Of a stretch of DNA of 64,000 bases, positions 1 through 64,000 are shown one piece after another (within the stretch, counting starts at the first letter, position 1; the number at the start of each line of letters is the position of its first letter). Where the stretch lies: contig NZ_FZNN01000001.1 in NCBI RefSeq assembly GCF_900188035.1, positions 496,001 through 560,000 on the forward strand, in the 5' to 3' direction. Made by a program: the position numbers and the translations under genes. The notes below the pieces were generated by a model. It was not told the origin of the DNA and did not search any database. It worked only from the letters and a program-made list of their open reading frames with translations. This DNA comes from Puniceibacterium sediminis. GTDB taxonomy: Bacteria; Pseudomonadota; Alphaproteobacteria; Rhodobacterales; Rhodobacteraceae.

Positions 1-836
1 AGGTCGAAGAGCTGCGTTCTGACATGGCGCAGGTCGGTCAGTACGTCGGTCTGGATATCTCTGAATTCCGCCGTATCGTGCAGCAGGTTCAGAAGGGCGA
101 GAAAGAAGCCCGTCAGGCCAAGAAGGAAATGGTCGAGGCGAACCTGCGTCTGGTGATTTCGATTGCGAAAAAGTACACCAACCGCGGACTGCAATTCCTT
201 GATCTCATTCAGGAAGGCAACATCGGCTTGATGAAGGCCGTGGACAAGTTCGAATACCGTCGCGGGTACAAGTTCAGCACCTATGCGACGTGGTGGATCC
301 GCCAGGCGATCACCCGGTCCATCGCGGATCAGGCGCGCACCATCCGTATTCCCGTGCATATGATCGAGACGATCAACAAGCTGGTCCGCACCGGTCGTCA
401 GATGCTGCACGAGATCGGCCGCGAGCCGACGCCGGAAGAGCTGGCCGAAAAGCTACAGATGCCGCTGGAAAAGGTCCGCAAGGTGATGAAGATCGCCAAG
501 GAGCCGATCTCTCTCGAAACCCCGATCGGGGACGAGGAAGACAGCCAGCTTGGTGACTTCATCGAGGACAAGAACGCTGTCCTGCCGCTCGATTCCGCCA
601 TTCAGGAGAACCTGAAGGAAACGACGACGCGAGTGTTGTCTTCGCTTACCCCGCGCGAAGAACGTGTCCTGCGGATGCGCTTTGGTATCGGCATGAACAC
701 GGATCACACTCTGGAAGAGGTGGGTCAGCAGTTCAGCGTGACGCGCGAGCGGATCCGCCAGATCGAGGCGAAGGCGTTGCGCAAACTCAAGCACCCGAGC
801 CGGTCGCGCAAGCTGCGGTCGTTCCTCGACCAGTAA
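1..836 (+). CDS. rpoD: RNA polymerase primary sigma factor RpoD, C-terminal part (cut by window start)
   Basis: This is the housekeeping sigma-70 factor, which directs RNA polymerase core to promoters. The reading frame is open from the first complete codon at position 3, so the gene begins outside the window and the internal ATG at 24 is not the start. About 278 residues remain. Region 2 is clear ([20 protein letters not shown], then the [10 protein letters not shown] -10 recognition helix), followed by region 3 and region 4 with the helix-turn-helix [17 protein letters not shown]. The region 2 and region 4 sequences match RpoD rather than RpoH. A hairpin terminator follows within 30 bp. The only uncertainty is the missing N-terminus. 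Confidence 0.97.
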
Positions 837-860
837 CGGTTTTCAAGACTGAAACTGTTG

Positions 861-886
861 AACGGGTCCGCTAGTGCGGGCCCGTT
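861..886 (+). terminator. Rho-independent terminator after rpoD
   Basis: An 11-bp stem (AACGGGTCCGC at 861-871 and GCGGGCCCGTT at 876-886) closes a TAGT loop, with one G-T mismatch, and is followed by a short T-rich stretch. It lies between convergent rpoD and the dedA-type gene, so it may serve both strands. Confidence 0.8.
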
Positions 887-1455
887 TACGTTTCCGGGGG
901 ATCGGTGCGGAAATATCGCCAGACGGTGCGCAGCAGAAACAAGGCCAGGACCATCAGGGCGACCAGCAGCACGATTTCTGTACGGGTAAAATGGCCCAGA
1001 ATCCTGGTCAGGAGTTCGCCGATTTGCCGACCGACTGACACCATGACCACCCCCCAGATGCAGGCCGAAACGGCTGTCGCGACAGTATAGGGCAGGCCCC
1101 GGATCCGCGTCGCTGTGGCCAGCATCACTGGGGCGAGGGTACGCGCGCCGGGGATGAAACGAAAAAGGCAGGCTAGCAGAAGTGGGCGCGACAGGAACGT
1201 GGCCGTCAACCGCTGGGACAGGGGGTGCGATACGGCACGCAGAACGCGGGGATGGTCACGAAAGCGGCGACCCAGCCAGAAGGTGATTGTATCGGTGGTC
1301 AGCCCGCCAGCGATGGCGGCGAATACCACGGGCCAGAACGGTATCAGCCCACGATGCGCCAGCACGCCGCCGGTGATGGCCACGGTGTCGCCTTCGAAGA
1401 CGCAGCCAATGTAGATGGCTATGACGCCGTATTCATGGATCAGGTTTTCAATCAT
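886..1455 (-). CDS. DedA family inner-membrane protein (VTT/SNARE-associated domain)
   Basis: A 189-residue polytopic membrane protein of the DedA family, whose members are linked to lipid-carrier recycling, membrane homeostasis and envelope stress tolerance. Visible signatures are the N-terminal FEGDTVAITGG acidic segment (residues 20-30), the AIAGGLTTDTITFWLGRRF block, and the diagnostic FRFIPGAR motif at 98-105. Several hydrophobic segments span the length, and the C-terminus is a basic tail after the last transmembrane helix. It converges on rpoD and shares the terminator between them. The exact substrate cannot be told from sequence. Confidence 0.85.
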   Translation of the reverse strand: MIENLIHEYGVIAIYIGCVFEGDTVAITGGVLAHRGLIPFWPVVFAAIAGGLTTDTITFWLGRRFRDHPRVLRAVSHPLSQRLTATFLSRPLLLACLFRFIPGARTLAPVMLATATRIRGLPYTVATAVSACIWGVVMVSVGRQIGELLTRILGHFTRTEIVLLVALMVLALFLLRTVWRYFRTDPPET

Positions 1456-1777
1456 CTTTGCTGAACCCTAGCGGTTGAGGCGCTGTGGTACAGGTGCGAA
1501 TGCCTCGTTTCGCCCATAAATTGGTACTTTGGACCGGATGACGGCCAAGAGACCACGCTCGATGCCCGATTTCCGTTCAGCTGAGCGATGAGTGGGCCGT
1601 AACGTCGTCGTCAAAGTGCAGAGAAACCTGAGGATAAAACCCGTCTTTGACACGCTGATGATACCCCTTTCCCTCTGGTGGATCTGCTCGGTAACCGTCC
1701 CAGGGGATGCCTGAACCGAAACTGATTTTGTGTCGGCCTTTGTCCAAAACTCCACGAGGCGTGAAACTTTCTGGGGA
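1456..1777. other. Intergenic stretch, no convincing gene
   Basis: Short open frames on the minus strand here have arginine/serine-rich compositions typical of non-coding frames and no plausible ribosome binding site. I see no RNA gene or repeat until the inverted repeat at 1778. Confidence 0.5.
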
Positions 1778-1800
1778 TTTCAGGCGTTAACGACCTGAAA
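1778..1800. promoter_or_regulatory. Inverted repeat TTTCAGG-N9-CCTGAAA, candidate operator
   Basis: Two perfect 7-bp arms (1778-1784 and 1794-1800) flank a spacer that contains the small palindrome CGTTAACG. It lies 17 bp before the ATG of the small exported protein and overlaps its probable leader, so a repressor or 5'-UTR structure is possible. No regulator is identified. Confidence 0.35.
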
Positions 1801-1817
1801 CGCACAGGAGAGTTCCG

Positions 1818-2063
1818 ATGACACGCCTTTTTGCAATCGCCGCAGGAATGATATGTGTTGCAGCTGCAGCATGGGCCGCAACAGGCGCGCTGGATGATGG
1901 TGGGCCGACCGTTATCGAAATTGAAGTCACTGCTGGCAAGCTCTCTGAATGTCGCGCAACGCTCGCTCAGGTTGCCCGGATGCCCGCCGTTAGCGACAGC
2001 GGCACGCCGATTTTGTTCGGCGTGAATGAGGACCTTCCGACCGTGGCCTGCGTCGTCCGCTGA
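1818..2063 (+). CDS. Small exported protein of unknown function
   Basis: An 81-residue protein that I do not recognise. Residues 1-21 form a convincing Sec signal peptide (basic start, hydrophobic core IAAGMICVAAAAW, likely cleavage after ATG-A), leaving a mature part of about 60 residues with two cysteines (SECRATL and VACVVR) that could form a disulfide in the periplasm. The start ATG is preceded by CAGGAGAG at good spacing. It stands alone, after a 23-bp inverted repeat and before a long non-coding stretch. Coding status is supported by the signal peptide and ribosome binding site, not by homology. Confidence 0.6.
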   Translation: MTRLFAIAAGMICVAAAAWAATGALDDGGPTVIEIEVTAGKLSECRATLAQVARMPAVSDSGTPILFGVNEDLPTVACVVR

Positions 2064-2852
2064 TAGTTTGCCAAAGCCAGCGGCAGTCCTCTAAATACTG
2101 TACCGATCAAACTGTGATCCTACAGAACACCCGAGTCTGAGCGCTAACCACCGTAGAACGGAGCCGATGCCGAAGTCCGCTGTAATCTCGCCACTTTTTT
2201 CATCGTTTGGTGCCGCCGACGAGTGAGCCATCAATGGACTATCTGACACACACTTACGAAGCGCCGGGTGACATGCCGGGTCATTTCAAGGCGGCAAGGT
2301 TACCCGTGACCCTGAGAATGCCTGTCAACGATGACGTTCTGGCGCTAGGCACCTGACAGGGGATCGATGTGTTCGAGCATCGCCAGGCCCCGCTGCGGCG
2401 ACAGGTTGTTGCGCATTTGAGCCGCTGAGTCGTGTGAGGCATCCGAAGAAACTGACCATCATCGTTGCCTTTGCCAGAAAGCGCAGCGGCACAATTGCGG
2501 CTTAGCGAAAGCGAAGACACTGATGGTATCTGCCGTTGATCAGGTCTTACCAGTTCCAACAAAAAAAATACGACGATCATCAGCCTGGCGGTGCGGATGA
2601 GGGCGGACCGGTAGATTGCGAAAATCGACCAAGGATCATGATAAAGTGCCCAAGCTTTCCCTGAATTGGAAAAACCAGTGGCGAAATGGCGTTGAAAAAG
2701 GTCAATATCCCTGAGGATGGGCGACAGCGCCTCTGCATCTGGGGGGCGTAATTTCCGGCTACCCAAATTATGGGATGGTCCCTATAGTGGCTGTGGATAA
2801 CTGGGGGCCAACCCCATTCCAGAGGCAGAGAACAAAAACGAGGGGGACGGCC
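2064..2852. other. 0.79-kb stretch without a convincing gene, possibly eroded
   Basis: The longest open frame here (minus strand, 2281-2766, 161 codons) has an unlikely composition and no recognised domain. On the plus strand, around 2425-2505, a short frame reading VRHPKKLTIIVAFARK ends at a stop and faintly recalls the C-terminus of IS110-type transposases, but no flanking transposase sequence or terminal repeat was found. Base composition is lower in GC than in neighbouring genes. It may be a decayed insertion; this is only a suggestion. Confidence 0.3.
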
Positions 2853-3320
2853 ATGCGCTGCCCGTTTTGCGGAAATATGGACACACAGGTCAAGGATTCA
2901 CGTCCTGCCGAGGATCACGTTTCGATCCGGCGGCGGCGGTTCTGTCCGGCCTGCGGGGGGCGGTTCACAACTTACGAACGGGTGCAGCTGCGCGATCTGG
3001 TGGTGATCAAGACCAATGGTCGCCGCGAGGATTTTGATCGTGACAAGCTGGAACGTTCCATCCGTATAGCCCTCCAGAAACGCCCAATCGAACCCGAGCG
3101 GATGGATCAGATGATCAGCGGCATCGTACGGCGGTTGGAAAGCATGGGCGAGACGGACATCCCGTCGAAACAGATCGGTGAGATCGTGATGGAATCACTG
3201 GCCCGGATCGACACCGTGGCCTATGTGCGTTTCGCCAGTGTTTACAAGAACTTCCAGGCGGCGGACGACTTCGACAAGTTCGTGAGCGAACTGCGGCCCG
3301 ATACGCCTCCGACCAAGTGA
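2853..3320 (+). CDS. nrdR: Transcriptional repressor NrdR
   Basis: NrdR represses ribonucleotide reductase genes when dATP is high. The 155-residue protein starts [18 protein letters not shown] and has the N-terminal zinc ribbon with two CxxC pairs (CPFC and CPAC), then an ATP-cone domain ([16 protein letters not shown] onwards). Length and layout are as usual for the family. An in-frame ATG 78 bp upstream was rejected because the zinc ribbon must lie at the N-terminus and AGGGGGACGG stands directly before the chosen ATG. The gene overlaps or abuts ribD, the conserved nrdR-rib arrangement of alphaproteobacteria. Confidence 0.96.
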
Positions 3321-3331
3321 GCGGGGTTCAG

Positions 3332-4429
3332 ATGTCTGAGCCGGACTTGCGTCACATGGCCCATGCGCTGAGCCTGGGCCGTCGTGGCATGGGCCGGTGC
3401 TGGCCAAACCCGGCGGTGGGTTGTGTTATCGTATCACAGAACAGGATCGTTGGGCGGGGTTGGACACAGCCGGGCGGGCGTCCCCATGGTGAGGTCGTGG
3501 CCCTGGCGCAGGCCGGGCCTGCGGCGCGTGGTGCCACCGCTTATGTCACGCTGGAACCCTGTGCCCATCACGGGCAGACGCCGCCCTGCGCGCAGGCGTT
3601 GATTGACGCAGGCGTTGCGCGGGTTGTGGCTGCGATCGAGGACACCGACCCAAGGGTGTCAGGGCAGGGCTTTGCCATGTTGCGGGCGGCCGGGATTGAG
3701 GTCACCACAGGTGTGATGGCCACTGAGGCGGCCGAGGATCATGCCGGTTTCTTTCTGGCGACCGATCACGGTCGGCCCTTTGTCACACTCAAACTCGCCA
3801 GTAGCTTTGATGGCCGCATTGCAACGGCCAGCGGGGAAAGCCGTTGGATTACCGGACCTGAGGCACGACATCTTGTGCATGGCATACGGGCACGCCACGA
3901 TGCGGTGATGGTGGGGGCCGGCACGGCGCGGGCCGACGATCCGGCCCTGACCGTGCGCGGCTTTGGTCACCGGGTTCAGCCGGTGCGGGTGGTCGTATCG
4001 CGGTTGATCGATCTGCCGCTGATGGGGCAGTTGGCCCGGACGGCGCGTGAGATACCTGTCTGGATCTGCCATGGGCCGGATGCCCCGAGCGAGATCCGCA
4101 AGGCCTGGACAGGCCTTGGCGCGACGCTGATCCCCTGCGCCTTGCATGGACGGCAGGTCGACGCGGCTTCGGTCCTGAGCGGGCTGGGCAAGGCCGGGCT
4201 GACCCGGGTGTTCTGCGAAGGCGGTGGCACGCTGGCGGCGACGCTGCTGGCTGCGGATCTGGTGGATGAACTTGTTGGATTCACTGCCGGAATCGCGATC
4301 GGGGCCGAGGGGCGTCCGGGGATCGGCGCCATGGGGATTGGCAGGCTCGCTCAGGCGCCGCGCTTTGATCTGATCGAGACCCGCGCCGTTGGGGCGGATG
4401 TGATGCACCGCTGGCAGCGGAAGGTTTGA
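3332..4429 (+). CDS. ribD: Bifunctional riboflavin biosynthesis deaminase/reductase RibD
   Basis: RibD carries out the deamination and reduction steps of riboflavin synthesis on the GTP-derived pyrimidine. The deaminase domain comes first, with the zinc site HGEVVAL and the CAHHGQTPPC block; the NADPH-dependent reductase follows (LKLASSFDGRIATASGESRW, then GTARADDPALTVR and FCEGGGTLAATLL). About 365 residues, normal for the family. A GTG at 3317 overlaps the nrdR stop (GTGA); I prefer the ATG at 3332, which has CGGGG before it, but either is possible. It is followed by ribE after a 152-bp gap holding no FMN riboswitch that I can see. Confidence 0.95.
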   Translation: MSEPDLRHMAHALSLGRRGMGRCWPNPAVGCVIVSQNRIVGRGWTQPGGRPHGEVVALAQAGPAARGATAYVTLEPCAHHGQTPPCAQALIDAGVARVVAAIEDTDPRVSGQGFAMLRAAGIEVTTGVMATEAAEDHAGFFLATDHGRPFVTLKLASSFDGRIATASGESRWITGPEARHLVHGIRARHDAVMVGAGTARADDPALTVRGFGHRVQPVRVVVSRLIDLPLMGQLARTAREIPVWICHGPDAPSEIRKAWTGLGATLIPCALHGRQVDAASVLSGLGKAGLTRVFCEGGGTLAATLLAADLVDELVGFTAGIAIGAEGRPGIGAMGIGRLAQAPRFDLIETRAVGADVMHRWQRKV

Positions 4430-4581
4430 TCTGATTTCAGGATGTTGCCTTGCCTTTGCAGGGGGATTATCCACTGGCTGGAAACGGGCTATGCTGTGCC
4501 GCAGGTCCGCCGTTGCCGGGGCTTATTGCGAAACTGTGCAGGGCCAGATCGGGATTGTCTTAAAAAGGGACGCAACATCAG

Positions 4582-5169
4582 ATGTTTACTGGAATAATCA
4601 CCGACATTGGCGAAGTGCGCGAGTTGGAACAGCGCGGGGATTTGCGGGCGCGGATCGTGACCGGGTATGACACCCAGACCATTGATATCGGCGCGTCGAT
4701 TGCGTGCAACGGGGTCTGCCTGACAGTGGTGGCGCTGGGGTCGGACTGGTTTGATGTGGAAATCAGCGCAGAAACCGTGAGCAAAACGAATTTGGCCTCT
4801 TGGTCAGTGGGTTATCGCGTGAACCTTGAGCGTGCCCTTAAGGTTGGGGACGAGCTGGGCGGGCATATCGTTTCTGGCCATGTGGACGGTCAGGCCGAGG
4901 TGATTTCCGTGCAGGATGAAGGGGATAGCACCCGAGTCGTGCTGCGCGCACCCAAGGCGCTGGCGCGGTTCATCGCATCGAAAGGTTCGGTGGCTTTGAA
5001 CGGCACGTCGCTGACAGTGAACGAGGTTTCGGGCTGTGATTTCGGCATCAATTTCATTCCACACACCAAGGTCGCGACGACCTGGGGGGATGTGCAGGAA
5101 GGTGACCGGGTGAACCTTGAGATCGACACGCTGGCGCGTTACGTCGCCCGGCTGGCCGAGATGTCCTGA
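4582..5169 (+). CDS. ribE: Riboflavin synthase, alpha subunit
   Basis: Joins two molecules of 6,7-dimethyl-8-ribityllumazine to give riboflavin. The 195-residue protein is two tandem lumazine-binding barrels: the first opens with MFTGIITDIGEV and contains the CNGVCLTV loop, the second starts near GGHIVSGHVDGQAEV and repeats the pattern with LNGTSLTVNEV. It lies downstream of nrdR-ribD on the same strand. The gap before it contains a purine-rich AAAAAGGGACG close to the start codon. A CGTATGG heptamer array begins 24 bp after the stop. Confidence 0.96.
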   Translation: MFTGIITDIGEVRELEQRGDLRARIVTGYDTQTIDIGASIACNGVCLTVVALGSDWFDVEISAETVSKTNLASWSVGYRVNLERALKVGDELGGHIVSGHVDGQAEVISVQDEGDSTRVVLRAPKALARFIASKGSVALNGTSLTVNEVSGCDFGINFIPHTKVATTWGDVQEGDRVNLEIDTLARYVARLAEMS

Positions 5170-5193
5170 GGCCCGAAAGCACCCAGAAAACGG

Positions 5194-5245
5194 CGTATGG
5201 CAGGCGTATGGAAAGCGTATGGTTTTCGTATGGCTGCCTGTATGG
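5194..5245 (+). repeat. CGTATGG heptamer array, copy 1 (11-bp phased)
   Basis: CGTATGG occurs at 5194, 5205, 5216 and 5227, exactly 11 bp apart, followed by a fifth variant TGTATGG at 5239. The 33-bp block at 5204-5236 is identical, in inverted orientation, to 63778-63810 near the other end of the window. It lies in the gap between convergent ribE and the MFS gene. Nothing in the flanks suggests a transposase. Confidence 0.85.
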
Positions 5246-5257
5246 CCCGGGGCCGGG

Positions 5258-6418
5258 TCATCGTGTCCGGGCGGCGGCCGTCATCAGATGCAGAGCCAGC
5301 CCCAGCAGATAGCAGATCAGCACCACGGCCAAACCGCCTGAGGGGCCGAAGGCCGCGAGCATGGTCAGCAGGATCGGAGTCCCGATCAGATTGCCAAGGT
5401 TGCCCATCTGCGCCACCGCGCCGTTGGCCAGCGCGCGGTCCTGGGCTGTGGCGTTCAGCTGCGGGATCGCGGCAAAGCTGGCCGCCTGCACCAGCGCCAG
5501 AGTCCCGAACAACCCGACCACCGGCCAGATCGCCCCGGGCAGCGCCCAGACCAGAGCGACGGCGAGGGCGGAGAGCGTGAAGCCCGCCATCACGATCCGC
5601 ACGGCCGGCATCACCCGCAGCAGCGCCACGACCAGAGTGAGAGATACCGCAATCGAGGTCAGCGGCAAAACGCCAAGCAGCCAGCCCGGTGCATCCGGGC
5701 CCAGCACCAGCGGCAGCACGGTCAGCAGGGCCACGAAGGTCAGCGTGTAGCAGAGCCAGCCGAGCGCGACGGCGCTGATCGCCGGGTTGCGGTAGATCTC
5801 GCCGTGGCGGCGCAGCAGATCGCCGGGGGACAGGCGGGTCTTGCCGGTGGCGAGTTCGAGCCGCGGCAGGGTCAACCACAGGACCCCGGCCATCAGCGCC
5901 ATGTACCCCGCGTGCAGTGCGAACAGCGCGCCCGGTCCGAAGGTGTCGATCAGCGGCAGACCACCCCAGGCGGCAAGGGCGTAGGCGACGCCGAAAAACG
6001 TGCTCCAGAGGGTCATGGCAAAGGGGCGCAGCCGGTCCGGGGCGAGTTCGGCGATAAAGGTCGGCGCGGCGACGACGATGACCAGATGCGACAGGCCCTC
6101 AACCAGCCGCGATGCGAGCAGGACGGGAAAGCTGGGCAATGTGGCCTGAAGCGCGGACATCAGCGCCCCGAGGATCAGCCCGGCGAGCAGGAGTTTGCGA
6201 TAGCCCAGCCGCGCGACGATCATGCCGGCCACAAGCCCGAGGATCAGGCCGACAAAGCTGAGCAGGGAGAGGGCGAAGCCGAGGCTGGCACCGGCCTCGG
6301 GGTAGGCGAGTTGCAGGGCGGGAAAGGAGACCGAGACCTTGGCGAACTGACCGGCTGCACCAAGGCCCGCCGCCCAGAGCAGCAGGATCATGGCAAGGGG
6401 CGGAAGGGGGCGGATCAT
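5258..6418 (-). CDS. MFS transporter
   Basis: A 386-residue, strongly hydrophobic protein with about twelve membrane segments and a short central cytoplasmic loop (LPRLELATGKTRLSPGDLLR), the standard 6+6 major facilitator layout. The motif A region between helices 2 and 3 is seen as GMIVARLGYRKLLL. There is no signal of a particular substrate; the family includes sugar, drug and metabolite exporters. It is a single gene with its own flanks: the heptamer array at its 3' end and a large imperfect inverted repeat upstream. Confidence 0.85.
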   Translation of the reverse strand: MIRPLPPLAMILLLWAAGLGAAGQFAKVSVSFPALQLAYPEAGASLGFALSLLSFVGLILGLVAGMIVARLGYRKLLLAGLILGALMSALQATLPSFPVLLASRLVEGLSHLVIVVAAPTFIAELAPDRLRPFAMTLWSTFFGVAYALAAWGGLPLIDTFGPGALFALHAGYMALMAGVLWLTLPRLELATGKTRLSPGDLLRRHGEIYRNPAISAVALGWLCYTLTFVALLTVLPLVLGPDAPGWLLGVLPLTSIAVSLTLVVALLRVMPAVRIVMAGFTLSALAVALVWALPGAIWPVVGLFGTLALVQAASFAAIPQLNATAQDRALANGAVAQMGNLGNLIGTPILLTMLAAFGPSGGLAVVLICYLLGLALHLMTAAARTR

Positions 6419-6546
6419 GCTGGTGGCTCGGGTTGTTGTGGGTGGTTACTGAATGGCAGAGTGGGGCGGGGAAGGGAACCGGTGGGGCTGAATGACTGCC
6501 ACGTGAAGAGGTAAGACCCAGCCCGGAATCAAGGCGCTTCAGCGCC

Positions 6547-6689
6547 GCCGGGCGAGCGCCTGCCCGTTCCGGCGGGCTGGCGCTTTGGTGACGTCAGCGC
6601 CTACATCAGAACGAAAAATGACTTTGCCAGGATAAAGTGCGCCGCTCAACCGTTGTCAGCGCCAGCCCACGGGCAGGCTCTCGCCCGGC
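6547..6689. repeat. Large imperfect inverted repeat
   Basis: The arm at 6547-6584 (starting GCCGGGCGAGCGCCTGCCCG) is matched by the reverse complement of 6658-6689, with one substitution and a 6-base insertion (TCCGGC), around a 73-bp centre. Transcribed, it would fold into a long hairpin. It fills most of the roughly 300-bp gap between the MFS start and the VWA stop. No ORF, target duplication or transposase is visible. Confidence 0.7.
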
Positions 6690-6716
6690 TTTGGGTTGCG
6701 TTGTCCCGTAAGGGGG

Positions 6717-7901
6717 CTAGCGGGTCAGCGCCTTCATGCCCTTTTCCAGCCCCGAAAGGGTCATCGGCACCATCTGATCCTCAAATATTTCGCGGATCAT
6801 GGTGATGCTCTGGGTGTACTGCCAGTGGGTTTCCGGCGTCGGGTTGATCCAGAGGTTGTTGGGCCACTGGGCCCGTGCGCGTTCCAGCCAGACCTGCCCG
6901 GATTCGGCGTTCCAGTGTTCGTTGGCACCACCGGGATAGGCGATTTCATAGGGCGACATCGAGGCATCGCCGACAAAGATGCATTTGTAATCCGCACCAT
7001 AGGTGCGCAGCACCTCGGCCATGGAGCGCTGCGCATCCCAGCGGCGGCTGTTGTCCTTCCAAACGCCCTCGTAGAGGCAATTGTGGAAGTAGAAATATTC
7101 CATGTGCTTGAATTCGGCGCGGGCGGCGCTGAACAGCTCCTCGACCACCTTGATGTGCGGGTCCATCGATCCGCCGACATCCAGAAACAGCAGCACCTTG
7201 ACGGCGTTGCGCCGCTCGGGCCGGGTCTGGACGTCCAGATAGCCATGTTCGGCGGTGGCGCGGATGGTGCCGTCCAGGTCAAGCTCTTCGGCGGCACCGT
7301 CGCGCGCCCACTTGCGCAGGCGTTTGAGCGCCACCTTGATGTTGCGGGTGCCGAGTTCGACAGAGTCATCGAGATTGCGGAATTCGCGTTTGTCCCAGAC
7401 CTTGACCGCGCGCTGGTGGCGCGAGCCGTCCTGACCGATGCGCACGCCTTCGGGGTTGTAGCCATAGGCGCCAAAGGGCGAGGTGCCCGCGGTGCCGACC
7501 CATTTGTTGCCGCCCTGATGGCGCCCCTGCTGTTCCTTGAGCCGTTCCTTGAGCGTCACCATCAGCTTGTCAAAGCCGCCCATGGCCTCGATCTCGGCCT
7601 TTTCTTCGGCGCTCAGGTGCTTTTCGGCCATCTTGGTCAGCCAGTCGCCGGGGACATCGACGGCCTCCATCACCGCCTGCATGGGGATCTTGTCGAGCCC
7701 TTCGAAGCTGGCGGCAAAGGCGCGGTCGAAGCGGTCGATGTGGCGTTCGTCCTTCACCATCGAGGTGCGGGCGAGGTAATAGAACGCCTCGGGGTCATAG
7801 GTCGCAAGACCGGCCTTCATGCCTTCGAGAAAGCTGAGGTATTCCCGCAGGGACACGGGCACGGAGGCGTTGCGCAGATTTTCGAAGAAGGGGATGAACA
7901 T
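6717..7901 (-). CDS. VWA domain-containing protein, CoxE-like
   Basis: A 394-residue protein of the CoxE/YeaD-like VWA group that usually acts with a MoxR AAA+ ATPase in maturation or chaperone systems. The N-terminal 130 residues are charged and helical, and a von Willebrand A domain occupies the C-terminal half. Its metal site is degenerate: residues 241-245 read DVGGS where a MIDAS usually has DxSxS. There is no signal peptide or membrane helix, so it is cytoplasmic. The likely partner MoxR lies 3 kb away (10899-11741) on the same strand, separated by small stress-type genes. Confidence 0.85.
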   Translation of the reverse strand: MFIPFFENLRNASVPVSLREYLSFLEGMKAGLATYDPEAFYYLARTSMVKDERHIDRFDRAFAASFEGLDKIPMQAVMEAVDVPGDWLTKMAEKHLSAEEKAEIEAMGGFDKLMVTLKERLKEQQGRHQGGNKWVGTAGTSPFGAYGYNPEGVRIGQDGSRHQRAVKVWDKREFRNLDDSVELGTRNIKVALKRLRKWARDGAAEELDLDGTIRATAEHGYLDVQTRPERRNAVKVLLFLDVGGSMDPHIKVVEELFSAARAEFKHMEYFYFHNCLYEGVWKDNSRRWDAQRSMAEVLRTYGADYKCIFVGDASMSPYEIAYPGGANEHWNAESGQVWLERARAQWPNNLWINPTPETHWQYTQSITMIREIFEDQMVPMTLSGLEKGMKALTR

Positions 7902-8002
7902 GGCGCATGCTTAGCGCGGATCGGGGCCGATTTGAACGGGAATCTGCGCGGACTTTTCGGCAGAGCTATCGTCATCCGGCCAGATCGCGGTGGCCGGGGT
8001 GC

Positions 8003-8170
8003 CTACATGAACATCTTGTCGAGGATGATGGTCACGATCAGCCCGGCGAGGGCGAAGGCAATTGCGAAACCCGCAGCGTACTGCGCGATGTCGGCGGCGT
8101 TGCCCTTGCGGCGGCGGGCGGTCAGGCCACCCGTCAATGCGCCCAAAATGGCGGCTGCGATCACGATCAT
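8003..8170 (-). CDS. Small membrane protein of unknown function (55 aa)
   Basis: A 55-residue protein starting MIVIAAAILGALTGGLTARR with two hydrophobic helices separated by the basic hinge ARRRKGNAAD, ending DKMFM. The start is set by AGGAGCC seven bases before the ATG; a longer frame running upstream has no such site and an implausible sequence. Proteins of this shape are common, uncharacterised inner-membrane products. It lies between the VWA and acetyltransferase genes on the same strand. Confidence 0.65.
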   Translation of the reverse strand: MIVIAAAILGALTGGLTARRRKGNAADIAQYAAGFAIAFALAGLIVTIILDKMFM

Positions 8171-8303
8171 GTTCGGCTCCTGGATCCTTGTATCGGACTG
8201 GGCGGTCCGGACCCATGCCGTAGCGCGCCCAGTCGGGAGAGTCCATGCGGGTTTCGGGCGGAGGCGGAGCGTCGGGGCCGAGGTGTCAGCGCCGACCCTG
8301 GCG

Positions 8304-8756
8304 TCAGCGGCGGTTGTACTTGATGAAGGGCGACAGTTTGCCGATGCGGTCATAAAGCTGGCGCGCGGTGGTGTTGAAATCCTGCGTCATCCAGTAGACG
8401 CCCGGCGCGCCTGCGGCGTCGGCGGCGGCGTAGACCGCTTCGATCAGTTTGCGCCCGACGCCGGTGCCGCGCGTTTCGGGCGTGGCGTACAGGTCCTGAA
8501 GGTAGCAGACGTTTTCGACAGACCAGCCGTGGCGGTGAAACAGGTAATGGGTGAGGCCGACAAGTTTGCCCTTCTGTTCGGCCACAAGGGCCGAATAATC
8601 CTGCGGATCGTCGCCCATCAGCCGGTCGAAATAGAGGTCATGGATTTCAGCCGGGCGCGAGGTTTCGTAGAACGCGAGGTAGTCGGTCCAGAGGGCTGAC
8701 CACTGTTCCTTGTCGGTGGCGCGCAGCGGGCGGATGGTGGTGGCGATCTGGGTCAT
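8304..8756 (-). CDS. GNAT family N-acetyltransferase
   Basis: A 150-residue acetyltransferase that transfers an acetyl group from acetyl-CoA to an amine. The acetyl-CoA binding segment is visible as LQDLYATPETRGTGVGRKLI (the R/Q-x-x-G-x-G/A signature within TRGTGVG), preceded by the central strand LVAEQKGKLVGLTHYLFH. The substrate is unknown. It is transcribed toward the small membrane protein, with a 133-bp gap between them. Confidence 0.88.
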   Translation of the reverse strand: MTQIATTIRPLRATDKEQWSALWTDYLAFYETSRPAEIHDLYFDRLMGDDPQDYSALVAEQKGKLVGLTHYLFHRHGWSVENVCYLQDLYATPETRGTGVGRKLIEAVYAAADAAGAPGVYWMTQDFNTTARQLYDRIGKLSPFIKYNRR

Positions 8757-8980
8757 GTCGGGTGATCCTGCGTCAGGCGGTGAAACGTATGGCGCCGCGA
8801 CGCTAGCCGGGATTTTCCGTCAAGACCACTGGCCTTGTGCAATAGTGTGAGGGCCTTGTGCAATGGTGTGGGGGCATTGGCGACCCCCGACCAGAGGCGT
8901 TGCGGACCGGGCAGAACCCGGCTCGCATGGTTTTTATCGCAAAGGCAGCTCACAGCGCCGCGCGGGTGCGGCGAGATTGC

Positions 8981-9559
8981 TCACTCGCTCCAGCCGTGGA
9001 CATGCACATCACGCCCCGAGTGCCCCTTGAGGATCTTTACGGCGAGGTCTTCGCGTTCCTTGTCGGCGACCCTGACCCAGAGCAGGATACCGCCATGTTC
9101 GATCTGGTTGGTGTAGTAATCCTTGTGCTGCGCACCGACGCGCCGGGCCAGCAAAGTCCCGATCACGGCCGCCGGTGTGCCCCCGATTGCAATTGCCGCG
9201 ATGGATGCGGCAAGGGTGCTGAGTGGGGTGAGCATTGCGGCCATTGCGATATATGAGCCCAGAAAGAAGAAACCGCCGGCAATTCCGCCTTCAAGTTCGC
9301 CAATCGCTTCTTCGGAAACAAATGCGGCGCGCGGGGCTTTGGGGTCATCCTCAAGTTCGGAGGCGCGCCAATATGCATTGCCCAGTTTTTCCTTCAGTAC
9401 CTCATCCCGGGCGAGAAGGCTGATGTCATACCGGCTGAATCCAACCATCCGCAGGTCATAAAAAGCTGCCTGAAGATCCGTGAAGCTGTCGAATACGCCA
9501 ACAGCTTCTGGAATGTCGATGACGGTGGTCTTGTGTTCTGCTTTCGATGAATCGGTCAT
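8981..9559 (-). CDS. Stress-protein-like membrane-associated protein (general stress/YflT-like N-terminus)
   Basis: A 192-residue protein. The N-terminal part (AVGVFDSFTDLQAAFYDLRM, GFSRYDISLL) resembles the N-terminal module of general stress proteins such as YflT/GSP17M, in which a short alpha/beta unit senses an unknown cue. The middle is a glycine/alanine-rich hydrophobic stretch (GGIAGGFFFLGSYIAMAAML, then an alanine-rich second segment) that could be two membrane helices. The C-terminus repeats a small alpha/beta unit ending DVHVHGWSE. An upstream in-frame extension to 9805 was rejected because it overlaps the divergent cupin gene. Function unknown. Confidence 0.65.
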   Translation of the reverse strand: MTDSSKAEHKTTVIDIPEAVGVFDSFTDLQAAFYDLRMVGFSRYDISLLARDEVLKEKLGNAYWRASELEDDPKAPRAAFVSEEAIGELEGGIAGGFFFLGSYIAMAAMLTPLSTLAASIAAIAIGGTPAAVIGTLLARRVGAQHKDYYTNQIEHGGILLWVRVADKEREDLAVKILKGHSGRDVHVHGWSE

Positions 9560-9727
9560 GGTGTCTTTTGCCTTTTGTGCATCCGCTATGCGCCGTTTGT
9601 ATGCGCCAGAGGCCGTAGCCGCCTTGATGAACATCAATAATGCCTGTGCCGCGATCGAATAGAGATCAGGGGCAACGTCAGACGACGCCTTTGAATTCGC
9701 AGATGAATATAGCAGGAGAATACCGCC

Positions 9728-10123
9728 ATGAAGGGTTTTGCAGACAACATCGAAAAACTGACCGAGGAGAATACCAACTTTCGCAAAGTTCTCTACACCG
9801 GGCAAAACATTCAGTTGGTGTTGATGACGTTACAGCCGGGGGAAGAGATTGGTGAGGAGACGCACGACGACCGCGACCAGTTCTTTCGGTTTGAAACGGG
9901 CAGCGGCGAAGTGTGGATTGACGGCACAGCCAACAGGGTGAAATCGGATGATGGCGTGATTGTGCCCGCCGGTGCCAAACATAATGTGGTCAATACCGGG
10001 TCGGAGCCTTTGCAGCTATATACGATCTATGGGCCACCCGAACATATCGACGGCACGATTCACAAAACGAAAGCGGATGCAGACGCATCGCACGAACATT
10101 TTGACGGGCAGACAACGGAATAG
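9728..10123 (+). CDS. Cupin domain protein
   Basis: A 131-residue single-domain cupin with metal-ligand motif 1 (EETHDDRDQFFRFETGSGEV) and motif 2 (PAGAKHNVVN), as expected for a small beta-barrel metalloprotein. Related proteins are often annotated as mannose-6-phosphate isomerase-like, but there is no isomerase active site to support a specific enzyme role. AGCAGGAGAATACC gives a good ribosome binding site. It is divergent from the stress-like protein, with a 168-bp shared promoter region. Confidence 0.8.
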   Translation: MKGFADNIEKLTEENTNFRKVLYTGQNIQLVLMTLQPGEEIGEETHDDRDQFFRFETGSGEVWIDGTANRVKSDDGVIVPAGAKHNVVNTGSEPLQLYTIYGPPEHIDGTIHKTKADADASHEHFDGQTTE

Positions 10124-10241
10124 GGCCATTGTCAGGTTCCGGTCGGTTTTCCGGCGGCGGGTTTGTCGATAAAGCCTGCGCTATTGCAGGCAAATGAATG
10201 CGCTTGGGAGCGGGGCGATCTGATTTGATGCGCCCATGCAA

Positions 10242-10271
10242 AAGGGCCAGCCGGGGTGCTGGCTGGCCCTT
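10242..10271 (-). terminator. Rho-independent terminator for the DUF892 gene
   Basis: A perfect 11-bp stem (AAGGGCCAGCC at 10242-10252 and GGCTGGCCCTT at 10261-10271) encloses an 8-nt loop. The T tract follows on the minus strand, so it serves the gene whose stop is at 10317. Confidence 0.85.
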
Positions 10272-10308
10272 GATCAGGCGCAGAGTGGCTTGATCATGCG
10301 TAGAGTGG
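10269..10308. repeat. Imperfect 20-bp tandem duplication
   Basis: Two adjacent 20-bp units (10269-10288 and 10289-10308), each beginning CTTGATCA and ending AGAGTGG, differ at two positions. A third partial copy, TGATCAGGCG, runs into the DUF892 stop region. Probably slippage; no function seen. Confidence 0.6.
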
Positions 10309-10316
10309 GGAGGTGA

Positions 10317-10787
10317 TCAGGCGTTGACGGTCTCGACGGCGATGCCGGTCAGCTTGGCGTTGGCGGCCTTTTCCATGTCCAGGATCTGGGACAAAAGGTC
10401 GTGGGCTTCGGTGTGGCCCAGTTCCTTGGCCCATTCGCGCAGGGTGCCGTAGCGGGCGATTTCGTAGTGTTCGACCGCCTGTGCGGCACCGATCAGGCAG
10501 GCCTGCAGCGCCTTGCCGCTGGCCTCTTCGATGATGCCTTCGCTTTCCTTGATCAGACCTTCGATGGCATCACATTTTTCGCCTTCGGGCTTGGCGTCGA
10601 TGGATTTGAACACGGCCTTGAGGATCTTGATCTGCTCTTTGGTCTCTTCGAGGTGATCGGTGAAGGCGGCCTTGAGCTCTTTGCCGGTGGCGGCGCTGGC
10701 CATCTTGGGCAGAGCCTTGGCGATGGCATTTTCAGCGTAGTAGATATCTTTGAGGGTGTGGTGAAAAGCGTCCTGCATGGTCTTCAT
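10317..10787 (-). CDS. Ferritin-like DUF892 protein (YciE/YciF family)
   Basis: A 156-residue helical protein of the YciE/YciF (DUF892) ferritin-like group, whose members are induced by general, osmotic or nutrient stress. The start MKTMQDAFHHTLKDIYYAEN and the repeated E-x-x-H-type pairs (DHLEETKEQ, AVEHYEIARYG, EAHDLLSQILDMEKAAN) fit the four-helix metal-binding fold. I chose the ATG at 10787, which has AAAGGTGCC before it, over an extension to 10856. It has its own terminator and probably forms a single-gene unit. Confidence 0.88.
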   Translation of the reverse strand: MKTMQDAFHHTLKDIYYAENAIAKALPKMASAATGKELKAAFTDHLEETKEQIKILKAVFKSIDAKPEGEKCDAIEGLIKESEGIIEEASGKALQACLIGAAQAVEHYEIARYGTLREWAKELGHTEAHDLLSQILDMEKAANAKLTGIAVETVNA

Positions 10788-10898
10788 GGTGGCACCTTTG
10801 TGTGGGGTTGGATGAAACAACATCGATGAAACACCGGATGCGTGATTTCGTTCCAACCCCTCGAAAAGGTTTGGCAGGAAGGCGCCGATCCGCCTGCG

Positions 10899-11741
10899 TC
10901 AGCGCCCCTGCCGCCGCGCCATGAAGGCGAGCCGTTCAAAGAGGTGCACATCCTGTTCGTTCTTGAGCAGGGCGCCGTGCAGTTTGGGCAGGGCGTTCGC
11001 ACCGTCGCGTTTAAGGTCCTCGGGGCTCAGATCCTCGGCCAGCAGGAGCTTGAGCCAGTCGAGCACTTCGGAGGTCGAGGGTTTCTTTTTCAGACCCGGC
11101 GTTTCGCGCAGTTCGTAGAACTGGGTGAGGGCGGTGGTCAGCAGCGATTCCTTGATGCCGGGGTGATGGACGGCCACGATCTGGCGCAGGGTTTCGGGTT
11201 CGGGAAAGCGGATGTAGTGGAAAAAGCAGCGGCGCAGAAAGGCGTCGGGCAGTTCCTTTTCGTTGTTCGAGGTGATGATCACGATGGGGCGGTGGCGCGC
11301 GGAAATGGTGGCGCCGGTTTCGTAGACGTGGAACTCCATCCGGTCGAGTTCCTGGAGCAGGTCGTTGGGGAATTCGATGTCGGCCTTGTCGACCTCATCA
11401 ATCAGCAGGACGACCTTTTCATCGGCCTCAAAGGCCTGCCAGAGCTTGCCCTTGCGGATGTAGTTCGAGACGTCGTTGACCCGTTCATCGCCAAGCTGAC
11501 TGTCGCGCAGACGGCTGACCGCGTCGTATTCGTAAAGTCCCTGTTGGGCGCGGGTTGTGGATTTGACGTTCCATTCGATCATCCGCAGCCCGAGCGAGTT
11601 GGCGACCTGCCGGGCCAGTTCGGTTTTGCCTGTTCCGGGTTCGCCTTTCACCAGCAGCGGACGTTCCAGGGTCACGGCTGCGTTCACGGCCATTGTCAGA
11701 TCGCCGGTCGCGACGTAGTCTTTGGTGCCCTCGAATTTCAT
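10899..11741 (-). CDS. MoxR family AAA+ ATPase
   Basis: A 280-residue MoxR-type AAA+ ATPase. Walker A is GEPGTGKT at 33-40, Walker B is VLLIDEVDKAD near 111-121, sensor 1 is IITSNNEKELPDAFLRRC, and the whole has the expected length. MoxR proteins act with VWA-domain partners as metal-insertion or assembly chaperones; the VWA gene at 6717-7901 is the obvious candidate. The ATG at 11741 has AAGGAG at proper spacing, so a longer frame to 11816 was not used. The promoter region is shared with divergent dksA. Confidence 0.92.
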   Translation of the reverse strand: MKFEGTKDYVATGDLTMAVNAAVTLERPLLVKGEPGTGKTELARQVANSLGLRMIEWNVKSTTRAQQGLYEYDAVSRLRDSQLGDERVNDVSNYIRKGKLWQAFEADEKVVLLIDEVDKADIEFPNDLLQELDRMEFHVYETGATISARHRPIVIITSNNEKELPDAFLRRCFFHYIRFPEPETLRQIVAVHHPGIKESLLTTALTQFYELRETPGLKKKPSTSEVLDWLKLLLAEDLSPEDLKRDGANALPKLHGALLKNEQDVHLFERLAFMARRQGR

Positions 11742-11875
11742 CTGTGCGCGCTCCTTGTGCGGTGGGGTGCTTACCCCCCAGAAACGCCAGAAACCGTCGC
11801 TATTGTGTAGTGACATCGGGGGGGGCTTGGGTTAAGTCCTGCCCGCAGGGGTGCCAGATATCTGAGGAAATTACC

Positions 11876-12331
11876 ATGGCAGATATGGGCGTTGATGAGG
11901 GAACCAAGATGAAAGCAGAATCCTTTCTTCCCGACGACTACCGTCCGGCAGAAGACGAACCGTTCATGAACGAACGTCAGCTTGAGTACTTTCGTCGCAA
12001 GCTGATGACGTGGAAAACTGACCTGATGGCCGACAGTCGGGACACGATCGAGGGGTTGCAGGACGGTACACGCAACATTCCCGATGTGACTGACCGTGCG
12101 TCTGAGGAAACCGACCGCGCGCTTGAGCTGCGCACCCGGGACCGTCAGCGCAAACTGGTGAGCAAGATCGAATCGGCGATACGTCGCATCGACGAAGGTG
12201 AATACGGTTATTGCGAAGTGACCGGGGAGCCTATCAGCCTCAAGCGGCTGGATGCGCGCCCGATTGCCACCATGAGCCTTGAGGCGCAGGAGCGTCATGA
12301 ACGTCGCGAGAAAGTGCACCGGGACGATTGA
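11876..12331 (+). CDS. dksA: DksA-type RNA polymerase-binding protein with degenerate zinc finger
   Basis: DksA binds the RNA polymerase secondary channel and, with ppGpp, tunes rRNA and amino-acid promoters. The 151-residue protein has the coiled coil with tip residues D70, D73 and A75 (PDVTDRAS), which are essential in E. coli DksA. The globular end keeps only one of the four zinc cysteines: C113, T116, S134 and A137 stand where E. coli has four Cys. This cysteine-poor form is known in Rhodobacterales and may make the protein insensitive to zinc or oxidation. Start chosen at 11876 with TGAGG upstream. A terminator follows. Confidence 0.93.
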   Translation: MADMGVDEGTKMKAESFLPDDYRPAEDEPFMNERQLEYFRRKLMTWKTDLMADSRDTIEGLQDGTRNIPDVTDRASEETDRALELRTRDRQRKLVSKIESAIRRIDEGEYGYCEVTGEPISLKRLDARPIATMSLEAQERHERREKVHRDD

Positions 12332-12358
12332 TATCCCGGGTGCAGTGATATGAGATTG

Positions 12359-12386
12359 AACGCCGGGGCATCGCTCCGGCGTTTGT
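12359..12386 (+). terminator. Rho-independent terminator after dksA
   Basis: Arms AACGCCGG (12359-12366) and CCGGCGTT (12376-12383) pair perfectly around a 9-nt loop and are followed by TTGTCATTTT. The hairpin is the last structure before the next gene. Confidence 0.75.
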
Positions 12387-12404
12387 CATTTTGCGGAGAT
12401 GAGT

Positions 12405-13571
12405 ATGGGTCTGCAGGGACAGAAGATTGCGGTGATTGGCGGCGGTATCGGCGGGCTGGCGGCGGCGCTGGCGCTGCGGCAGCGCGGCGCCGATGTGGTG
12501 GTGCTGGAGCAGGCGGGCGAGATTTCCGAAGTTGGCGCCGGGTTGCAGATATCGCCCAACGGGTTGCGGGTGCTGAAGGCGCTGGGGCTGTCGCTGGGCG
12601 GATCCGTGGTGCGCGCCGAGGCTGTCAGTCTGCGCGATTATCGACGCGGGAACGAAGTTCTGCGGCTGGATCTGGCGCGACTGGACGGCGGGCAGGCCTA
12701 TCACTTTGTGCACCGAGCCGATCTGATCGCGCAGCTTCTGGCGGCGGTGCGTGCGGCGGGCGTAGAAATACGCCTGTCGCAGCAGGTGGTCAAAGTGCGG
12801 CAAGGTGCGCGGCCCATGGCGGTGCTGGCCAATGGCGAGACCTGCGCGGCGGATCTGATTGTCGGGGCCGATGGCGTAAGGTCGGTGGCGCGCGGGGTGC
12901 TGAATGGCGAGGCGCCGGCAGTGTTCACCGGGCAGGTGGCGTGGCGGGCGGTGGTGGCGAACAGCTGCGATCACCCCCCAGAGGCGCGGGTGCATATGGG
13001 GCCCGGGCGGCATCTGGTGAGCTATCCGCTGCGCGGCGGTGCGTTCGTGAACCTTGTCGCGGTCGAAGAGCGTAAGAGCTGGGCCGCGGAGGGTTGGAAC
13101 CATCGCGACGATCCCGAGCATCTGCGTGCAGCCTTTGCGGGCTTTGGCGGTGATGTGCCGGGGCTGCTGGCGGGTGTGGATGCGCCGGGGCTTTGGGGGT
13201 TGTTCCGTCATCCGGTGGCCAAGTTCTGGCAGGGCGAGGGGCTGGTGCTGCTGGGGGATGCGGCGCATCCGACGCTGCCGTTCCTGGCGCAGGGGGCGAA
13301 TATGGCGCTGGAGGATGCCTGGGTTTTGGCCGCCTGTCTGGATCAGCATGGGTCGGAGCAGGGGCTGTCGCGGTATCAGGCGCTGCGTCGCCCGCGGGTC
13401 GTGCGGGTGATCGAGGCGGCCGATGGCAACGCGTGGAAATACCACCTTCGCAATCCGCTGATCCGGGGGGCGGCGCATCTGGCGCTGCGCGTGGCCGGGC
13501 GGCTGGCGCCGGGACGGATGGTGCACCAGTTCGACTGGCTGTACGGTTTCGACGCGACCAAACAAGCCTGA
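12405..13571 (+). CDS. FAD-dependent aromatic-ring monooxygenase (salicylate/3-hydroxybenzoate hydroxylase type)
   Basis: A class A flavoprotein monooxygenase of about 388 residues that would hydroxylate an aromatic or polyketide substrate using NAD(P)H and O2. The three family motifs are present: the dinucleotide fold GGGIGG at 12-17, the DG motif VGADGVRS near 155, and the GD motif LLGDAAHPTLPF near 282-293 followed by QGANMALEDA. The ATG at 12405 has GGAG seven bases before it; one six bases upstream is an alternative. No ring-cleavage or aromatic-pathway genes are near, so the substrate is unknown. The next genes are the xdhC pair, after 153 bp holding a short GC-rich hairpin at 13580-13600. 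Confidence 0.88.
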   Translation: MGLQGQKIAVIGGGIGGLAAALALRQRGADVVVLEQAGEISEVGAGLQISPNGLRVLKALGLSLGGSVVRAEAVSLRDYRRGNEVLRLDLARLDGGQAYHFVHRADLIAQLLAAVRAAGVEIRLSQQVVKVRQGARPMAVLANGETCAADLIVGADGVRSVARGVLNGEAPAVFTGQVAWRAVVANSCDHPPEARVHMGPGRHLVSYPLRGGAFVNLVAVEERKSWAAEGWNHRDDPEHLRAAFAGFGGDVPGLLAGVDAPGLWGLFRHPVAKFWQGEGLVLLGDAAHPTLPFLAQGANMALEDAWVLAACLDQHGSEQGLSRYQALRRPRVVRVIEAADGNAWKYHLRNPLIRGAAHLALRVAGRLAPGRMVHQFDWLYGFDATKQA

Positions 13572-13724
13572 TCCCAATGAGCGCGCCTGCGGCGCGCGCT
13601 GGTTTCTGGTCTGCGTGGCGGGCTTTAATGCCTTCATTCCGGGGCGGCGTATTCGGGGCCGTTGCACCAAGGGAGGGGGCGACACATCTTTAGGCCATGA
13701 TAGAACGCCCATGGAGGATTGCGC

Positions 13725-14693
13725 ATGGACAGATTTGACAATGCACCCGAGACGGCGCTGGCCTGGCACAAGGCGGGGGTCGGTGCGGCGCTTGCCACGG
13801 TGATCGAAACCTGGGGGTCCGCCCCCCGGCGCGTCGGTGCGCAGCTGGCGATTTCCGGCAGCGGCGAGATCGTCGGTTCGGTGTCGGGTGGCTGTGTCGA
13901 GGGCGCGGTGATCGTCGAGGCGCTGGAAGCGCTTGAGGAAGGCACCGCGCGGGAGTTGGAATTCGGGGTCAGCGATGGTGACGCCTTTGCCGTGGGTCTG
14001 GCCTGTGGTGGAACGATCCGAATTCTTGTCGAACCGGTGGGCAGGGTGCTGCCCGAGGATCTGCTGGTGGAGCTGGTGGCAGCGCGTGCCGCGCGCCGTC
14101 CTGTGGCCTATGTGGTGGATCTGGACAGCGGCGCACGGCAGTTGGTGTCAGAGGGTCACGCGGACCGGTTCCGAATGGATCGTTCCGGGTTCGAGGAGGG
14201 CACGCGGAGCTTTGTCGCGATTCACAACCCGCCCCTGCGGCTGATCGTGGTCGGTGCGGTGCATATTGCCCAGGGTCTGGTGCCCATGGCGCGGATTGCC
14301 GGCTACGATCCGGTGATCATCGACCCGCGCGAAACCTTTGGATCCGAAGCGCGCTTTCCGGGCGAGCGGATTGTGAACGATTGGCCGGATGAGGCGGTCG
14401 CGGCCGAGGGGCTGGATTCGCGCACGGCGCTGGTGTTGCTGACCCATGATCCCAAGCTGGACGATCCGGCGCTGGAAAAGGCGCTGCGGTCGGACTGTTT
14501 CTATATCGGCGCGCTGGGGTCGACACGGACCCATGCCAAGCGGGTGGCCCGGCTGGAGGGGCTGGGGTTTACCGAGGCTGAGATTGCCCGGATTCATGCG
14601 CCGATCGGGCTGGATATCGGCGCGTCAGGACCATCCGAGATTGCCGTTTCGGTGATTGCGCAGATGACCCGTGTGCTGAGGAAAGGCGCGTGA
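13725..14693 (+). CDS. xdhC: XdhC/CoxI family molybdoenzyme maturation protein
   Basis: XdhC-type proteins bind molybdenum cofactor and help sulfurate and insert it into xanthine dehydrogenase-type enzymes. The 322-residue protein has the N-terminal XdhC_CoxI domain (GSAPRRVGAQLAIS, GSVSGGCVEGAV) and the C-terminal Rossmann-like XdhC domain (LIVVGAVHIAQGLVPMARI, YIGALGSTRTHAKR). GGAGGA lies six bases before the ATG, so the in-frame TTG at 13719 was not used. It overlaps the next gene by 4 bp (GTGA), a tight two-gene unit. No molybdenum hydroxylase subunit is nearby. Confidence 0.9.
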   Translation: MDRFDNAPETALAWHKAGVGAALATVIETWGSAPRRVGAQLAISGSGEIVGSVSGGCVEGAVIVEALEALEEGTARELEFGVSDGDAFAVGLACGGTIRILVEPVGRVLPEDLLVELVAARAARRPVAYVVDLDSGARQLVSEGHADRFRMDRSGFEEGTRSFVAIHNPPLRLIVVGAVHIAQGLVPMARIAGYDPVIIDPRETFGSEARFPGERIVNDWPDEAVAAEGLDSRTALVLLTHDPKLDDPALEKALRSDCFYIGALGSTRTHAKRVARLEGLGFTEAEIARIHAPIGLDIGASGPSEIAVSVIAQMTRVLRKGA

Positions 14694-15679
14694 TCTTTGG
14701 CGCGGTGCCTGTTGCGGATGCCGGGGGTGCGGTGCTGGCGCATTCCGTGCCGCTGCCCGGCGGGCGGCTGCGCAAGGGCAAGGTGCTGGGGGCGGCGGAT
14801 GTGGCCGTGTTGCAAGAGGCCGGTATCGCCGAGGTGATCGTGGCGCGGCTGGAGCCTGGGGATGTGGCCGAGGATGCCGCCGCCGAACGGCTGGCGCAGG
14901 CGCTGGTGCCGGATGCGGCGGCTGTCGGTCTGCGGGTTGGCAAGGCGTCCACTGGGCGGGTCAACATCTTTGCCGATTGTCTGGGGGTGGCCGAAATCGA
15001 GGCCGCCAAGATCGATGCGATCAATGCCGTGCATCCGATGATCACCGTGGCCACCGTGCCGGAATGGCAGCGCATGGGGCTGCGGGGCATGGTGGCCACG
15101 GTCAAGATCATCTCATACGCGGTGCCGGAGGTCGCGCTGGAACGTTCCTGCGTGCTGGGACATGACGGGATGCGGATGCGCGCGGTGACGGTTGCCCGGG
15201 CGCAGTTGATCCAGACCTTTGTAGAGGCAGATGACGGCGTGAAGGGGCAAAAGGCGATTGGCGACCGGCTGGACCGGCTGGGCGTCAGGCTGGGTGATAT
15301 CTGCCTTGTGCCACATGAGACTGAGGCGCTGGCGACCGCCATTCGCGGTTCCGATGCCGAGGCGATATTCATTTTGACTGCATCCGCTACGTCGGACATT
15401 TCAGACGTAGGCCCGGCGGCGCTGCGCGCGGCGGGAGGGCGGGTGGCCCATTACGGGATGCCGGTCGATCCCGGTAACCTGCTGTTTTATGGCGATTTGC
15501 GCGGCGTTCCGGTGATCGGTCTGCCGGGTTGCGCGCGTTCGCCTGCGCTGAATGGCGCGGATTGGGTGATGGAGCGGATGCTGTGCGGCGTGCCTGTCAC
15601 CCCGCGGGACATTGCCGGGATGGGGGTCGGCGGATTGCTAAAAGAGATCCCGACGCGACCGCGTCCGCGCGAGGGATAG
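14690..15679 (+). CDS. Molybdopterin-binding protein, MoeA/MogA-like domain
   Basis: A 329-residue protein with a C-terminal MoCF-type molybdopterin-binding domain (IFILTASATSDISDVGPAAL, then YGMPVDPGNLL and IGLPGCARSPALNG). The N-terminal half (VLQEAGIAEVIVARL) resembles the small companion domain found in such fused proteins. It starts with GTG, overlapping the xdhC stop by 4 bp, so the two are translationally coupled and probably handle molybdenum cofactor for the same unseen hydroxylase. It is not canonical MoeA (shorter, different order). Function inferred from family and coupling. Confidence 0.8.
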   Translation: MIFGAVPVADAGGAVLAHSVPLPGGRLRKGKVLGAADVAVLQEAGIAEVIVARLEPGDVAEDAAAERLAQALVPDAAAVGLRVGKASTGRVNIFADCLGVAEIEAAKIDAINAVHPMITVATVPEWQRMGLRGMVATVKIISYAVPEVALERSCVLGHDGMRMRAVTVARAQLIQTFVEADDGVKGQKAIGDRLDRLGVRLGDICLVPHETEALATAIRGSDAEAIFILTASATSDISDVGPAALRAAGGRVAHYGMPVDPGNLLFYGDLRGVPVIGLPGCARSPALNGADWVMERMLCGVPVTPRDIAGMGVGGLLKEIPTRPRPREG

Positions 15680-15790
15680 TGCCTGAACGGGGTGAGGAGC
15701 AGGCCCGCGCCGTGTCGTGCCAGCCCTGCGGTGCGTTCGGGAAATTCGATGTCAGGGCCGATCCCGCATCCTAAGAGAGGCGCAAAACAA

Positions 15791-15816
15791 AAGGGGCGCG
15801 CCGTGGCGCACCCCTT
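15791..15816 (-). terminator. Rho-independent terminator after infC
   Basis: On the minus strand an 11-bp stem (AAGGGG, a T-G wobble, GCGC) with a 4-nt loop is followed by TTGTTTTG. It lies 24 bp after the infC stop. Confidence 0.8.
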
Positions 15817-15839
15817 GAACCAACCGGATCAGGTCCGGC

Positions 15840-16385
15840 TTATTTCGATATCGGGCCGATCATCATGATCATCTGGCGGCCTTCCATCTTGGGCATGTTT
15901 TCGATCTTGCCCACTTCTTTCACGTCCTCGGCCACGCGCTCGAGCAATTCGCGGCCCAGATTCTGGTGCGCCATCTCGCGGCCACGGAAGCGCAGGGTGA
16001 TCTTGCACTTGTCGCCATTTTCAAGAAACTTGAAGACCGACCGCATTTTGACTTCGTAGTCGTGGATGTCGGTGTTGGGCCGGAATTTGATTTCCTTGAC
16101 CTCGATGATCTTCTGCTTCTTGCGCGCTTCGGCCTCGCGCTTTTGCTGTTCGTATTTGAACTTGCCGAAATCCATGATCTTGCAGACCGGCGGGGCCGCA
16201 TTGGGAGAGATCTCGACCAGGTCAAGACCGGCCTCTTCGGCCATTTCCATGGCGCGGGCAGGCGTCACGACGCCGACGTTTTCACCATCCGCCCCAATCA
16301 GGCGAATCTCGGGCGAACGAATGCGGTCGTTGATGCGGGGGCCGGTTTCGCGCTGTGGGGGCGCGTTATGGGGTCTGCGGGCTAT
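15840..16385 (-). CDS. infC: Translation initiation factor IF-3, apparent ATA start
   Basis: IF-3 binds the 30S subunit and checks start-codon pairing. The C-terminal domain is plain ([31 protein letters not shown]). The conserved N-terminal domain motif [17 protein letters not shown] is encoded upstream of the first ATG/GTG/TTG in frame (the GTG at 16268). The frame continues to ATA at 16385-16383, preceded by AGGA eight bases away, giving 181 residues beginning [15 protein letters not shown], the usual size. I therefore call an ATA start. Non-canonical infC starts are known elsewhere (AUU in E. coli) and allow autoregulation by IF-3. rpmI/rplT are not in the adjacent sequence. Confidence 0.93.
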
Positions 16386-16553
16386 GGTAAAATTCCTTTT
16401 GTGTCCTTCGCGTCAGGGGCGCAACCTAAAGGCCGCAGGCTTGCGTTTCAAGCGGCAAATAGGCGCGTTTGCGAGGATTCAGCGTCATCGACAGGCGCGC
16501 CCCGGCTGATTTGCAGCCAAAGGCGTTCCGGTATCCGTCGACCTTGTTAACCT

Positions 16554-17414
16554 TTAATCAAGGAAGGCCTTTTCAACCACGTAATGCTTGGGGTCGGAAT
16601 TGGCGCCTTCCTCGAGGCCGTAACCTTCGAGCATCTCCTTGATCTCGAGGTTGAAGGCGAGGTTGCCGCAGACCATGGCACGGTCGGTTTCCGGGGTGGG
16701 TTGCGGAACGCCAAGGTCGGCAAAGGCCGTGCCGTCGCGCATCAGGTCGGTGATGCGGCCCATCTTGGGGCTTTGTTCGCGGGTGGTGGTCGGGTAATAG
16801 CGCAGCTTGGCCAGATTTTCGGCGCCGATCAGTTCGTCCATCAGCTCATCCGTCTTGAGCGATTCGATCAGGGTCGCGCCATATGTCAGCTCGCTCACTT
16901 CGCGGCAGGTGTGGGTGATGATGACCTCGTCGTAATCCTCATAGGTCTGCGGGTCGCGCAGGAGCGAGGCAAATGGCGCAAAGCCGGTGCCGGTGGCGAA
17001 CAGCCACAGCCGCTTGCCCGGCAGCAGGGCGTCATGCACCAGCGTGCCGACGGGTTTGGGCCGCAGGATGATTTCATCGCCCACCTTGATGTGCTGGAGG
17101 CGGGATGTCAGTGGGCCGTCCTGCACCTTGATCGAGTAGAATTCGAGTTCGTCATCCCAGGAGGGCGAGGCGATGGAATAGGCGCGCAGCAGTGGTTTCT
17201 GCTTGCCGGTCTTGGGGTCCGGGTCGCCCATCAGGCCGATCATGACGAATTCGCCCGACCGAAAGCGCATGCTGGCCGGGCGCGTCATGCGGAAGGAAAA
17301 CAGCCGGTCCGTCCAGTGCGTCACCTCTGTGACCTTCTGCGCATCCGGAAGGGTGGGGACTTTTACGGCTTTGGCGTCTGTCACGGTCTGGGTCACTGGG
17401 CGTTGCTCGGTCAT
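16554..17414 (-). CDS. fpr: Ferredoxin-NADP+ reductase
   Basis: A 286-residue FAD flavoprotein that moves electrons between NADPH and ferredoxin or flavodoxin. It shows the FAD-binding RAYSIASP at 77-84, the NADP-binding GTGFAPF at 142-148, THTCREVSEL, and the AMVCGNLAFNLEIKEML segment near the C-terminus, as in bacterial subclass-I FNRs. It starts with MTEQ at 17414; a CAT-derived extension upstream was rejected. As the last gene on the same strand after cysI-cysH-DUF934, and with no CysJ in the operon, it is the likely source of reduced ferredoxin for sulfite reductase. That role is inferred from position. Confidence 0.93.
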   Translation of the reverse strand: MTEQRPVTQTVTDAKAVKVPTLPDAQKVTEVTHWTDRLFSFRMTRPASMRFRSGEFVMIGLMGDPDPKTGKQKPLLRAYSIASPSWDDELEFYSIKVQDGPLTSRLQHIKVGDEIILRPKPVGTLVHDALLPGKRLWLFATGTGFAPFASLLRDPQTYEDYDEVIITHTCREVSELTYGATLIESLKTDELMDELIGAENLAKLRYYPTTTREQSPKMGRITDLMRDGTAFADLGVPQPTPETDRAMVCGNLAFNLEIKEMLEGYGLEEGANSDPKHYVVEKAFLD

Positions 17415-17509
17415 TTGTTGCAATTGCCGGACGCAGAGGTCCGGCACCTTCTTACTAGGAGGGATGGGTCAGGAAAAGGTTTCACTTGGGTTGGCGGCCC
17501 AAGGGCGCG

Positions 17510-17914
17510 TTATCCGCGCAGACGGGCCTGATAATTGTGCTCTTGCCAGTTGGCGCGGAACAGCCACTGGTCTTCTGGCTGGCGGGCGGCAAGAACGTCG
17601 TCGATTTCAACTTCGTCAAAACCGGAACGGCGCGCCATGGCGTATTGATCAGCGATCACATGGCCCTGTGCGCGCAGACGCCCGGTGTAGCCGCGCAGGC
17701 GCAGCAGCCGGGCGAGGGTAAAGCCGCGCCCATCCGCCGCCGAGGGAAAGGCGATGCGGATCATCGGCGCGGCCATGACGCTGGCATCCAGCGCGGCCTC
17801 GGGCGTGTCAGAGGGCAGGTCCAGCGCGGTGTCAGGGGTTGCGGCGTCTTGTGCCGCAAAACCACCGGTCCAGTCGTCGGGGGCAAAGCCTGTGTCGGTC
17901 ACGATAACGCTCAT
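17510..17914 (-). CDS. DUF934 protein of the sulfite-reduction operon
   Basis: A 134-residue cytoplasmic protein of the DUF934 family, found in proteobacterial sulfate assimilation operons and often described as an oxidoreductase probably involved in sulfite reduction; no biochemical activity is firmly assigned. Recognisable features are IRIAFPSAADGRGFTLARLL and the C-terminal acidic-aromatic WLFRANWQEHNYQARLRG. Its start overlaps the cysH stop by 4 bp (ATGA), showing tight coupling. Confidence 0.88.
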   Translation of the reverse strand: MSVIVTDTGFAPDDWTGGFAAQDAATPDTALDLPSDTPEAALDASVMAAPMIRIAFPSAADGRGFTLARLLRLRGYTGRLRAQGHVIADQYAMARRSGFDEVEIDDVLAARQPEDQWLFRANWQEHNYQARLRG

Positions 17915-18753
17915 GCGCTCTTTTCCTCTTTTGTCTCGGGTCTGACAGCCTTGCCATCAATGAAATGAATGCCGCATTCTTCCTTGCTCTGACCGCGCCA
18001 GCGCCCGGCGCGCGGGTCTTCGCCCGGGGCCACTTTGGACGTGCAGGGTTGGCAGCCGATCGACGGATAGCCCTGTGCGACCAGCGGATGCCGGGGCAGG
18101 CGGTTTTCGTCCATATAGGCGCGGATATCCTCGGGGGCCCAATGGGCCATCGGATTGACCTTGATCCGGCCGGTCGCCTCTTCGAGTTCAAAGAAGTCGA
18201 GGCTGGCGCGAGTGCCTGACTGATACCGCTTGCGGCCGGTGATCCAGCCGTCAAAGCCCTTGAGCGCGTTTTCCAGCGGCAGATTCTTGCGCAGGGCGCA
18301 GCAGGCATCGGTGTCGGAAAAGCGCAGCGCGCCGTAGGGGTCGCCTTGTTTCAGGGATTCTTCGTCGGTTTTCAGGATGCGCACGTCGCGCAGGCCCAGC
18401 CGTTCGGCCATCTCGGCCTGATAGACCAGCGTTTCGGCAAACAGCAGGCGCGTGTCGATGAACAGCACGGGCGTGTTGCGGTCAACCATGGCCACAAGGT
18501 GCAGCAGGGCGACCGATTCGGCGCCAAAGCTGGACACCATGGCGATGCGCCCGGCCTCGGGGTCCTTGAGCGCGCCGCGCAGCACGTCCGTCGCACCATG
18601 GTGGCGGTAACGGGCGTTCAGTGCCGCGACGCGGGCGCGCAGGGGCGCGAGGTCGGGCAATGGCTGCGAAACCTGTGCAGGATCATCCCGGCGCAGGGTA
18701 TCCCCGGCGCGCACATCTTCGGCCAGCCGGAGATTGGGGCGATCATGCAGCAT
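17911..18753 (-). CDS. cysH: Phosphoadenylyl-/adenylyl-sulfate reductase
   Basis: Reduces APS or PAPS to sulfite in assimilatory sulfate reduction. The 280-residue protein has the PP-loop fold (SSFGAESVALLHLVA), the [4Fe-4S] cysteines C151-C152 and C234/C237 (CQPC), and the catalytic Cys260 in ECGIH. Enzymes with the CC...CxxC cluster generally use APS; those without it use PAPS, so APS is the more likely substrate. The gene overlaps the end of cysI by 11 bp and the DUF934 start by 4 bp. Confidence 0.95.
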   Translation of the reverse strand: MLHDRPNLRLAEDVRAGDTLRRDDPAQVSQPLPDLAPLRARVAALNARYRHHGATDVLRGALKDPEAGRIAMVSSFGAESVALLHLVAMVDRNTPVLFIDTRLLFAETLVYQAEMAERLGLRDVRILKTDEESLKQGDPYGALRFSDTDACCALRKNLPLENALKGFDGWITGRKRYQSGTRASLDFFELEEATGRIKVNPMAHWAPEDIRAYMDENRLPRHPLVAQGYPSIGCQPCTSKVAPGEDPRAGRWRGQSKEECGIHFIDGKAVRPETKEEKSA

Positions 18754-20413
18754 CCCGCGCCGCCTCTTTCTCGGGATAGAGCGCGGCCTTGAAGGGGGCC
18801 ATGCCGGTGCGGCGGAAGGTTTCGATAAACGTCTCTTCGCGGCTTTCGCGGATTTCGAGGTAGGTGTTCACGATGGTTTCCACGGCGCCAACGATCCCTT
18901 CAGCCGGAAAGCCGGGGCCGGTGCGCGCACCAAGGGCCGCGGTTTCGGTGTGATCGCCGCCAAGCGTGATCTGGTAGTTTTCAACCCCCGCGCGATCCAG
19001 TCCCAGAATGCCTATATGGCCGACGTGGTGGTGGCCACAGGCGTTGATGCAGCCCGAAATCTTGATCTTGAGATCACCGATTTCGTGCTCAAGCTTGAGT
19101 TCGTCAAAGCGGGTCGCGATTTCCTGCGCAATGGGGATCGAGCGGGCGGTGGCAAGCGCGCAGTAGTCCATGCCGGGGCAGGCGATGATGTCCGAAATCA
19201 ACCCGATGTTGGCAGTGGCCAGTTTGTGCTGCTGCAGGGTCGCATGGATCAGCGGCAGATCGGATTTGTGCACATGCGGCAGGACGATGTTCTGTTCGTG
19301 GCTGACGCGCAGCTCGCCATGGCCGTGACGTTCGGCAAGGTCCGCCATGACGCGCATCTGTTCCGCGCTGGCATCCCCGGGGGTCGCGCCATGCGCCTTG
19401 AGGCTGATCTGCACGATGGCATGGTCCGGATCGCGGTGCGCGGTCAGGTTGGTGTCGGCCCAGGACCGGAACACCGGATCCTTGGCATAGGCGAGGTCAT
19501 AGCCGTCGGTCGAAGCGTCACGCAGGGGGGGCGTGGCGAACTGGGCCTCGATCGCTGCCAGCATCTGCTGATCGACGCCGCTGAAGGCGGGGCGCAGCTC
19601 GGCAAAGCGCGCGTCGACCAGACGACGGATTTCATCGATGCCATGTTCGTGCACGGTGATCTTGATCCGGGCCTTGTACTTGTTGTCGCGCCGCCCGATC
19701 AGGTTCCAGACCGAAACGATCGCCTCAAGATAGGGCAGCAGATCGGCCTGCGGCAGGAAATCGGTGATGACCTTGCCGATCATCGGCGTACGGCCCAGAC
19801 CGCCGCCGACAAGCACCTCGTAGCCGCGCGCGCCGTCACGTTCGACAATGCGCAACCCGATGTCATGGGCGGCGATCACCGCGCGGTCATGGGGCGAGCC
19901 TGTGACGGCGACCTTGAACTTGCGCGGCATGGACTGGAATTCCGGGTGATCAGTGGACCACTGGCGGATCAGTTCGGCGACCGGGCGCGGATCGGCAATT
20001 TCGTCAGCCGCCGCACCGGCGAAATGGTCGGCTGTCACGTTGCGGATGGTGTTGCCGGATGTCTGGATCGCGTGCATCTGCACCTCGGCCAGGGCATCGA
20101 GGATATCGGGCACATCGCGCAGTTCGGGCCAGTTGTACTGGATGTTCTGCCGGGTGGTGAAGTGGCCATAGCCTTTGTCCCAACGCTCGGCGATATAGGC
20201 GAGCTGACGCATCTGGGCCGCCGAAAGCGTACCGTAAGGCACGGCCACGCGCAGCATGTAGGCGTGCAGCTGCAAATACAGGCCGTTCATCAGGCGCAGC
20301 GGCTTGAATTCATCCTCGGTCAGGGAGCCGTCGATGCGGCGTTCGACCTGCTGGCGAAACTGGCGATTGCGCTCGGCCACAAAGGCAGCGTCAAAGTCGG
20401 AATAGCGATACAT
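18743..20413 (-). CDS. cysI: Sulfite reductase hemoprotein (nitrite/sulfite reductase family)
   Basis: Six-electron reduction of sulfite to sulfide on a siroheme-[4Fe-4S] centre. The 556-residue protein has two ferredoxin-like half domains, the siroheme-binding TTRQNIQYNWPELRDVP at 87-103, and the cluster cysteines C412, C418, C455 and C459 (C-x5-C, then C-x3-C in CINACGHHHVGHIG). It is the single-subunit, ferredoxin-type form, and no CysJ is encoded. MYRYSDFD is chosen as the start because AAGGAGAAAG lies in front of it. Two A+T-rich hairpins fill the gap to the preceding gene. Confidence 0.94.
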   Translation of the reverse strand: MYRYSDFDAAFVAERNRQFRQQVERRIDGSLTEDEFKPLRLMNGLYLQLHAYMLRVAVPYGTLSAAQMRQLAYIAERWDKGYGHFTTRQNIQYNWPELRDVPDILDALAEVQMHAIQTSGNTIRNVTADHFAGAAADEIADPRPVAELIRQWSTDHPEFQSMPRKFKVAVTGSPHDRAVIAAHDIGLRIVERDGARGYEVLVGGGLGRTPMIGKVITDFLPQADLLPYLEAIVSVWNLIGRRDNKYKARIKITVHEHGIDEIRRLVDARFAELRPAFSGVDQQMLAAIEAQFATPPLRDASTDGYDLAYAKDPVFRSWADTNLTAHRDPDHAIVQISLKAHGATPGDASAEQMRVMADLAERHGHGELRVSHEQNIVLPHVHKSDLPLIHATLQQHKLATANIGLISDIIACPGMDYCALATARSIPIAQEIATRFDELKLEHEIGDLKIKISGCINACGHHHVGHIGILGLDRAGVENYQITLGGDHTETAALGARTGPGFPAEGIVGAVETIVNTYLEIRESREETFIETFRRTGMAPFKAALYPEKEAARDAA

Positions 20414-20440
20414 GTCTTTCTCCTTGCGGCGGGGCTGGGA

Positions 20441-20488
20441 CAATTTTCTTTCAAAGAAAATTGGCAAAAATCTTTCTCAAGATTTTTG
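20441..20488 (-). promoter_or_regulatory. Twin A+T-rich hairpins between DUF2849 gene and cysI
   Basis: Two neighbouring perfect inverted repeats: 20441-20463 (11-bp arms, CAATTTTCTTT and complement, 1-nt centre) and 20465-20488 (10-bp arms, CAAAAATCTT and complement, 4-nt centre). The second starts one base after the upstream stop codon. They are strikingly A+T-rich for this GC-rich operon and could act in attenuation or mRNA processing. Confidence 0.6.
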
Positions 20489-20489
20489 G

Positions 20490-20792
20490 TCAGACCTCAG
20501 CCGCCTGTTTGCCGTGAAAATGGTTTGACGGGCCGGTCCGGCGGAAATCCTCGCGGAAGTGCGTCGGTTCGGGGCCATGCTCTGTCTCGACGACATCGGC
20601 AAGATAGACGCCCACCACTTCGGACTGCCGCGAAGAGGCGTCGATCAGGCGGATCTGGGCGACGGCCTCATCGGTGATCACCTCGGCACGCTTGAGATCG
20701 CGAATCCAGCTGTCGTCTTCGGCAAGGTAGACCACATCGCCTTCGAGAAGGGCATTTGCGGTCACGACCTTGGGGGTGAATTTTCTGGGCAT
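20490..20792 (-). CDS. DUF2849 protein of the cys operon
   Basis: A 100-residue protein of the DUF2849 family, typically found next to siroheme synthase and sulfite reductase in alphaproteobacteria. It begins MPRKFTPKVVTANALLEGDV and has no catalytic motif or membrane segment that I can identify. Its start overlaps the cysG stop by one base (TGATG), so it is co-translated with CysG. A role in siroheme delivery or cofactor handling is a guess from position only. Confidence 0.88.
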   Translation of the reverse strand: MPRKFTPKVVTANALLEGDVVYLAEDDSWIRDLKRAEVITDEAVAQIRLIDASSRQSEVVGVYLADVVETEHGPEPTHFREDFRRTGPSNHFHGKQAAEV

Positions 20793-22186
20793 CAGGCAAA
20801 CTCCTGCTGGTTAAGGCTGGTCAGGGCAGATTGGGCCGCACGTGGGGCCAGACCATAAAGGGTAAGGGCGGGGCCGGTCATATCGGCTTTGGCCAGATCG
20901 GCGGGCAGGGTGGCAAGGGTCGCGGCGATGACCTTTTGATCGGGGCGCGAGGCGTTTTCGATCACTGTCACCGGGGTTGCCGGGTCGGCGCCGTGCATGA
21001 TCAGCCTGCCCTGAATGAAGCGCGCTGCCTTTTTGCCCATATAGATCGCGGCCACTTCGCCGCTGCGGGCCAATGCCCTCCAGTCGTGATCGGCAAAGCC
21101 TTTCATGTCGTGTCCGGTGAGGAAGCGGACTGAGGCGTTGCGCTGTCTGCGGGTCAGGCTTTGCCCGATCCCGGCCACGGCGGCCGAGGCGGCGGTGATG
21201 CCCGGCACGATGTGCCAGGTCACTCCGGCGTCTGTGCAGGCGTCGATCTCTTCGTCCAGACGGCCAAAGATGGTCGGATCACCGGATTTCAGCCGAACGA
21301 CCTGCGCGCCGCCCCGGGCGTGTTCGACGATCAGCGCGTTGATGTCGCTTTGGGTCATCGAGGGGCCGAAGCCTTCTTTGCCGGCGTCGACCAGAACGGC
21401 CTCGCGGCGGGCGAGTTCGAGGATCTCGGCGCTGACAAGACGGTCGTGGATCACGACATCCGCGGTATCCAGCGCCTTGCGGGCCTTGAGCGTCAGCAAT
21501 TCAGGATCACCCGGACCCGCGCCGACAAAGGCGACATGGCCTTGTTTGTCCTCTGTCGCGAGGTGACGGTCTAGCAGGATGTCCAGAGTTTCACGCAGCT
21601 TCGCCTCGCCTTCGGGCAGGGCGCGGGGGCCGGCGTCAAAGTAGAAGTCGGACCAGAAATCACGGCGCTTGCGGCCCATGGGCAGGGCGTCGGCCATCGC
21701 ACGGAAGCCTTTTCCGATGCGCGCCAGCGTGCCAAGCCCCGTGGGCAGGCGCTCTTCGAGATCGGCCTTGATGCGGCGGGCCAGCACGGGTGCCGCGCCT
21801 TCGGTGCCGATGGCGACGGTGACGGGATCGCGGTCGACGATGGCCGGGGTGATGAACTGGCTGTCGGCAAGGTTGTCGACGATGTTGCACAGCGCACCTT
21901 CGGCCTGCGCGATCTGCGAGGTGCGGGCATCTTCAGCCGCATCTTCGTCAGCCGCGTAGAACAACACCGCGCCGGCGGCATCACCGGTTTGCATCGCGCG
22001 GCGGATCAGCGTCAAGCGGCCTGCGTCGGCCCAGGTGGTGATCTCTGGCGCGGGGGTGGGGGCAAAGACTGTGAGGTCTGCTTGGGTCTTCAGCAGGAGG
22101 CGCAGTTTGGCCAAGGCCGCCTCTCCACCACCGGACAGCACGACGCGACGACCGGAAAGGGCGACGAAGATCGGGAAATGTTGCAT
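20792..22186 (-). CDS. cysG: Siroheme synthase (trifunctional CysG)
   Basis: Converts uroporphyrinogen III to siroheme: SAM-dependent bis-methylation, NAD-dependent oxidation of precorrin-2, and iron chelation. The N-terminal dehydrogenase/chelatase Rossmann domain (VVLSGGGEAALAKLRLLL at 15-32, the NIVDN segment at 101-105 with the conserved Asp104, then GTEGAAPVLARRIK) is followed by the uroporphyrinogen methyltransferase domain starting GHVAFVGAGPGDPELLTLKA near 216. 464 residues, standard for fused CysG. It heads the operon that supplies sulfite reductase. Confidence 0.95.
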   Translation of the reverse strand: MQHFPIFVALSGRRVVLSGGGEAALAKLRLLLKTQADLTVFAPTPAPEITTWADAGRLTLIRRAMQTGDAAGAVLFYAADEDAAEDARTSQIAQAEGALCNIVDNLADSQFITPAIVDRDPVTVAIGTEGAAPVLARRIKADLEERLPTGLGTLARIGKGFRAMADALPMGRKRRDFWSDFYFDAGPRALPEGEAKLRETLDILLDRHLATEDKQGHVAFVGAGPGDPELLTLKARKALDTADVVIHDRLVSAEILELARREAVLVDAGKEGFGPSMTQSDINALIVEHARGGAQVVRLKSGDPTIFGRLDEEIDACTDAGVTWHIVPGITAASAAVAGIGQSLTRRQRNASVRFLTGHDMKGFADHDWRALARSGEVAAIYMGKKAARFIQGRLIMHGADPATPVTVIENASRPDQKVIAATLATLPADLAKADMTGPALTLYGLAPRAAQSALTSLNQQEFA

Positions 22187-22244
22187 TTGGTCACTCCGTG
22201 GTCAGGCTGCGTCTTGCCGTTAGATATAGAATTTTGTCCCGTAT

Positions 22245-22266
22245 TTTGCATAGGGGATTGCGCAAA
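22245..22266. promoter_or_regulatory. Possible regulator site between cysG and lrp-type gene
   Basis: TTTGC (22245-22249) and GCAAA (22262-22266) form a short inverted repeat in an A+T-rich stretch within the 150-bp divergent promoter region. Its position suits binding by the adjacent Lrp/AsnC protein, but the arms are short and the match may be chance. Confidence 0.3.
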
Positions 22267-22336
22267 CAAGGATGCCTGTTCTAGCCTGATGCCGTAGGCG
22301 GGCATATTGTTTCGCTTTGGCGCAAAAGGCGGAACC

Positions 22337-22795
22337 ATGGTTCGGATTGACGAGATAGACCGGAAAATCCTCGTGGAATTGCAGACCGACGCCAGTCGGT
22401 CGCTGGACGAAATTGCCAAGGCGGTGGGGTCATCCAAGACGCCGGTCTGGAACCGGATACGCAAATTGCGCGATGCCGGGGTGATCGGGGCGCAGACCGT
22501 GAAACTGGATGCCGAGGCGCTGGGATTCGAGGCGTGTTTCTTTGTCCTCATCCGCACGTCCGAACACGACGCGGGCTGGCAGCAGGCGTTTCTGAAGGCA
22601 CTGCAAGAGCGCCCCGAGGTGCAGGAGGCGCACCGGCTGGCGGGGGATATCGACTATATCCTCAAAGTGCGGGTGCGCAACGCGCGGGCCTATGATGCCT
22701 TCTATCAGGCGCTGATTTCAGAGGTGCGGGTGCACAACGTCACCGCCCTGCTGTCGATGGAAGAGATCAAGTCGACAACCGCACTGCCGTTGTAG
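22337..22795 (+). CDS. Lrp/AsnC family transcriptional regulator
   Basis: A 152-residue regulator with an N-terminal winged helix-turn-helix (IDRKILVELQTDASRSLDEI, then SKTPVWNRIRKLRDAGVI) and a C-terminal RAM domain (VQEAHRLAGDIDYILKVRV). The start is the ATG at 22337 behind GGCGGAACC. It is divergent from cysG, so it is a good candidate for a cysteine- or sulfur-responsive regulator of the operon; this rests on position, not ligand evidence. The gene converges on uxaA, with stops only 8 bp apart. Confidence 0.92.
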   Translation: MVRIDEIDRKILVELQTDASRSLDEIAKAVGSSKTPVWNRIRKLRDAGVIGAQTVKLDAEALGFEACFFVLIRTSEHDAGWQQAFLKALQERPEVQEAHRLAGDIDYILKVRVRNARAYDAFYQALISEVRVHNVTALLSMEEIKSTTALPL

Positions 22796-22803
22796 GATTT
22801 CGC

Positions 22804-24321
22804 CTACATCACCGCGCCGATCTGCCATGGCACGAATTCGTTGTCGCCAAGGCCAAGCGCCTCTGACTTTGTCTGTTTGCCGGACGCGGTGGCAAGGATC
22901 GCCTCGACAATCTCGTCGGCCTTCTGCTCCAGCGTGACACCGGCGCTCAGGACATCGCCGCAGTTGATGTCCATATCTTCGGGCATTGCCGCGAACAGGG
23001 CGTCGTTGGTGGCAAGCTTGATCGTCGGCGCGGGTTTCGATCCAAAGGCCGATCCGCGCCCGGTGGTGAAACACAGCACCTGCGCGCCGCCCGCAATCTG
23101 CCCGGTGGCCGAGACGGGGTCATAGCCCGGCGTGTCCATGAAGGTGAAACCGGCGTGGGTGATCTGTTCGGCGTAGTCATAGACGGCCGTCAGCGGGGTA
23201 TTTCCGCTTTTGGCGACGGCGCCGAGTGATTTTTCAAGGATCGTGGTCAACCCGCCCTGCTTGTTGCCGGGGCTGGGGTTGTTGTCCATCGATCCGCCGT
23301 TCATCGCGGTGTAAGCTTCCCACCACTTGATACGCGCCAGTAGTTTGTCCGCGATTTCGGTTGATGCCGCGCGGCGCAGCAGCAACTGTTCGGCGCCATA
23401 GATCTCGGGCGTTTCGGACAGAACCACCGTGCCGCCCATCCCCACGATCCGGTCCGAGGCAAGCCCGAGCGCCGGATTGGCGGTAAGGCCGGAATAGCCG
23501 TCCGATCCACCGCATTGCAGCGCGACCTTCAGCGCAGACGCGGGGCAGGGCCTGCGGGTCGCCATGTTCACCTCTGGCAGCATTTCGGCCACCTTGTCCC
23601 TGATCGCTTTTATCGTCGCGCGGGTGCCGCCGGTGTCCTGAATGGTCAGGCCGAATATTCGATCACCGCCGCCTGCGTGGCTTTGCATTCTTGCGATCTG
23701 CATGACCTCGCAACCAAGGCCGACAAAGATCGCGGCGCCGACATTGGGGTGGGTCGCATGGCCCCAAAGCACCCGGTCCAATATGTCAAACCCCCGCCCC
23801 GACGACGCCATGCCGCAGCCCGTGCCATGGGCAAAGGCGGCGATGCCATCGACGTTGGGATAGTCGTCCAGCAGGCCGGACATTTCGATTTCAAGGGCTG
23901 CGCGTTTGATCACCGTGGCGGAACAGTTCACCGTGGCGCAAAGCGCGATCATGTTGCGCGTGCCGACCTGGCCGTTGGCGCGCTGGTATCCCTGGAACGT
24001 TCTTGGGGCCATCTTCGGGATCGCCGCCCGGGCGGTTTCAAGATCCGCGCCGATTGCATAGTCCCGGGAATGGTCGGAAAACGCACAGTTGTGGCTGTGC
24101 ACATGATCGCCTGCGGCAATGTCCGTGGTGGCATGGCCAATGATCTGCCCGAACTTGATGACTGGCGCGCCTTTTGTCATGGCTGTGCGGGCAATCTTGT
24201 GCCCGCCTGAAACCGCTTTTTCCAGCGATCGCCCGATACCCAAGGGGTCCGCCCCGGCGGGCAGACGTTCGGGCAGCAGGACAACCGTGTCGGCGGCGTT
24301 CAGCAGGATCGGCTTAGCCAT
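22804..24321 (-). CDS. uxaA: Altronate dehydratase
   Basis: Dehydrates D-altronate to 2-keto-3-deoxygluconate in galacturonate catabolism. The 505-residue protein has an N-terminal SAF-type domain (GHKIARTAMTKGAPVIKFGQ, then DHVHSHN), a linker with ANGQVGTRN, and the long C-terminal domain containing GLGCEVMQ, LQCGGSDGYSG and MDNNPSPGNKQGGLTTI. Full length. It is the last gene of the uronate operon and overlaps the uxuA stop by 8 bp. Other altronate/galactarate dehydratase subtypes share these motifs, so the precise sugar acid is inferred from neighbours. Confidence 0.92.
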   Translation of the reverse strand: MAKPILLNAADTVVLLPERLPAGADPLGIGRSLEKAVSGGHKIARTAMTKGAPVIKFGQIIGHATTDIAAGDHVHSHNCAFSDHSRDYAIGADLETARAAIPKMAPRTFQGYQRANGQVGTRNMIALCATVNCSATVIKRAALEIEMSGLLDDYPNVDGIAAFAHGTGCGMASSGRGFDILDRVLWGHATHPNVGAAIFVGLGCEVMQIARMQSHAGGGDRIFGLTIQDTGGTRATIKAIRDKVAEMLPEVNMATRRPCPASALKVALQCGGSDGYSGLTANPALGLASDRIVGMGGTVVLSETPEIYGAEQLLLRRAASTEIADKLLARIKWWEAYTAMNGGSMDNNPSPGNKQGGLTTILEKSLGAVAKSGNTPLTAVYDYAEQITHAGFTFMDTPGYDPVSATGQIAGGAQVLCFTTGRGSAFGSKPAPTIKLATNDALFAAMPEDMDINCGDVLSAGVTLEQKADEIVEAILATASGKQTKSEALGLGDNEFVPWQIGAVM

Positions 24322-25498
24322 GGGTCTGAACCTGTTGCAGGGCGCGTGTCACGCCGCGCAATTCCGCCAGCCCGCGCATGCGCCCGATCAGCGGATAGCC
24401 GGGGAAATTGTCACGTTCCAAATCCGACAGAAGGTCATGGCCGTGATCCGGCCGCATGGGGATCTGGGCGAAACTTTCGTTTGCCTCCTGGCGGCGTGCC
24501 TCTTCGGCGACAAGCACGCGGATCAGGGCGACCATGTCGGTGTCGCCGTCCAGATGGGCGGCCTCCTCAAACGACCCATCGGGATCCTTGCGCACGTTGC
24601 GCAGATGGGCAAAGCGGATGCTTTTGGCGAACCTTTTGGCGATGGCAGGAACGTCATTGGCCGGGTTCGCCCCCAGCGACCCGGAGCAGAGCGTGAGCCC
24701 GTTTGCGGGACTGTCCACGGCGGAGAGGATCCAGGCAATGTCATCCGCGTCCGACACGATCCTTGGCAGGCCAAGGATATCGCGTGGCGGGTCGTCCGGA
24801 TGGACGCAGAACACCATGCCAAGCTCTTCGGCCGTCGGTATGACTTCGTCCAGAAAGCGTTTGTAATTCGCGCGCAGCGTGGCGCGGTCAATGCCATCGT
24901 AACGTTCCAGTGCACCGCGCAGACCGGCGATGTCGTAGCGGTCAAAGGCACCCGGCAGGCCGGACATGATGGCGTGTAACAGCGCCTCTCGGTCTGCCTC
25001 ATTAGATTGCTGGAACCAGATGGCGGCCCGGTTGCGGACCTCGTGGGAATAGTCGTCTTCGGCCCTGGCGCGGCCCAGCATGTGGATTTCAAAGGCGGCC
25101 ATGCGCGCCTGATCGAAGCGCAGGCAGGTGCCGCCGCGCGCAAGCGGCGCGGTCAGGTCGGTCCGGGTCCAGTCCAGCAGCGGCATGAAGTTGTAGCAGA
25201 TCGTGCGGATACCATTTGCGGCAAGGTTCGCCATCGACTGGCGATAATTGGCAAAAAGCGTGGACAGGTTGCCATCGCCGCGCTTGATTGATTCGTGGAT
25301 CGGCAGGCTTTCCGCGACGGTCCAGTCAAAGCCTGCCTTTGCGATTTCGCCCCGGCGCGCGGCGATGGCATCTGAGGTCCAGACCTCGCCATAGGGCACC
25401 TCGTGCAGGGCATGCACGATGCCGGTTGCCCCGGTTTGGGCGATTTCTGGCAGCGAAATGGTGTCATACGCCCCGTACCAGCGCCAGCATTCGATCAT
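24314..25498 (-). CDS. uxuA: Mannonate dehydratase
   Basis: Converts D-mannonate to 2-keto-3-deoxygluconate. The 394-residue protein is the same length as E. coli UxuA and starts MIECWRWYGAYDTISLPEIA, a conserved opening. ICYNFMPLLDWTRTDL and VFCVHPDDPPRDILGLPRIV supply parts of the TIM-barrel metal site, as does LCSGSLGANPANDV. It overlaps uxaA by 8 bp and the uxuB stop by 4 bp (ATGA), indicating translational coupling within the uronate operon. Confidence 0.95.
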   Translation of the reverse strand: MIECWRWYGAYDTISLPEIAQTGATGIVHALHEVPYGEVWTSDAIAARRGEIAKAGFDWTVAESLPIHESIKRGDGNLSTLFANYRQSMANLAANGIRTICYNFMPLLDWTRTDLTAPLARGGTCLRFDQARMAAFEIHMLGRARAEDDYSHEVRNRAAIWFQQSNEADREALLHAIMSGLPGAFDRYDIAGLRGALERYDGIDRATLRANYKRFLDEVIPTAEELGMVFCVHPDDPPRDILGLPRIVSDADDIAWILSAVDSPANGLTLCSGSLGANPANDVPAIAKRFAKSIRFAHLRNVRKDPDGSFEEAAHLDGDTDMVALIRVLVAEEARRQEANESFAQIPMRPDHGHDLLSDLERDNFPGYPLIGRMRGLAELRGVTRALQQVQTHG

Positions 25499-26922
25499 TT
25501 GAGGACCTCTTGCACGGCGGCGCGGGCACCTTTGGTCAGCAGGGTTTCATAGGCGGCGGTGACAGGTGCCTTGATCTTGTCCGCGACCTGTTGGGAAAAG
25601 ACATCGCGCAGGGCCAGCAGCGCCGCCACCTTGTCCGCAGGAGCGTCGGAACCGTCGGAAAGGCGTTTCAGCGTGTCGGCCAGCGGGTCGCGCACGTCGA
25701 TCGCGCCGCCCTTTTCATCCACGCCGCCGACATAGCGCATCCACCCCGCCACGGCGAGGTACAGGCCCGGGCAGGGTGTTGTGGCGTCGGTGAGGGTGCC
25801 TAGCATCCGCTGGGGCAGTTTCTGGCTGCCGTCCATGGCGATCTGCCATGTCAGGTGCCGGATCGCCGGGTTTTTGTAACGTTCCAGTAGTACGTCAGCA
25901 TAGGCATTCAGATCGGTGCCTTCGGGGGCGGTCAGGGTCGGGATGATCTCGGTCGACCAGAGGTGACGGGCAAAATCGGCAAAGACCGGATCGGCCACTG
26001 TATCCGAAATCGTCTCATGCCCGGCGAGATATCCGAGATAGGCGAGCGACGAATGGGTGCCGTTCAGCATCCGCAGTTTCATCAGCTCAAACGGGGCGAC
26101 ATCGGTGACCAGTTCAACGCCCACAGCGGCCAGATCTGGGCGCAGACCGTCGACGAAATCATCCTCGATCACCCATTGGCGAAAGGGTTCGTGAATCACC
26201 GGGGCGGCATCGGCCCGGCCGGTGAGTGCTGCGACCCGGTCCAGATCCGCCGGTTTGGTCGCTGGAACGATCCGATCCACCATTGTGGAGGGAAAGCGGC
26301 CCTCAGTCGCGATCCAGGCCGCCAGATCGGGGTCGATGGCCTGCGCCAGATCCAGCACGGCCTTGCGCACCACAGAGCCGTTGTGGGGGAGGTTGTCACA
26401 GGTCAGCACGGTAAAGGGACGCAAGCCCGCCGCGCGCCGGGCCTGAAGCGCGCGCACGAGGAAACCGGGCGCGCTGCGCGGCAAGGGATCGGTCAGATCA
26501 TGGGCGATATCGGGGTGCGCAAGGTTCAGATCGCCGGTTGCCGGGTTGTGGCAGTACCCCTTTTCGGTGACGGTCAGAGTGACGATCTTGACCCCGGGAT
26601 CCGCCATGGCGGTGACCAGCGCGGCGGGATCTTCGGGGGCGACGAACATGTCCTCGATCACCTCGATCACCTGCGCGGTGTCGCCGTCTGGACCGGCTTC
26701 GAGCGCGGTATAGGCATAGGATTGCGGGGCAAGGGAATCGCGGGTGCCGGGGCTTTTGATGCTGGCGGCAAGGATGCCCCAGTCACCGCCGGATTTTGCC
26801 ATAGATTCAGACACATAGATCGCACCGTGCGCGCGAAAGAACGCACCAAGACCCAGGTGGACGATGCCGACGCCGGGGCGCGGCGCGTCAGAGCGGCTGA
26901 GGGGGGGAAGTTCAGCGGGCAA
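25495..26922 (-). CDS. uxuB: Fructuronate reductase / mannitol dehydrogenase family protein
   Basis: NAD-dependent reduction of D-fructuronate to D-mannonate, possibly also tagaturonate to altronate, since no separate UxaB is present. GVGIVHLGLGAFFRAHGA is the dinucleotide-binding start; VLTCDNLPHNGSVVRKAVLD and LRMLNGTHSSLAYLGYLAG are the family catalytic-region motifs (long-chain mannitol dehydrogenase). Start choice is uncertain: a TTG at 26922 with GGAGG five bases before it overlaps kduD by only 11 bp, whereas the ATG at 26955 would overlap by 44 bp. Cytoplasmic. Confidence 0.9.
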   Translation of the reverse strand: MPAELPPLSRSDAPRPGVGIVHLGLGAFFRAHGAIYVSESMAKSGGDWGILAASIKSPGTRDSLAPQSYAYTALEAGPDGDTAQVIEVIEDMFVAPEDPAALVTAMADPGVKIVTLTVTEKGYCHNPATGDLNLAHPDIAHDLTDPLPRSAPGFLVRALQARRAAGLRPFTVLTCDNLPHNGSVVRKAVLDLAQAIDPDLAAWIATEGRFPSTMVDRIVPATKPADLDRVAALTGRADAAPVIHEPFRQWVIEDDFVDGLRPDLAAVGVELVTDVAPFELMKLRMLNGTHSSLAYLGYLAGHETISDTVADPVFADFARHLWSTEIIPTLTAPEGTDLNAYADVLLERYKNPAIRHLTWQIAMDGSQKLPQRMLGTLTDATTPCPGLYLAVAGWMRYVGGVDEKGGAIDVRDPLADTLKRLSDGSDAPADKVAALLALRDVFSQQVADKIKAPVTAAYETLLTKGARAAVQEVLK

Positions 26923-27637
26923 GCCAGCCTCCGTCAACGTTGAAGACTGCGCCATGCACATAGTCGGCGGCGGGCGAGGACAGGAAGACAGCTGTACCGG
27001 CGATGTCTTTGGCGGCACCCCAGCGGCCTGCGGGGATGCGGTCAAGGATCGCCTTGTTGCGTTCGGGATCGGCGCGCAGGGCTGCGGTATTGTTGGTTTC
27101 GATATACCCCGGCGCGATGGCGTTCACGTTGATGCCCTTGGCCGCCCATTCGTTGGTCAGGATCTTGGTCAGACCCGCCACGCCATGTTTGGACGCGGTA
27201 TAGGACGGCACGCGGATGCCCCCCTGAAACGACAGCAGAGAGGCGATGTTGACGATCTTGCCGGTGCCTTTGCGGGCGAGGACGGCCTTGGCAAAGGCCT
27301 GACAGGTGAAGAACACCGCCTTGAGGTTGACGTCCATCACATCGTCCCAGTCGGCTTCGGTGAAGTCGACCGAGTCATTGCGGCGGATGATGCCGGCGTT
27401 GTTCACCAGAATATCCACCGTTTGCGCCGCAAAGACATCGCGGGCGGCCATCGGGTCAGCCAGATCCAGCGTCAACTCGCGGGCGTCGCTGATCATTCCC
27501 ACGGTCTCGGCACAGGACGACCGCCCTGCACAGATAACGGTTGCACCGGCTTCGCCCATGGCGACGGCGATGGCCTGACCGATGCCAGTGTTGGCGCCTG
27601 TGACCAGCGCGGTTTTACCTGCCAGAGAAAAGCTCAC
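26912..27637 (-). CDS. kduD: 2-dehydro-3-deoxy-D-gluconate 5-dehydrogenase
   Basis: A 241-residue short-chain dehydrogenase. GANTGIGQAIA is the NAD-binding motif, NNAG follows, and the catalytic Ser-Tyr-Lys set is seen in ASLLSFQGGIRVPSYTASKH. With KduI it converts the isomerised unsaturated uronate (DKII) to 2-keto-3-deoxygluconate. It begins with a GTG that overlaps the kduI stop by 4 bp (GTGA); an upstream extension has no coding character. The SDR family is broad, but the operon partner makes KduD the best call. Confidence 0.92.
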   Translation of the reverse strand: MSFSLAGKTALVTGANTGIGQAIAVAMGEAGATVICAGRSSCAETVGMISDARELTLDLADPMAARDVFAAQTVDILVNNAGIIRRNDSVDFTEADWDDVMDVNLKAVFFTCQAFAKAVLARKGTGKIVNIASLLSFQGGIRVPSYTASKHGVAGLTKILTNEWAAKGINVNAIAPGYIETNNTAALRADPERNKAILDRIPAGRWGAAKDIAGTAVFLSSPAADYVHGAVFNVDGGWLAR

Positions 27638-28458
27638 CGCAAATCCCCCATCGGGATCATGTCCATGTCGGTGAAATCTATATTGTCGCCGGCCATGGCC
27701 CAGCAGAAGGTATAGCTGCCGGTGCCCGCACCTGCGTGGATCGACCATGGCGGGGAAATCACCGCCTCTTCGTTGGCCATGACGATGTGGCGGGTTTCCG
27801 ACGGCTGGCCCATGAAGTGGAAGACGCGCTGATCGGGGCTCATGTCAAAGTAAAGATAGGCCTCCATCCGGCGGTCATGCTGGTGGGCGGGCATGGTGTT
27901 CCAGACGGACCCTTCGGCGAACTGGGTATAGCCGATCAGCAGCTGGCAGCTTTCGCAGACATCCGGGTGCAGCAGCTGGATGATCACGCGTTCGTTGGCC
28001 TGTTCCTTGGACCCCAGTTCGACGCGCTTGGCATCGGCCACCTTGATCAGCCGGGTGGGGCAGGTGCGGTGGGCGGGGGCCGAAAGGATGTAGAACCGGC
28101 CCTTGCCCGAAAAGGTCACAGCGCCAGCGCCCATGCCGACATAAAGTACCTCGCCATGTTCGACGGTGTGGCTTTCGCCGCCAACGGAAACCGTGCCGGT
28201 TTCACCGATGTTCAGCACGCCAAGTTCGCGGCGTTCCAGAAAGGTCTTGGTGCCGGTTTCGGGGATGTGGTCCAGCGTCAGATCCTTGCCCGCGGGCACG
28301 GCAGAGCCGACCAGAAGGCGGTCGTAGTGCGAATAGACCAGCTTGATCTCGCCGTCCTGAAACAGGCCGCCGACATGGAAATGATCGCGCAGGCCCTGAG
28401 TGTCGAGGGCTTTGGCCGAGGCGGGGTCGATGGCGTAGCGGGTTTCAGCTTGGGTCAT
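27634..28458 (-). CDS. kduI: 5-keto-4-deoxyuronate isomerase (4-deoxy-L-threo-5-hexosulose-uronate ketol-isomerase)
   Basis: Isomerises the product of unsaturated-uronate ring opening (DKI) to DKII in pectin-type degradation. The 274-residue bicupin contains the zinc-binding WNTMPAHQHDRRMEAYLYFD, plus ISPPWSIHAGAGTGSYTFCW near the end, and has the usual length. It lies between kdgF and kduD, the natural pathway order. A GGAGGAG sequence precedes the ATG. Confidence 0.95.
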   Translation of the reverse strand: MTQAETRYAIDPASAKALDTQGLRDHFHVGGLFQDGEIKLVYSHYDRLLVGSAVPAGKDLTLDHIPETGTKTFLERRELGVLNIGETGTVSVGGESHTVEHGEVLYVGMGAGAVTFSGKGRFYILSAPAHRTCPTRLIKVADAKRVELGSKEQANERVIIQLLHPDVCESCQLLIGYTQFAEGSVWNTMPAHQHDRRMEAYLYFDMSPDQRVFHFMGQPSETRHIVMANEEAVISPPWSIHAGAGTGSYTFCWAMAGDNIDFTDMDMIPMGDLR

Positions 28459-28492
28459 TGGGAGGAGTCCTTTTGGGGCAGAGTTCGGGCGC

Positions 28493-28804
28493 TTACAGGA
28501 AATCGTCGCGCCGCGGAGTGAAGGTGTCGATCAGGGTTCCGGGGGTGATGGAGGTGCAGCCGTGGCGGGCCTGTGACGGGATGACAAAGCTGTCACCGGG
28601 GCCCACGTCAAAGCGTTTGCCGTCGACGGTGAAGGTGAAGCGGCCGCTTTCAACATAGGTCGATTGCACATGCGGATGGTTGTGCAGCTTGCCCTGTGCG
28701 CCTTCCTTGAAACGGAAGGCGACGACCATCAGCGTCTCGTTTTCCGACAGAACCTGACGGCGCACGCCGGGGTCGGCATCAACTTCGGGATAGGTTTGCA
28801 GCAT
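28493..28804 (-). CDS. kdgF: KdgF-type cupin, unsaturated uronate linearisation
   Basis: A 103-residue single-domain cupin. HNHPHVQSTYVESGRF and VGPGDSFVIPSQARHGC provide the two cupin metal motifs, and the end DTFTPRRDDFL is typical of KdgF. KdgF speeds conversion of 4,5-unsaturated monouronates, released by pectate or alginate lyases, to the linear ketouronate used by KduI. The ATG at 28804 is used; an extension to 28987 would run into dctM. The position next to kduI supports the role. Confidence 0.88.
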   Translation of the reverse strand: MLQTYPEVDADPGVRRQVLSENETLMVVAFRFKEGAQGKLHNHPHVQSTYVESGRFTFTVDGKRFDVGPGDSFVIPSQARHGCTSITPGTLIDTFTPRRDDFL

Positions 28805-28815
28805 CTTGGATCCCC

Positions 28816-30096
28816 TTAGTGGAACAGCGCAGGCAGCCAGAGCGACAGCGCCGGGATATAGGTGACGGCCATCAGCGTGGCAAAGGCCGCGCCGTAGAAC
28901 GGCCAGATCGATTTCATCGCCTCGGATATCGGGATGCGCCCGACGGCACAGCCGACAAACAGGACCGCGCCAACCGGAGGTGTGCACAGCCCGATGCCAA
29001 GGTTCAGGATCAGGATCACGCCAAAGTGCACCGGATCAACGCCAAAGGCCTGAGCGACGGGCAGGAAGATCGGTGTGGTGATCACGATCAGCGGCGACAT
29101 ATCCATGAAGGTGCCAAGGATCAGCAACATTACGTTCATCAGCAGCAGGATGACGATGGGATTGTCCGACACGCCCTGCAGGGCAGACACCATCGCGGCA
29201 GGCACTCGTGTATAGGCCAGCAGCCAGCCAAAGGACGCCGCGCAGCCGATGACCATCAGCACCATGGCGGTGGTGCGCACGGCGGCGAATGTCGCCTCGA
29301 CAAAGTCATGCCAGCTGAGCGTGCGATAGACCAACAGCGTCACCAGCAGGGCGTAGACTACGGCGATGTTGGACGATTCCGACGCGGTGAAGATGCCCGA
29401 ACGCACACCGCCAAAGATGATGGCGACAAGGATCAGACCCGGCACGGCGGACATGAAGATATGCCCGAGAACGCGCATTCCGGGAAAGGCCTCGGTCGGG
29501 TAGCCGCGTTTCTTGGCGACGAAATAGGCGGCGATCATCAGCGACAGCGCCAGGATCGCACCGGGGATGATGCCGGCGGTAAAGAGGTCGGCAATCGAAA
29601 TTTTGCCGCCTGCCGAGATCGAATAGATGATCATGTTGTGGCTGGGCGGGATCAGCAGCGCGATGATGGATCCGACGACCGTCAGGTTCACGGCGTAATC
29701 AACGCCGTAGCCGCGTTCCTTCATCTGGGGCACCATGAGGCCACCCACGGCCGAGGCATCAGCGGCAGCCGATCCGGACACGCCACCGAACATCACACTG
29801 GCCAGCACGTTGACCTGTCCCAGACCGCCGCGCATGTGGCCGACCAAGGCCCCGGCCAATGCCACAAGACGCCGGGCGATATCGCCGCGCACCATGAGAT
29901 CACCGGCAAAGATGAAGAACGGGATCGCCATCAGCGCGAACACCGACACGCCGGAATTCAGACGCTGGAACACCACCACCGGCGGCAGGCCGAGATAGGC
30001 GATCGTCGCAAAGGACGATACGCCAAGGCAGAAGGCGACCGGTGTGCCGATCAGCAAAAGCACCACGAAGGTGCCGAACAATACCCAAAGTTCCAT
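28816..30096 (-). CDS. dctM: TRAP transporter large permease, uronate cluster
   Basis: The 426-residue large membrane subunit (DctM family) of a tripartite ATP-independent periplasmic transporter, which uses the sodium or proton gradient. About twelve hydrophobic segments; LLIGTPVAFCLGVS near the N-terminus and LNLGIGLCTPPVGAVLFVGC near the C-terminus are family signatures. It starts 2 bp after the dctQ stop. In this cluster its substrate is probably a hexuronate or short oligouronate. Confidence 0.93.
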   Translation of the reverse strand: MELWVLFGTFVVLLLIGTPVAFCLGVSSFATIAYLGLPPVVVFQRLNSGVSVFALMAIPFFIFAGDLMVRGDIARRLVALAGALVGHMRGGLGQVNVLASVMFGGVSGSAAADASAVGGLMVPQMKERGYGVDYAVNLTVVGSIIALLIPPSHNMIIYSISAGGKISIADLFTAGIIPGAILALSLMIAAYFVAKKRGYPTEAFPGMRVLGHIFMSAVPGLILVAIIFGGVRSGIFTASESSNIAVVYALLVTLLVYRTLSWHDFVEATFAAVRTTAMVLMVIGCAASFGWLLAYTRVPAAMVSALQGVSDNPIVILLLMNVMLLILGTFMDMSPLIVITTPIFLPVAQAFGVDPVHFGVILILNLGIGLCTPPVGAVLFVGCAVGRIPISEAMKSIWPFYGAAFATLMAVTYIPALSLWLPALFH

Positions 30097-30098
30097 GG

Positions 30099-30611
30099 TC
30101 AGATCTCCAACTCTGCGTCGTCGCCAAAGCGGGCGGTCTGTAGTCCGGCGGCGCGGCGTGCCACGCGTTCAAGCGAGAACAGCACGACAAGAATGCCGCC
30201 ACCGACGATGGGAATGAAATCATAGGCACCCGAGATGCCCAGCGACGGCACCATGTTGCCCGCGGTCTTTGCGGCCAGTTCGCTGCCGAACCAGACCATG
30301 CCGACGCCAAAGCCCGCGACCACCAGATCGGAAACCGTATGGAGCACCAGCTTGGCCTTTTGGGGCAGCACATGCAGCAGGATGTCAAAGGACAGGTGAT
30401 ACCCTTCGCGGATGCCCACAGCGGCGCCCAGAAAGATGAACCAGCCCATGATCATGACCGAGGCAGGCTCGCTCCAGACCAGAGAAGAATTGAGGATATA
30501 CCGGAAAAAGACCTGTGCCGCGATGATCACCGTCATCAAGACAAGGCCGATACCGGCCATCCAAAGGGCAAACCGGGCCAGAAGGCCGGTCGCCAGCGCG
30601 ACTTTTTGCAT
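30099..30611 (-). CDS. dctQ: TRAP transporter small permease, uronate cluster
   Basis: The 170-residue four-helix small subunit (DctQ family) that pairs with the large permease. Features include VFFRYILNSSLVWSEPASVM and FLGAAVGIREGYHLSFDILL, the classic DctQ blocks. The ATG at 30611 was chosen over an in-frame start at 30680, which would place the intergenic hairpin inside the gene. It lies between dctP and dctM. Confidence 0.92.
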   Translation of the reverse strand: MQKVALATGLLARFALWMAGIGLVLMTVIIAAQVFFRYILNSSLVWSEPASVMIMGWFIFLGAAVGIREGYHLSFDILLHVLPQKAKLVLHTVSDLVVAGFGVGMVWFGSELAAKTAGNMVPSLGISGAYDFIPIVGGGILVVLFSLERVARRAAGLQTARFGDDAELEI

Positions 30612-30640
30612 GGTGTCCGCTCTTGCAAAGGGGAAAGGCA

Positions 30641-30666
30641 CGGCCTGCGCGGGGGGGCGCAGGCCG
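30641..30666 (-). terminator. Intercistronic hairpin after uronate dctP
   Basis: Perfect 10-bp arms (CGGCCTGCGC at 30641-30650 and its complement at 30657-30666) close a loop of six G (six C in the transcript). It falls between the binding-protein stop and the dctQ start, with no T tract, so it more likely attenuates or stabilises the dctP message than ends transcription. Confidence 0.7.
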
Positions 30667-30683
30667 CTGGGAGGGATCAAACG

Positions 30684-31667
30684 TTATTCAGTTGCCTGAA
30701 TGCGCTCGACCATGCTCTTGAGCTTGTCGTCGGTCACGTACTTCTCATAAACCGGCGCCATCGCTTCGATGAACGGGGTCTTGTCGATGTCGGTCACGAT
30801 CTCGACTCCCGCGGCGCGGATCTTGTCCTCGGACAGCTTTTCCTGGGCTTCCCACAGGCCGCGCATGACCGGAACGGAATCCTTGGCGGCCTGTTTGACC
30901 AGTGCCTGATCTTCCGGGGTCAGCTTGTCCCAGGAAATCTTGGACATCACCAGAACTTCGGGCACGATCAGGTGCTGATCGAGCGTGTAGTACTTGGCAA
31001 CTTCGAAGTGACCCGAGGTGTCATAGGACGGCCAGTTGTTTTCGGCACCGTCGATGACGCCGGTCTGGATGCTGGAATACACCTCGCCATAGGGCATCGG
31101 GGTGGCGTTGGCGCCAAGGGCCGAAACCATGTCGACGAACATGTCCGACTGCATGACGCGGAACTTCATGCCCGCCATGTCGGCCATCGAATTGATCGGA
31201 TGTTCAGAGTTGTAGAAGCTGCGCGAACCGCCGTCGTAGAACGCCAGACCGACCAGATCGGCACCCGCAAAGGCATCAAGGATTTCCTGACCGATCGGGC
31301 CGTCCATCACGTGGTGCATATGTTCGACCGAGCGGAAGATATAGGGCAGGGACGGGACCTGCGTTTCCGTGACGATGTTGTTGAACGGCCCGAGCGAGAC
31401 GCGGTTGAGGTCAATCACCCCGAACTGCGTCTGTTCGATGGTGTCCTTTTCTTCGCCCAGCTGGGCCGAGGCAAAGATTTCGACGCAGATACGGCCGTCA
31501 GTTTCGGCCTTCAGCGCGTCGCCCATCGACTTGACCGCCAGAACGGTGGGATAGGTGTCCGGGTGCGTGTCGGACGATTTCAGCGTCACTTCGCACTCGG
31601 CCCATGCGGCGCCGGTCAGGGCAGCGCTGGTCAGCAGTGCACCGACAAGAGTCTTGGTAAATTTCAT
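30684..31667 (-). CDS. dctP: TRAP transporter solute-binding protein, uronate cluster
   Basis: A 327-residue periplasmic DctP-family binding protein. Residues 1-23 are a Sec signal peptide ([19 protein letters not shown]). The conserved carboxylate-binding arginine lies in [20 protein letters not shown], followed by the substrate-site segment [24 protein letters not shown] stands before the start. It precedes dctQM and follows uxaC in the operon, so a uronate is the likely ligand. Confidence 0.93.
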
Positions 31668-31695
31668 TTTGGGTCTCCTCCCTAAGATGGCTCTG

Positions 31696-33105
31696 TCAGA
31701 GCCGGTAGGCCTGTTTTACAAGCCGGTATGTGAGGTCTTGTGCAACCTCATATGCCTCGTCCTCGTTCAGTCGCCCCGTGGCGACCAGCGTGGCGAGGTA
31801 TGCGCAATCCACGCGCCGGGCGACGTCGTGCCGGGCGGGAATGGAACAGAAGGCGCGGGTGTCGTCGTTGAACCCGACGGTGTTGTAGAAACCTGCCGTT
31901 TCGGTCACGTTTTCACGGAACCGCTTCATCCCTTCGGCCGAGTCAAAGAACCACCAGGGAGGGCCAAGTTTCAGCGCCGGATAGACGCCCGCCAGCGGGG
32001 CGAGTTCGCGGCTTTGCGTGGTTTCATCCAGCATGAAGACGATGATCGACAGTTGAGGTTCCGTGCCAAAAGCGTCCAGCAATGGTTTGAGATTGCCAAC
32101 AAAATCCGTGCGGCCGGGGATATCGAACCCCTTGTCGCGGCCGAATTTGTCAAAGATGCCGGGATTGTGGTTGCGCCGTGATCCCGCGTGGATCTGAAGG
32201 ACAAGACCGTCTTCCATGCTCATCCGTGCCATCTCGGTCAGCATCTGACCGCGGAAGGCATCGGCGTCCTCGGGCGTGGCAGTGCCGCCCTTGACCCTGT
32301 GGAACAGGGCCGTAGCGTCGGCGGTGGACAGGTTTTCGGTCCGCGCCGTGGGGTGGCCATGATCCGAGGCCGTTGCGCCATATTCCTTGAAATAGGCGCG
32401 GCGGATGCGGTGTGCCTCAAGATACCCTGCCCAGGTCATCGTGTCGGTGCCGGTCAATGCGCCAAATGTGGCCAGATTGGCGGTGAAATCGGGGAATTCG
32501 GGGTCGACCACTGAATCCGGACGGTAGGTTGTGACAACCTTGCCACCGGTCCAGCCCGAGGTGCCGATCATCTTGTGCCACTTCAGATCGTCCAGCGCGC
32601 TTTCGGTCGTCGCGATCAGCTCGATGTTGAACGACTCGAACAGGGCGCGGGGGCGGAATTCGGGTTTTGCCAGACAGTCGCTGATGTGGTCATAGATAGC
32701 GTCGGCCGTTGCAGGCGTGAATTCCTGTTCAATCCCAAAGACTTCGGCAAAGGCATGATCGACCCACATCCGCGATGGGGTGCCGCGCAGCAGATAGTAA
32801 TTTTCCGCAAACAGTTTCCAGATCTTGCGACCGTCCAGTTCGGTCGGGCCCCCATCGGCGCGCGGCACACCAAGGGATTCGAGCGGAACACCCTGCGAAA
32901 ACAGCATCCGGAACACATAGTGGTCGGGCGTGACGAACAGCTGGGCGGGATCGGGGAAGGCTTCGTTTTCGGCGTACCAGCGCGGGTCTGTATGGCCATG
33001 CGGGCTGATGATCGGCAGGTCCTTGATCGATTGATGCAGCGCGCGCGCAAGACCGCGTGTGCTGTCGTCAATGGGAAACAATCTGTCGGGATGTAGTTTT
33101 GGCAA
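31696..33105 (-). CDS. uxaC: Uronate (glucuronate/galacturonate) isomerase
   Basis: Interconverts D-glucuronate and D-fructuronate, and D-galacturonate and D-tagaturonate. At 469 residues it matches E. coli UxaC (470). The amidohydrolase-like metal motif is [15 protein letters not shown] (residues 33-47); [36 protein letters not shown] and the C-terminal [15 protein letters not shown] are all as expected. The start codon appears to be TTG at 33105; no better in-frame start exists upstream. First gene of the long minus-strand operon, divergent from the GntR gene. Confidence 0.95.
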
Positions 33106-33155
33106 CGAACTGCTCGCTTTTAGATCAGGTGGAGGTGGTTTAGGCTATCACCACC

Positions 33156-33173
33156 TAGTATTCTGGAATACTA
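33156..33173. promoter_or_regulatory. Perfect palindrome TAGTATTC-TG-GAATACTA, likely GntR operator
   Basis: Perfect 8-bp arms with a 2-bp centre in the 111-bp divergent promoter between uxaC and gntR. It is flanked by two further inverted repeats: AGGTGGT/ACCACCT (33133-33139, 33150-33156) and TAGATT/AATCTA (33180-33185, 33198-33203). Size and symmetry suit a FadR-type GntR dimer controlling both directions. Confidence 0.65.
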
Positions 33174-33216
33174 ATATGCTAGATTATCTGTATCGTCAAT
33201 CTAAAGGAGCCCTGTC

Positions 33217-33915
33217 GTGACCGAAATAGCTGCTCTCGGGCCCCTCGAACCTTTGGCGCGGGCCTCTGTTACCGATCAGGTGTTCGACGCCCTGCACGGG
33301 CAGGTTCTGTCGCTTGCGCTGCCCCCGGGGACCAAGCTTTCTGAATCGGATGTGGCCAAGCAGTTGGGCGTGTCGCGCCAGCCGGTGCGCGATGCCTTTT
33401 ACCGCCTGTCAAAGCTGGGATTCCTGCTGATCCAGCCGCAAAAGGCGACGACGGTCAGCAAGATTCAGATACAGGACGTGCGCAAGGCGCGGTTCATACG
33501 CACGGCCATCGAAGTCGAGGTCATGCGTCTGGCCGCGGCCAACTTTGGCCCCAAGGATTTCAACGCCCTGCAACCCATTCTTGACGCGCAGAAGGCCGCC
33601 GTGGCCAAGGGCGACCGGTCCGGGTTCCACCGTCTGGACGACCTGTTCCATCAGGTGCTTTGCGCGCGCACGGGGGTGGATTTCGTCTGGGATGTCATTC
33701 GTGAAAGCAAGGCGCATACTGACAGGGTGCGGTTTTTGTCGCTCGCCTCCGGCTCTCAGCAGGCCTATGCCGATCACATCGCCATTGTCGCCGCGCTGAA
33801 ATCAGGCAGCACCGACGGGGCCGTTCAGGCCATGCGCGCCCATCTGGGCACGATCGAATGCATCATCGAACAGTTGAGAGAGACCAACCACAGCTGGTTT
33901 CAGGACGAGGAATAA
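33217..33915 (+). CDS. GntR family (FCD) transcriptional regulator of uronate genes
   Basis: A 232-residue regulator with an N-terminal winged helix (LPPGTKLSESDVAKQLGVSR, then QPVRDAFYRLSKLGFL) and an all-helical FCD ligand domain (FHRLDDLFHQVLC and HIAIVAALKSGSTDGAVQAM provide the metal/ligand-site histidines). FCD members such as UxuR and ExuR respond to uronates. It starts with GTG behind AAAGGAG, and kdgK follows after 4 bp. It probably represses both the uxaC operon and itself through the palindromes upstream. Confidence 0.92.
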   Translation: MTEIAALGPLEPLARASVTDQVFDALHGQVLSLALPPGTKLSESDVAKQLGVSRQPVRDAFYRLSKLGFLLIQPQKATTVSKIQIQDVRKARFIRTAIEVEVMRLAAANFGPKDFNALQPILDAQKAAVAKGDRSGFHRLDDLFHQVLCARTGVDFVWDVIRESKAHTDRVRFLSLASGSQQAYADHIAIVAALKSGSTDGAVQAMRAHLGTIECIIEQLRETNHSWFQDEE

Positions 33916-33919
33916 GGAT

Positions 33920-34837
33920 ATGCGTCTGGTCTTTATCGGCGAATGCATGGTCGAAATCGCCCCCGACGGAGCCGCCTTTCGTAAGGGTTTTGCCGGGGAT
34001 ACCTTCAACATGGCGTGGTATGCGCGCCAGTTATGCCCGCAGGAATGGGGCGTCGATTTTGTCTCGGCCATCGGCGCAGACGCCATTTCGGATGAGCTGG
34101 CGGCGTTCATGGACACGGCAGGGGTTGGCACGGCGCATGTGCAACGGCACGCGGACCGGACCGTGGGGCTGTACATGATCAGCCTCAAGGACGGTGAGCG
34201 CAGCTTTTCCTATTGGCGCAGCCAGAGCGCGGCGCGACGGGTCGCCGATGATCCCACATTGCTGGATGCGGCCTTTGACGGGGCCGATGTGGTCTGTCTG
34301 TCGGGCATCACGATTGCCGTTCTCGAAGGTGCGGGGCGTGACAACCTTGCCGCTGCGCTGGAGCGATTCCGGGCGGGAGGTGGGCGTGTGGCCTTTGACC
34401 CCAATATCCGCCCCCGCCTGTGGGAAAGCGTGGACAGTATGCGCAGCGAAGTGATGCGTTTTGCGGCGCTCAGCGACATCGTGCTGGCGTCATTCGATGA
34501 CGAGGCGACGTATTTCGGCGATGCGACACCGCTGGAGACGCTGCATCGCTATCAGGGTATCGGCGTGGCGCAGATCATCGTGAAGAACGGCCCCGATCCG
34601 GTACTGGGCACGCTGAACGGCGAGACCGTGACCTTTGAACCCGAACCCGTGCGCCGAGTCGTCGATTCGACCGCAGCCGGGGACAGTTTCAACGCAGGCT
34701 TTCTGGTAAGCGCGCTGTCGGGGGCAGGCATGAGCCAAAGCATCGCCGCCGGTGCCGCCCTGTCCCGAGAGGTCATTCAGCACGCCGGGGCCCTGTCCGA
34801 TGAGGCAGTTGCGGCGCAAAAGCTGTTCAAGGCCTGA
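33920..34837 (+). CDS. kdgK: 2-keto-3-deoxygluconate kinase
   Basis: A 305-residue PfkB-family sugar kinase that phosphorylates KDG to KDPG. N-terminal IGECMVEI and AGDTFNMAWYARQL are characteristic of KdgK; the C-terminal catalytic motif is DSTAAGDSFNAGFL, with the Asp general base. It is translated directly after the GntR gene with an AAGG site. The cluster lacks KDPG aldolase, which must be encoded elsewhere. Confidence 0.94.
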   Translation: MRLVFIGECMVEIAPDGAAFRKGFAGDTFNMAWYARQLCPQEWGVDFVSAIGADAISDELAAFMDTAGVGTAHVQRHADRTVGLYMISLKDGERSFSYWRSQSAARRVADDPTLLDAAFDGADVVCLSGITIAVLEGAGRDNLAAALERFRAGGGRVAFDPNIRPRLWESVDSMRSEVMRFAALSDIVLASFDDEATYFGDATPLETLHRYQGIGVAQIIVKNGPDPVLGTLNGETVTFEPEPVRRVVDSTAAGDSFNAGFLVSALSGAGMSQSIAAGAALSREVIQHAGALSDEAVAAQKLFKA

Positions 34838-35024
34838 CAATCCCCGGCTGCGGGGGCTGCGCGCGCCGGGCTGAAAATGGTCTGCACGCCAGCGCACAGA
34901 GTGGGCAGGCGTGTCGTCCATCCGTGGCTTGATTGCGGTTCGGGTCTGCCGTTCGCAGCCGTCGAAGGCCCCCGGAAACGTGCCTTCAGGGAAAGCCCGG
35001 CGGTGATCGGGCAGCTTAGCGGAA

Positions 35025-35053
35025 CTGTCATGTAACCGTCGCCAATCTGTCAT
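35025..35053 (+). promoter_or_regulatory. Pho-box-like triple heptamer before phnC
   Basis: CTGTCAT at 35025, CCGTCGC at 35036 and CTGTCAT at 35047, each 11 bp apart, match the PhoB direct-repeat pattern (7-mer plus 4-bp spacer). The third ends 29 bp before the phnC start. This points to induction under phosphate starvation. The rest of the 244-bp gap after kdgK holds no gene that I can see. Confidence 0.8.
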
Positions 35054-35081
35054 GTGCCACCCCTAGACAGCGCTCAAACGC

Positions 35082-35930
35082 ATGCCCGGGGGCCCCTTGC
35101 TACAGATAGAACAACTCACACGTCAGTTTGGTGCTGCCACCGCCGTGAACCGGGTTTCGGTTCATGTGGCGCAGCCCATGATGATCGGGATCATTGGTGC
35201 CTCGGGGGCCGGGAAATCCACGCTCCTGCGCATGATCAACCGGCTCGAAACGCCGACGACCGGCCGCATTGTCTTTGAGGGCCGTGATGTCACCGCGCTC
35301 AAGGGGCGTCAGGTGCGTGGCTGGCAGGCTGACTGCGCGATGATCTTTCAGCAGTTCAACCTAGTTCCGCGGCTGGATGTCGTGTCGAACGTGCTGCACG
35401 GCACGCTTTACCGCACCGGCACCCTGCGCGCGCTGACCGCGATGTGGCCCGAGGCCGACATCCGCCGCGCGATCGAAATCCTGGCCCGGCTTGGCATTCA
35501 CGAACAGGCGGCCAAACGGGCCGAGGCGCTGTCGGGCGGCCAGCAGCAGCGTGTCGCCATCGCCCGCGCCCTGATGCAGGACCCCAGGATCATTCTTGCG
35601 GATGAACCCATCGCCTCGCTTGATCCGATGAACGCCCAGGTGGTGATGGAGGCGCTGCGCGCGATCCATGACGAAGACGGCCGCACCGTGATCTGCAATC
35701 TGCACACGCTGGATACGGCGCGGCGGTACTGCGACCGGGTCATCGGCATGAAACAGGGCCGCGTCGTGTTCGACGGCACCCCCGAACAGCTGACCACCGG
35801 TGTCGCGCGCGACATCTACGGTGCCGGTTCGGATTTCTCGGAAGAGGCCACCTCGACCGAGATCCGCGAAATCCCCGTCAAAATACCGGCAGCCACCGCA
35901 GCGATCAACGCAGCCAAGGCCGCCATCTGA
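35082..35930 (+). CDS. phnC: Phosphonate ABC transporter, ATP-binding protein
   Basis: A 282-residue ATPase of the phosphonate importer. Walker A is GASGAGKST at 39-47, the Q-loop is [12 protein letters not shown], the signature LSGGQQQR, and Walker [13 protein letters not shown]. The [19 protein letters not shown] switch region is typical for PhnC. It opens the phnCDEE operon, just after the Pho-box repeats. The C-terminal 35 residues are a non-conserved tail rich in Ala and Ile. Confidence 0.95.
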
Positions 35931-35944
35931 TTTTTCAACGACCC

Positions 35945-35967
35945 CCGGCACCCCGCTAAGGGGCCGG
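35945..35967 (+). other. Short GC hairpin between phnC and phnD
   Basis: CCGG-CA-CCCC (35945-35954) pairs with GGGG-CCGG (35960-35967) around GCTAA, leaving a 2-nt bulge. No T tract. It may separate or stabilise the phnD part of the transcript. Confidence 0.4.
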
Positions 35968-35990
35968 TCAACACCCCGAGGGAGACACCC

Positions 35991-36902
35991 ATGACCTTCA
36001 AGACACTGACACTGGCCACTCTGGCCACCACCGCCCTGACAACTGCCGCCTTTGCGCAGGACATCGAGGGATTCAATATCGGCGTTCTTGGTGGTGAAAA
36101 CGCCCAGGACCGCATGAGCGCGAACCAGTGCCTGGCCGATTACGCCACCGAAGCGCTGGGCGTTCCGGTCAAGATCTTCACCCCCGCCGATTATAACGGC
36201 GTGATCCAGGGCCTGCTGGGCGGAACGCTCGACATGGCATGGCTGGGCGCATCTGGCTACGCCGCCGTCTACCTGCAGGACCCCGAGGCCGTGACCCCGG
36301 TTCTGGTCAAGACAAACCTTGACGGTGCTTTCTCGTACCACTCGATCGGTTTTGCCCGCGCCGACAGCGGCATCAAATCGCTTGCCGATCTCAAGGGCAA
36401 GAAGTTCGGCTTTGGTGATCCCAACTCGACCTCCGGCTACCTGATCCCCTCTGTCGAGATCCCCCAGCAGACCGGCGCGACCATGGAAAGCGGCGACTAC
36501 TTTGGTGAGGTCGTGTTCACCGGCGGTCACGAACAGACCATCGTTGCGGTTTCCAATGGCGACGTCGACGGCGGCGTGACCTGGGCCGATGGCCTGGGTA
36601 ACTGGGAAGACGGTTATAACTCGGGCGCGCTGCGCAAGGCATCCGATGCCGGCATCGTGGACATGAACGATCTGGTCGAAATCTGGCGCTCCAAGCCGAT
36701 CCCCGAAGGTCCCGTCGTGCTGCGCAAGGCACTGCCCGAGGATGTTCAGGCCAAGATGACCGATCTGGTCGCCAACCTGATCAAGACCGACCCCGAGTGT
36801 GCCTATGGCGTCGCCCAAGGCGAAACCGCCGGTTTCACCCCGGTGACCCACGAAGCGTATGAGACGATCATCGCCGTGCGCAAAGCCGAAATCGGCAGCT
36901 AA
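35991..36902 (+). CDS. phnD: Phosphonate ABC transporter, substrate-binding protein
   Basis: A 303-residue periplasmic protein. The signal peptide ends near TTAAFAQD (residue 22-24). Mature features typical of PhnD are FNIGVLGGENAQDRMSAN, MAWLGASGYAAVYLQDP, and the segment KFGFGDPNSTSGYLIPSVEI that contacts the phosphonate oxygens. It is preceded by GAGGGAGACACC. A hairpin follows its stop before phnE. Confidence 0.95.
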   Translation: MTFKTLTLATLATTALTTAAFAQDIEGFNIGVLGGENAQDRMSANQCLADYATEALGVPVKIFTPADYNGVIQGLLGGTLDMAWLGASGYAAVYLQDPEAVTPVLVKTNLDGAFSYHSIGFARADSGIKSLADLKGKKFGFGDPNSTSGYLIPSVEIPQQTGATMESGDYFGEVVFTGGHEQTIVAVSNGDVDGGVTWADGLGNWEDGYNSGALRKASDAGIVDMNDLVEIWRSKPIPEGPVVLRKALPEDVQAKMTDLVANLIKTDPECAYGVAQGETAGFTPVTHEAYETIIAVRKAEIGS

Positions 36903-36912
36903 GAAAAAGACT

Positions 36913-36942
36913 GGGCGCAGGGGGCCAACACCTTCTGCGCCC
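36913..36942 (+). terminator. Intercistronic hairpin after phnD
   Basis: GGGCGCAG (36913-36920) and CTGCGCCC (36935-36942) form a perfect 8-bp stem with a 14-nt loop, 10 bp after the phnD stop and 10 bp before the phnE start. It is followed by GAGTTTC, so it may act as a weak terminator giving more PhnD than permease. Confidence 0.6.
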
Positions 36943-36952
36943 GAGTTTCATC

Positions 36953-37825
36953 ATGACAGATCTCACAGCATCCTCCGCCCCGCAGCCCTCCGGCGTGACC
37001 ACGTCCTATCTGGCCGAAGTGCGCCTGCGCCGCCTGTATAGCGGGGCGGGGGTGCTGATTTTCGTTCTGCTGCTCGTCGCTGGTTTCCTAACCGCGAATG
37101 ACCGCAACGCCGGCGGTTTCCTGAACGGCCTGCCCAATATATTCGACTTTCCCGCCGACGTGATTTCCGAGGCTTGGGAAAAGGCCTATGACCTGCCCGC
37201 CTTGCTGTGGAAATACCTGCCTTCGCTGATCGAGACGGTGAACATCGCCGGGGCTGCCACGCTGATTGGCGCCTTGATCGGCGGGTTGCTGTCGCTGCTG
37301 GTCACCCGCGGGCTCGCCCCGTCGCGCTGGGCCATCATCCCGATCCGCCGTCTGCTCGATATCTTTCGTGCGGTGCCCGAAATCGTCATCGCACTGATCC
37401 TGATTTTCATCCTTGGCGGCGGCCCGGTGCCCGCGATGATCGCCATCGCCGTGCATACCACCGGCGCGCTGGGCAAGCTGTTTTCCGAAGTCGCCGAGAA
37501 CGCGCCGCACGGTCCGCTTGAAGGGCTGCGATCGGTCGGGGCGGGCTGGACGCAGCGGATGCTGTTCGGCGTCGTGCCGCAGGTCGCGCCCAACTGGCTC
37601 AGCTACGCGCTGCTGCGGTTTGAAATCAACATTCGCGCCTCTGCCATCCTTGGCTTTGTCGGGGCAGGGGGCTTGGGCTACGACCTGCGCAACGCGATGT
37701 CCTGGGGTCCGGGTAAATTTGATGAGGCGGCGGCGATCTTCATCCTGCTCTTCGTCACCATCGTGACCGTCGATCAGCTTGGCGGGTCCTTGCGCAACCG
37801 ACTGACCAAAGGGGCCAGAGTATGA
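36953..37825 (+). CDS. phnE: Phosphonate ABC transporter, permease PhnE (first copy)
   Basis: A 290-residue membrane protein with an N-terminal helix and a binding-protein-dependent permease core. The EAA loop that docks PhnC is visible as EVAENAPHGPLEGLRSVGAG. About six membrane helices. Its stop overlaps the next permease start by 4 bp. Tandem phnE copies are common in this order and would form a heterodimeric channel. Confidence 0.94.
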   Translation: MTDLTASSAPQPSGVTTSYLAEVRLRRLYSGAGVLIFVLLLVAGFLTANDRNAGGFLNGLPNIFDFPADVISEAWEKAYDLPALLWKYLPSLIETVNIAGAATLIGALIGGLLSLLVTRGLAPSRWAIIPIRRLLDIFRAVPEIVIALILIFILGGGPVPAMIAIAVHTTGALGKLFSEVAENAPHGPLEGLRSVGAGWTQRMLFGVVPQVAPNWLSYALLRFEINIRASAILGFVGAGGLGYDLRNAMSWGPGKFDEAAAIFILLFVTIVTVDQLGGSLRNRLTKGARV

Positions 37826-39120
37826 GCGATATTACCGCCACATATTTTGACACGTCGCGGGGCATGTCGCGGATGCGGCTCTGGATATTCGGCTTGCCCC
37901 TGCTGGTGCTGGTCTATCTGGTCTACATCTTCTTTGCCTTCGACGGCCCCCGCGTCTTTGCCGAGGCGAACGGCGACAACGGCAAGATTCTGATGGCCGA
38001 CATGGTCAGCTACAAGGTGCACGTGACCCGCGACAACGGTTCGGGCGCGGTCGAAATCGCGGTCGAGGGCGAGCGCAAGGGCCGCTATCCCGAGGGCAGC
38101 AGCCCGGACTGGGTGGAAACGGGCGCCGAGACTGTCGTCGATCTGGGCAGCGGCTATCTGGTCACCCTGTCGGGCACCAGCGACATGCGCTTTGACATCC
38201 CGAACTATGGCACGGTCATCGCCTCGGCCTCGCGTTCCGGCGGGGTTGAGGCGACATTCCCCGACGGTCCGATTCCCGACTGGATCAACGCCGCACGCAA
38301 CCGCGTTGCCATCACCACACCCGAGGGGCGCGTGAACATCACCCGTTCGCGGACCGAAGTGTTGCGCTATTTCCCGGGGTGGGAGCTGTTCTTCTTCACC
38401 CTCGACAGCAGGTATTACGGCATGGGTCCGGGCGCGCTGGCCGCGGCGGCATTCGGGGGCGAAGCTGGTGCGATCTGGTCGGACGTCTGGAACAATCAGG
38501 TCTGGCGTCACAAAGAGGTCATATGGGCGCTGTTCGAAACCGTTCTGATGGCGTTCCTTGGCACCGCAGGGGCCGCGCTGATCGCACTGCCAACGGCGTT
38601 TCTTGCGGCGCGCAACTTTGCACCTCTGGGGATCTTCCGGCAGGTAACGCGGCGGATCTATGACTTTTTGCGCGGCGTCGACGGGTTGATCTGGACGGTC
38701 GTCTTGTCCCGCGCCTATGGACCCGGCCCCCTCACCGGGGCGCTGGCGATCATGCTGACCGACACCGGCACCTTTGGAAAACTGTTCTCCGAAGCGCTGG
38801 AAAACGTCGATGCGAAACAGATCGAAGGCGTCCGTTCCACCGGCGCGGGGGGGCTGGCCCGGGCGCGTTTCGGCGTCTTTCCCCAGCTGGTCCCGGTGCT
38901 GCTCAGCCAGATCCTGTACTATCTGGAATCCAACACACGTTCCGCCACGGTGATCGGCGCGATCACCGGCGGTGGGATCGGCCTGCTTTTGACACAGGCG
39001 ATCATCACCCAGAAAGACTGGGAAGAGGTCACCTATTACATCGTTCTTATTGTGCTGATGGTCTTTGCCATGGATTCCCTGTCAGGCTGGCTGCGGCGCA
39101 AGCTCATCAAAGGGAGCTGA
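37822..39120 (+). CDS. phnE: Phosphonate ABC transporter, permease PhnE (second copy, with insert)
   Basis: A 432-residue permease, about 140 longer than the first copy. After the first membrane helix (residues about 18-38), a hydrophilic insert of about 160 residues is predicted outside the membrane (VSYKVHVTRDNGSGAVEIAV, SGYLVTLSGTSDMRF), then the permease core follows with the EAA loop EALENVDAKQIEGVRSTGAG. The insert may help docking of PhnD. It is coupled to the first phnE by a 4-bp ATGA overlap. Confidence 0.93.
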   Translation: MSDITATYFDTSRGMSRMRLWIFGLPLLVLVYLVYIFFAFDGPRVFAEANGDNGKILMADMVSYKVHVTRDNGSGAVEIAVEGERKGRYPEGSSPDWVETGAETVVDLGSGYLVTLSGTSDMRFDIPNYGTVIASASRSGGVEATFPDGPIPDWINAARNRVAITTPEGRVNITRSRTEVLRYFPGWELFFFTLDSRYYGMGPGALAAAAFGGEAGAIWSDVWNNQVWRHKEVIWALFETVLMAFLGTAGAALIALPTAFLAARNFAPLGIFRQVTRRIYDFLRGVDGLIWTVVLSRAYGPGPLTGALAIMLTDTGTFGKLFSEALENVDAKQIEGVRSTGAGGLARARFGVFPQLVPVLLSQILYYLESNTRSATVIGAITGGGIGLLLTQAIITQKDWEEVTYYIVLIVLMVFAMDSLSGWLRRKLIKGS

Positions 39121-39123
39121 CAG

Positions 39124-39744
39124 CTGTCACCCAGATTAAAGCCCGACGCCCCGTTCGTGCATCCCGATTGCGAGATCACAGAGGATTGCACCTTTGGTGC
39201 CTATGTCGAAATCGGTCGGGGCAGCCGTGTGGCGCATTCGCATTTCGGCGACTATTCCTATTGTGACCGGCTGGCCGATATCGCCAACGCGCGGATCGGC
39301 AAATTCGCCAATATCGCGGCCATGGCCCGGGTCGGCGCGACGGATCATCCGATGGAAAAGGCGTCACTGCATCACTTTCACTATCGTTCCAACGATTATT
39401 GGAATGATATAGAGCCCGACCACGACTGGTTTGCGCATCGCCAGTCCCGGGTGGCCCATCTGGGTCACGACACCTGGATCGGTGCCATGGCGATGGTCAA
39501 ACCCGAGGTGACGATTGGTCATGGTGCTGTGGTCGCGGCCGGCGCTGTGGTCACAAAAGATGTGCCACCCTATTGGATTGTCGCCGGGGTGCCTGCAAAA
39601 CCTGTCCGGCGCCGGCTGGCCGAAGCGACGGCTGAACGGCTGATGGCGCTGGAATGGTGGGACTGGGATCATGCGACCCTGCGCGCCCGGCTGAGCGATT
39701 TCCGCAAGCTGTCGGCCGAAGATTTCCTGGACCGATACGAGTAA
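39124..39744 (+). CDS. Phosphonate-cluster hexapeptide-repeat acetyltransferase
   Basis: A left-handed beta-helix acyltransferase of the type found in phn clusters (phosphonate metabolism transferase, DapH/Maa-like fold). Hexapeptide turns are seen in [20 protein letters not shown], then [20 protein letters not shown] and [20 protein letters not shown]. The first usual start codon is a GTG at 39157, but the conserved-looking frame continues upstream ([18 protein letters not shown]) to a CTG at 39124 with GGGAG before it, so I use 39124 (206 residues). Substrate unknown; aminophosphonate acetylation is an inference. Confidence 0.85.
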
Positions 39745-39772
39745 GATAACCGCTGGCGCGTCCCTTGCGGGC

Positions 39773-39806
39773 ATCTGTCTGACATTTCCATGATTGTCAG
39801 ACAGAT
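39773..39806. terminator. Perfect 12-bp inverted repeat after the phnCDEE operon
   Basis: ATCTGTCTGACA (39773-39784) and TGTCAGACAGAT (39795-39806) enclose 10 nt, 28 bp after the acetyltransferase stop. There is no T run, so it could be a terminator of unusual type or a regulator site. A second hairpin (39841-39864, GCCAT/ATGGC arms) follows. Confidence 0.5.
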
Positions 39807-39894
39807 CGTGCCACGCCCTGAATTCCCCACAACCGTTCGAACGCCATCCCGCAAGCGGGTATGGCGCGGCGTGCCCACCCCCTGAATTCCGGCA

Positions 39895-39912
39895 CTGTCA
39901 CGGAAGTTTCAC
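39895..39912 (+). promoter_or_regulatory. Pho-box-like repeat before phnG
   Basis: CTGTCAC at 39895 and GTTTCAC at 39906 lie 11 bp apart, the spacing of a PhoB box, and end 62 bp before the phnG start. The second half-site is a weaker match. It fits independent phosphate control of the C-P lyase operon. Confidence 0.6.
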
Positions 39913-39974
39913 TTTCAACATTCCGTCAAGTTGTATAGTTATCTATTAACGGAAACATAGCCAACCGAGGCATC

Positions 39975-40409
39975 ATGACCCGAGCCGAATGGATGGGCCT
40001 GCTGGCCCGATCAACACCCGAAGCCCTTGCCGCCCAAGTGGCCGCGCTGGGCGAAATGCAGACCCACAGCTGGCTGCGCGCACCCGAGGCCGGATCGGTC
40101 ATGGTGCAGGGCCGTACCGGGGGCGTTGGCGCGCCCTTCAATCTGGGCGAGGTGACGGCGACCCGCTGCGCCCTGCGTCTGGCCGATGGCAGCGAAGGAC
40201 ACGCCTTTGTGCAGGGCCGCAGTCGTGAACACGCCACCCAGGCCGCGCTGATCGATGCGCTGATGCAGGGCGACCGGTCTGATGAGGTGCGCGCAAAGGT
40301 GCTCGACCCGCTGGCCGCTGAAGAAGCCGCGCGGCGCGACACGATAGCCCGCAAGGCCGAAGCGACGCGGGTGAACTTTGAAACGCTTGTCAGGGGAGAG
40401 GACGCATGA
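39975..40409 (+). CDS. phnG: C-P lyase core subunit PhnG
   Basis: A 144-residue subunit of the PhnGHIJ core complex that transfers phosphonate to the C1 of ATP ribose. Family features: MTRAEWMGLLARSTPEALAA, GRTGGVGAPFNLGEVTATRC, GHAFVQGRSREHATQAALID. It starts the second phn operon and overlaps phnH by 4 bp. Confidence 0.95.
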   Translation: MTRAEWMGLLARSTPEALAAQVAALGEMQTHSWLRAPEAGSVMVQGRTGGVGAPFNLGEVTATRCALRLADGSEGHAFVQGRSREHATQAALIDALMQGDRSDEVRAKVLDPLAAEEAARRDTIARKAEATRVNFETLVRGEDA

Positions 40410-40966
40410 GCGCACTGGCCGCAGGCTTTGCAAATCCGCCCGAAGAGTCCGCCCGCGCCTTTCGCGCGGCGATGCAGGCAATGGCATGTCCCGGAACGAT
40501 CCAGAACATTGCCGGTCCCCAAGTGCCGGGGCTGTCCGCTGCTGCGGCGCTGCTCCTGCTGACCCTGACGGACAGCACCACGCCGGTCCTGCTGACCGGC
40601 AATTCCGCCGAGGCGCGGAATTGGCTGACCTTTCACACCGGCGCCCCCGAACCGGCGAATGCGGCTGAAGCCAGCTTTGCCGTCGGCACCTGGGGCGATC
40701 TGGGTCCGCTCAAGGCGTATCCAGTGGGAACGCCCGACTATCCCGACCGCTCTGCCACCCTGATCGTCGAAATGTCTGACATTTCCGCAGACGGGCCGTG
40801 CCTGACCGGACCGGGCATTGAGACGGAGGTGCGTATGTCGCTGCCGGATGCCGATGCCCTGCGCCTGAATGCAGCGCTCTATCCGCTGGGGGTGGACCTG
40901 TTTCTGACCTCGGGGACCCGGCTCGCGGCCTTGCCCAGATCAACCCGTATTGCAGAGGACACCTGA
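40406..40966 (+). CDS. phnH: C-P lyase core subunit PhnH
   Basis: A 186-residue PLP-transferase-like but PLP-free subunit of the C-P lyase core. GFANPPEESARAFRAAMQAM and ACPGTIQNIAG near the N-terminus, WLTFHTGAP in the middle, and VDLFLTSGTRLAALPRSTRI at the C-terminus are characteristic. It overlaps phnG by 4 bp and phnI by 1 bp (TGATG). Confidence 0.95.
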   Translation: MSALAAGFANPPEESARAFRAAMQAMACPGTIQNIAGPQVPGLSAAAALLLLTLTDSTTPVLLTGNSAEARNWLTFHTGAPEPANAAEASFAVGTWGDLGPLKAYPVGTPDYPDRSATLIVEMSDISADGPCLTGPGIETEVRMSLPDADALRLNAALYPLGVDLFLTSGTRLAALPRSTRIAEDT

Positions 40967-42048
40967 TGTACGTTGCAGCCAAAGGCGGGGAAGAGGCGAT
41001 TGCCGCCGCACACACATGGCTGGCCGAGGCGCGGCGCGGCGACCGGTCGCTGCCCGCCCTGACCACCCAGCAGATTGCCGAACAGCTTGCCCTCGCCGTG
41101 GCGCGGGTGATGTCCGAAGGCTCGCTCTATGACACTGACCTTGCTGCCCTTGCGGTGAAACAAGCGCGCGGTGACCTGATCGAGGCGATCTTTCTGATCC
41201 GCGCCTACCGCACCACCTTGCCGCGCCTTGGGTCTTCCAGACCGATCGATACCGGCGCGATGATCTGCGAACGCCGCGTGTCCGCCACCTTCAAGGATAT
41301 TCCCGGCGGGCAGGTGCTGGGACCGACCTTTGACTATACCCACCGGCTGGTGGACTTTGCCCTCGCCGCCGGGGACGAAGCTGCCGCCGCAAAGATCGCC
41401 GACACTGCGCCGCAGACCCGCGCCCGCGTGTCCGACCATCTGGGCCGCGAAGGTTTGCTGCGCGATGAACCCCGCAGCGACGACACGCCACCGGACCTGA
41501 CCCGCACACCGCTGGAGCTGCCAGCCGACCGGCCGCTGCGTTTGCAGGCGCTGGCCCGGGCGGACGAAGGGTTTCTGCTGGGGCTCGCCTATTCCACCCA
41601 GCGTGGCTATGGCCGCACCCATGCCTTTGTCGGTGAGTTGCGTATTGGAACGGTCCAGGTCGCGGTGGATATCCCCGAACTGGGCTTTTCCATCGACTTT
41701 GCCGAGATCGTCGTGACCGAATGCGAAACCGTGAACCAGTTCACCGGATCGCGCAAAGAACCGCCGCAGTTTACCCGGGGCTATGGCCTTGTCATGGCTC
41801 GGAATGAGCGCAAATCGATCTCGATGAGCCTTGTCGATCGCGCCCTGCAATGGCGCGAGTTGGGAGAGGACAATGTCGGAGCCCCGGCGCAGGATGCGGA
41901 ATTCGTGCTGCTGCACAGCGACAACATTCAGGCGACAGGGTTTCTCGAACATATCAAGCTGCCGCATTACGTCGATTTTCAGGCCGAACTTCAGCTGATC
42001 CGACGTCTGCGCCGCGAAGCATTGGCCGAGCAGGAGGCTGCGGAATGA
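40966..42048 (+). CDS. phnI: C-P lyase core subunit PhnI
   Basis: A 360-residue core subunit with nucleosidase activity; together with PhnGHL it forms 5-triphosphoribosyl-phosphonate from ATP and phosphonate. MYVAAKGGEEAIAAAHTWLA, ERRVSATFKDIPGGQVLGPT, YSTQRGYGRTHAFVGELRIG and VNQFTGSRKEPPQFTRGYGL are strongly conserved PhnI blocks. Its stop overlaps the phosphatase-like gene by 4 bp instead of leading straight to phnJ as in E. coli. Confidence 0.95.
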   Translation: MYVAAKGGEEAIAAAHTWLAEARRGDRSLPALTTQQIAEQLALAVARVMSEGSLYDTDLAALAVKQARGDLIEAIFLIRAYRTTLPRLGSSRPIDTGAMICERRVSATFKDIPGGQVLGPTFDYTHRLVDFALAAGDEAAAAKIADTAPQTRARVSDHLGREGLLRDEPRSDDTPPDLTRTPLELPADRPLRLQALARADEGFLLGLAYSTQRGYGRTHAFVGELRIGTVQVAVDIPELGFSIDFAEIVVTECETVNQFTGSRKEPPQFTRGYGLVMARNERKSISMSLVDRALQWRELGEDNVGAPAQDAEFVLLHSDNIQATGFLEHIKLPHYVDFQAELQLIRRLRREALAEQEAAE

Positions 42049-42623
42049 GCGGACGTAGCCTGATATTTCTGACCCATGCGCAGGTCGAAATTGACCCTGA
42101 CACGCCGGTCACGGATTGGAGGCTGAGCGATCAGGGCCGCCGTCGCCATAGCCGTTTTGCCGACGACCCAACGCTTGCAGGGGTCACTGCGATCTATTCC
42201 AGCCGGGAACGCAAGGCGGTCGATGCTGCTGCCATTCACGGCAAGGTCAGTGGTCATATTCCTCGGCGGGTCTGTGCGCTGCATGAAAACGACCGCAGTA
42301 GCACAGGATATCTGCCGCCTGACGTCTTCGAGGCAACCGCAGATGCCTTTTTTGCTGAGCCGGACAAAAGCGTGGATGGCTGGGAACGGGCGCGTGATGC
42401 ACAGATCCGCGTTGTCACCGCCATTCGCACGCTGATCGATCTGGATGAGACATCAGGCGATCTGCTGGTGGTTGCTCATGGTGCAGTGGGCGCGCTTTTG
42501 CGTTGCCATCTTCTGGGCCGTGCCATCAGCCGCGACGAAGATCAGCCGCCGGTAGGGGGCGGGTGCCATTTCACAGCCGATGCCGCAGGACTTGCGGCGC
42601 CAACCCCGTGGAGCGTCATATGA
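42045..42623 (+). CDS. Histidine-phosphatase-superfamily-like protein inserted in the C-P lyase operon
   Basis: A 192-residue protein with the fold pattern of the histidine phosphatase (phosphoglycerate mutase-like) superfamily: N-terminal LIFLTHAQVEID, WRLSDQGRRRHSRFADDPTL, AIYSSRERKAVDAAA, and LLVVAHGAVGALLRC with the second His. The usual RHG triad at the N-terminus reads T10-H11-A12, so the key His is kept but the flanking Arg and Gly are not. It is translationally coupled on both sides (4-bp ATGA overlaps with phnI and phnJ), so it must be made with the C-P lyase. It may act on a ribosyl phosphate intermediate, or be a structural or regulatory relic. No PhnP is in the window. Confidence 0.8.
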   Translation: MSGRSLIFLTHAQVEIDPDTPVTDWRLSDQGRRRHSRFADDPTLAGVTAIYSSRERKAVDAAAIHGKVSGHIPRRVCALHENDRSSTGYLPPDVFEATADAFFAEPDKSVDGWERARDAQIRVVTAIRTLIDLDETSGDLLVVAHGAVGALLRCHLLGRAISRDEDQPPVGGGCHFTADAAGLAAPTPWSVI

Positions 42624-43441
42624 GCGACTATAACTTTGCCTATCTCGACGAGCCGACCAAAAAGATGATCCGTCGCGCGATCCTCAAAGGGCTTGCCGTG
42701 CCGGGATATCAGGTGCCCTTTGCCAGCCGCGAGATGCCGATGCCTTATGGCTGGGGCACCGGTGGCGTGCAGGTGACAGCCGCGTGCCTGACCCCCGAGG
42801 ATACTCTGAAGGTGATCGATCAGGGCGCGGATGACACCACCAACGCCGTGTCGATCCGGTCGTTCTTTGCCAAGGTTGCGGGCGTGGCGACGACCACCCG
42901 CACTGGTGAGGCGAGCGTGATCCAGACCCGCCACCGCATCCCGGAAACGCCGCTGCGTTCCGATCAGATCCTTGTCTATCAGGTGCCGATCCCCGAACCC
43001 CTGAGGTTTCTTGAGCCGCGCGAGACAGAGACGCGGCGGATGCATGCGCTAGAGGAATATGGCCTGATGCACATCAAGCTTTACGAGGATATCGCGCGGC
43101 ACGGGGCGATTGCGACAGCTTATGCCTATCCTGCGCTGGTCAACGGGCGGCATGTGTTTGACCCGTCCCCAATCCCACGCTTCGACAACCCAAGGCTGGA
43201 AAGCCCGGCGATCCAGCTTTTCGGGGCGGGCCGCGAACAGCGGATATATGCCCTGCCACCATTCACGCGGGTACAAAGCCTTGATTTCGACGACCATCCG
43301 TTTGAGGCATCAAAGGCCGATGGCGCCTGCGCGCTGTGTGGGGCGACACATACCTATCTGGACGAGATCGTGGCCGATGATCAGGGCACGCGCCGGTTCC
43401 AGTGTTCGGATACCGATTATTGCATGGAGCGGCGGGCATGA
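42620..43441 (+). CDS. phnJ: C-P lyase radical SAM subunit PhnJ
   Basis: The catalytic radical-SAM subunit that breaks the carbon-phosphorus bond, releasing alkane and ribose 1,2-cyclic phosphate 5-phosphate. The 273-residue protein has the cluster and thiyl cysteines at 237, 240, 262 and 268 (CALC, then QCSDTDYC), the same spacing as in E. coli PhnJ, plus VPGYQVPFASREMPMPYGWG and YGLMHIKLYEDIARHG. The ATG at 42620 overlaps the upstream stop by 4 bp. phnK starts within its end. Confidence 0.96.
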   Translation: MSDYNFAYLDEPTKKMIRRAILKGLAVPGYQVPFASREMPMPYGWGTGGVQVTAACLTPEDTLKVIDQGADDTTNAVSIRSFFAKVAGVATTTRTGEASVIQTRHRIPETPLRSDQILVYQVPIPEPLRFLEPRETETRRMHALEEYGLMHIKLYEDIARHGAIATAYAYPALVNGRHVFDPSPIPRFDNPRLESPAIQLFGAGREQRIYALPPFTRVQSLDFDDHPFEASKADGACALCGATHTYLDEIVADDQGTRRFQCSDTDYCMERRA

Positions 43442-44223
43442 GCATACTGGAACGATCCATTTCGGCAGAAGCTCCGCTGCTGTCGGTCAACGGCCTCACC
43501 CGGTTCTACGGCTCGCGGGTCGGATGCCAGAATGTGGCGTTTGATCTCTATCCCGGTGAGGTGATGGGGATCGTCGGAGAGTCAGGTTCAGGCAAATCCA
43601 CCCTGCTGTCCTGTCTCGCCGGGCATCTTGAAACCGATGCGGGGCAGGTGGTCTATAACGGTCAGGATGTGCTGACGCTGCCGGAACCGGCGCGCCGCCG
43701 CCTGATGCGGACCGACTGGGCCTTTGTGCATCAGCACGCCCGCGACGGTTTGCGCATGAACGTCAGCGCCGGCGGCAACGTGGGCGAACGGCTGATGGCC
43801 GGCGGCGCGCGGCATTACGGCAATATCCGCAAGACGGCCGAGGACTGGCTGGAAAGGGTCGAGATTGACCCGGGCCGCATCGATGACCGCCCCAGCGCCT
43901 TTTCCGGCGGGATGCAGCAGCGGCTCCAGATCGCGCGCGGGCTGGTCACGGGGCCGAAACTGGTGCTGATGGACGAACCGACCGGCGGCTTGGATGTCAG
44001 CGTTCAGGCACGCCTGCTGGACCTTTTGCGCGGCCTTGTGCGGCGGATGGGGCTGTCGGTGGTGATCGTGACCCATGACATTGGCGTCGTGCGGCTGCTG
44101 GCGGACCGGCTGATGGTGATGCGCCACGGGCAGGTGGTCGAACACGGGCTGACGGACCGGGTGCTGGACGATCCGCAACATGCCTATACGCAGCTTCTGG
44201 TGAATTCGGTGCTGCCGACATGA
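43438..44223 (+). CDS. phnK: C-P lyase ABC-type subunit PhnK
   Basis: A 261-residue ABC-type ATPase that binds the C-P lyase core rather than a membrane transporter. Walker [10 protein letters not shown] at 47-55, signature FSGGMQQR, Walker [16 protein letters not shown]. PhnK-typical [19 protein letters not shown] is present. It overlaps phnJ by 4 bp; a 55-bp gap leads to phnL. Confidence 0.95.
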
Positions 44224-44278
44224 CCCGCCGTGTTGTCCCCAGCGCACCCCGCATCTGCTGCTTATCAGGAGGTACCGC

Positions 44279-44965
44279 ATGATCCGCGTCGAAAATCTGA
44301 ACAAGGATTTCATCCTGCACGCCCAGGGCGGCACAAAGATCCCGGTGCTGCGGGGCGCGATGCTGACCGTCAAGGCTGGCGAATGCGTCGCGCTGACCGG
44401 GTCGTCCGGATCCGGCAAATCCACGCTGCTGCGGCTGCTTCAGGGTAATTATGCCCCGGCGGGCGGCGTGATCAATGTGGCGGGGCTGGACCTTGCCACC
44501 GCCACCCCGCGCGAGGTGTCCGCCCTGCGGCGCGCCACGCTTGGCTATGTATCGCAGTTCCTGCGTGTGGTGCCCCGTGTGCCCGCGCTGGACGTGGTGG
44601 CCGAGCCGCTGCTGAACCTTGGCGTGGACGAAGCAGAAGCACGCGAACGGGCGGCCACGCTTCTGGCGCGGCTCAACCTGCCAGAACGGCTCTGGGGTCT
44701 GTCGCCGACCACGTTTTCCGGCGGCGAACAGCAGCGGGTGAACATCGCGCGCGGCTTTGTGCATCCCTATCCGGTGCTGTTGCTGGATGAACCGACTGCT
44801 TCGCTTGACCCGGTCAACCGCGCCGTGGTGTTGCAGCTGATCCGCGACGCCAAGGCGCGTGGCGCGGCACTTGTCGGCATCTTTCACGACGCCCCCGCAC
44901 GGGCCGAGATTGCGGATCGCGAAGTCGATGTGACCATCTTTGCCCCACAGGCAGAACCGGCATGA
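44279..44965 (+). CDS. phnL: C-P lyase ABC-type subunit PhnL
   Basis: A 228-residue ABC ATPase required with PhnGHI for the first step of C-P lyase. [20 protein letters not shown] is the standard PhnL start, with Walker [10 protein letters not shown], signature FSGGEQQR and Walker [19 protein letters not shown] stands before the ATG. It overlaps phnN by 4 bp. Confidence 0.95.
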
Positions 44966-45504
44966 CCGGCCGCCTGATCGCCGTCGTGGGCCCGTCTGGT
45001 GTGGGCAAGGACACGCTGATCCGTGCCTTGGTCGCGGCCCGCCCCGAGATATCCGAAGTGCGCCGGTCCATCACCCGGCCTACGGATGCGCATGAGGCCT
45101 GCCTGTCGCTGTCCCGGGCTGAATTCGCGCGCCAGCGCGACGCCGGTGGTTTCGCCCTGTCGTGGGAGGCGCACGGCCTGTACTACGGCGTGCCTGCCGA
45201 TGTACTGACGCGGGTGCAGGCCGGGCAGGACGTGATCGCAAACCTGTCGCGCGCGCTGTTGCCCGCCGCCATGCTGACCTTTCCGCGCGTGTCGATCCTG
45301 TCGCTGACCGCCGCGCCCGAAGTGCTGGCCGAACGGCTGGGCGCGCGGGGCCGCGAGGCGGCGGCAGAGATAGCCCGACGCCTTGCGCGCGGCGCCCCGC
45401 CGATGCCTGAGGGCGCAGAGGTGATCACCATCGACAACGGCGGCCCGCTTGAGGCATCTGTGGCCACTGCACTGGCTGCATTGACTCGACAGGCGTCGCT
45501 TTGA
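44962..45504 (+). CDS. phnN: Ribose 1,5-bisphosphate phosphokinase PhnN
   Basis: A 180-residue guanylate-kinase-like P-loop enzyme that makes PRPP from ribose 1,5-bisphosphate, recovering the sugar left by C-P lyase. P-loop GPSGVGKDT near the N-terminus, [20 protein letters not shown], and [20 protein letters not shown] fit PhnN. Coupled to phnL by ATGA. Confidence 0.93.
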
Positions 45505-45583
45505 CCAATTTGAATCCGCCCGGAACCCTGCCTATGCAGCGCGTAGGCAGGCCAGACGCCCGCACACTGAAAGAATACAGCGC

Positions 45584-46729
45584 ATGACCGACCAGATGAT
45601 CCTCTCCAACGCCCGCATCGTGCTTGACGACGAAATCGTGACCGGTTCGTTGCTGCTCCGCGACGGGCTGATCGCGGCAATCGACACCGGCGCACAGGTG
45701 TCTGCGGGCGCGGTGGACTGTGGCGGCGACCTTGTCACGCCCGGGCTGATCGAGCTGCACACCGACAACCTTGAACGCCACCTCAGCCCGCGCCCCGGCG
45801 TCGACTGGCCGCACGAGGCGGCAATCCTTGCCCATGACGGTGAATTGGCGGCCTGCGGTATCACCACCGTTTTCGATGCCCTGCGGGTCGGATCCATCGC
45901 ATCGCCCACGGGGATGGGATACAAACCCTACGCCCGCGCGCTGGCATCGGAAATCCACGCCCTGCGCGAGGCCGGTCACCTGCGGATCAGCCACCATCTG
46001 CACCTGCGCGCCGAGATGTGTTCGCAGACCCTGACGGACGAGCTGGACGCCTTTGGCCCCGAGGACCGTGTCGGACTGCTGAGCCTGATGGATCACACGC
46101 CGGGGCAGCGGCAGTTCGTCGATGTGGACAAGTTCCGCCAGTATATTCAGGGCAAATACGGCCTCCCGGATGAAACCTTTGCCGCCTATGTAGCCGAGCT
46201 GAAAGACCTGCAGGCGACCCTTGGCCCGCGCCACGAAGCCGCCGCCGTTGCCGCCGCGGCCCGTTTCGGCGCGGCCCTCGCCAGCCACGATGACACCAGC
46301 GCCGCACAGGTTGCACAAAGCGCCGCCCATGGCGTCGCGATTGCCGAATTCCCGACGACAGCCGAGGCCGCCCGGGCCTGCCGCGCTGCCGGAATCGCGG
46401 TGATGATGGGCGCACCCAATATCATTCGCGGCGGGTCGCATTCGGGCAATGTGGCGGCGGCGTCCCTTGCACAGGACGGGCTGCTGGATGTGCTGAGCTC
46501 GGACTACGTGCCGGCGGCGCTGCTGACGGCGGCGCTGCAACTGGCGCGGCTGACCGGCGATCTGCCGCGCGCGCTGGCCACCGTGACCAGCGCCCCGGCG
46601 CGGGCCGTGGGCCTGACGGACCGGGGCCGCATCGCCACCGGGTTGCGCGCCGATCTGGTGCGCCTGCGCCGCGTGGGCGAAACTGCGCGCCCGGTGTCGG
46701 TCTGGTCGGCAGGGCAGCGGGTGGCCTGA
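45584..46729 (+). CDS. phnM: Ribosyl phosphonate triphosphate diphosphohydrolase PhnM
   Basis: A 381-residue amidohydrolase that removes pyrophosphate from 5-triphosphoribosyl-phosphonate, before PhnJ acts. The metal site is seen in TPGLIELHTDNLERHLSPRP; HHLHLRAEM, GAPNIIRGGSHSGNVAA and LLDVLSSDYVPAALL are diagnostic. It is the last gene of the second phn operon, after a 79-bp gap, and its end faces the convergent P450 gene. Confidence 0.96.
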   Translation: MTDQMILSNARIVLDDEIVTGSLLLRDGLIAAIDTGAQVSAGAVDCGGDLVTPGLIELHTDNLERHLSPRPGVDWPHEAAILAHDGELAACGITTVFDALRVGSIASPTGMGYKPYARALASEIHALREAGHLRISHHLHLRAEMCSQTLTDELDAFGPEDRVGLLSLMDHTPGQRQFVDVDKFRQYIQGKYGLPDETFAAYVAELKDLQATLGPRHEAAAVAAAARFGAALASHDDTSAAQVAQSAAHGVAIAEFPTTAEAARACRAAGIAVMMGAPNIIRGGSHSGNVAAASLAQDGLLDVLSSDYVPAALLTAALQLARLTGDLPRALATVTSAPARAVGLTDRGRIATGLRADLVRLRRVGETARPVSVWSAGQRVA

Positions 46730-46789
46730 GGGCCGCCCCGGCAGGTCCTGTCTGACCAATGCGCAGGGCTTTCTGCCGACAGGGCGGTC

Positions 46790-47974
46790 TCAGCGCGTGA
46801 GGTTCAGCGCCTCTAGCCCGTGGAAATGATAGGTCTGCGCATAGCGGGGCGGCGCGGCAAGGCGCAGACCGGGCAGGCGGTCGAACAGGATCGGCAGGGC
46901 GATCTGAAGCTCAAGCCGTGCCAGCGGCGCGCCGACGCAGAAGTGCAGCCCGCCGCCAAAGCTGGTATGCGCCGCCGGACCCCGCGTCGGATCAAACCGG
47001 TCGGCCTGTGGCCAGACAGCGGCGTCGCGATTGGCCGATGCCAGCAGCAGCGCCACAGTATCGCCGCGCTGAAAGGTATGGCCGAAAAGCTCGATCTCGG
47101 CGTAGGCGATGCGCGTGAAGATATGCAGCGGCGGATCATAGCGCAGGATTTCTTCGCTGATCGCGGGGGCCGTTTCGTCGGTCGGGGTCACGCCATGGGC
47201 CAGCAGGCTGGCGACGCCATTGCCAAGGGTATGCACCGTCGCCTCGTGCCCGGCATTCAGCAGCAGCACGCAGGTTGCGATCAGCTCATCGTTCGACAGC
47301 TTCTCGCCTGCTTCTTCGGCGGCGATTAGCTGGGTCAGCAGGTCGTCGCGCGGCTCGCTGCGGCGGGCGTCGATATAGCCGCGCAGGAACTCGGCAAAAT
47401 CGGCAGCGGCGCGGGCGGCAGCGTCCTCGATTCCACGGGTGCGCCCGGCCTGATACATCGCCACCATGGCATTGGACCATTTCAGCAGCTGGTCGGCATG
47501 GGCATCCGGCACACCCAGCAGCCGCGCGATGATGATCACCGGCAGTTTCTGTGCGAAATGGGGCAGCAGGTCGAAATCACCGGCGGGCAATTCATCGATC
47601 AACTGATGGCAGAGCGCGGTGATTTCCGGCCCCAGACCGGCGATCCGGCGCGAGGTGAAGGCGCGCAGCACCAGCCCGCGCAGACGGGTGTGGCGGGGCG
47701 GTTCCAACTCCAGCATCGAATTGTCTTCGATCTTGTAGAACGGAGCAAGGTGTTCGGGCACCGGCGGGGCCAGATCGGCAGGGATCTCGCGGCCAAAGCG
47801 GCGGTCGCGCAGGATGGCGCTGACCGCCCGGTGGCTGACAGCGCAGGCCCGGTCGTAGTCATTCCACCAGACCAGATCGCCCGTCGCGCGCATGGCAGAG
47901 TAGAGCGGATAAGGATCCTGATTGAAATCGGGGTCGGTCGGGTTTTGATCAAAATGCTGCATGATCCGGGGCAT
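46790..47974 (-). CDS. Cytochrome P450
   Basis: A soluble bacterial P450 of about 394 residues. The I-helix oxygen-binding motif is LLLNAGHEATVHT, the K-helix EEILRYD (ExxR), and the heme-thiolate loop FGGGLHFCVGAPLAR with Cys near 346. Substrate is unknown; the size resembles CYP classes acting on fatty acids, terpenes or xenobiotics. No ferredoxin or ferredoxin reductase is adjacent, so it must use redox partners from elsewhere. The start is uncertain (ATG at 47974 or 47962). Its promoter lies back to back with dctB. Confidence 0.92.
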   Translation of the reverse strand: MPRIMQHFDQNPTDPDFNQDPYPLYSAMRATGDLVWWNDYDRACAVSHRAVSAILRDRRFGREIPADLAPPVPEHLAPFYKIEDNSMLELEPPRHTRLRGLVLRAFTSRRIAGLGPEITALCHQLIDELPAGDFDLLPHFAQKLPVIIIARLLGVPDAHADQLLKWSNAMVAMYQAGRTRGIEDAAARAAADFAEFLRGYIDARRSEPRDDLLTQLIAAEEAGEKLSNDELIATCVLLLNAGHEATVHTLGNGVASLLAHGVTPTDETAPAISEEILRYDPPLHIFTRIAYAEIELFGHTFQRGDTVALLLASANRDAAVWPQADRFDPTRGPAAHTSFGGGLHFCVGAPLARLELQIALPILFDRLPGLRLAAPPRYAQTYHFHGLEALNLTR

Positions 47975-48021
47975 GCCGTTTGGCGCTGGCCTTTGCAAGC
48001 GGGCTTTTGCTAAGCAGGGAC

Positions 48022-49764
48022 ATGCGTTTGTGGCTTTCCTCGCGTTCCGCGCTGATCGGGCTGTATCTTGCCGCCGTCGTGGTGTTGTCGGCGGGGGTCT
48101 GGGTCTATGGCTATGTGCAGGCGCTGGATCAGGTCGCCGCGCGCGGGCGGTCCGATCTTGAACTGGCGGCTGACCGGCTTGTCACGCAACTTCAGCGCTA
48201 CCGTGAATTTGCCGTGCTTATGGCGCGTCATCCGATGCTCGAGGCGCTGCACACCGGCGGCGACCGCGCGCTGGCGGACGCGATGCTGCTCGGGGCGGCG
48301 GACATGACCGGCACGATGACCGCGCTATATGCCGATCCGCAGGGGCATGTTCTGGCGTCATCAAACCCGGCGGTTCCGCAGGATCTGGCCGAGTCGCCGG
48401 AGTTCCGACGGGGGCTTGAGGGCGCGCTAGGCGTGGCACTGGGCCTGCATGACGGGCAGCGGACAATTTCCTTTGCCGCGCCGAATTTCGGCCCCGATGG
48501 CAAGGTCTGCGGCGTTCTGGTGGCGGTGGTCGATGTGGCCGCACTTGAGATGGACTGGCGCGGGACGCTGCCGCCTGTCTATTTCACCGATGCGGGGGGG
48601 CGTGTGTTCATCACCAACCGATCAGAGCTTCTGTTCTGGAAACGTGCGGGGCAGGGCGCAATGATGGCCCCCGACGGTGCGCGCTATGGTGTGACACCGC
48701 AGTACCTTGCGGGAAACGAAATCTGGCAGCAGGGCTGGAGCCCCTATGTCCCCGAACGCGCGCTGTACCTGACCACGCCCTTGCCGGTGATCGGGATGGA
48801 GGGCGTGGCGCTGGTCGATGTGGCCCCGGCCCGCCGACTTGCGATACTGCAGGCAGAGGTGGTGGCCGCCGTCTGTCTGTTCATGGGGGCCTTGCTGTTC
48901 TTTGCGACCGAGCGGCGCCGGACCCTGTCGCTGGCCAATGCAGTGCTTGAGGCGCGTGTATCGGCGCGGACACGGGCGCTTTCGGAGACCAACGAGGCGT
49001 TGCGCCGCGAGGTGCTGGAACGCGAAGAGGCCGAAGAGGCCCTGCGTCGTGCACAGGCCGATCTGGTGCAGGCGGGCAAGCTGAGCGCGCTGGGACAGAT
49101 GTCGGCCGGCATCAGTCACGAACTGAACCAGCCGCTGATGGCGATCCGGTCCTACGCCGAAAACGGGGTGGCGTTTCTGCAACGCGAGCGCCCCGAGAAA
49201 GCCGGTGAGGCGCTGGGGCGGATTTCGGACATGGCACAGCGCATGGCGCGGATCATTCGCAACCTGCGTGCCTTTGCCCGTCAGGAAAGCGCGCCGGTGA
49301 CGCGGCTGGATCTGGGCGCAGTGCTGCAAACGGCAGTCGAGCTGACAGAGACGCGCCGCGAGCAGGCGGGGGTCGAACTGGTCTGGAAACGCCCTGCCGC
49401 ACCGATCTGGGTCCGGGGCGGAGAGGTCCGGCTGGGGCAGATTTTTGTCAACCTCATCACCAATGCGGCGGATGCGATGGAGGGTGCGATGCAGCGGCGG
49501 CTGGAGATCGAGGTTGTTGCGGGGGCGCCGGTGCTGGTCACCTTTCGCGACACCGGTCCGGGGATCGCAGAGCCGGAGCGGATTTTCGACCCGTTCTACA
49601 CCACCAAGGCGGTGGGCGGCGGCGAGGGCATGGGGCTGGGCCTGTCGATCAGCTATGGTCTGGTGCAAAGCTTTGGCGGCACGATCAGCGGTACAAATGC
49701 GCCGGACGGCGGAGCGGTGTTCACCGTGGAACTTGAGGTTTGGGACGAGGAGGCCGTGGCATGA
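48022..49764 (+). CDS. dctB: C4-dicarboxylate sensor histidine kinase DctB
   Basis: A 580-residue membrane kinase. One helix at residues 9-28, a periplasmic double-PAS-type sensor (about 30-280), a second helix near 280-296 (VVAAVCLFMGALLFF), a coiled coil (SETNEALRREVLEREEAEEA), the phosphoacceptor H-box SAGISHELNQPLMAIRSYAE with His366, and the ATPase domain (NLITNAADAMEG, FRDTGPGIAEP, GGGEGMGLGLS). This is the DctB layout for sensing succinate, malate or fumarate. The downstream dctD and dctPQM genes fit. Confidence 0.93.
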   Translation: MRLWLSSRSALIGLYLAAVVVLSAGVWVYGYVQALDQVAARGRSDLELAADRLVTQLQRYREFAVLMARHPMLEALHTGGDRALADAMLLGAADMTGTMTALYADPQGHVLASSNPAVPQDLAESPEFRRGLEGALGVALGLHDGQRTISFAAPNFGPDGKVCGVLVAVVDVAALEMDWRGTLPPVYFTDAGGRVFITNRSELLFWKRAGQGAMMAPDGARYGVTPQYLAGNEIWQQGWSPYVPERALYLTTPLPVIGMEGVALVDVAPARRLAILQAEVVAAVCLFMGALLFFATERRRTLSLANAVLEARVSARTRALSETNEALRREVLEREEAEEALRRAQADLVQAGKLSALGQMSAGISHELNQPLMAIRSYAENGVAFLQRERPEKAGEALGRISDMAQRMARIIRNLRAFARQESAPVTRLDLGAVLQTAVELTETRREQAGVELVWKRPAAPIWVRGGEVRLGQIFVNLITNAADAMEGAMQRRLEIEVVAGAPVLVTFRDTGPGIAEPERIFDPFYTTKAVGGGEGMGLGLSISYGLVQSFGGTISGTNAPDGGAVFTVELEVWDEEAVA

Positions 49765-49822
49765 CGAGTGACGCTCGGGCCAGGGCCCGTCGCCCCACCC
49801 GCCATCCCGCAGGGGATGTGGC

Positions 49823-51058
49823 ATGATCCGGCGGGTGCTTCTTGTGGATGACGATGCGGCGGTGCGCGATGCCCTGTGCCAGACGCTGGAACTGGCGGGG
49901 ATGGAGGCGATCCCGGCGGGGTCCTTCATCGAGGCCAAGGACCACATCCTGCCATCCTTCGCCGGGGTGGTGGTATCCGATCTGCGGATGCCGGGGCGGG
50001 ACGGGTTTCACCTGCTGGATTATGCCCGCGCGGCGGACCCTGACCTGCCGGTGATCCTGCTGACCGGAGAGGGCGATATCCCCATGGCGGTGCGCGCGAT
50101 GGCGGCGGGGGCCTTTGATTTTCTGGAAAAGCCCTGTGCGCCGGGGGACCTGACCGCGGTCATCGAACGGGCGCTGCGCACCCGGGCGCTGGTGCTTGAG
50201 AACCGCCGCCTGAAAGTACAGCTTGAGACCGGAGATGCGGCGGCGCGGCTGGTGTTCGGCAATTCGGCCTTGGCCGATGCGCTGCGGGTGACCGTGCGGG
50301 CCGCCGCCAAGGCCGGGACCGAGGTACTGATCACAGGGGCACCGGGCACCGGGATTTCCAAGATCGCAGAGGTGGTGCACCTCTGTTCGCCCCGTGCCGA
50401 GGCACCCTTTGAGAAGCGCGCCTCGGCCGGGCTGGGGCGCGACACCCTGTCCGAGGTCTGGCAGGCCTGCGGCCCCGGCACGTTGTTCCTGGACGACATC
50501 GCCGCCCTGCCGATGGACACGCAGCTGGCGCTGGTTGACGCATTGGAACGTTCCATGGATGGCGGTGGCGCGCGACTGATCGCGGGAAGCACGCAGGATC
50601 TGGAGCGGCTGGTCGAAGCCGGGACACTGAGCGCCGAACTCTATTACCGCCTGCAGGTCATGGCCGTGCGCATCCCGTCGCTGTCGGAGCGGCCCGAGGA
50701 TATCCCGGTGCTGTTTCGCCATTACGTCGCGCAGGCCAGCGAACAGGCCGGTCTGCGCCCGCCCGAGATCACCCCCGAGGTGGTTGGCGAATTGATGGCA
50801 CAGGATTGGCCCGGAAATGCCCGCGCGCTGATGTCCGTGGCCATGCGTTTTGCCCTGGGCCTGCACGAGAGTGAGCGGCCCGATGCCGGGCTGGGGCTGG
50901 TCCAGCAGCTGGCACAGGTGGAACGGTCCCTGCTGATCGAGGCGCTGCGCCGCGCGGACGGGCAGGCCAGTGCAGCCGCCGAAGCGCTGCGTCTGCCGCG
51001 CAAGACATTTTACGACAAACTGTCGAAACACGGGCTGAAGCCGGAAACATTCAGATAG
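49823..51058 (+). CDS. dctD: DctD-type response regulator with degenerate AAA+ domain
   Basis: A 411-residue regulator: receiver domain with phosphoacceptor D53 (VVVSDLRMPGRD) and K103, AAA+-like central domain (about 145-365), Fis-type HTH at the C-terminus (AAEALRLPRKTFYDKLSKHG). The central domain has lost essentials: the Walker A position reads GAPGTGIS at 172-179 with Ile for the lysine, and the segment up to the Walker B GTLFLDDI is about 18 residues short, removing the GAFTGA loop that contacts sigma-54. It therefore probably does not activate sigma-54 RNA polymerase. Paired with dctB and facing two palindromes before dctP. Confidence 0.92.
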   Translation: MIRRVLLVDDDAAVRDALCQTLELAGMEAIPAGSFIEAKDHILPSFAGVVVSDLRMPGRDGFHLLDYARAADPDLPVILLTGEGDIPMAVRAMAAGAFDFLEKPCAPGDLTAVIERALRTRALVLENRRLKVQLETGDAAARLVFGNSALADALRVTVRAAAKAGTEVLITGAPGTGISKIAEVVHLCSPRAEAPFEKRASAGLGRDTLSEVWQACGPGTLFLDDIAALPMDTQLALVDALERSMDGGGARLIAGSTQDLERLVEAGTLSAELYYRLQVMAVRIPSLSERPEDIPVLFRHYVAQASEQAGLRPPEITPEVVGELMAQDWPGNARALMSVAMRFALGLHESERPDAGLGLVQQLAQVERSLLIEALRRADGQASAAAEALRLPRKTFYDKLSKHGLKPETFR

Positions 51059-51077
51059 CCGCGCAGTGAGTCGGAAG

Positions 51078-51128
51078 TGTGCGGAAATCCGCACCGGACT
51101 GGCCAGAGGCTGTGTGGATTTCCGCACA
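51078..51128 (+). promoter_or_regulatory. Twin palindromic sites before dctP, likely DctD binding sites
   Basis: Site 1 is TGTGCGG-AAAT-CCGCACC at 51078-51095; site 2 is TGTGTGG-ATTT-CCGCACA at 51111-51128. They start 33 bp apart, three helical turns, so a dimer pair could bind one face. I find no convincing -24/-12 sequence in the rest of the 267-bp gap to dctP. Confidence 0.75.
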
Positions 51129-51325
51129 ACCCGTTCCAAAGGCGCGGTTTTCCATCCGGAAATGTTCCCGTAGATCCCTGAAATTAAATGAAAGTTTAAA
51201 TGAGACGCGCCGTTCGTTCATAGTCCCTTGATGCATTGCCCGGCACACGATCTTCTACCCACATCCGGGCGTCTTGGGAGGGGCGTCCGGGCTCCACATA
51301 TTCAATTCGTTCCGGGAGGACACCG

Positions 51326-52330
51326 ATGAAGAGATTTCTCATGACGGCCGCCGCCGTGATGGCGCTTGGCGCCACCGCACAGACCGCTGCCGCATCCTGT
51401 GAAGATGGCGAAATGGTCATCAAATTCAGCCACGTCACCAACACCGACAAGCACCCCAAGGGCATCGCTGCCAGCCTGCTCCAGCAGCGCATCAATGACG
51501 AGATGAACGGCAAGGCCTGCATGGAGGTGTTCCCGAACTCCACGCTTTATACCGACGAGCAGGTGATTGAAGCCATGCTGCGCGGCGACGTGCAACTGGC
51601 CGCGCCGTCGCTGTCACTGTTCGAATCCATCACCAAATCCTACCGCCTGTTCGACCTGCCGTTCATGTTCAAGAACATCAACGCGGTCGATGCCTTCCAA
51701 GCGTCGGAAACCGGTCAGGCGATGCTCGACGCGATGCAGCGCCGCGGCCTGCAGGGTCTGGGTTTCTGGCACAACGGCATGAAGCAGTTCAGCGCCAACA
51801 AGCCGCTGCTCGAGCCCTCGGATGCGCAGGGCCTCAAGTTCCGCGTGCAGCCGTCTGACGTGCTGGTCGCACAGATGAACGCGCTGGGTGCCTCGCCGCA
51901 GCCGATGGCATTCGCCGAAGTCTATGGCGCGCTGCAGACCGGCGTTGTCGATGGACAAGAGAACACATGGTCCAACATCTATGGCCAGAAGTTCTTTGAA
52001 GTTCAGGACGGCGTCACCGAAACCAACCACGGCATCATCGACTATCTCGTCGTGGCCTCGGTGGACTGGCTGGACAGCATGGATGCGGAAACCCGCGACC
52101 AGTTCCTGACCATCCTGCACGAAGTCACCACAGAGCGGAACGCCGAGGTCGGCAAGGTTGACCTTGAGGCGCGTCAGGCGATCCTTGATGCCGGCGGTGT
52201 CATCCGCGAGCTGACAGCCGAGCAGCGTCAGGACTGGGTCGACGTGATGAAGCCGGTCTGGACACAGTTCGAAGAAGAAGTCGGCGCCGAGAACATCGCC
52301 GCGGCACAGGAAATCAACGCAGCCAACTGA
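51326..52330 (+). CDS. dctP: C4-dicarboxylate TRAP solute-binding protein
   Basis: A 334-residue periplasmic binding protein of the DctP family. Signal peptide to about residue 24 (ALGATAQTAAAS). The carboxylate-clamping arginine lies in AQGLKFRVQPSDVLVAQMNA, followed by YGALQTGVVDGQENTWSNIY; HVTNTDKHPKGIAASLLQ near the N-terminus is typical of C4-dicarboxylate members. A GGGAGGA site precedes the ATG. Together with dctBD this is a C4-dicarboxylate uptake system (succinate, fumarate, malate). Confidence 0.95.
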   Translation: MKRFLMTAAAVMALGATAQTAAASCEDGEMVIKFSHVTNTDKHPKGIAASLLQQRINDEMNGKACMEVFPNSTLYTDEQVIEAMLRGDVQLAAPSLSLFESITKSYRLFDLPFMFKNINAVDAFQASETGQAMLDAMQRRGLQGLGFWHNGMKQFSANKPLLEPSDAQGLKFRVQPSDVLVAQMNALGASPQPMAFAEVYGALQTGVVDGQENTWSNIYGQKFFEVQDGVTETNHGIIDYLVVASVDWLDSMDAETRDQFLTILHEVTTERNAEVGKVDLEARQAILDAGGVIRELTAEQRQDWVDVMKPVWTQFEEEVGAENIAAAQEINAAN

Positions 52331-52346
52331 TGCGCTGATGATCAAA

Positions 52347-52373
52347 GGGCGGTCCGAAATCTTCGGTCCGCCC
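52347..52373 (+). terminator. Intercistronic hairpin after dctP
   Basis: GGGCGGTCCGAA (52347-52358) pairs with TTCGGTCCGCCC (52362-52373), one mismatch, loop ATC, followed by GTTTTCT. It looks like a partial terminator that would favour DctP over the permeases. Confidence 0.75.
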
Positions 52374-52398
52374 GTTTTCTGCCGGGGGGAGGAACACC

Positions 52399-53082
52399 AT
52401 GAGCGGTAAATATACGCCCAAAGGGCCGGTCGGCCGGGTTGTACACGGGCTTGAGGAAACGGCCATCGCCGTCATTCTGGGTCTGATGACGATGCTGACC
52501 TTCGTCAACGTGATCATGCGCTACGCCTTCAACAGCTCGATCATCTGGAGCCTTGAGGTCGTGCTGGTGCTGTTCACCTGGCTGGTGCTGTTCGGGGTGT
52601 CCTATGCCTTCAAGGTGACGGCGCATCTGGGTGTCGATGCGATCACCAACATGCTGCCCCGGGGGCCGCGCAAGGTCGTCGCACTGCTTGCCGGTGCCAT
52701 CTGCGTCTTTTACGCGCTGCTGCTGTGCAAGGGCGCCTGGGACCAATGGGCCCCGTTCGCCGATCTGCCGCCAACCACCGGCCACTGGTTCCCGACCGGT
52801 CTGGATACCGCAGCACGCGGACGCTCATTCTTTGAAACCGACCAGATCCCAATGCCCGACTGGCTGCGCTTTCTGGAAGACTGGATCAACTACGGCGAAC
52901 ACTATTCCAAGCTGCCCCGCGTGGTGCCCTACACCATTCTGCCGGTCGCCGCCGCGCTGATCCTGTTCCGCATCTGCCAGGCCGTCCGGCGTGTCTGGAA
53001 CGACGAAAGCGAAAGCCTGATCGTCAGCCACGAAGCCGAAGACGCCATCGAGGACGTCGCAGCCATGAACCGCGGAGACTGA
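52399..53082 (+). CDS. dctQ: C4-dicarboxylate TRAP small permease
   Basis: A 227-residue DctQ-family protein, longer than the usual 160-180 because of a hydrophilic loop between helices 3 and 4 (WAPFADLPPTTGHWFPTGLD to PRVVPYTILPV). VIMRYAFNSSIIWSLEVVLV and WLVLFGVSYAFKVTAHLGVD are the characteristic blocks. The extended loop is also a feature of C4-dicarboxylate DctQ proteins. It ends 4 bp before dctM. Confidence 0.94.
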   Translation: MSGKYTPKGPVGRVVHGLEETAIAVILGLMTMLTFVNVIMRYAFNSSIIWSLEVVLVLFTWLVLFGVSYAFKVTAHLGVDAITNMLPRGPRKVVALLAGAICVFYALLLCKGAWDQWAPFADLPPTTGHWFPTGLDTAARGRSFFETDQIPMPDWLRFLEDWINYGEHYSKLPRVVPYTILPVAAALILFRICQAVRRVWNDESESLIVSHEAEDAIEDVAAMNRGD

Positions 53083-53086
53083 GCCT

Positions 53087-54517
53087 ATGGAAGTCGTCCT
53101 TCTCTTTGTCCTGATCGTCGGGCTTCTGCTGATCGGCGTGCCTATCGCCGTGGCGCTTGGCTTCAGCTCGATCTTCTTTCAGCTGGCCTTTTCGGAAACC
53201 TCGCTGGCCTCGGTTGCGCAGTCGCTCTACCTTGCCATGGCCGGGCATTACACGCTGCTCGCCATTCCCTTCTTCGTGCTGGCCTCCAGCTTCATGTCCA
53301 CCGGCGGCGTGGCCAAGCGGATCATCCGGTTCGCCATCGCCTGTGTCGGGCACCTTCAGGGTGGTCTGGCCATCGCGGGCGTTCTGGCCTGCATGATGTT
53401 CGCGGCGCTGTCCGGGTCGTCTCCGGCCACGGTGGTAGCCATCGGTTCCATCGTCATCGCGGCGATGCGTCAGGTCGGCTACACCAAGGATTTCGCCGCC
53501 GGGGTGATCTGCAACGCCGGTACGCTCGGTATCCTCATTCCGCCCTCCATCGTGATGGTGGTCTATGCCTCGGCCACCGATGTGTCGGTCGGGCGGATGT
53601 TCCTGGCGGGGGTCTTTCCGGGCCTTCTGGCCGGTGTCATGCTGATGGTGACGATCTATGTCATCGCCCGGATCAAGAACATGCCCAAGGGCGAATGGCT
53701 GGGCTGGGGCGAAGTCTCTGCCTCGTTCCGCGATGCGGTCTGGGGTCTGCTGCTGATCGTGATCATCATGGGCGGCATCTATGGCCACCCGTGGATCCGT
53801 TTCGACGAAGGCCTTAGCCTGATCTACTGGCGGGGCGGGGCCTTCACCCCGACCGAAGCCGCCGCCGTGGCCGCCGTTTACGCCTTCTTCGTGGCCAGCT
53901 TCATCTACCGCGACATGGGCCCGCTGGCCGCGACAGAAGAGGGCGGGCTTCCCCTGCCGCTCTATCGCAAGCCTCTGGCGATCTTCACGGCGTTCTTTCA
54001 CAAGGACACGCAGGCGACCCTGTTCGAGGGCGGCAAACTGACCATCACGCTGATGTTCATCATCGCCAACGCGCTGCTGCTCAAGCACGTCCTTACCGAC
54101 GAACAGATCCCGCAGCACATCGCCACCGCGATGCTCAGCGCAGGGTTCGGGGCGGTGATGTTCCTGGTGATCGTGAACGTGATCCTGCTGATCGGCGGCC
54201 AGTTCATGGAACCCTCGGGCCTGATCGTGATCGTCGCACCGCTGGTGTTCCCGATTGCGATTCAGCTGGGGATCGACCCGATCCATCTGGGCATCATCAT
54301 GGTGGTGAACATGGAAATCGGGATGATCACGCCGCCGGTCGGTCTGAACCTCTTCGTCACCTCCGGTGTGGCGGGCATGTCGATGATGCGGGTCGTAAAG
54401 GCGGCACTGCCGTTCCTTGCGGTGCTCTTCGTCTTCCTGATCATGATCACCTACATCCCGATCATCTCGACCTTCCTGCCCAACAGCATCATGGGTCCAG
54501 AGATCATCACGAACTGA
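53087..54517 (+). CDS. dctM: C4-dicarboxylate TRAP large permease
   Basis: A 476-residue large permease with about twelve to thirteen membrane helices. LLLIGVPIAVALGFSSIFFQ at the N-terminus, CMMFAALSGSSPATVVAIGS, and VNMEIGMITPPVGLNLFVTS at the C-terminus are family signatures. A central insert (LAATEEGGLPLPLYRKPLAI) lengthens it relative to the uronate-cluster dctM, as in C4-dicarboxylate members. The gene ends the operon, with a terminator 50 bp downstream. Confidence 0.95.
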   Translation: MEVVLLFVLIVGLLLIGVPIAVALGFSSIFFQLAFSETSLASVAQSLYLAMAGHYTLLAIPFFVLASSFMSTGGVAKRIIRFAIACVGHLQGGLAIAGVLACMMFAALSGSSPATVVAIGSIVIAAMRQVGYTKDFAAGVICNAGTLGILIPPSIVMVVYASATDVSVGRMFLAGVFPGLLAGVMLMVTIYVIARIKNMPKGEWLGWGEVSASFRDAVWGLLLIVIIMGGIYGHPWIRFDEGLSLIYWRGGAFTPTEAAAVAAVYAFFVASFIYRDMGPLAATEEGGLPLPLYRKPLAIFTAFFHKDTQATLFEGGKLTITLMFIIANALLLKHVLTDEQIPQHIATAMLSAGFGAVMFLVIVNVILLIGGQFMEPSGLIVIVAPLVFPIAIQLGIDPIHLGIIMVVNMEIGMITPPVGLNLFVTSGVAGMSMMRVVKAALPFLAVLFVFLIMITYIPIISTFLPNSIMGPEIITN

Positions 54518-54567
54518 CTGTTTTTGAGTTCCGAGTTCTGAGTTTACCGAGGTTAGTAACGAGTATG

Positions 54568-54598
54568 GGTGCCCGCGTTCTGCGCGGGCACCTGTTTT
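54568..54598 (+). terminator. Rho-independent terminator after dctM
   Basis: Perfect 10-bp stem GGTGCCCGCG (54568-54577) and CGCGGGCACC (54583-54592), 5-nt loop, then TGTTTTA. Confidence 0.85.
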
Positions 54599-54757
54599 AC
54601 GTTCAGCAGGCCAGCGCCGCATTCCAGGCTTCAGGCATTCGCAACCTTCAAATATTCAAGCTGCATGTCAGCAAAACGTGACAGGTTCTGTTGTTGCGTC
54701 AAAGCCGCATATGGCTTGGCCTGCGCAAAACTCTTGACCAAAGGCCAATAAATGCTG

Positions 54758-54785
54758 AAAAAGCAGGCGGAGGCAGCCTGTTTTT
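54758..54785 (+). other. Hairpin with T tract just upstream of the VPLPA-CTERM gene
   Basis: AAAAAGCAGGC pairs with GCCTG-TTTTT around GGAGGCA. It has terminator character and lies 25 bp before the start codon, so it would fall in the 5' leader if the promoter is upstream. The rest of the gap from 54599 has no gene. Confidence 0.5.
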
Positions 54786-54810
54786 GGGCTGATGCAAAGG
54801 GAAGTTTAAG

Positions 54811-55371
54811 ATGTATTTGAAACGCGCACTGACGTTGAACGTCATGGCATTGATATTCGCTTTGGGTTTTTTGAACGACCGGGCAGAGGCCGCAACCATC
54901 GCGGCCAACGACTGGTGGCTTCAGACAGATTCGCTGGGTGGCCTGCGCCAAAGCACAGTGAATGACCAAATGTTCTATGCTGTGTCCCAGTCCAACGTCT
55001 GGAACCCCGGGGATACTTATGTGGCTCCGACCGGGTATCGTTTGGCTACCACAGCCGAAGGATTGGCTGCCGTAGGCGGTTCCGGCCTGCCTGAATTTAC
55101 CTATTACTATCAGGGCGGCTGGAGTGGGTACCTCTGGGAAGGTTTGGCAAGATACTATTTCAGGTTCTCTGACAGCAATGTGACCCTTAAAGCCAAACAT
55201 GCCGGCAATCATGATAGCGCCCCTTTGTTTACCACCGGCGACGTCAACAACTTCGCCGGAATGGTCTTGATCGCAGAAGCCGCCACAGTTCCAGTACCCG
55301 CCGCCTTGCCACTGCTCATGCTGGCGCTTGGCGGTCTGGGCTTTGCCGCCCGTCGGCGCAAGGCCGCCTGA
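54811..55371 (+). CDS. VPLPA-CTERM sorting-domain protein
   Basis: A 186-residue exported protein. Residues 1-27 are a signal peptide (LNVMALIFALGFLNDRAEA). The C-terminus is a textbook sorting tail: VPVPAA at 160-165, a hydrophobic helix, then ARRRKAA, as recognised by exosortase/archaeosortase-type enzymes of the VPLPA-CTERM subclass. The middle (about 130 residues) is rich in aromatic residues and glycine and not recognised. It has a terminator of its own. No exosortase lies in the window; the protein is expected to be anchored or released at the cell surface or in exopolysaccharide. Confidence 0.85.
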   Translation: MYLKRALTLNVMALIFALGFLNDRAEAATIAANDWWLQTDSLGGLRQSTVNDQMFYAVSQSNVWNPGDTYVAPTGYRLATTAEGLAAVGGSGLPEFTYYYQGGWSGYLWEGLARYYFRFSDSNVTLKAKHAGNHDSAPLFTTGDVNNFAGMVLIAEAATVPVPAALPLLMLALGGLGFAARRRKAA

Positions 55372-55409
55372 CACATCAGCCAAGTGATGCACGGATAAGG
55401 ATATCAAGC

Positions 55410-55432
55410 GGGCGGCTCTGGCCGCCCCTTTT
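55410..55432 (+). terminator. Rho-independent terminator after the VPLPA-CTERM gene
   Basis: GGGCGGC (55410-55416), TCTG loop, GCCGCCC (55421-55427), then CTTTTG. Confidence 0.8.
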
Positions 55433-55450
55433 GATTCTTGGCACCGACAT

Positions 55451-55482
55451 AAAAAAACGACGCCCGGGGTATGGGCGTCGTT
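55451..55482 (-). terminator. Rho-independent terminator after tpiA
   Basis: AACGACGCCC (55456-55465) and GGGCGTCGTT (55473-55482) form a perfect 10-bp stem; seven T follow on the minus strand. Confidence 0.88.
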
Positions 55483-55530
55483 CACTGTTGGCGTTTTCGC
55501 AGACGGTTCAACCCGCCCGCTATGCGCAGA

Positions 55531-56286
55531 TCAGGCCTGTGCGGTGGGCGCGGCGTTCAGCGCCGAAACGATGGGCATGAAATCCGCCGCCTTCAGGCTT
55601 GCCCCACCGACCAAAGCGCCATCCACATCCGCGACGGCAAAGATCTCGGCGGCATTCGATGCCTTCACGCTGCCGCCATACAGAAGGCGCATCGCCCCGG
55701 CGACCTCATCGCCAAAGCGGCTGGCCAGCTCGGTCCGCAGGAAACGGTGTACTTCGGTGATCTGCTGGGTGCTCGGCACCTTGCCGGTGCCAATGGCCCA
55801 GATCGGTTCGTATGCGATGACCAGATTGGCCCCGGTGCTGCCCTCGGGCACGGACCCTTTCAGCTGCGCCGCCAGCACATCCAGCGTACTGCCGTCTTCG
55901 CGCTGTTCCAGGCTTTCACCGATGCACAGGATCACCTTGAGCCCGGCGGCCCAGGCGGCCTCGGTCTTGGCCAATACATCGGCGTCAGTTTCGCCATGGT
56001 CCTGACGGCGCTCGGAATGGCCGGTGATCACATAGGTCGCGCCCGCATCCGCCAGCATCGGTGCCGAAATATCACCAGTATGCGCGCCGCCCTCGGCCAC
56101 GTGGCAATCCTGCGCCCCGATAGCGATCCCGGTCTTGAGACCGGCACCGGCGTAGATCAGCGTAGCGGGGGGGCAGATAAGCACTTCGACCGTGCCCTTG
56201 GACATCCCCTGCATCGCTGCCAGTTCCGCCAGCGACACCTGCGTGCCGTTCATCTTCCAGTTACCTGCCGCCATTTTACGTCGCAT
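55531..56286 (-). CDS. tpiA: Triosephosphate isomerase
   Basis: Interconverts dihydroxyacetone phosphate and glyceraldehyde 3-phosphate. The 251-residue TIM barrel shows the active site set: Lys11 in GNWKMNG, the catalytic His in TGHSERR, the catalytic Glu in [13 protein letters not shown], and the phosphate-gripping [12 protein letters not shown] and GALVGGASL. Monocistronic, with a strong terminator. Confidence 0.97.
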
Positions 56287-56464
56287 ACGTGATCCTTTTC
56301 AGTTGTTTCAAATTTGTGTTCCCGTGTACCGCGCCGGGATGCCGAATTGATTAACCATATTCGCGCGCCTTCAAACCGAAAAGATCAGGATGTCTCCGGT
56401 TCCAATACGTTCTCTGCGGGATAGCAGGGGGGCGGCGTAGCTTTGGCCCAAAAGACGGCGCCGC

Positions 56465-56851
56465 TCAGGCCTTGCCGTCTGCCTGCTCGGCCTCAAGCTC
56501 GGACATGTCCTTGAACTTGATCGATTCACCGCAGCCGCAGGCGTCGGCCACATTCGGATTGTTGAACCGGAACCCGGATTCCAGCAGCGATGTGGCATAG
56601 TCGATTTCGGTGCCGAACAGGAACATCTGCGCCATCGGCGCGATCATCACGCGGGCACCATTCTGTTCCACGACCTCGTCATGGGGGTCGGCGGTATCGA
56701 CGTATTCCATGGTGTATTCCATGCCCGCGCAGCCGCCCTTTTTCACACCGATCCGCAGACCGGCGCGGTTGTCGCGCGTCATCAGCCGGGTGATCTGGGT
56801 GATCGCCGCCGGAGTCATTGTGATAGGGGATTTTCCGGGAATACCGAACAT
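56465..56851 (-). CDS. sufA: HesB/IscA family Fe-S cluster assembly protein
   Basis: A-type carrier that passes Fe-S clusters to targets. The 128-residue protein has the three conserved cysteines: C41 in KKGGCAGMEY and C105/C107 in ACGCGES. The ATG at 56851 has AGGAG in front. In this order of bacteria the gene commonly closes the suf cluster after a DUF59 gene; here the DUF59 gene is upstream but an acetyltransferase gene stands between. Confidence 0.92.
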   Translation of the reverse strand: MFGIPGKSPITMTPAAITQITRLMTRDNRAGLRIGVKKGGCAGMEYTMEYVDTADPHDEVVEQNGARVMIAPMAQMFLFGTEIDYATSLLESGFRFNNPNVADACGCGESIKFKDMSELEAEQADGKA

Positions 56852-56887
56852 ACGCGTAACTCCTGTGTTGCCTGTAATCTAAGGCGA

Positions 56888-57439
56888 TCAGCCCGCGGAA
56901 ACAAGGGGCCGGGCCGGGCTGCCCCCGACCGTGGCCCCGGCGGGCACATCCCGTGTCACCACGCTGCCCGCGCCGATGATCGCATCGACGCCAATGGTCA
57001 CACCGGGCAGGACGATGGCACCGCCGCCGATCCAGACATTGCGCCCGATGGTGATGGGGCGGCCGAACTCCAGCCCCGCATCCCGGGTCGCGCCGTCGCG
57101 CGGATGATCCGCCGTCAGGATCTGGACATAGGGGCCGATCGCGGTCTTGTCCCCGATGGTGATCGGGCAGACATCCAGCAGCACGCAGCCGTAATTCAGG
57201 AACACGTCTCGCCCAAGGCGGATGTTATAGCCGTAATCCACATAGACCGGCGCGCGCACGGCCACCGCCTCGGCACAGCCGAACAATTGCGCCAAAAGAT
57301 CAGCACGCTCTGTATCGCCCAGGATCGTCTGGTTGTAGGCCCGCATCAGGCCCTGCGCCCGCACCCGGTCCGCAACCAGCTCAGCGTCGCCGGGCCGGTA
57401 AAGCTCTCCGGCAATCATCTTGTGCTTTTCGCTGGGCAT
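56888..57439 (-). CDS. maa: Sugar O-acetyltransferase (maltose/galactoside acetyltransferase type)
   Basis: A 183-residue hexapeptide-repeat acetyltransferase. N-terminal MAC domain (KMIAGELYRPGDAELVADRV), then the left-handed beta-helix with IQILTADHPRD-type catalytic His loop (VQILTADHPRDGATRDAG), and IGRNVWIGGGAIVLPGVTIG. The trimer would acetylate sugars; the physiological substrate is not known. It lies between sufT and sufA on the same strand, with 36-bp and 30-bp gaps. Confidence 0.9.
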   Translation of the reverse strand: MPSEKHKMIAGELYRPGDAELVADRVRAQGLMRAYNQTILGDTERADLLAQLFGCAEAVAVRAPVYVDYGYNIRLGRDVFLNYGCVLLDVCPITIGDKTAIGPYVQILTADHPRDGATRDAGLEFGRPITIGRNVWIGGGAIVLPGVTIGVDAIIGAGSVVTRDVPAGATVGGSPARPLVSAG

Positions 57440-57469
57440 CGGCGTCAGGGCCTCTTGTCGGAACGGATC

Positions 57470-57832
57470 CTACATGAACCCCAGTTCAAGCCGCGCTTCG
57501 TCCGACATCATGTCCATGCCCCAGGGCGGATCGAACACCATGTCCACATCCACCTGCTTGACGCCTGCCAGCGGCTCGATCGCCTCGGCCACCCAGCCGG
57601 GCATTTCACCGGCCACGGGACATCCGGGCGCGGTCAGCGTCATGGTGACGTTCACCGCGTTTTCGGCGGAAATGTCGATCGTGTAGATCAGGCCAAGATC
57701 ATAGATGTTGACCGGAATTTCCGGGTCATAAACGCTCCGACAGGCCTCGACCACCTGAGTGTAAAGCGGGTGATCGGTGCTCGACGGCGGGATCAGCGGC
57801 GTGCCTTCAAGCTGTGGGGCTGCGTCAGTCAT
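57470..57832 (-). CDS. sufT: SufT/MIP18-type DUF59 protein (Fe-S assembly)
   Basis: A 120-residue DUF59 (MIP18-like) protein involved in Fe-S cluster maturation. VYDPEIPVNIYDLGLIYTID and TLTAPGCPVAGEMP, with the conserved Cys, and FDPPWGMDMMSDEARLELGF are the family core. MTDAAPQ is used as the start because AAGGACC lies directly upstream. The other suf genes are not in the window, so this is probably a detached tail of the cluster. Confidence 0.9.
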   Translation of the reverse strand: MTDAAPQLEGTPLIPPSSTDHPLYTQVVEACRSVYDPEIPVNIYDLGLIYTIDISAENAVNVTMTLTAPGCPVAGEMPGWVAEAIEPLAGVKQVDVDMVFDPPWGMDMMSDEARLELGFM

Positions 57833-58069
57833 GGACGGTCCTTCCAAGTCTTACCTGAGTGAACATATAGGAAATGCCCCGTGTCGCGTAAAGGGCTGCA
57901 ATTGTCGCGCGAAACTCTTTGGACAGGCGTCGGCGCCAGAACCCGACGACCCGGCCACCGGCGCAGATTGCCCCTGCATCTGCCGAAAAAATATCCCCCT
58001 GAGCACGAGAGGCAGCGCCTTTCGTTTGCCCGTCGGGCAACCCGCCACCAAGGCCCGCCGCAAAGCAAC

Positions 58070-59479
58070 TCATCCCAACAGCTTGCGTTTGCGCACCGGG
58101 GCAGGGCGCACGCGTTCTTCGATATGGTCATAGAGCATCCCGGCGATATTCTTCTTGGATGCCTCTTCGATACCCTCGAACCCCGGGCTGGAATTCACTT
58201 CCAGCACCTTGGGACCAGTCTCGGAGCGCAGCAGATCCACCCCAGCAAGGTTGAGCTTGAACGCCCGTGCCGCGCGGATCGCGATATCGCGTTCTTCGCG
58301 GGTGATGCGCACCACCTTGGCCGTGCCGCCCTGATGCAGGTTGGAACGGAAATCACCATCCGCCCCGGTCCGCTTCATCGCCGCCACCACCTTGCCGCCA
58401 ACCACGAGGCAGCGCACATCCTCGCCCGCGGCCTCCTTGACGAAATCCTGCACCAGGAAATTCGCCCGCAACCCGCGAAAGGCGTCGATCACCGACTGCG
58501 CGGCCTTTTTGGTTTCGGCCAGCACCACGCCCTTGCCCTGGGTCGATTCCAGCAGCTTCACGATCATCGGCGCAGTGCCCACCAGCCGCATCAGCGAATC
58601 CGTATCCTTGGGCGACGAGGCAAACGCCGTGTTCGGCATCCCGATCCGGTGCTGCGCCATCAACTGATGCGCGTGCAGCTTGTCGCGGCTTGCCGTGATG
58701 CCTTCGGATCCGTTCACGCAGAACGTTCCAATCGTCTCAAACTGCCGGATCACCGCCGTACCATAGGAGGTGACCGTCGCCCCGATCCGCGGGATCACCG
58801 CATCATAGCGCGGCAGCCGCTTGCCGTCGTAATGCACCTCGGGCGCCATGGCGTTGATTGCCATGTAGCAGCGCGTGGTGTCGATCACCTCGACCGTATG
58901 GCCACGCTCTTCGCCCTCATCCACCAGACGTCGGGTCGAGTAATTGTCCTCCCGGCTCAGCACCGCCACCCGCAGCGCCCGTTTCGGCGCGGAGCGGCGC
59001 ACCTCAAGCGAGGAATAGACATCATAGCTCAGCTCGGGCTGGCAGAACCGGTCGGTGGCGACGATGGTGATATGATCCTTCAGCGCCTCACGTCCCAGCA
59101 GCATCCGGGAATTCATCCGGTCGCGGTTGGTCAGCGTGATCTCGATCGGCCAGTCATCGCCCCCCACACGCAGGGTCGATCCGATGACATAGCGGCTCTC
59201 GCTCTCGCCGTTGGACGAAACGACGTTGCGCCGATCAACGATGGGGGCGGAACAGGCAATGACCAGATCCTCGCGCCCCGGAATCGGATGGATGGTGAAC
59301 CGCACACGCGGCGCATTGGCCGACCCGAAGGTTTCAATGTCAAAGGCATGCAACGCCGAGGTGCGCGCCCCGGTATCTACCTTCGCACGCAGCGCGGGCA
59401 GGCCAAGGTCCGGCAACGCCACCCATTCCTCCCATCCGAAACGGATAAGATCTGGGGTTGTCAGAATGTCGTCGGTCAT
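58070..59479 (-). CDS. rimK: RimB-RimK fusion: retropepsin-like (ATP-dependent zinc protease) domain plus RimK ATP-grasp ligase
   Basis: A 469-residue two-domain protein. Residues 1 to about 150 form a RimB/DUF785-type domain with the aspartic-protease-like KVDTGARTSALHAF (Asp35) and DRMNSRMLLGREAL. Residues 168-469 are RimK, an ATP-grasp ligase that adds glutamates to the C-terminus of ribosomal protein S6 or makes poly-alpha-glutamate: RVAVLSREDNYSTRRL, MIVKLLESTQGKGVVLAE, DFVKEAAGEDVRCLVVGGKV, LLRSETGPKVLEVNSSPGFE. In pseudomonads the two activities are separate proteins. It is a single gene; the 237 bp between it and sufT hold no gene. Confidence 0.92.
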   Translation of the reverse strand: MTDDILTTPDLIRFGWEEWVALPDLGLPALRAKVDTGARTSALHAFDIETFGSANAPRVRFTIHPIPGREDLVIACSAPIVDRRNVVSSNGESESRYVIGSTLRVGGDDWPIEITLTNRDRMNSRMLLGREALKDHITIVATDRFCQPELSYDVYSSLEVRRSAPKRALRVAVLSREDNYSTRRLVDEGEERGHTVEVIDTTRCYMAINAMAPEVHYDGKRLPRYDAVIPRIGATVTSYGTAVIRQFETIGTFCVNGSEGITASRDKLHAHQLMAQHRIGMPNTAFASSPKDTDSLMRLVGTAPMIVKLLESTQGKGVVLAETKKAAQSVIDAFRGLRANFLVQDFVKEAAGEDVRCLVVGGKVVAAMKRTGADGDFRSNLHQGGTAKVVRITREERDIAIRAARAFKLNLAGVDLLRSETGPKVLEVNSSPGFEGIEEASKKNIAGMLYDHIEERVRPAPVRKRKLLG

Positions 59480-59924
59480 GATCGCGCCTTATGGTCCAGC
59501 AGGGGTCCTCAGCCCTAGCAAGCAGGGCAGGGGGCCGCAAGCCGTGCCTAACCGGCAAGAATGACCTTTGTGTTACAATCAGCCGCCAAGGGTTTTGCGC
59601 AGCCGGGGTTTGCCCCACGGCCTTCGGTCTACTGCGCAGGCCGATCAATGCCGTGCGCGCAGCAAATGGCTCGTCGGTCATCGGCAGGCAACCGGAAATC
59701 CGGCGTATAGCCCTGGCATCCCTGCGCCCGGCACAATGTATAGCCCGGCGATCAGGGGCGGAGATTCGGCGGGATCGTCAGGCGCAAAATACCTGTCCTC
59801 ACGGCGAAGGGGATATCTGATCTCAGCGGCGCTTTTGTCACCCGCCCTGTAACGAACCTTATCACATCAAACCGTGACACAGGCCTGAAACAAAATCGTT
59901 TTCTTGGATGTAAGCGGGGTAGTC
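59480..59924. other. Intergenic stretch with one structured segment
   Basis: No credible gene. At 59596-59638 TGCGCAG and CTGCGCA arms enclose an inner GCCGGGG/CCCC-A-CGGC hairpin, a compact fold that could be part of an RNA leader or a small RNA, but nothing identifies it. Confidence 0.35.
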
Positions 59925-60000
<76 letters not shown>

Positions 60001-60054
60001 GACTGGGCGGCTTTTAGTGCGCTCTTGCGCAGAGATCAAGAGACCTTCGGGCGA

Positions 60055-60537
60055 TTATTGGTCAGAATTTTCACTGCCACTGTCCATCCAGCGGCGCGGA
60101 CCGGGGCCCTGCCGGGCCAGCGTGTCGCCGGGGTTATAGAGAGGGCAGCTTTCCAGCGACAGACAGCCACAGCCCATGCAATGGTCAAGTTGGCCGCGCA
60201 GCCTTTCCAGCAGCGCCATCCGCCGGTCGATCTCTTCCCGCCACAGGGCAGAGGCGTCGGCCCAGTCAGCCTTGCCAACCGCCGCCCCCTTGGGTACGCG
60301 GCTCAGCACCTCGCGCACCTCGGCCAGAGGGATACCCAATGTCTGGGCCACACGGATGACCGACACGCGGCGCAACTCTCTGCGGTCATAGCGGCGGTGA
60401 TTTGCGGCCGTGCGCCAGCTGCTGATCAGCCCTTCGGATTCGTAGTAATGCAGGGTCGACACGGCCACACCTGCACGTTTCGCCATCTCGCCGACGCTCA
60501 GATCGCTGGGGACGGCTTTTCTGCCAGATTTGGACAT
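60055..60537 (-). CDS. soxR: Redox-sensing transcriptional activator SoxR
   Basis: A 160-residue MerR-family regulator that senses redox-cycling compounds through a [2Fe-2S] cluster. HTH LSVGEMAKRAGVAVSTLHYY at 13-32, dimer helix, then the cluster cysteines C120, C123, C125 and C131 (CMGCGCLSLESC), same spacing as E. coli SoxR. ATG at 60537 is used because the MSKSGRK start suits the family and lies 9 bp from the SoxR box on the divergent side. The one visible SoxR box lies between soxR and the DUF1127 gene. Confidence 0.95.
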   Translation of the reverse strand: MSKSGRKAVPSDLSVGEMAKRAGVAVSTLHYYESEGLISSWRTAANHRRYDRRELRRVSVIRVAQTLGIPLAEVREVLSRVPKGAAVGKADWADASALWREEIDRRMALLERLRGQLDHCMGCGCLSLESCPLYNPGDTLARQGPGPRRWMDSGSENSDQ

Positions 60538-60546
60538 GGGGCTTGA

Positions 60547-60564
60547 CCTCAAGTTCACTTGAGG
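60547..60564 (+). promoter_or_regulatory. SoxR box
   Basis: CCTCAAGTTCACTTGAGG, an 18-bp near-perfect palindrome matching the E. coli soxS operator (CCTCAAGTTAACTTGAGG) at 17 of 18 positions. TTGACC overlaps its left edge (60544-60549) as a plausible -35 of the DUF1127 promoter, and a weak -10 lies about 20 bp on, the long spacer expected for MerR-type activation. Confidence 0.88.
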
Positions 60565-60606
60565 CCCGAGGGTAGTCAAACAATCCGATTCCACAAGGAG
60601 AGTTTC

Positions 60607-60945
60607 ATGTCCGTCGCAGACCTTGATCCACTGTTTCCCCGTCGTAGCCGCCCCGGCTTGTTGCATCGCCTGTCAGGTTGGGCGCGTCGGCGCCGCAACC
60701 GTCGCCGGCTGGAATTGTTGCGCCAGGATCCGCATCTGGCGGCGGACATCGGCCTGCTGCAAAGACCGCTACGTTCTGCGGCGCCATCGACGGCGCCGCA
60801 CTGGTGCTTCAATTTGCCCGCAGCTGAAGCACCGTGGCCACAGCAGCAAGGATATCCAGGCGTTGAACAGGCTTCATCAGCCGGATGTCCTCTGGCCTCA
60901 ACCCATTGCCATGCACCATGGCTTCGGTGGCATATCCCGACATGA
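60607..60945 (+). CDS. DUF1127 small basic protein, SoxR-box controlled, with antisense C-terminal extension
   Basis: A 112-residue protein. Residues 22-50 are a DUF1127 core: arginine-rich WARRRRNRRRLELL followed by DPHLAADIGL. Such proteins are usually 45-75 residues; some in Rhodobacterales bind RNA and are linked to oxidative stress. From about residue 68 the frame runs antisense through the last 137 bp of the convergent histidine kinase gene and looks non-conserved (PWPQQQ, SAGCPLAS). AAGGAG stands six bases before the ATG. The SoxR box upstream suggests induction by redox-active compounds. Confidence 0.7.
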   Translation: MSVADLDPLFPRRSRPGLLHRLSGWARRRRNRRRLELLRQDPHLAADIGLLQRPLRSAAPSTAPHWCFNLPAAEAPWPQQQGYPGVEQASSAGCPLASTHCHAPWLRWHIPT

Positions 60946-63358
60946 AGACGACCGGTAAATCCGACCGTATCTGCCTGAGCGCCTTTGCCAGATGGGTTCC
61001 CTGCAATTTGCCCGGCATGACGATATCTGTCAGCAACAGATCGAATGTCGGATCTGCGTTGAAGACCGCAAAGGCCTTGTCCCCCGAGGAGGTCGCCGTC
61101 ACCACATAGCCCGCACGTTCAAGAATGGTCACCAGGGTCTTGCGAACGGCATCTTCATCTTCGGCGACCAGCACCCTTTGCCCGCGACCTGCAATCTCGC
61201 CTTCCGCGAATGTCGGACTGACGGATTCTTCCTTGCTGCCCTCCGCCGCAGGGAAAAACAGCTTGAACGTCGTGCCTTCACCGACTTCGGTATAGACTTG
61301 GACCGTTCCACCGGATTGCTTCATAAACCCTAGGATCATCGACAGCCCAAGCCCGGAGCCCGACCCCGGGGGTTTGGTCGTGAAAAACGGCTCGAAGATC
61401 GAGGCGCGATCGTCTTGCGCGATACCCTCTCCGGTGTCGCTGACGGCAAGCATGACATAGCGGCCCGGTGCCAGTGCCTCCTGGCGAGAGTCGACATAGC
61501 CTTGGTCGATGCGAAGATTGGCCGTCTCGATCGTCAGGTTGCCTTGCCCCGCCATGGCGTCGCGTGCGTTCAGGATAAGGTTCAGCAGCGCACTTTCCAA
61601 TGAGCTGCGGTCGACTGCGACGGGCCACAATTCGGGAACAAGAGATGTTCTTATCGAAATGCTTTCCGGCAGGGTGCGCCCCATCCAGGTCTTGGCGTCG
61701 CGCAACACATTATTGAGATCAAGAACCTCTGGCGTCAGCCGCGCCTTGCGCGCAAAGGACAACAAGTTCTTTGTCAGATCGGCCCCACGCAGCGCGGCGG
61801 TGATCGCCGCATTCCTCAGCACGTTCTGCGTCGCGGGATCGTTTTCATCGGCCAGCAATTCCAGATTGCCCAGGATCACCGCCAGCAGGTTGTTGAAGTC
61901 ATGCGCGACCCCGCCAGTCAGCAGCCCGATGCTTTCGCTTTTCTGCGCACGATAGGAAATCTCGCGCTCTTTCTCGACCTGCGCCATCACGTCGACTTCA
62001 TGGGTCACATCCAGAACGATGGACTCGATCAGCACGCAGCAGTCTTTGATGGTCGAGGCCCCGTGATAGTCCAGCCATCGGATCGTGCCGTCACGCGCCG
62101 TGATCCGATAGCGGTGCGAAACAGGCGTGCGGCTATCAATCCCGTTTGCGACCAGTGCATTGAAAAGATCAATGTCCGAAGGGTCGTGTGCCCGCATGAG
62201 CGCGTCGGAGTCCGCATAGATTTCCGCGTCCGTATAGCCCCAGATGTCCTGACATTTCGGGCTGATGTATAACAACTTCGGATTTTTCCGGTCGGTCATA
62301 TCAGACTGGAACATGACCCCCGGCAGATTCTCCGCGATCACTGCCAGACGATTAATCGTTTCCAATTGCCTTTGCTCGGCCTCGCGGATGTCTGTCAGGT
62401 CTGATTGTACGCCGAACACCCGGGTCGGCTTGCCGTCAGTGCCGCCTTCGCCAACCCAATACGCCCGGGCATAGCGCAGCGTTCCGTCCGGCCTGACCAC
62501 CCGGAAATCAACCCGGTCCCGCTCGCGCTCACCAGTATCAGATTTTTGAAATTCCGCTTGCAGACGGGGCAGGTCGTCGGGATGGATCAGCGTAGCCCAG
62601 GTAGACATCGGCACAAGTCCCGGTTCTCGATCCAGCCCATAAGCTGCCATCATGCCGGCGTCAAAATAAACGTCGGTATCGTCCACATTGCGCTCAAACA
62701 TTCCCATGCCGGAATGCTGCAATGAAAGATCCAGCCGCCTCGAAAGCTCAGCTGACCGCGCAGCCTCGGATGCGAATTTGGCCGCATAGATCAGGATTTG
62801 CCAGGTGATCAGGATGGATGTCGCGCCAACCGCGATGAACACCAGGGCAGACATTGCCGCAATCCTGTATCCATTGCCGGTTGGGATCGTTGGCCCGACA
62901 ATCACTATCGGCACCAGGAACAGCGCAGCAAACCCGCACAGCAGGTACCCTATGGCAAAGCGGGGTATGACCGGCCAGTCAGTGGGGGGGCGCAAATACC
63001 CAATGATTAGCCCGACCGTGGGAATGGCCAGACCCATGAACACTCCCACAATCGGGACCGGGCCGCTGTTGAACGAAACCATGAACGCAGCACAGGCACC
63101 GGCGATCAATGCGCCAATCGGCCCGCCAAGGTATCCGGCAAAGATGAGCGGCCCCGCGTTGGCATCAATTGGCACTTTCCGCGGCTCAAGCAGGTATGAA
63201 TCCAAGCTGAGCGCAATCACCAGGATACCGAAAACCACTCCCATCAACGTTTGTTGCAGTCGCTTCCGGCCCCTCAGATGTCCGGAAACAAAGATCGCGT
63301 AACAAAAAACTCCCGCAAGAAGAAGTGCCGTCAAACTTTGAAAAATTGATATGAACAT
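60809..63358 (-). CDS. Hybrid sensor histidine kinase (5TM-LYT type N-terminus, PAS, kinase, receiver)
   Basis: An 849-residue hybrid kinase. N-terminal membrane sensor of five to six helices in LytS/5TMR-LYT style (DANAGPLIFAGYLGGPIGAL), two PAS domains (about 205-325 and 335-455), the H-box GGVAHDFNNLLAVILGNLEL with His486, ATPase motifs NLILNARDAMAG and SDTGEGIAQDD, and a C-terminal receiver with D778 (LLLTDIVMP). The receiver may feed a phosphorelay; no response regulator with an output domain is adjacent. CAGGAG precedes the ATG at 63358. Signal unknown. Confidence 0.92.
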   Translation of the reverse strand: MFISIFQSLTALLLAGVFCYAIFVSGHLRGRKRLQQTLMGVVFGILVIALSLDSYLLEPRKVPIDANAGPLIFAGYLGGPIGALIAGACAAFMVSFNSGPVPIVGVFMGLAIPTVGLIIGYLRPPTDWPVIPRFAIGYLLCGFAALFLVPIVIVGPTIPTGNGYRIAAMSALVFIAVGATSILITWQILIYAAKFASEAARSAELSRRLDLSLQHSGMGMFERNVDDTDVYFDAGMMAAYGLDREPGLVPMSTWATLIHPDDLPRLQAEFQKSDTGERERDRVDFRVVRPDGTLRYARAYWVGEGGTDGKPTRVFGVQSDLTDIREAEQRQLETINRLAVIAENLPGVMFQSDMTDRKNPKLLYISPKCQDIWGYTDAEIYADSDALMRAHDPSDIDLFNALVANGIDSRTPVSHRYRITARDGTIRWLDYHGASTIKDCCVLIESIVLDVTHEVDVMAQVEKEREISYRAQKSESIGLLTGGVAHDFNNLLAVILGNLELLADENDPATQNVLRNAAITAALRGADLTKNLLSFARKARLTPEVLDLNNVLRDAKTWMGRTLPESISIRTSLVPELWPVAVDRSSLESALLNLILNARDAMAGQGNLTIETANLRIDQGYVDSRQEALAPGRYVMLAVSDTGEGIAQDDRASIFEPFFTTKPPGSGSGLGLSMILGFMKQSGGTVQVYTEVGEGTTFKLFFPAAEGSKEESVSPTFAEGEIAGRGQRVLVAEDEDAVRKTLVTILERAGYVVTATSSGDKAFAVFNADPTFDLLLTDIVMPGKLQGTHLAKALRQIRSDLPVVFMSGYATEAMVHGNGLRPEDIRLMKPVQRLDILAAVATVLQLRAN

Positions 63359-64000
<642 letters not shown>

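Follow-up and report, generated by a model that had tools for sequence, protein, structure and literature searches.

Spaced CGTATGG heptamer arrays dispersed along the chromosomes of some Rhodobacterales

The heptamer CGTATGG, repeated head to tail at 11-bp steps with 4-bp spacers, forms genuine arrays that are maintained and that occur in some, though not all, Rhodobacterales, in marine bacteria. In the genome of Puniceibacterium sediminis, the arrays number in the tens, lie mostly between genes and keep a long distance from one another. Protein binding on one face of the DNA is the best reading of this pattern, and we estimate a probability of about 0.5 that the arrays are cooperative binding sites of a putative protein marking or structuring the chromosome at intervals. 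Literature searches of open PubMed Central papers gave no description of such arrays among the papers listed.

Array anatomy and gene context in Puniceibacterium sediminis

The window, that is, the whole 64,000-nt stretch analysed from the P. sediminis genome (G000; 4.64 Mb, 69 contigs), holds two arrays. Their parts and the neighbours of array 1 are as follows.

4582 to 5169, + strand: ribE, riboflavin synthase, upstream neighbour of array 1 (NF006767, 237.9 bits)
5186 to 5193, + strand: 5′ flank of array 1, GAAAACGG, no general part of the element
5194 to 5233, + strand: array 1, four exact CGTATGG heptamers (5194, 5205, 5216, 5227) with spacers CAGG, AAAG and TTTT
5234 to 5245, + strand: 3′ end of array 1, CTG and then the weak unit TGTATGG (5239-5245) at a 12-bp step
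5258 to 6418, − strand: MFS-type transporter, convergent neighbour of array 1 (MFS models, all under their curated cut-offs)
63769 to 63780, − strand: 3′ end of array 2, CTGGC and then the weak unit GGTATGG (63769-63775)
63781 to 63820, − strand: array 2, four exact heptamers (63814, 63803, 63792, 63781) with spacers CTTG, AAAG and TTTT

Array 1 starts 24 bp past the ribE stop codon, and array 2 is antisense to tgt, 39 bp from the predicted start of that gene, most of which lies beyond the window. An earlier, sequence-only reading had placed four plus-strand heptamers and a variant unit at 5239 in array 1, and all five are present; array 2 carries the minus-strand counterpart at 63781, 63792, 63803 and 63814. 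Of the spacers that it gave, AAAG and TTTT are correct, and the first, GCAG, should read CAGG (5201-5204). The match that it described between blocks 58.5 kb apart is exact: all 33 bp of 5204-5236 recur in reverse complement at 63778-63810, and the identity stops at both ends. This identity is nothing special: of the 161 pairs of neighbouring spacers in 60 arrays of this genome, five are AAAG and then TTTT. It reflects a small spacer vocabulary and conserved heptamers, not recent copying of a 33-bp unit, which was rejected because spacers vary among copies and AAAG-TTTT is a common pair. The motif GAAAAC was likewise rejected as a general 5′ signature, since only 10 of the 60 arrays have it in the 25 bp upstream. 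Single heptamers were mildly enriched in the window (11 versus 5.06 expected; 3 of 100 shuffles reached 11). A hybrid histidine kinase with a receiver domain is encoded at 60809-63382 (− strand), and it resembles CckA models at scores below their cut-offs.

Genome-wide, three heptamers in register with up to three mismatches gave 175 matches, compared to none for the reversed control; four in register gave 112 (control 0) and two in register 243 (control 25). Three in-register heptamers are not a product of chance. From the matches listed, at least 60 separate arrays were collected and each was inspected with its surroundings. Five units were present in 37 of the 60, four units in 21 and six units in two. 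The inner units are mainly CGTATGG, and the outer units are weaker forms such as CATATGG, GATATGG, GGTATGG and CGTCTGG. In 33 of the 60 arrays the final spacer reads CTGG, CTGC or CTCG, and CTG immediately follows the last exact heptamer in 37. Heptamer positions hold 1.6-2.0 bits of information each and spacer positions 0.06-0.83 bits, with A or T at the second spacer base in 98% of units. The spacers are often AAAS or TTTN, one per helical turn. Adjacent spacers are rarely identical (z −3.9 in P. sediminis and −3.0 in P. antarcticum) and AAA alternates with TTT, possibly through selection against slippage-prone exact tandem repeats.

Placement relative to genes was assessed with genes predicted by an ad hoc codon model, on which all the following counts rest. 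Five of the 60 arrays overlap predicted genes, two of which are well scored (L204, L219), so the family is mostly intergenic (55 of 60 outside predicted genes), as the sequence-only reading had proposed from its two copies. The 56 gaps that hold arrays comprised 35 codirectional, 12 convergent and 9 divergent ones, and the 157 other gaps 95, 22 and 40, respectively, with no significant difference between the two sets (Fisher P 0.21 for convergent and 0.20 for divergent gaps). In the codirectional gaps, 22 arrays were antisense and 13 sense. All 13 sense arrays lie within 52 bp past a stop codon, and the antisense arrays precede start codons by a median of 70 bp, 17 of the 22 at 20-130 bp, so that some could touch promoters. 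Nine proteins from array neighbours and the window were scanned, including those of ribE, tgt, yajC, ttcA and scpB, a cold-shock protein and an ABC ATPase, and their functions were unrelated. Several array positions are conserved together with the downstream gene, as before yajC and ttcA. One array common to both species lies next to scpB, a gene for a condensin partner, at 2 bp from its predicted start in P. sediminis and 13 bp in P. antarcticum (L186, L136).

Conservation and distribution in the Rhodobacterales

In the congener P. antarcticum (G001), at least 55 arrays were listed and 40 of these were fetched. In position and orientation, 34 of the 40 matched 34 different P. sediminis arrays, one of them assigned by its flanks only. 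Between these orthologous arrays, 86 of 1067 heptamer letters differed (8.1%, a figure lowered because the P. antarcticum arrays were found by their heptamers), compared to 162 of 494 spacer letters (32.8%) and 697 of 3311 letters in the 60-bp flanks, coding sequence included (21.1%). The last G of the heptamer differed in none of 153 cases. Had heptamers diverged like the flanks, a five-unit array would be findable with a probability of 0.106, giving about 6 of 60, whereas at least 34 of 60 were observed (P ~1e-18), indicating that heptamers and positions are maintained. Retention is thus far above the neutral expectation after allowing for how the arrays were found, and the arrays are kept by selection. 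The suggestion that the repeat is copied as a unit is not supported by these data: spacers vary from copy to copy, and in orthologous copies they differ more than the flanks, with the heptamers differing least.

Within the family, a CGTATGG triple with at most one mismatch was found in 15 of 394 genomes with no control match listed, and a wider SRTMTGG triple without mismatch in 14 of 198, with control matches in G132 (one) and G159 (four); the G159 match resembles a plain tandem repeat. Most sampled family genomes gave no pattern match, and such genomes may hold dialects unseen by these patterns. Matches listed came from Puniceibacterium, Pseudooctadecabacter, Marinosulfonomonas, Pararhodobacter, Maritimibacter, Amylibacter, Roseivivax and Xinfangfangia, among others; the cultured species Pseudooctadecabacter jejudonensis is one carrier. 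The scan of this genome and of other Rhodobacterales that the sequence-only reading had proposed therefore gave far more than two copies, with arrays in relatives too, and a chance duplication fails as an explanation because the family far exceeds two copies and occurs in other Rhodobacterales. Some sites are common to different genera, for example after the same ABC ATPase gene (Marinosulfonomonas record L111).

The heptamer dialect differs between genomes. G202 uses CGTCTGG and CGTATGG, ending CATCCGTCCCGACAG; G157 uses SATATGG, and G132 and G330 use GGTATGG. Spacers in G202 and G101 are often CATG, CACG or CAGG, with no A-tract. Three congeners of P. sediminis (G002, G003, G004) gave no pattern match, and the array was absent from all three at one orthologous site. 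A motif-free 11-bp scan, which recovered 59 of 60 P. sediminis loci as a positive check, returned only one low-complexity match in 400 kb of the G002 chromosome. As the arrays are missing from close relatives, they are not essential to the family.

Matches elsewhere appeared to be of other kinds. Five IMG/VR viral contigs (L155, L156, L157, L160, L161) carry the same CGTATGG-CAGA-CGTATGG-CAAA-CGTATGG stretch, their 40-bp flanks are identical too, and L159 is similar; this is probably a different, phage-borne repeat. Exact matches in L089, L106 and L110, labelled Gemmatimonadetes, Balneolales and delta proteobacterium, resemble plain 11-bp tandem repeats with a near-single spacer rather than this heptamer array element.

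Spacing and position along the chromosome

Arrays were mapped in six genomes (G000, G202, G172, G077, G330 and G101), with 222 arrays listed in all and 14 to 60 listed per genome. Among the arrays listed, none of the 191 intervals between neighbours on the same contig was shorter than 11.5 kb, the shortest being 11,627, 11,932 and 12,326 bp; these statistics include some contigs whose length was assumed, and looser patterns that carry background. Uniform placement would give 25.8 intervals below 11.5 kb, and the minimum across 20,000 simulations was 11. Intervals of 30-80 kb were over-represented (93 versus 59.5 expected, arrays listed). The deficit of short intervals was significant in G000, G202, G172 and G330 taken singly (P <0.0001 to 0.0045) and not significant in G077 and G101, where few were expected. 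A relaxed seed revealed no second array within about 3.5 kb of the P. sediminis arrays (60 arrays, 60 loci).

Matches to the mapping patterns, compared to reversed controls, were 111 versus 20 in G202, 39 versus 4 in G077, 84 versus 1 in G172, 39 versus 0 in G101 and 56 versus 28 in G330. The high control count in G330 probably comes from the arrays themselves, because GGTATGG reads the same when reversed. Chance matches would make short intervals more numerous, not fewer. The minimum distance could arise from selection against redundancy, from physical domain size or from spread with immunity.

Tens of arrays were found on chromosomes (at least 60 in G000 and at least 47 in G202), as for chromosome-organising sites, which lie on the chromosome and not on plasmids. 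Eleven repC contigs (one from G000, eight from G001 and two from G077; 575 kb in total) held no array among those listed, compared to 5.0 expected at chromosomal density (P 0.007), a deficit that rests on these five expected arrays and on G001 matches listed only at 0-1 mismatch. A search of a plasmid collection with array 1, weak for varying spacers, gave no array-like match.

In G202, parAB and two parS sites lie at 404-409 kb and a KOPS-like strand switch at 2.51-2.56 Mb. No consistent ori-ter bias of the MatP, Noc or SlmA type emerged, the arrays being biased toward the origin in G077 (P 0.007) and not in G202 (P 0.22). The ter-proximal fifth held none of the 14 arrays listed in G077 (2.8 expected) and 4 of the 47 listed in G202 (9.4 expected); terminus exclusion as a general feature was ruled out by G330, which has a run of arrays opposite its parS. 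Fourteen of the 15 arrays nearest the origin point toward it in G202 (scan P 0.002) and 12 of 14 point away from it in G330, each with one orientation per replichore, while orientation near the origin is mixed in G172. Replication-oriented sites were accordingly rejected as a rule, and with opposite or mixed orientations and differing axis positions there is no replication-linked rule.

Possible functions and known systems

One-face protein binding is preferred because the heptamers are conserved and the 7+4-bp geometry fits a known class of operators. The arrays show what cooperative binding of this kind predicts: a constant pitch of 11 bp, heptamers running head to tail, spacers free to vary and weaker units at the ends. 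We infer a putative protein with a PhoB/OmpR-like binding mode and a chromosomal function. Such a sequence-specific protein would place one subunit on each heptamer, head to tail along a single DNA face, and its cooperativity would set the 11-bp step. With arrays at least 11.6 kb apart, an excess of 30-80 kb intervals and a mostly intergenic location, the sites may be anchor points for chromosome or nucleoid organisation, with roles in marking domains, condensation, tethering or the control of division, and not ordinary promoter operators. The exclusion zone, the restriction of the listed arrays to the chromosome and gap types without significant promoter bias argue for a structural or marking role over an ordinary regulon. 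A more specific and tentative proposal is that the arrays represent a new class of clade-specific chromosome-spacing element, in which a protein that can be gained or lost lays out the chromosome with an enforced minimum of about 11.6 kb. Such an element could delimit physical domains or provide membrane anchors, with a recognition word that would have drifted into dialects between genera.

The closest geometry is that of PhoB/OmpR operators, with direct repeats of about 7 bp, a 4-bp spacer, an 11-bp pitch and a head-to-tail oligomer (PMC4832192); the arrays share the repeat length, spacer and pitch. For Mycobacterium tuberculosis PhoP, a member of the OmpR/PhoB family, that paper reports recognition of direct repeats of 7 bp with strict 4-bp spacing, loss of affinity when the spacer is changed, and tighter binding to three or four consecutive motifs than to two (PMC4832192). 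Because of the shared 7+4-bp geometry, a PhoP-type binder is the first candidate, by analogy only. CenR of Rhodobacter sphaeroides was ruled out as the binder, since it recognises a different motif, TGA-N8-TGA (PMC9275681). Known PhoB/OmpR operators lie at promoters, whereas the arrays occupy gap types close to background and avoid one another over 11.5 kb.

Sets of tens of short protein-binding sites across a chromosome are also formed by matS/MatP and SBS/SlmA in Escherichia coli and NBS/Noc in Bacillus subtilis, which are single palindromic sites confined to or excluded from ter. The arrays, for which binding is predicted, resemble them in number and spread, and differ in being direct repeats without consistent ori-ter bias. 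The heptamer tandem repeats of cyanobacteria (STRR) are short and intergenic as well, but unspaced, whereas the arrays have a strict 4-bp spacer and conserved heptamers. REP/BIME elements are dispersed, intergenic and short, occur in clade-specific dialects and often lie past stop codons, and the arrays are like them in all these respects. They differ in having no palindrome, fixed heptamers with varying spacers, a long exclusion distance and fewer copies.

Several other explanations were weighed against this chromosome-site reading. The arrays might be operators of a global transcription factor of PhoB/OmpR or similar type, with a regulon of about 60 units and some sites acting from downstream. 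The 7+4-bp direct-repeat geometry would suit such a factor, as would the 17 of 22 antisense arrays at 20-130 bp before start codons and the positions conserved with yajC and ttcA. We nevertheless consider it unlikely, since every sense array in a codirectional gap follows closely on a stop codon, convergent gaps are not avoided (12 of 56 versus 22 of 157), the nine scanned proteins have unrelated functions and an exclusion zone of 11.5 kb is not expected of a regulon. Alternatively, the arrays could be a mobile element, REP/BIME-like or other, dispersed through the chromosome and spaced by target immunity, which extends over tens of kilobases in some transposons. The sporadic distribution (15 of 394 and 14 of 198 family genomes) and the absence from three congeners at one orthologous site and from the 400-kb sample of one of them agree with mobility; however, the arrays are direct repeats and not the imperfect palindromes of REP/BIME, copies have heptamers and not spacers in common, and the conserved heptamers and the 34 of 40 positions shared with P. 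antarcticum are unlike decaying insertions, making this explanation rather improbable.

At the RNA level, a hairpin in 3′ untranslated regions, acting as a terminator, stability element or sRNA target, was considered. CGUAUG is self-complementary with G·U pairs, sense arrays lie just past stop codons, and the CGTATGG strand folds better than shuffles (mean z −2.31 in 60 P. sediminis arrays and −2.46 in 40 P. antarcticum arrays) while the opposite strand hardly folds (z −0.17 and −0.32, respectively). Yet nine G202 arrays of the CGTCTGG dialect show no folding (mean z +0.45), arrays lie in both orientations to genes with antisense commoner than sense, only 7 of 60 arrays have the T run of an intrinsic terminator (at least four T within 25 nt on the 3′ side), and no Rfam model matched at the arrays, a scan of the window at gathering thresholds returning one tRNA only. 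Complementarity between adjacent spacers exceeds that of position-wise shuffles (z above 4 in both species) but reduces to the AAA/TTT alternation, the only triplets that contribute, without register-specific pairing; a hairpin from complementary spacers was rejected for this reason and for the missing folding in the G202 dialect. An RNA function thus seems very unlikely. Phased A-tract curvature, with spacers bending the DNA and heptamers incidental, deserves hardly any credence: it would account for the A- and T-rich spacers of P. sediminis at every helical turn, but it fails because the spacers, not the heptamers, are the variable part, and G202 and G101 spacers lack A-tracts. Recent duplication, an RNA hairpin and a REP-like element all fit worse than the chromosome-site reading.

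The arrays, a cis element with a strong distance rule, bear on what determines the size of bacterial chromosome domains. Since they occur in several genera and are missing from close relatives, they lend themselves to comparison between species and to single-array deletion or insertion. Their dialects also form a natural series in which recognition by one probable binder varies. In four records (L064, L079, L144 and L148, the first two from Marinosulfonomonas), the arrays have TTAACAAGGG on one flank and GTTAAC, GTTAAT or ATTAAC on the other, flanks that we take to be reminiscent of CtrA boxes.
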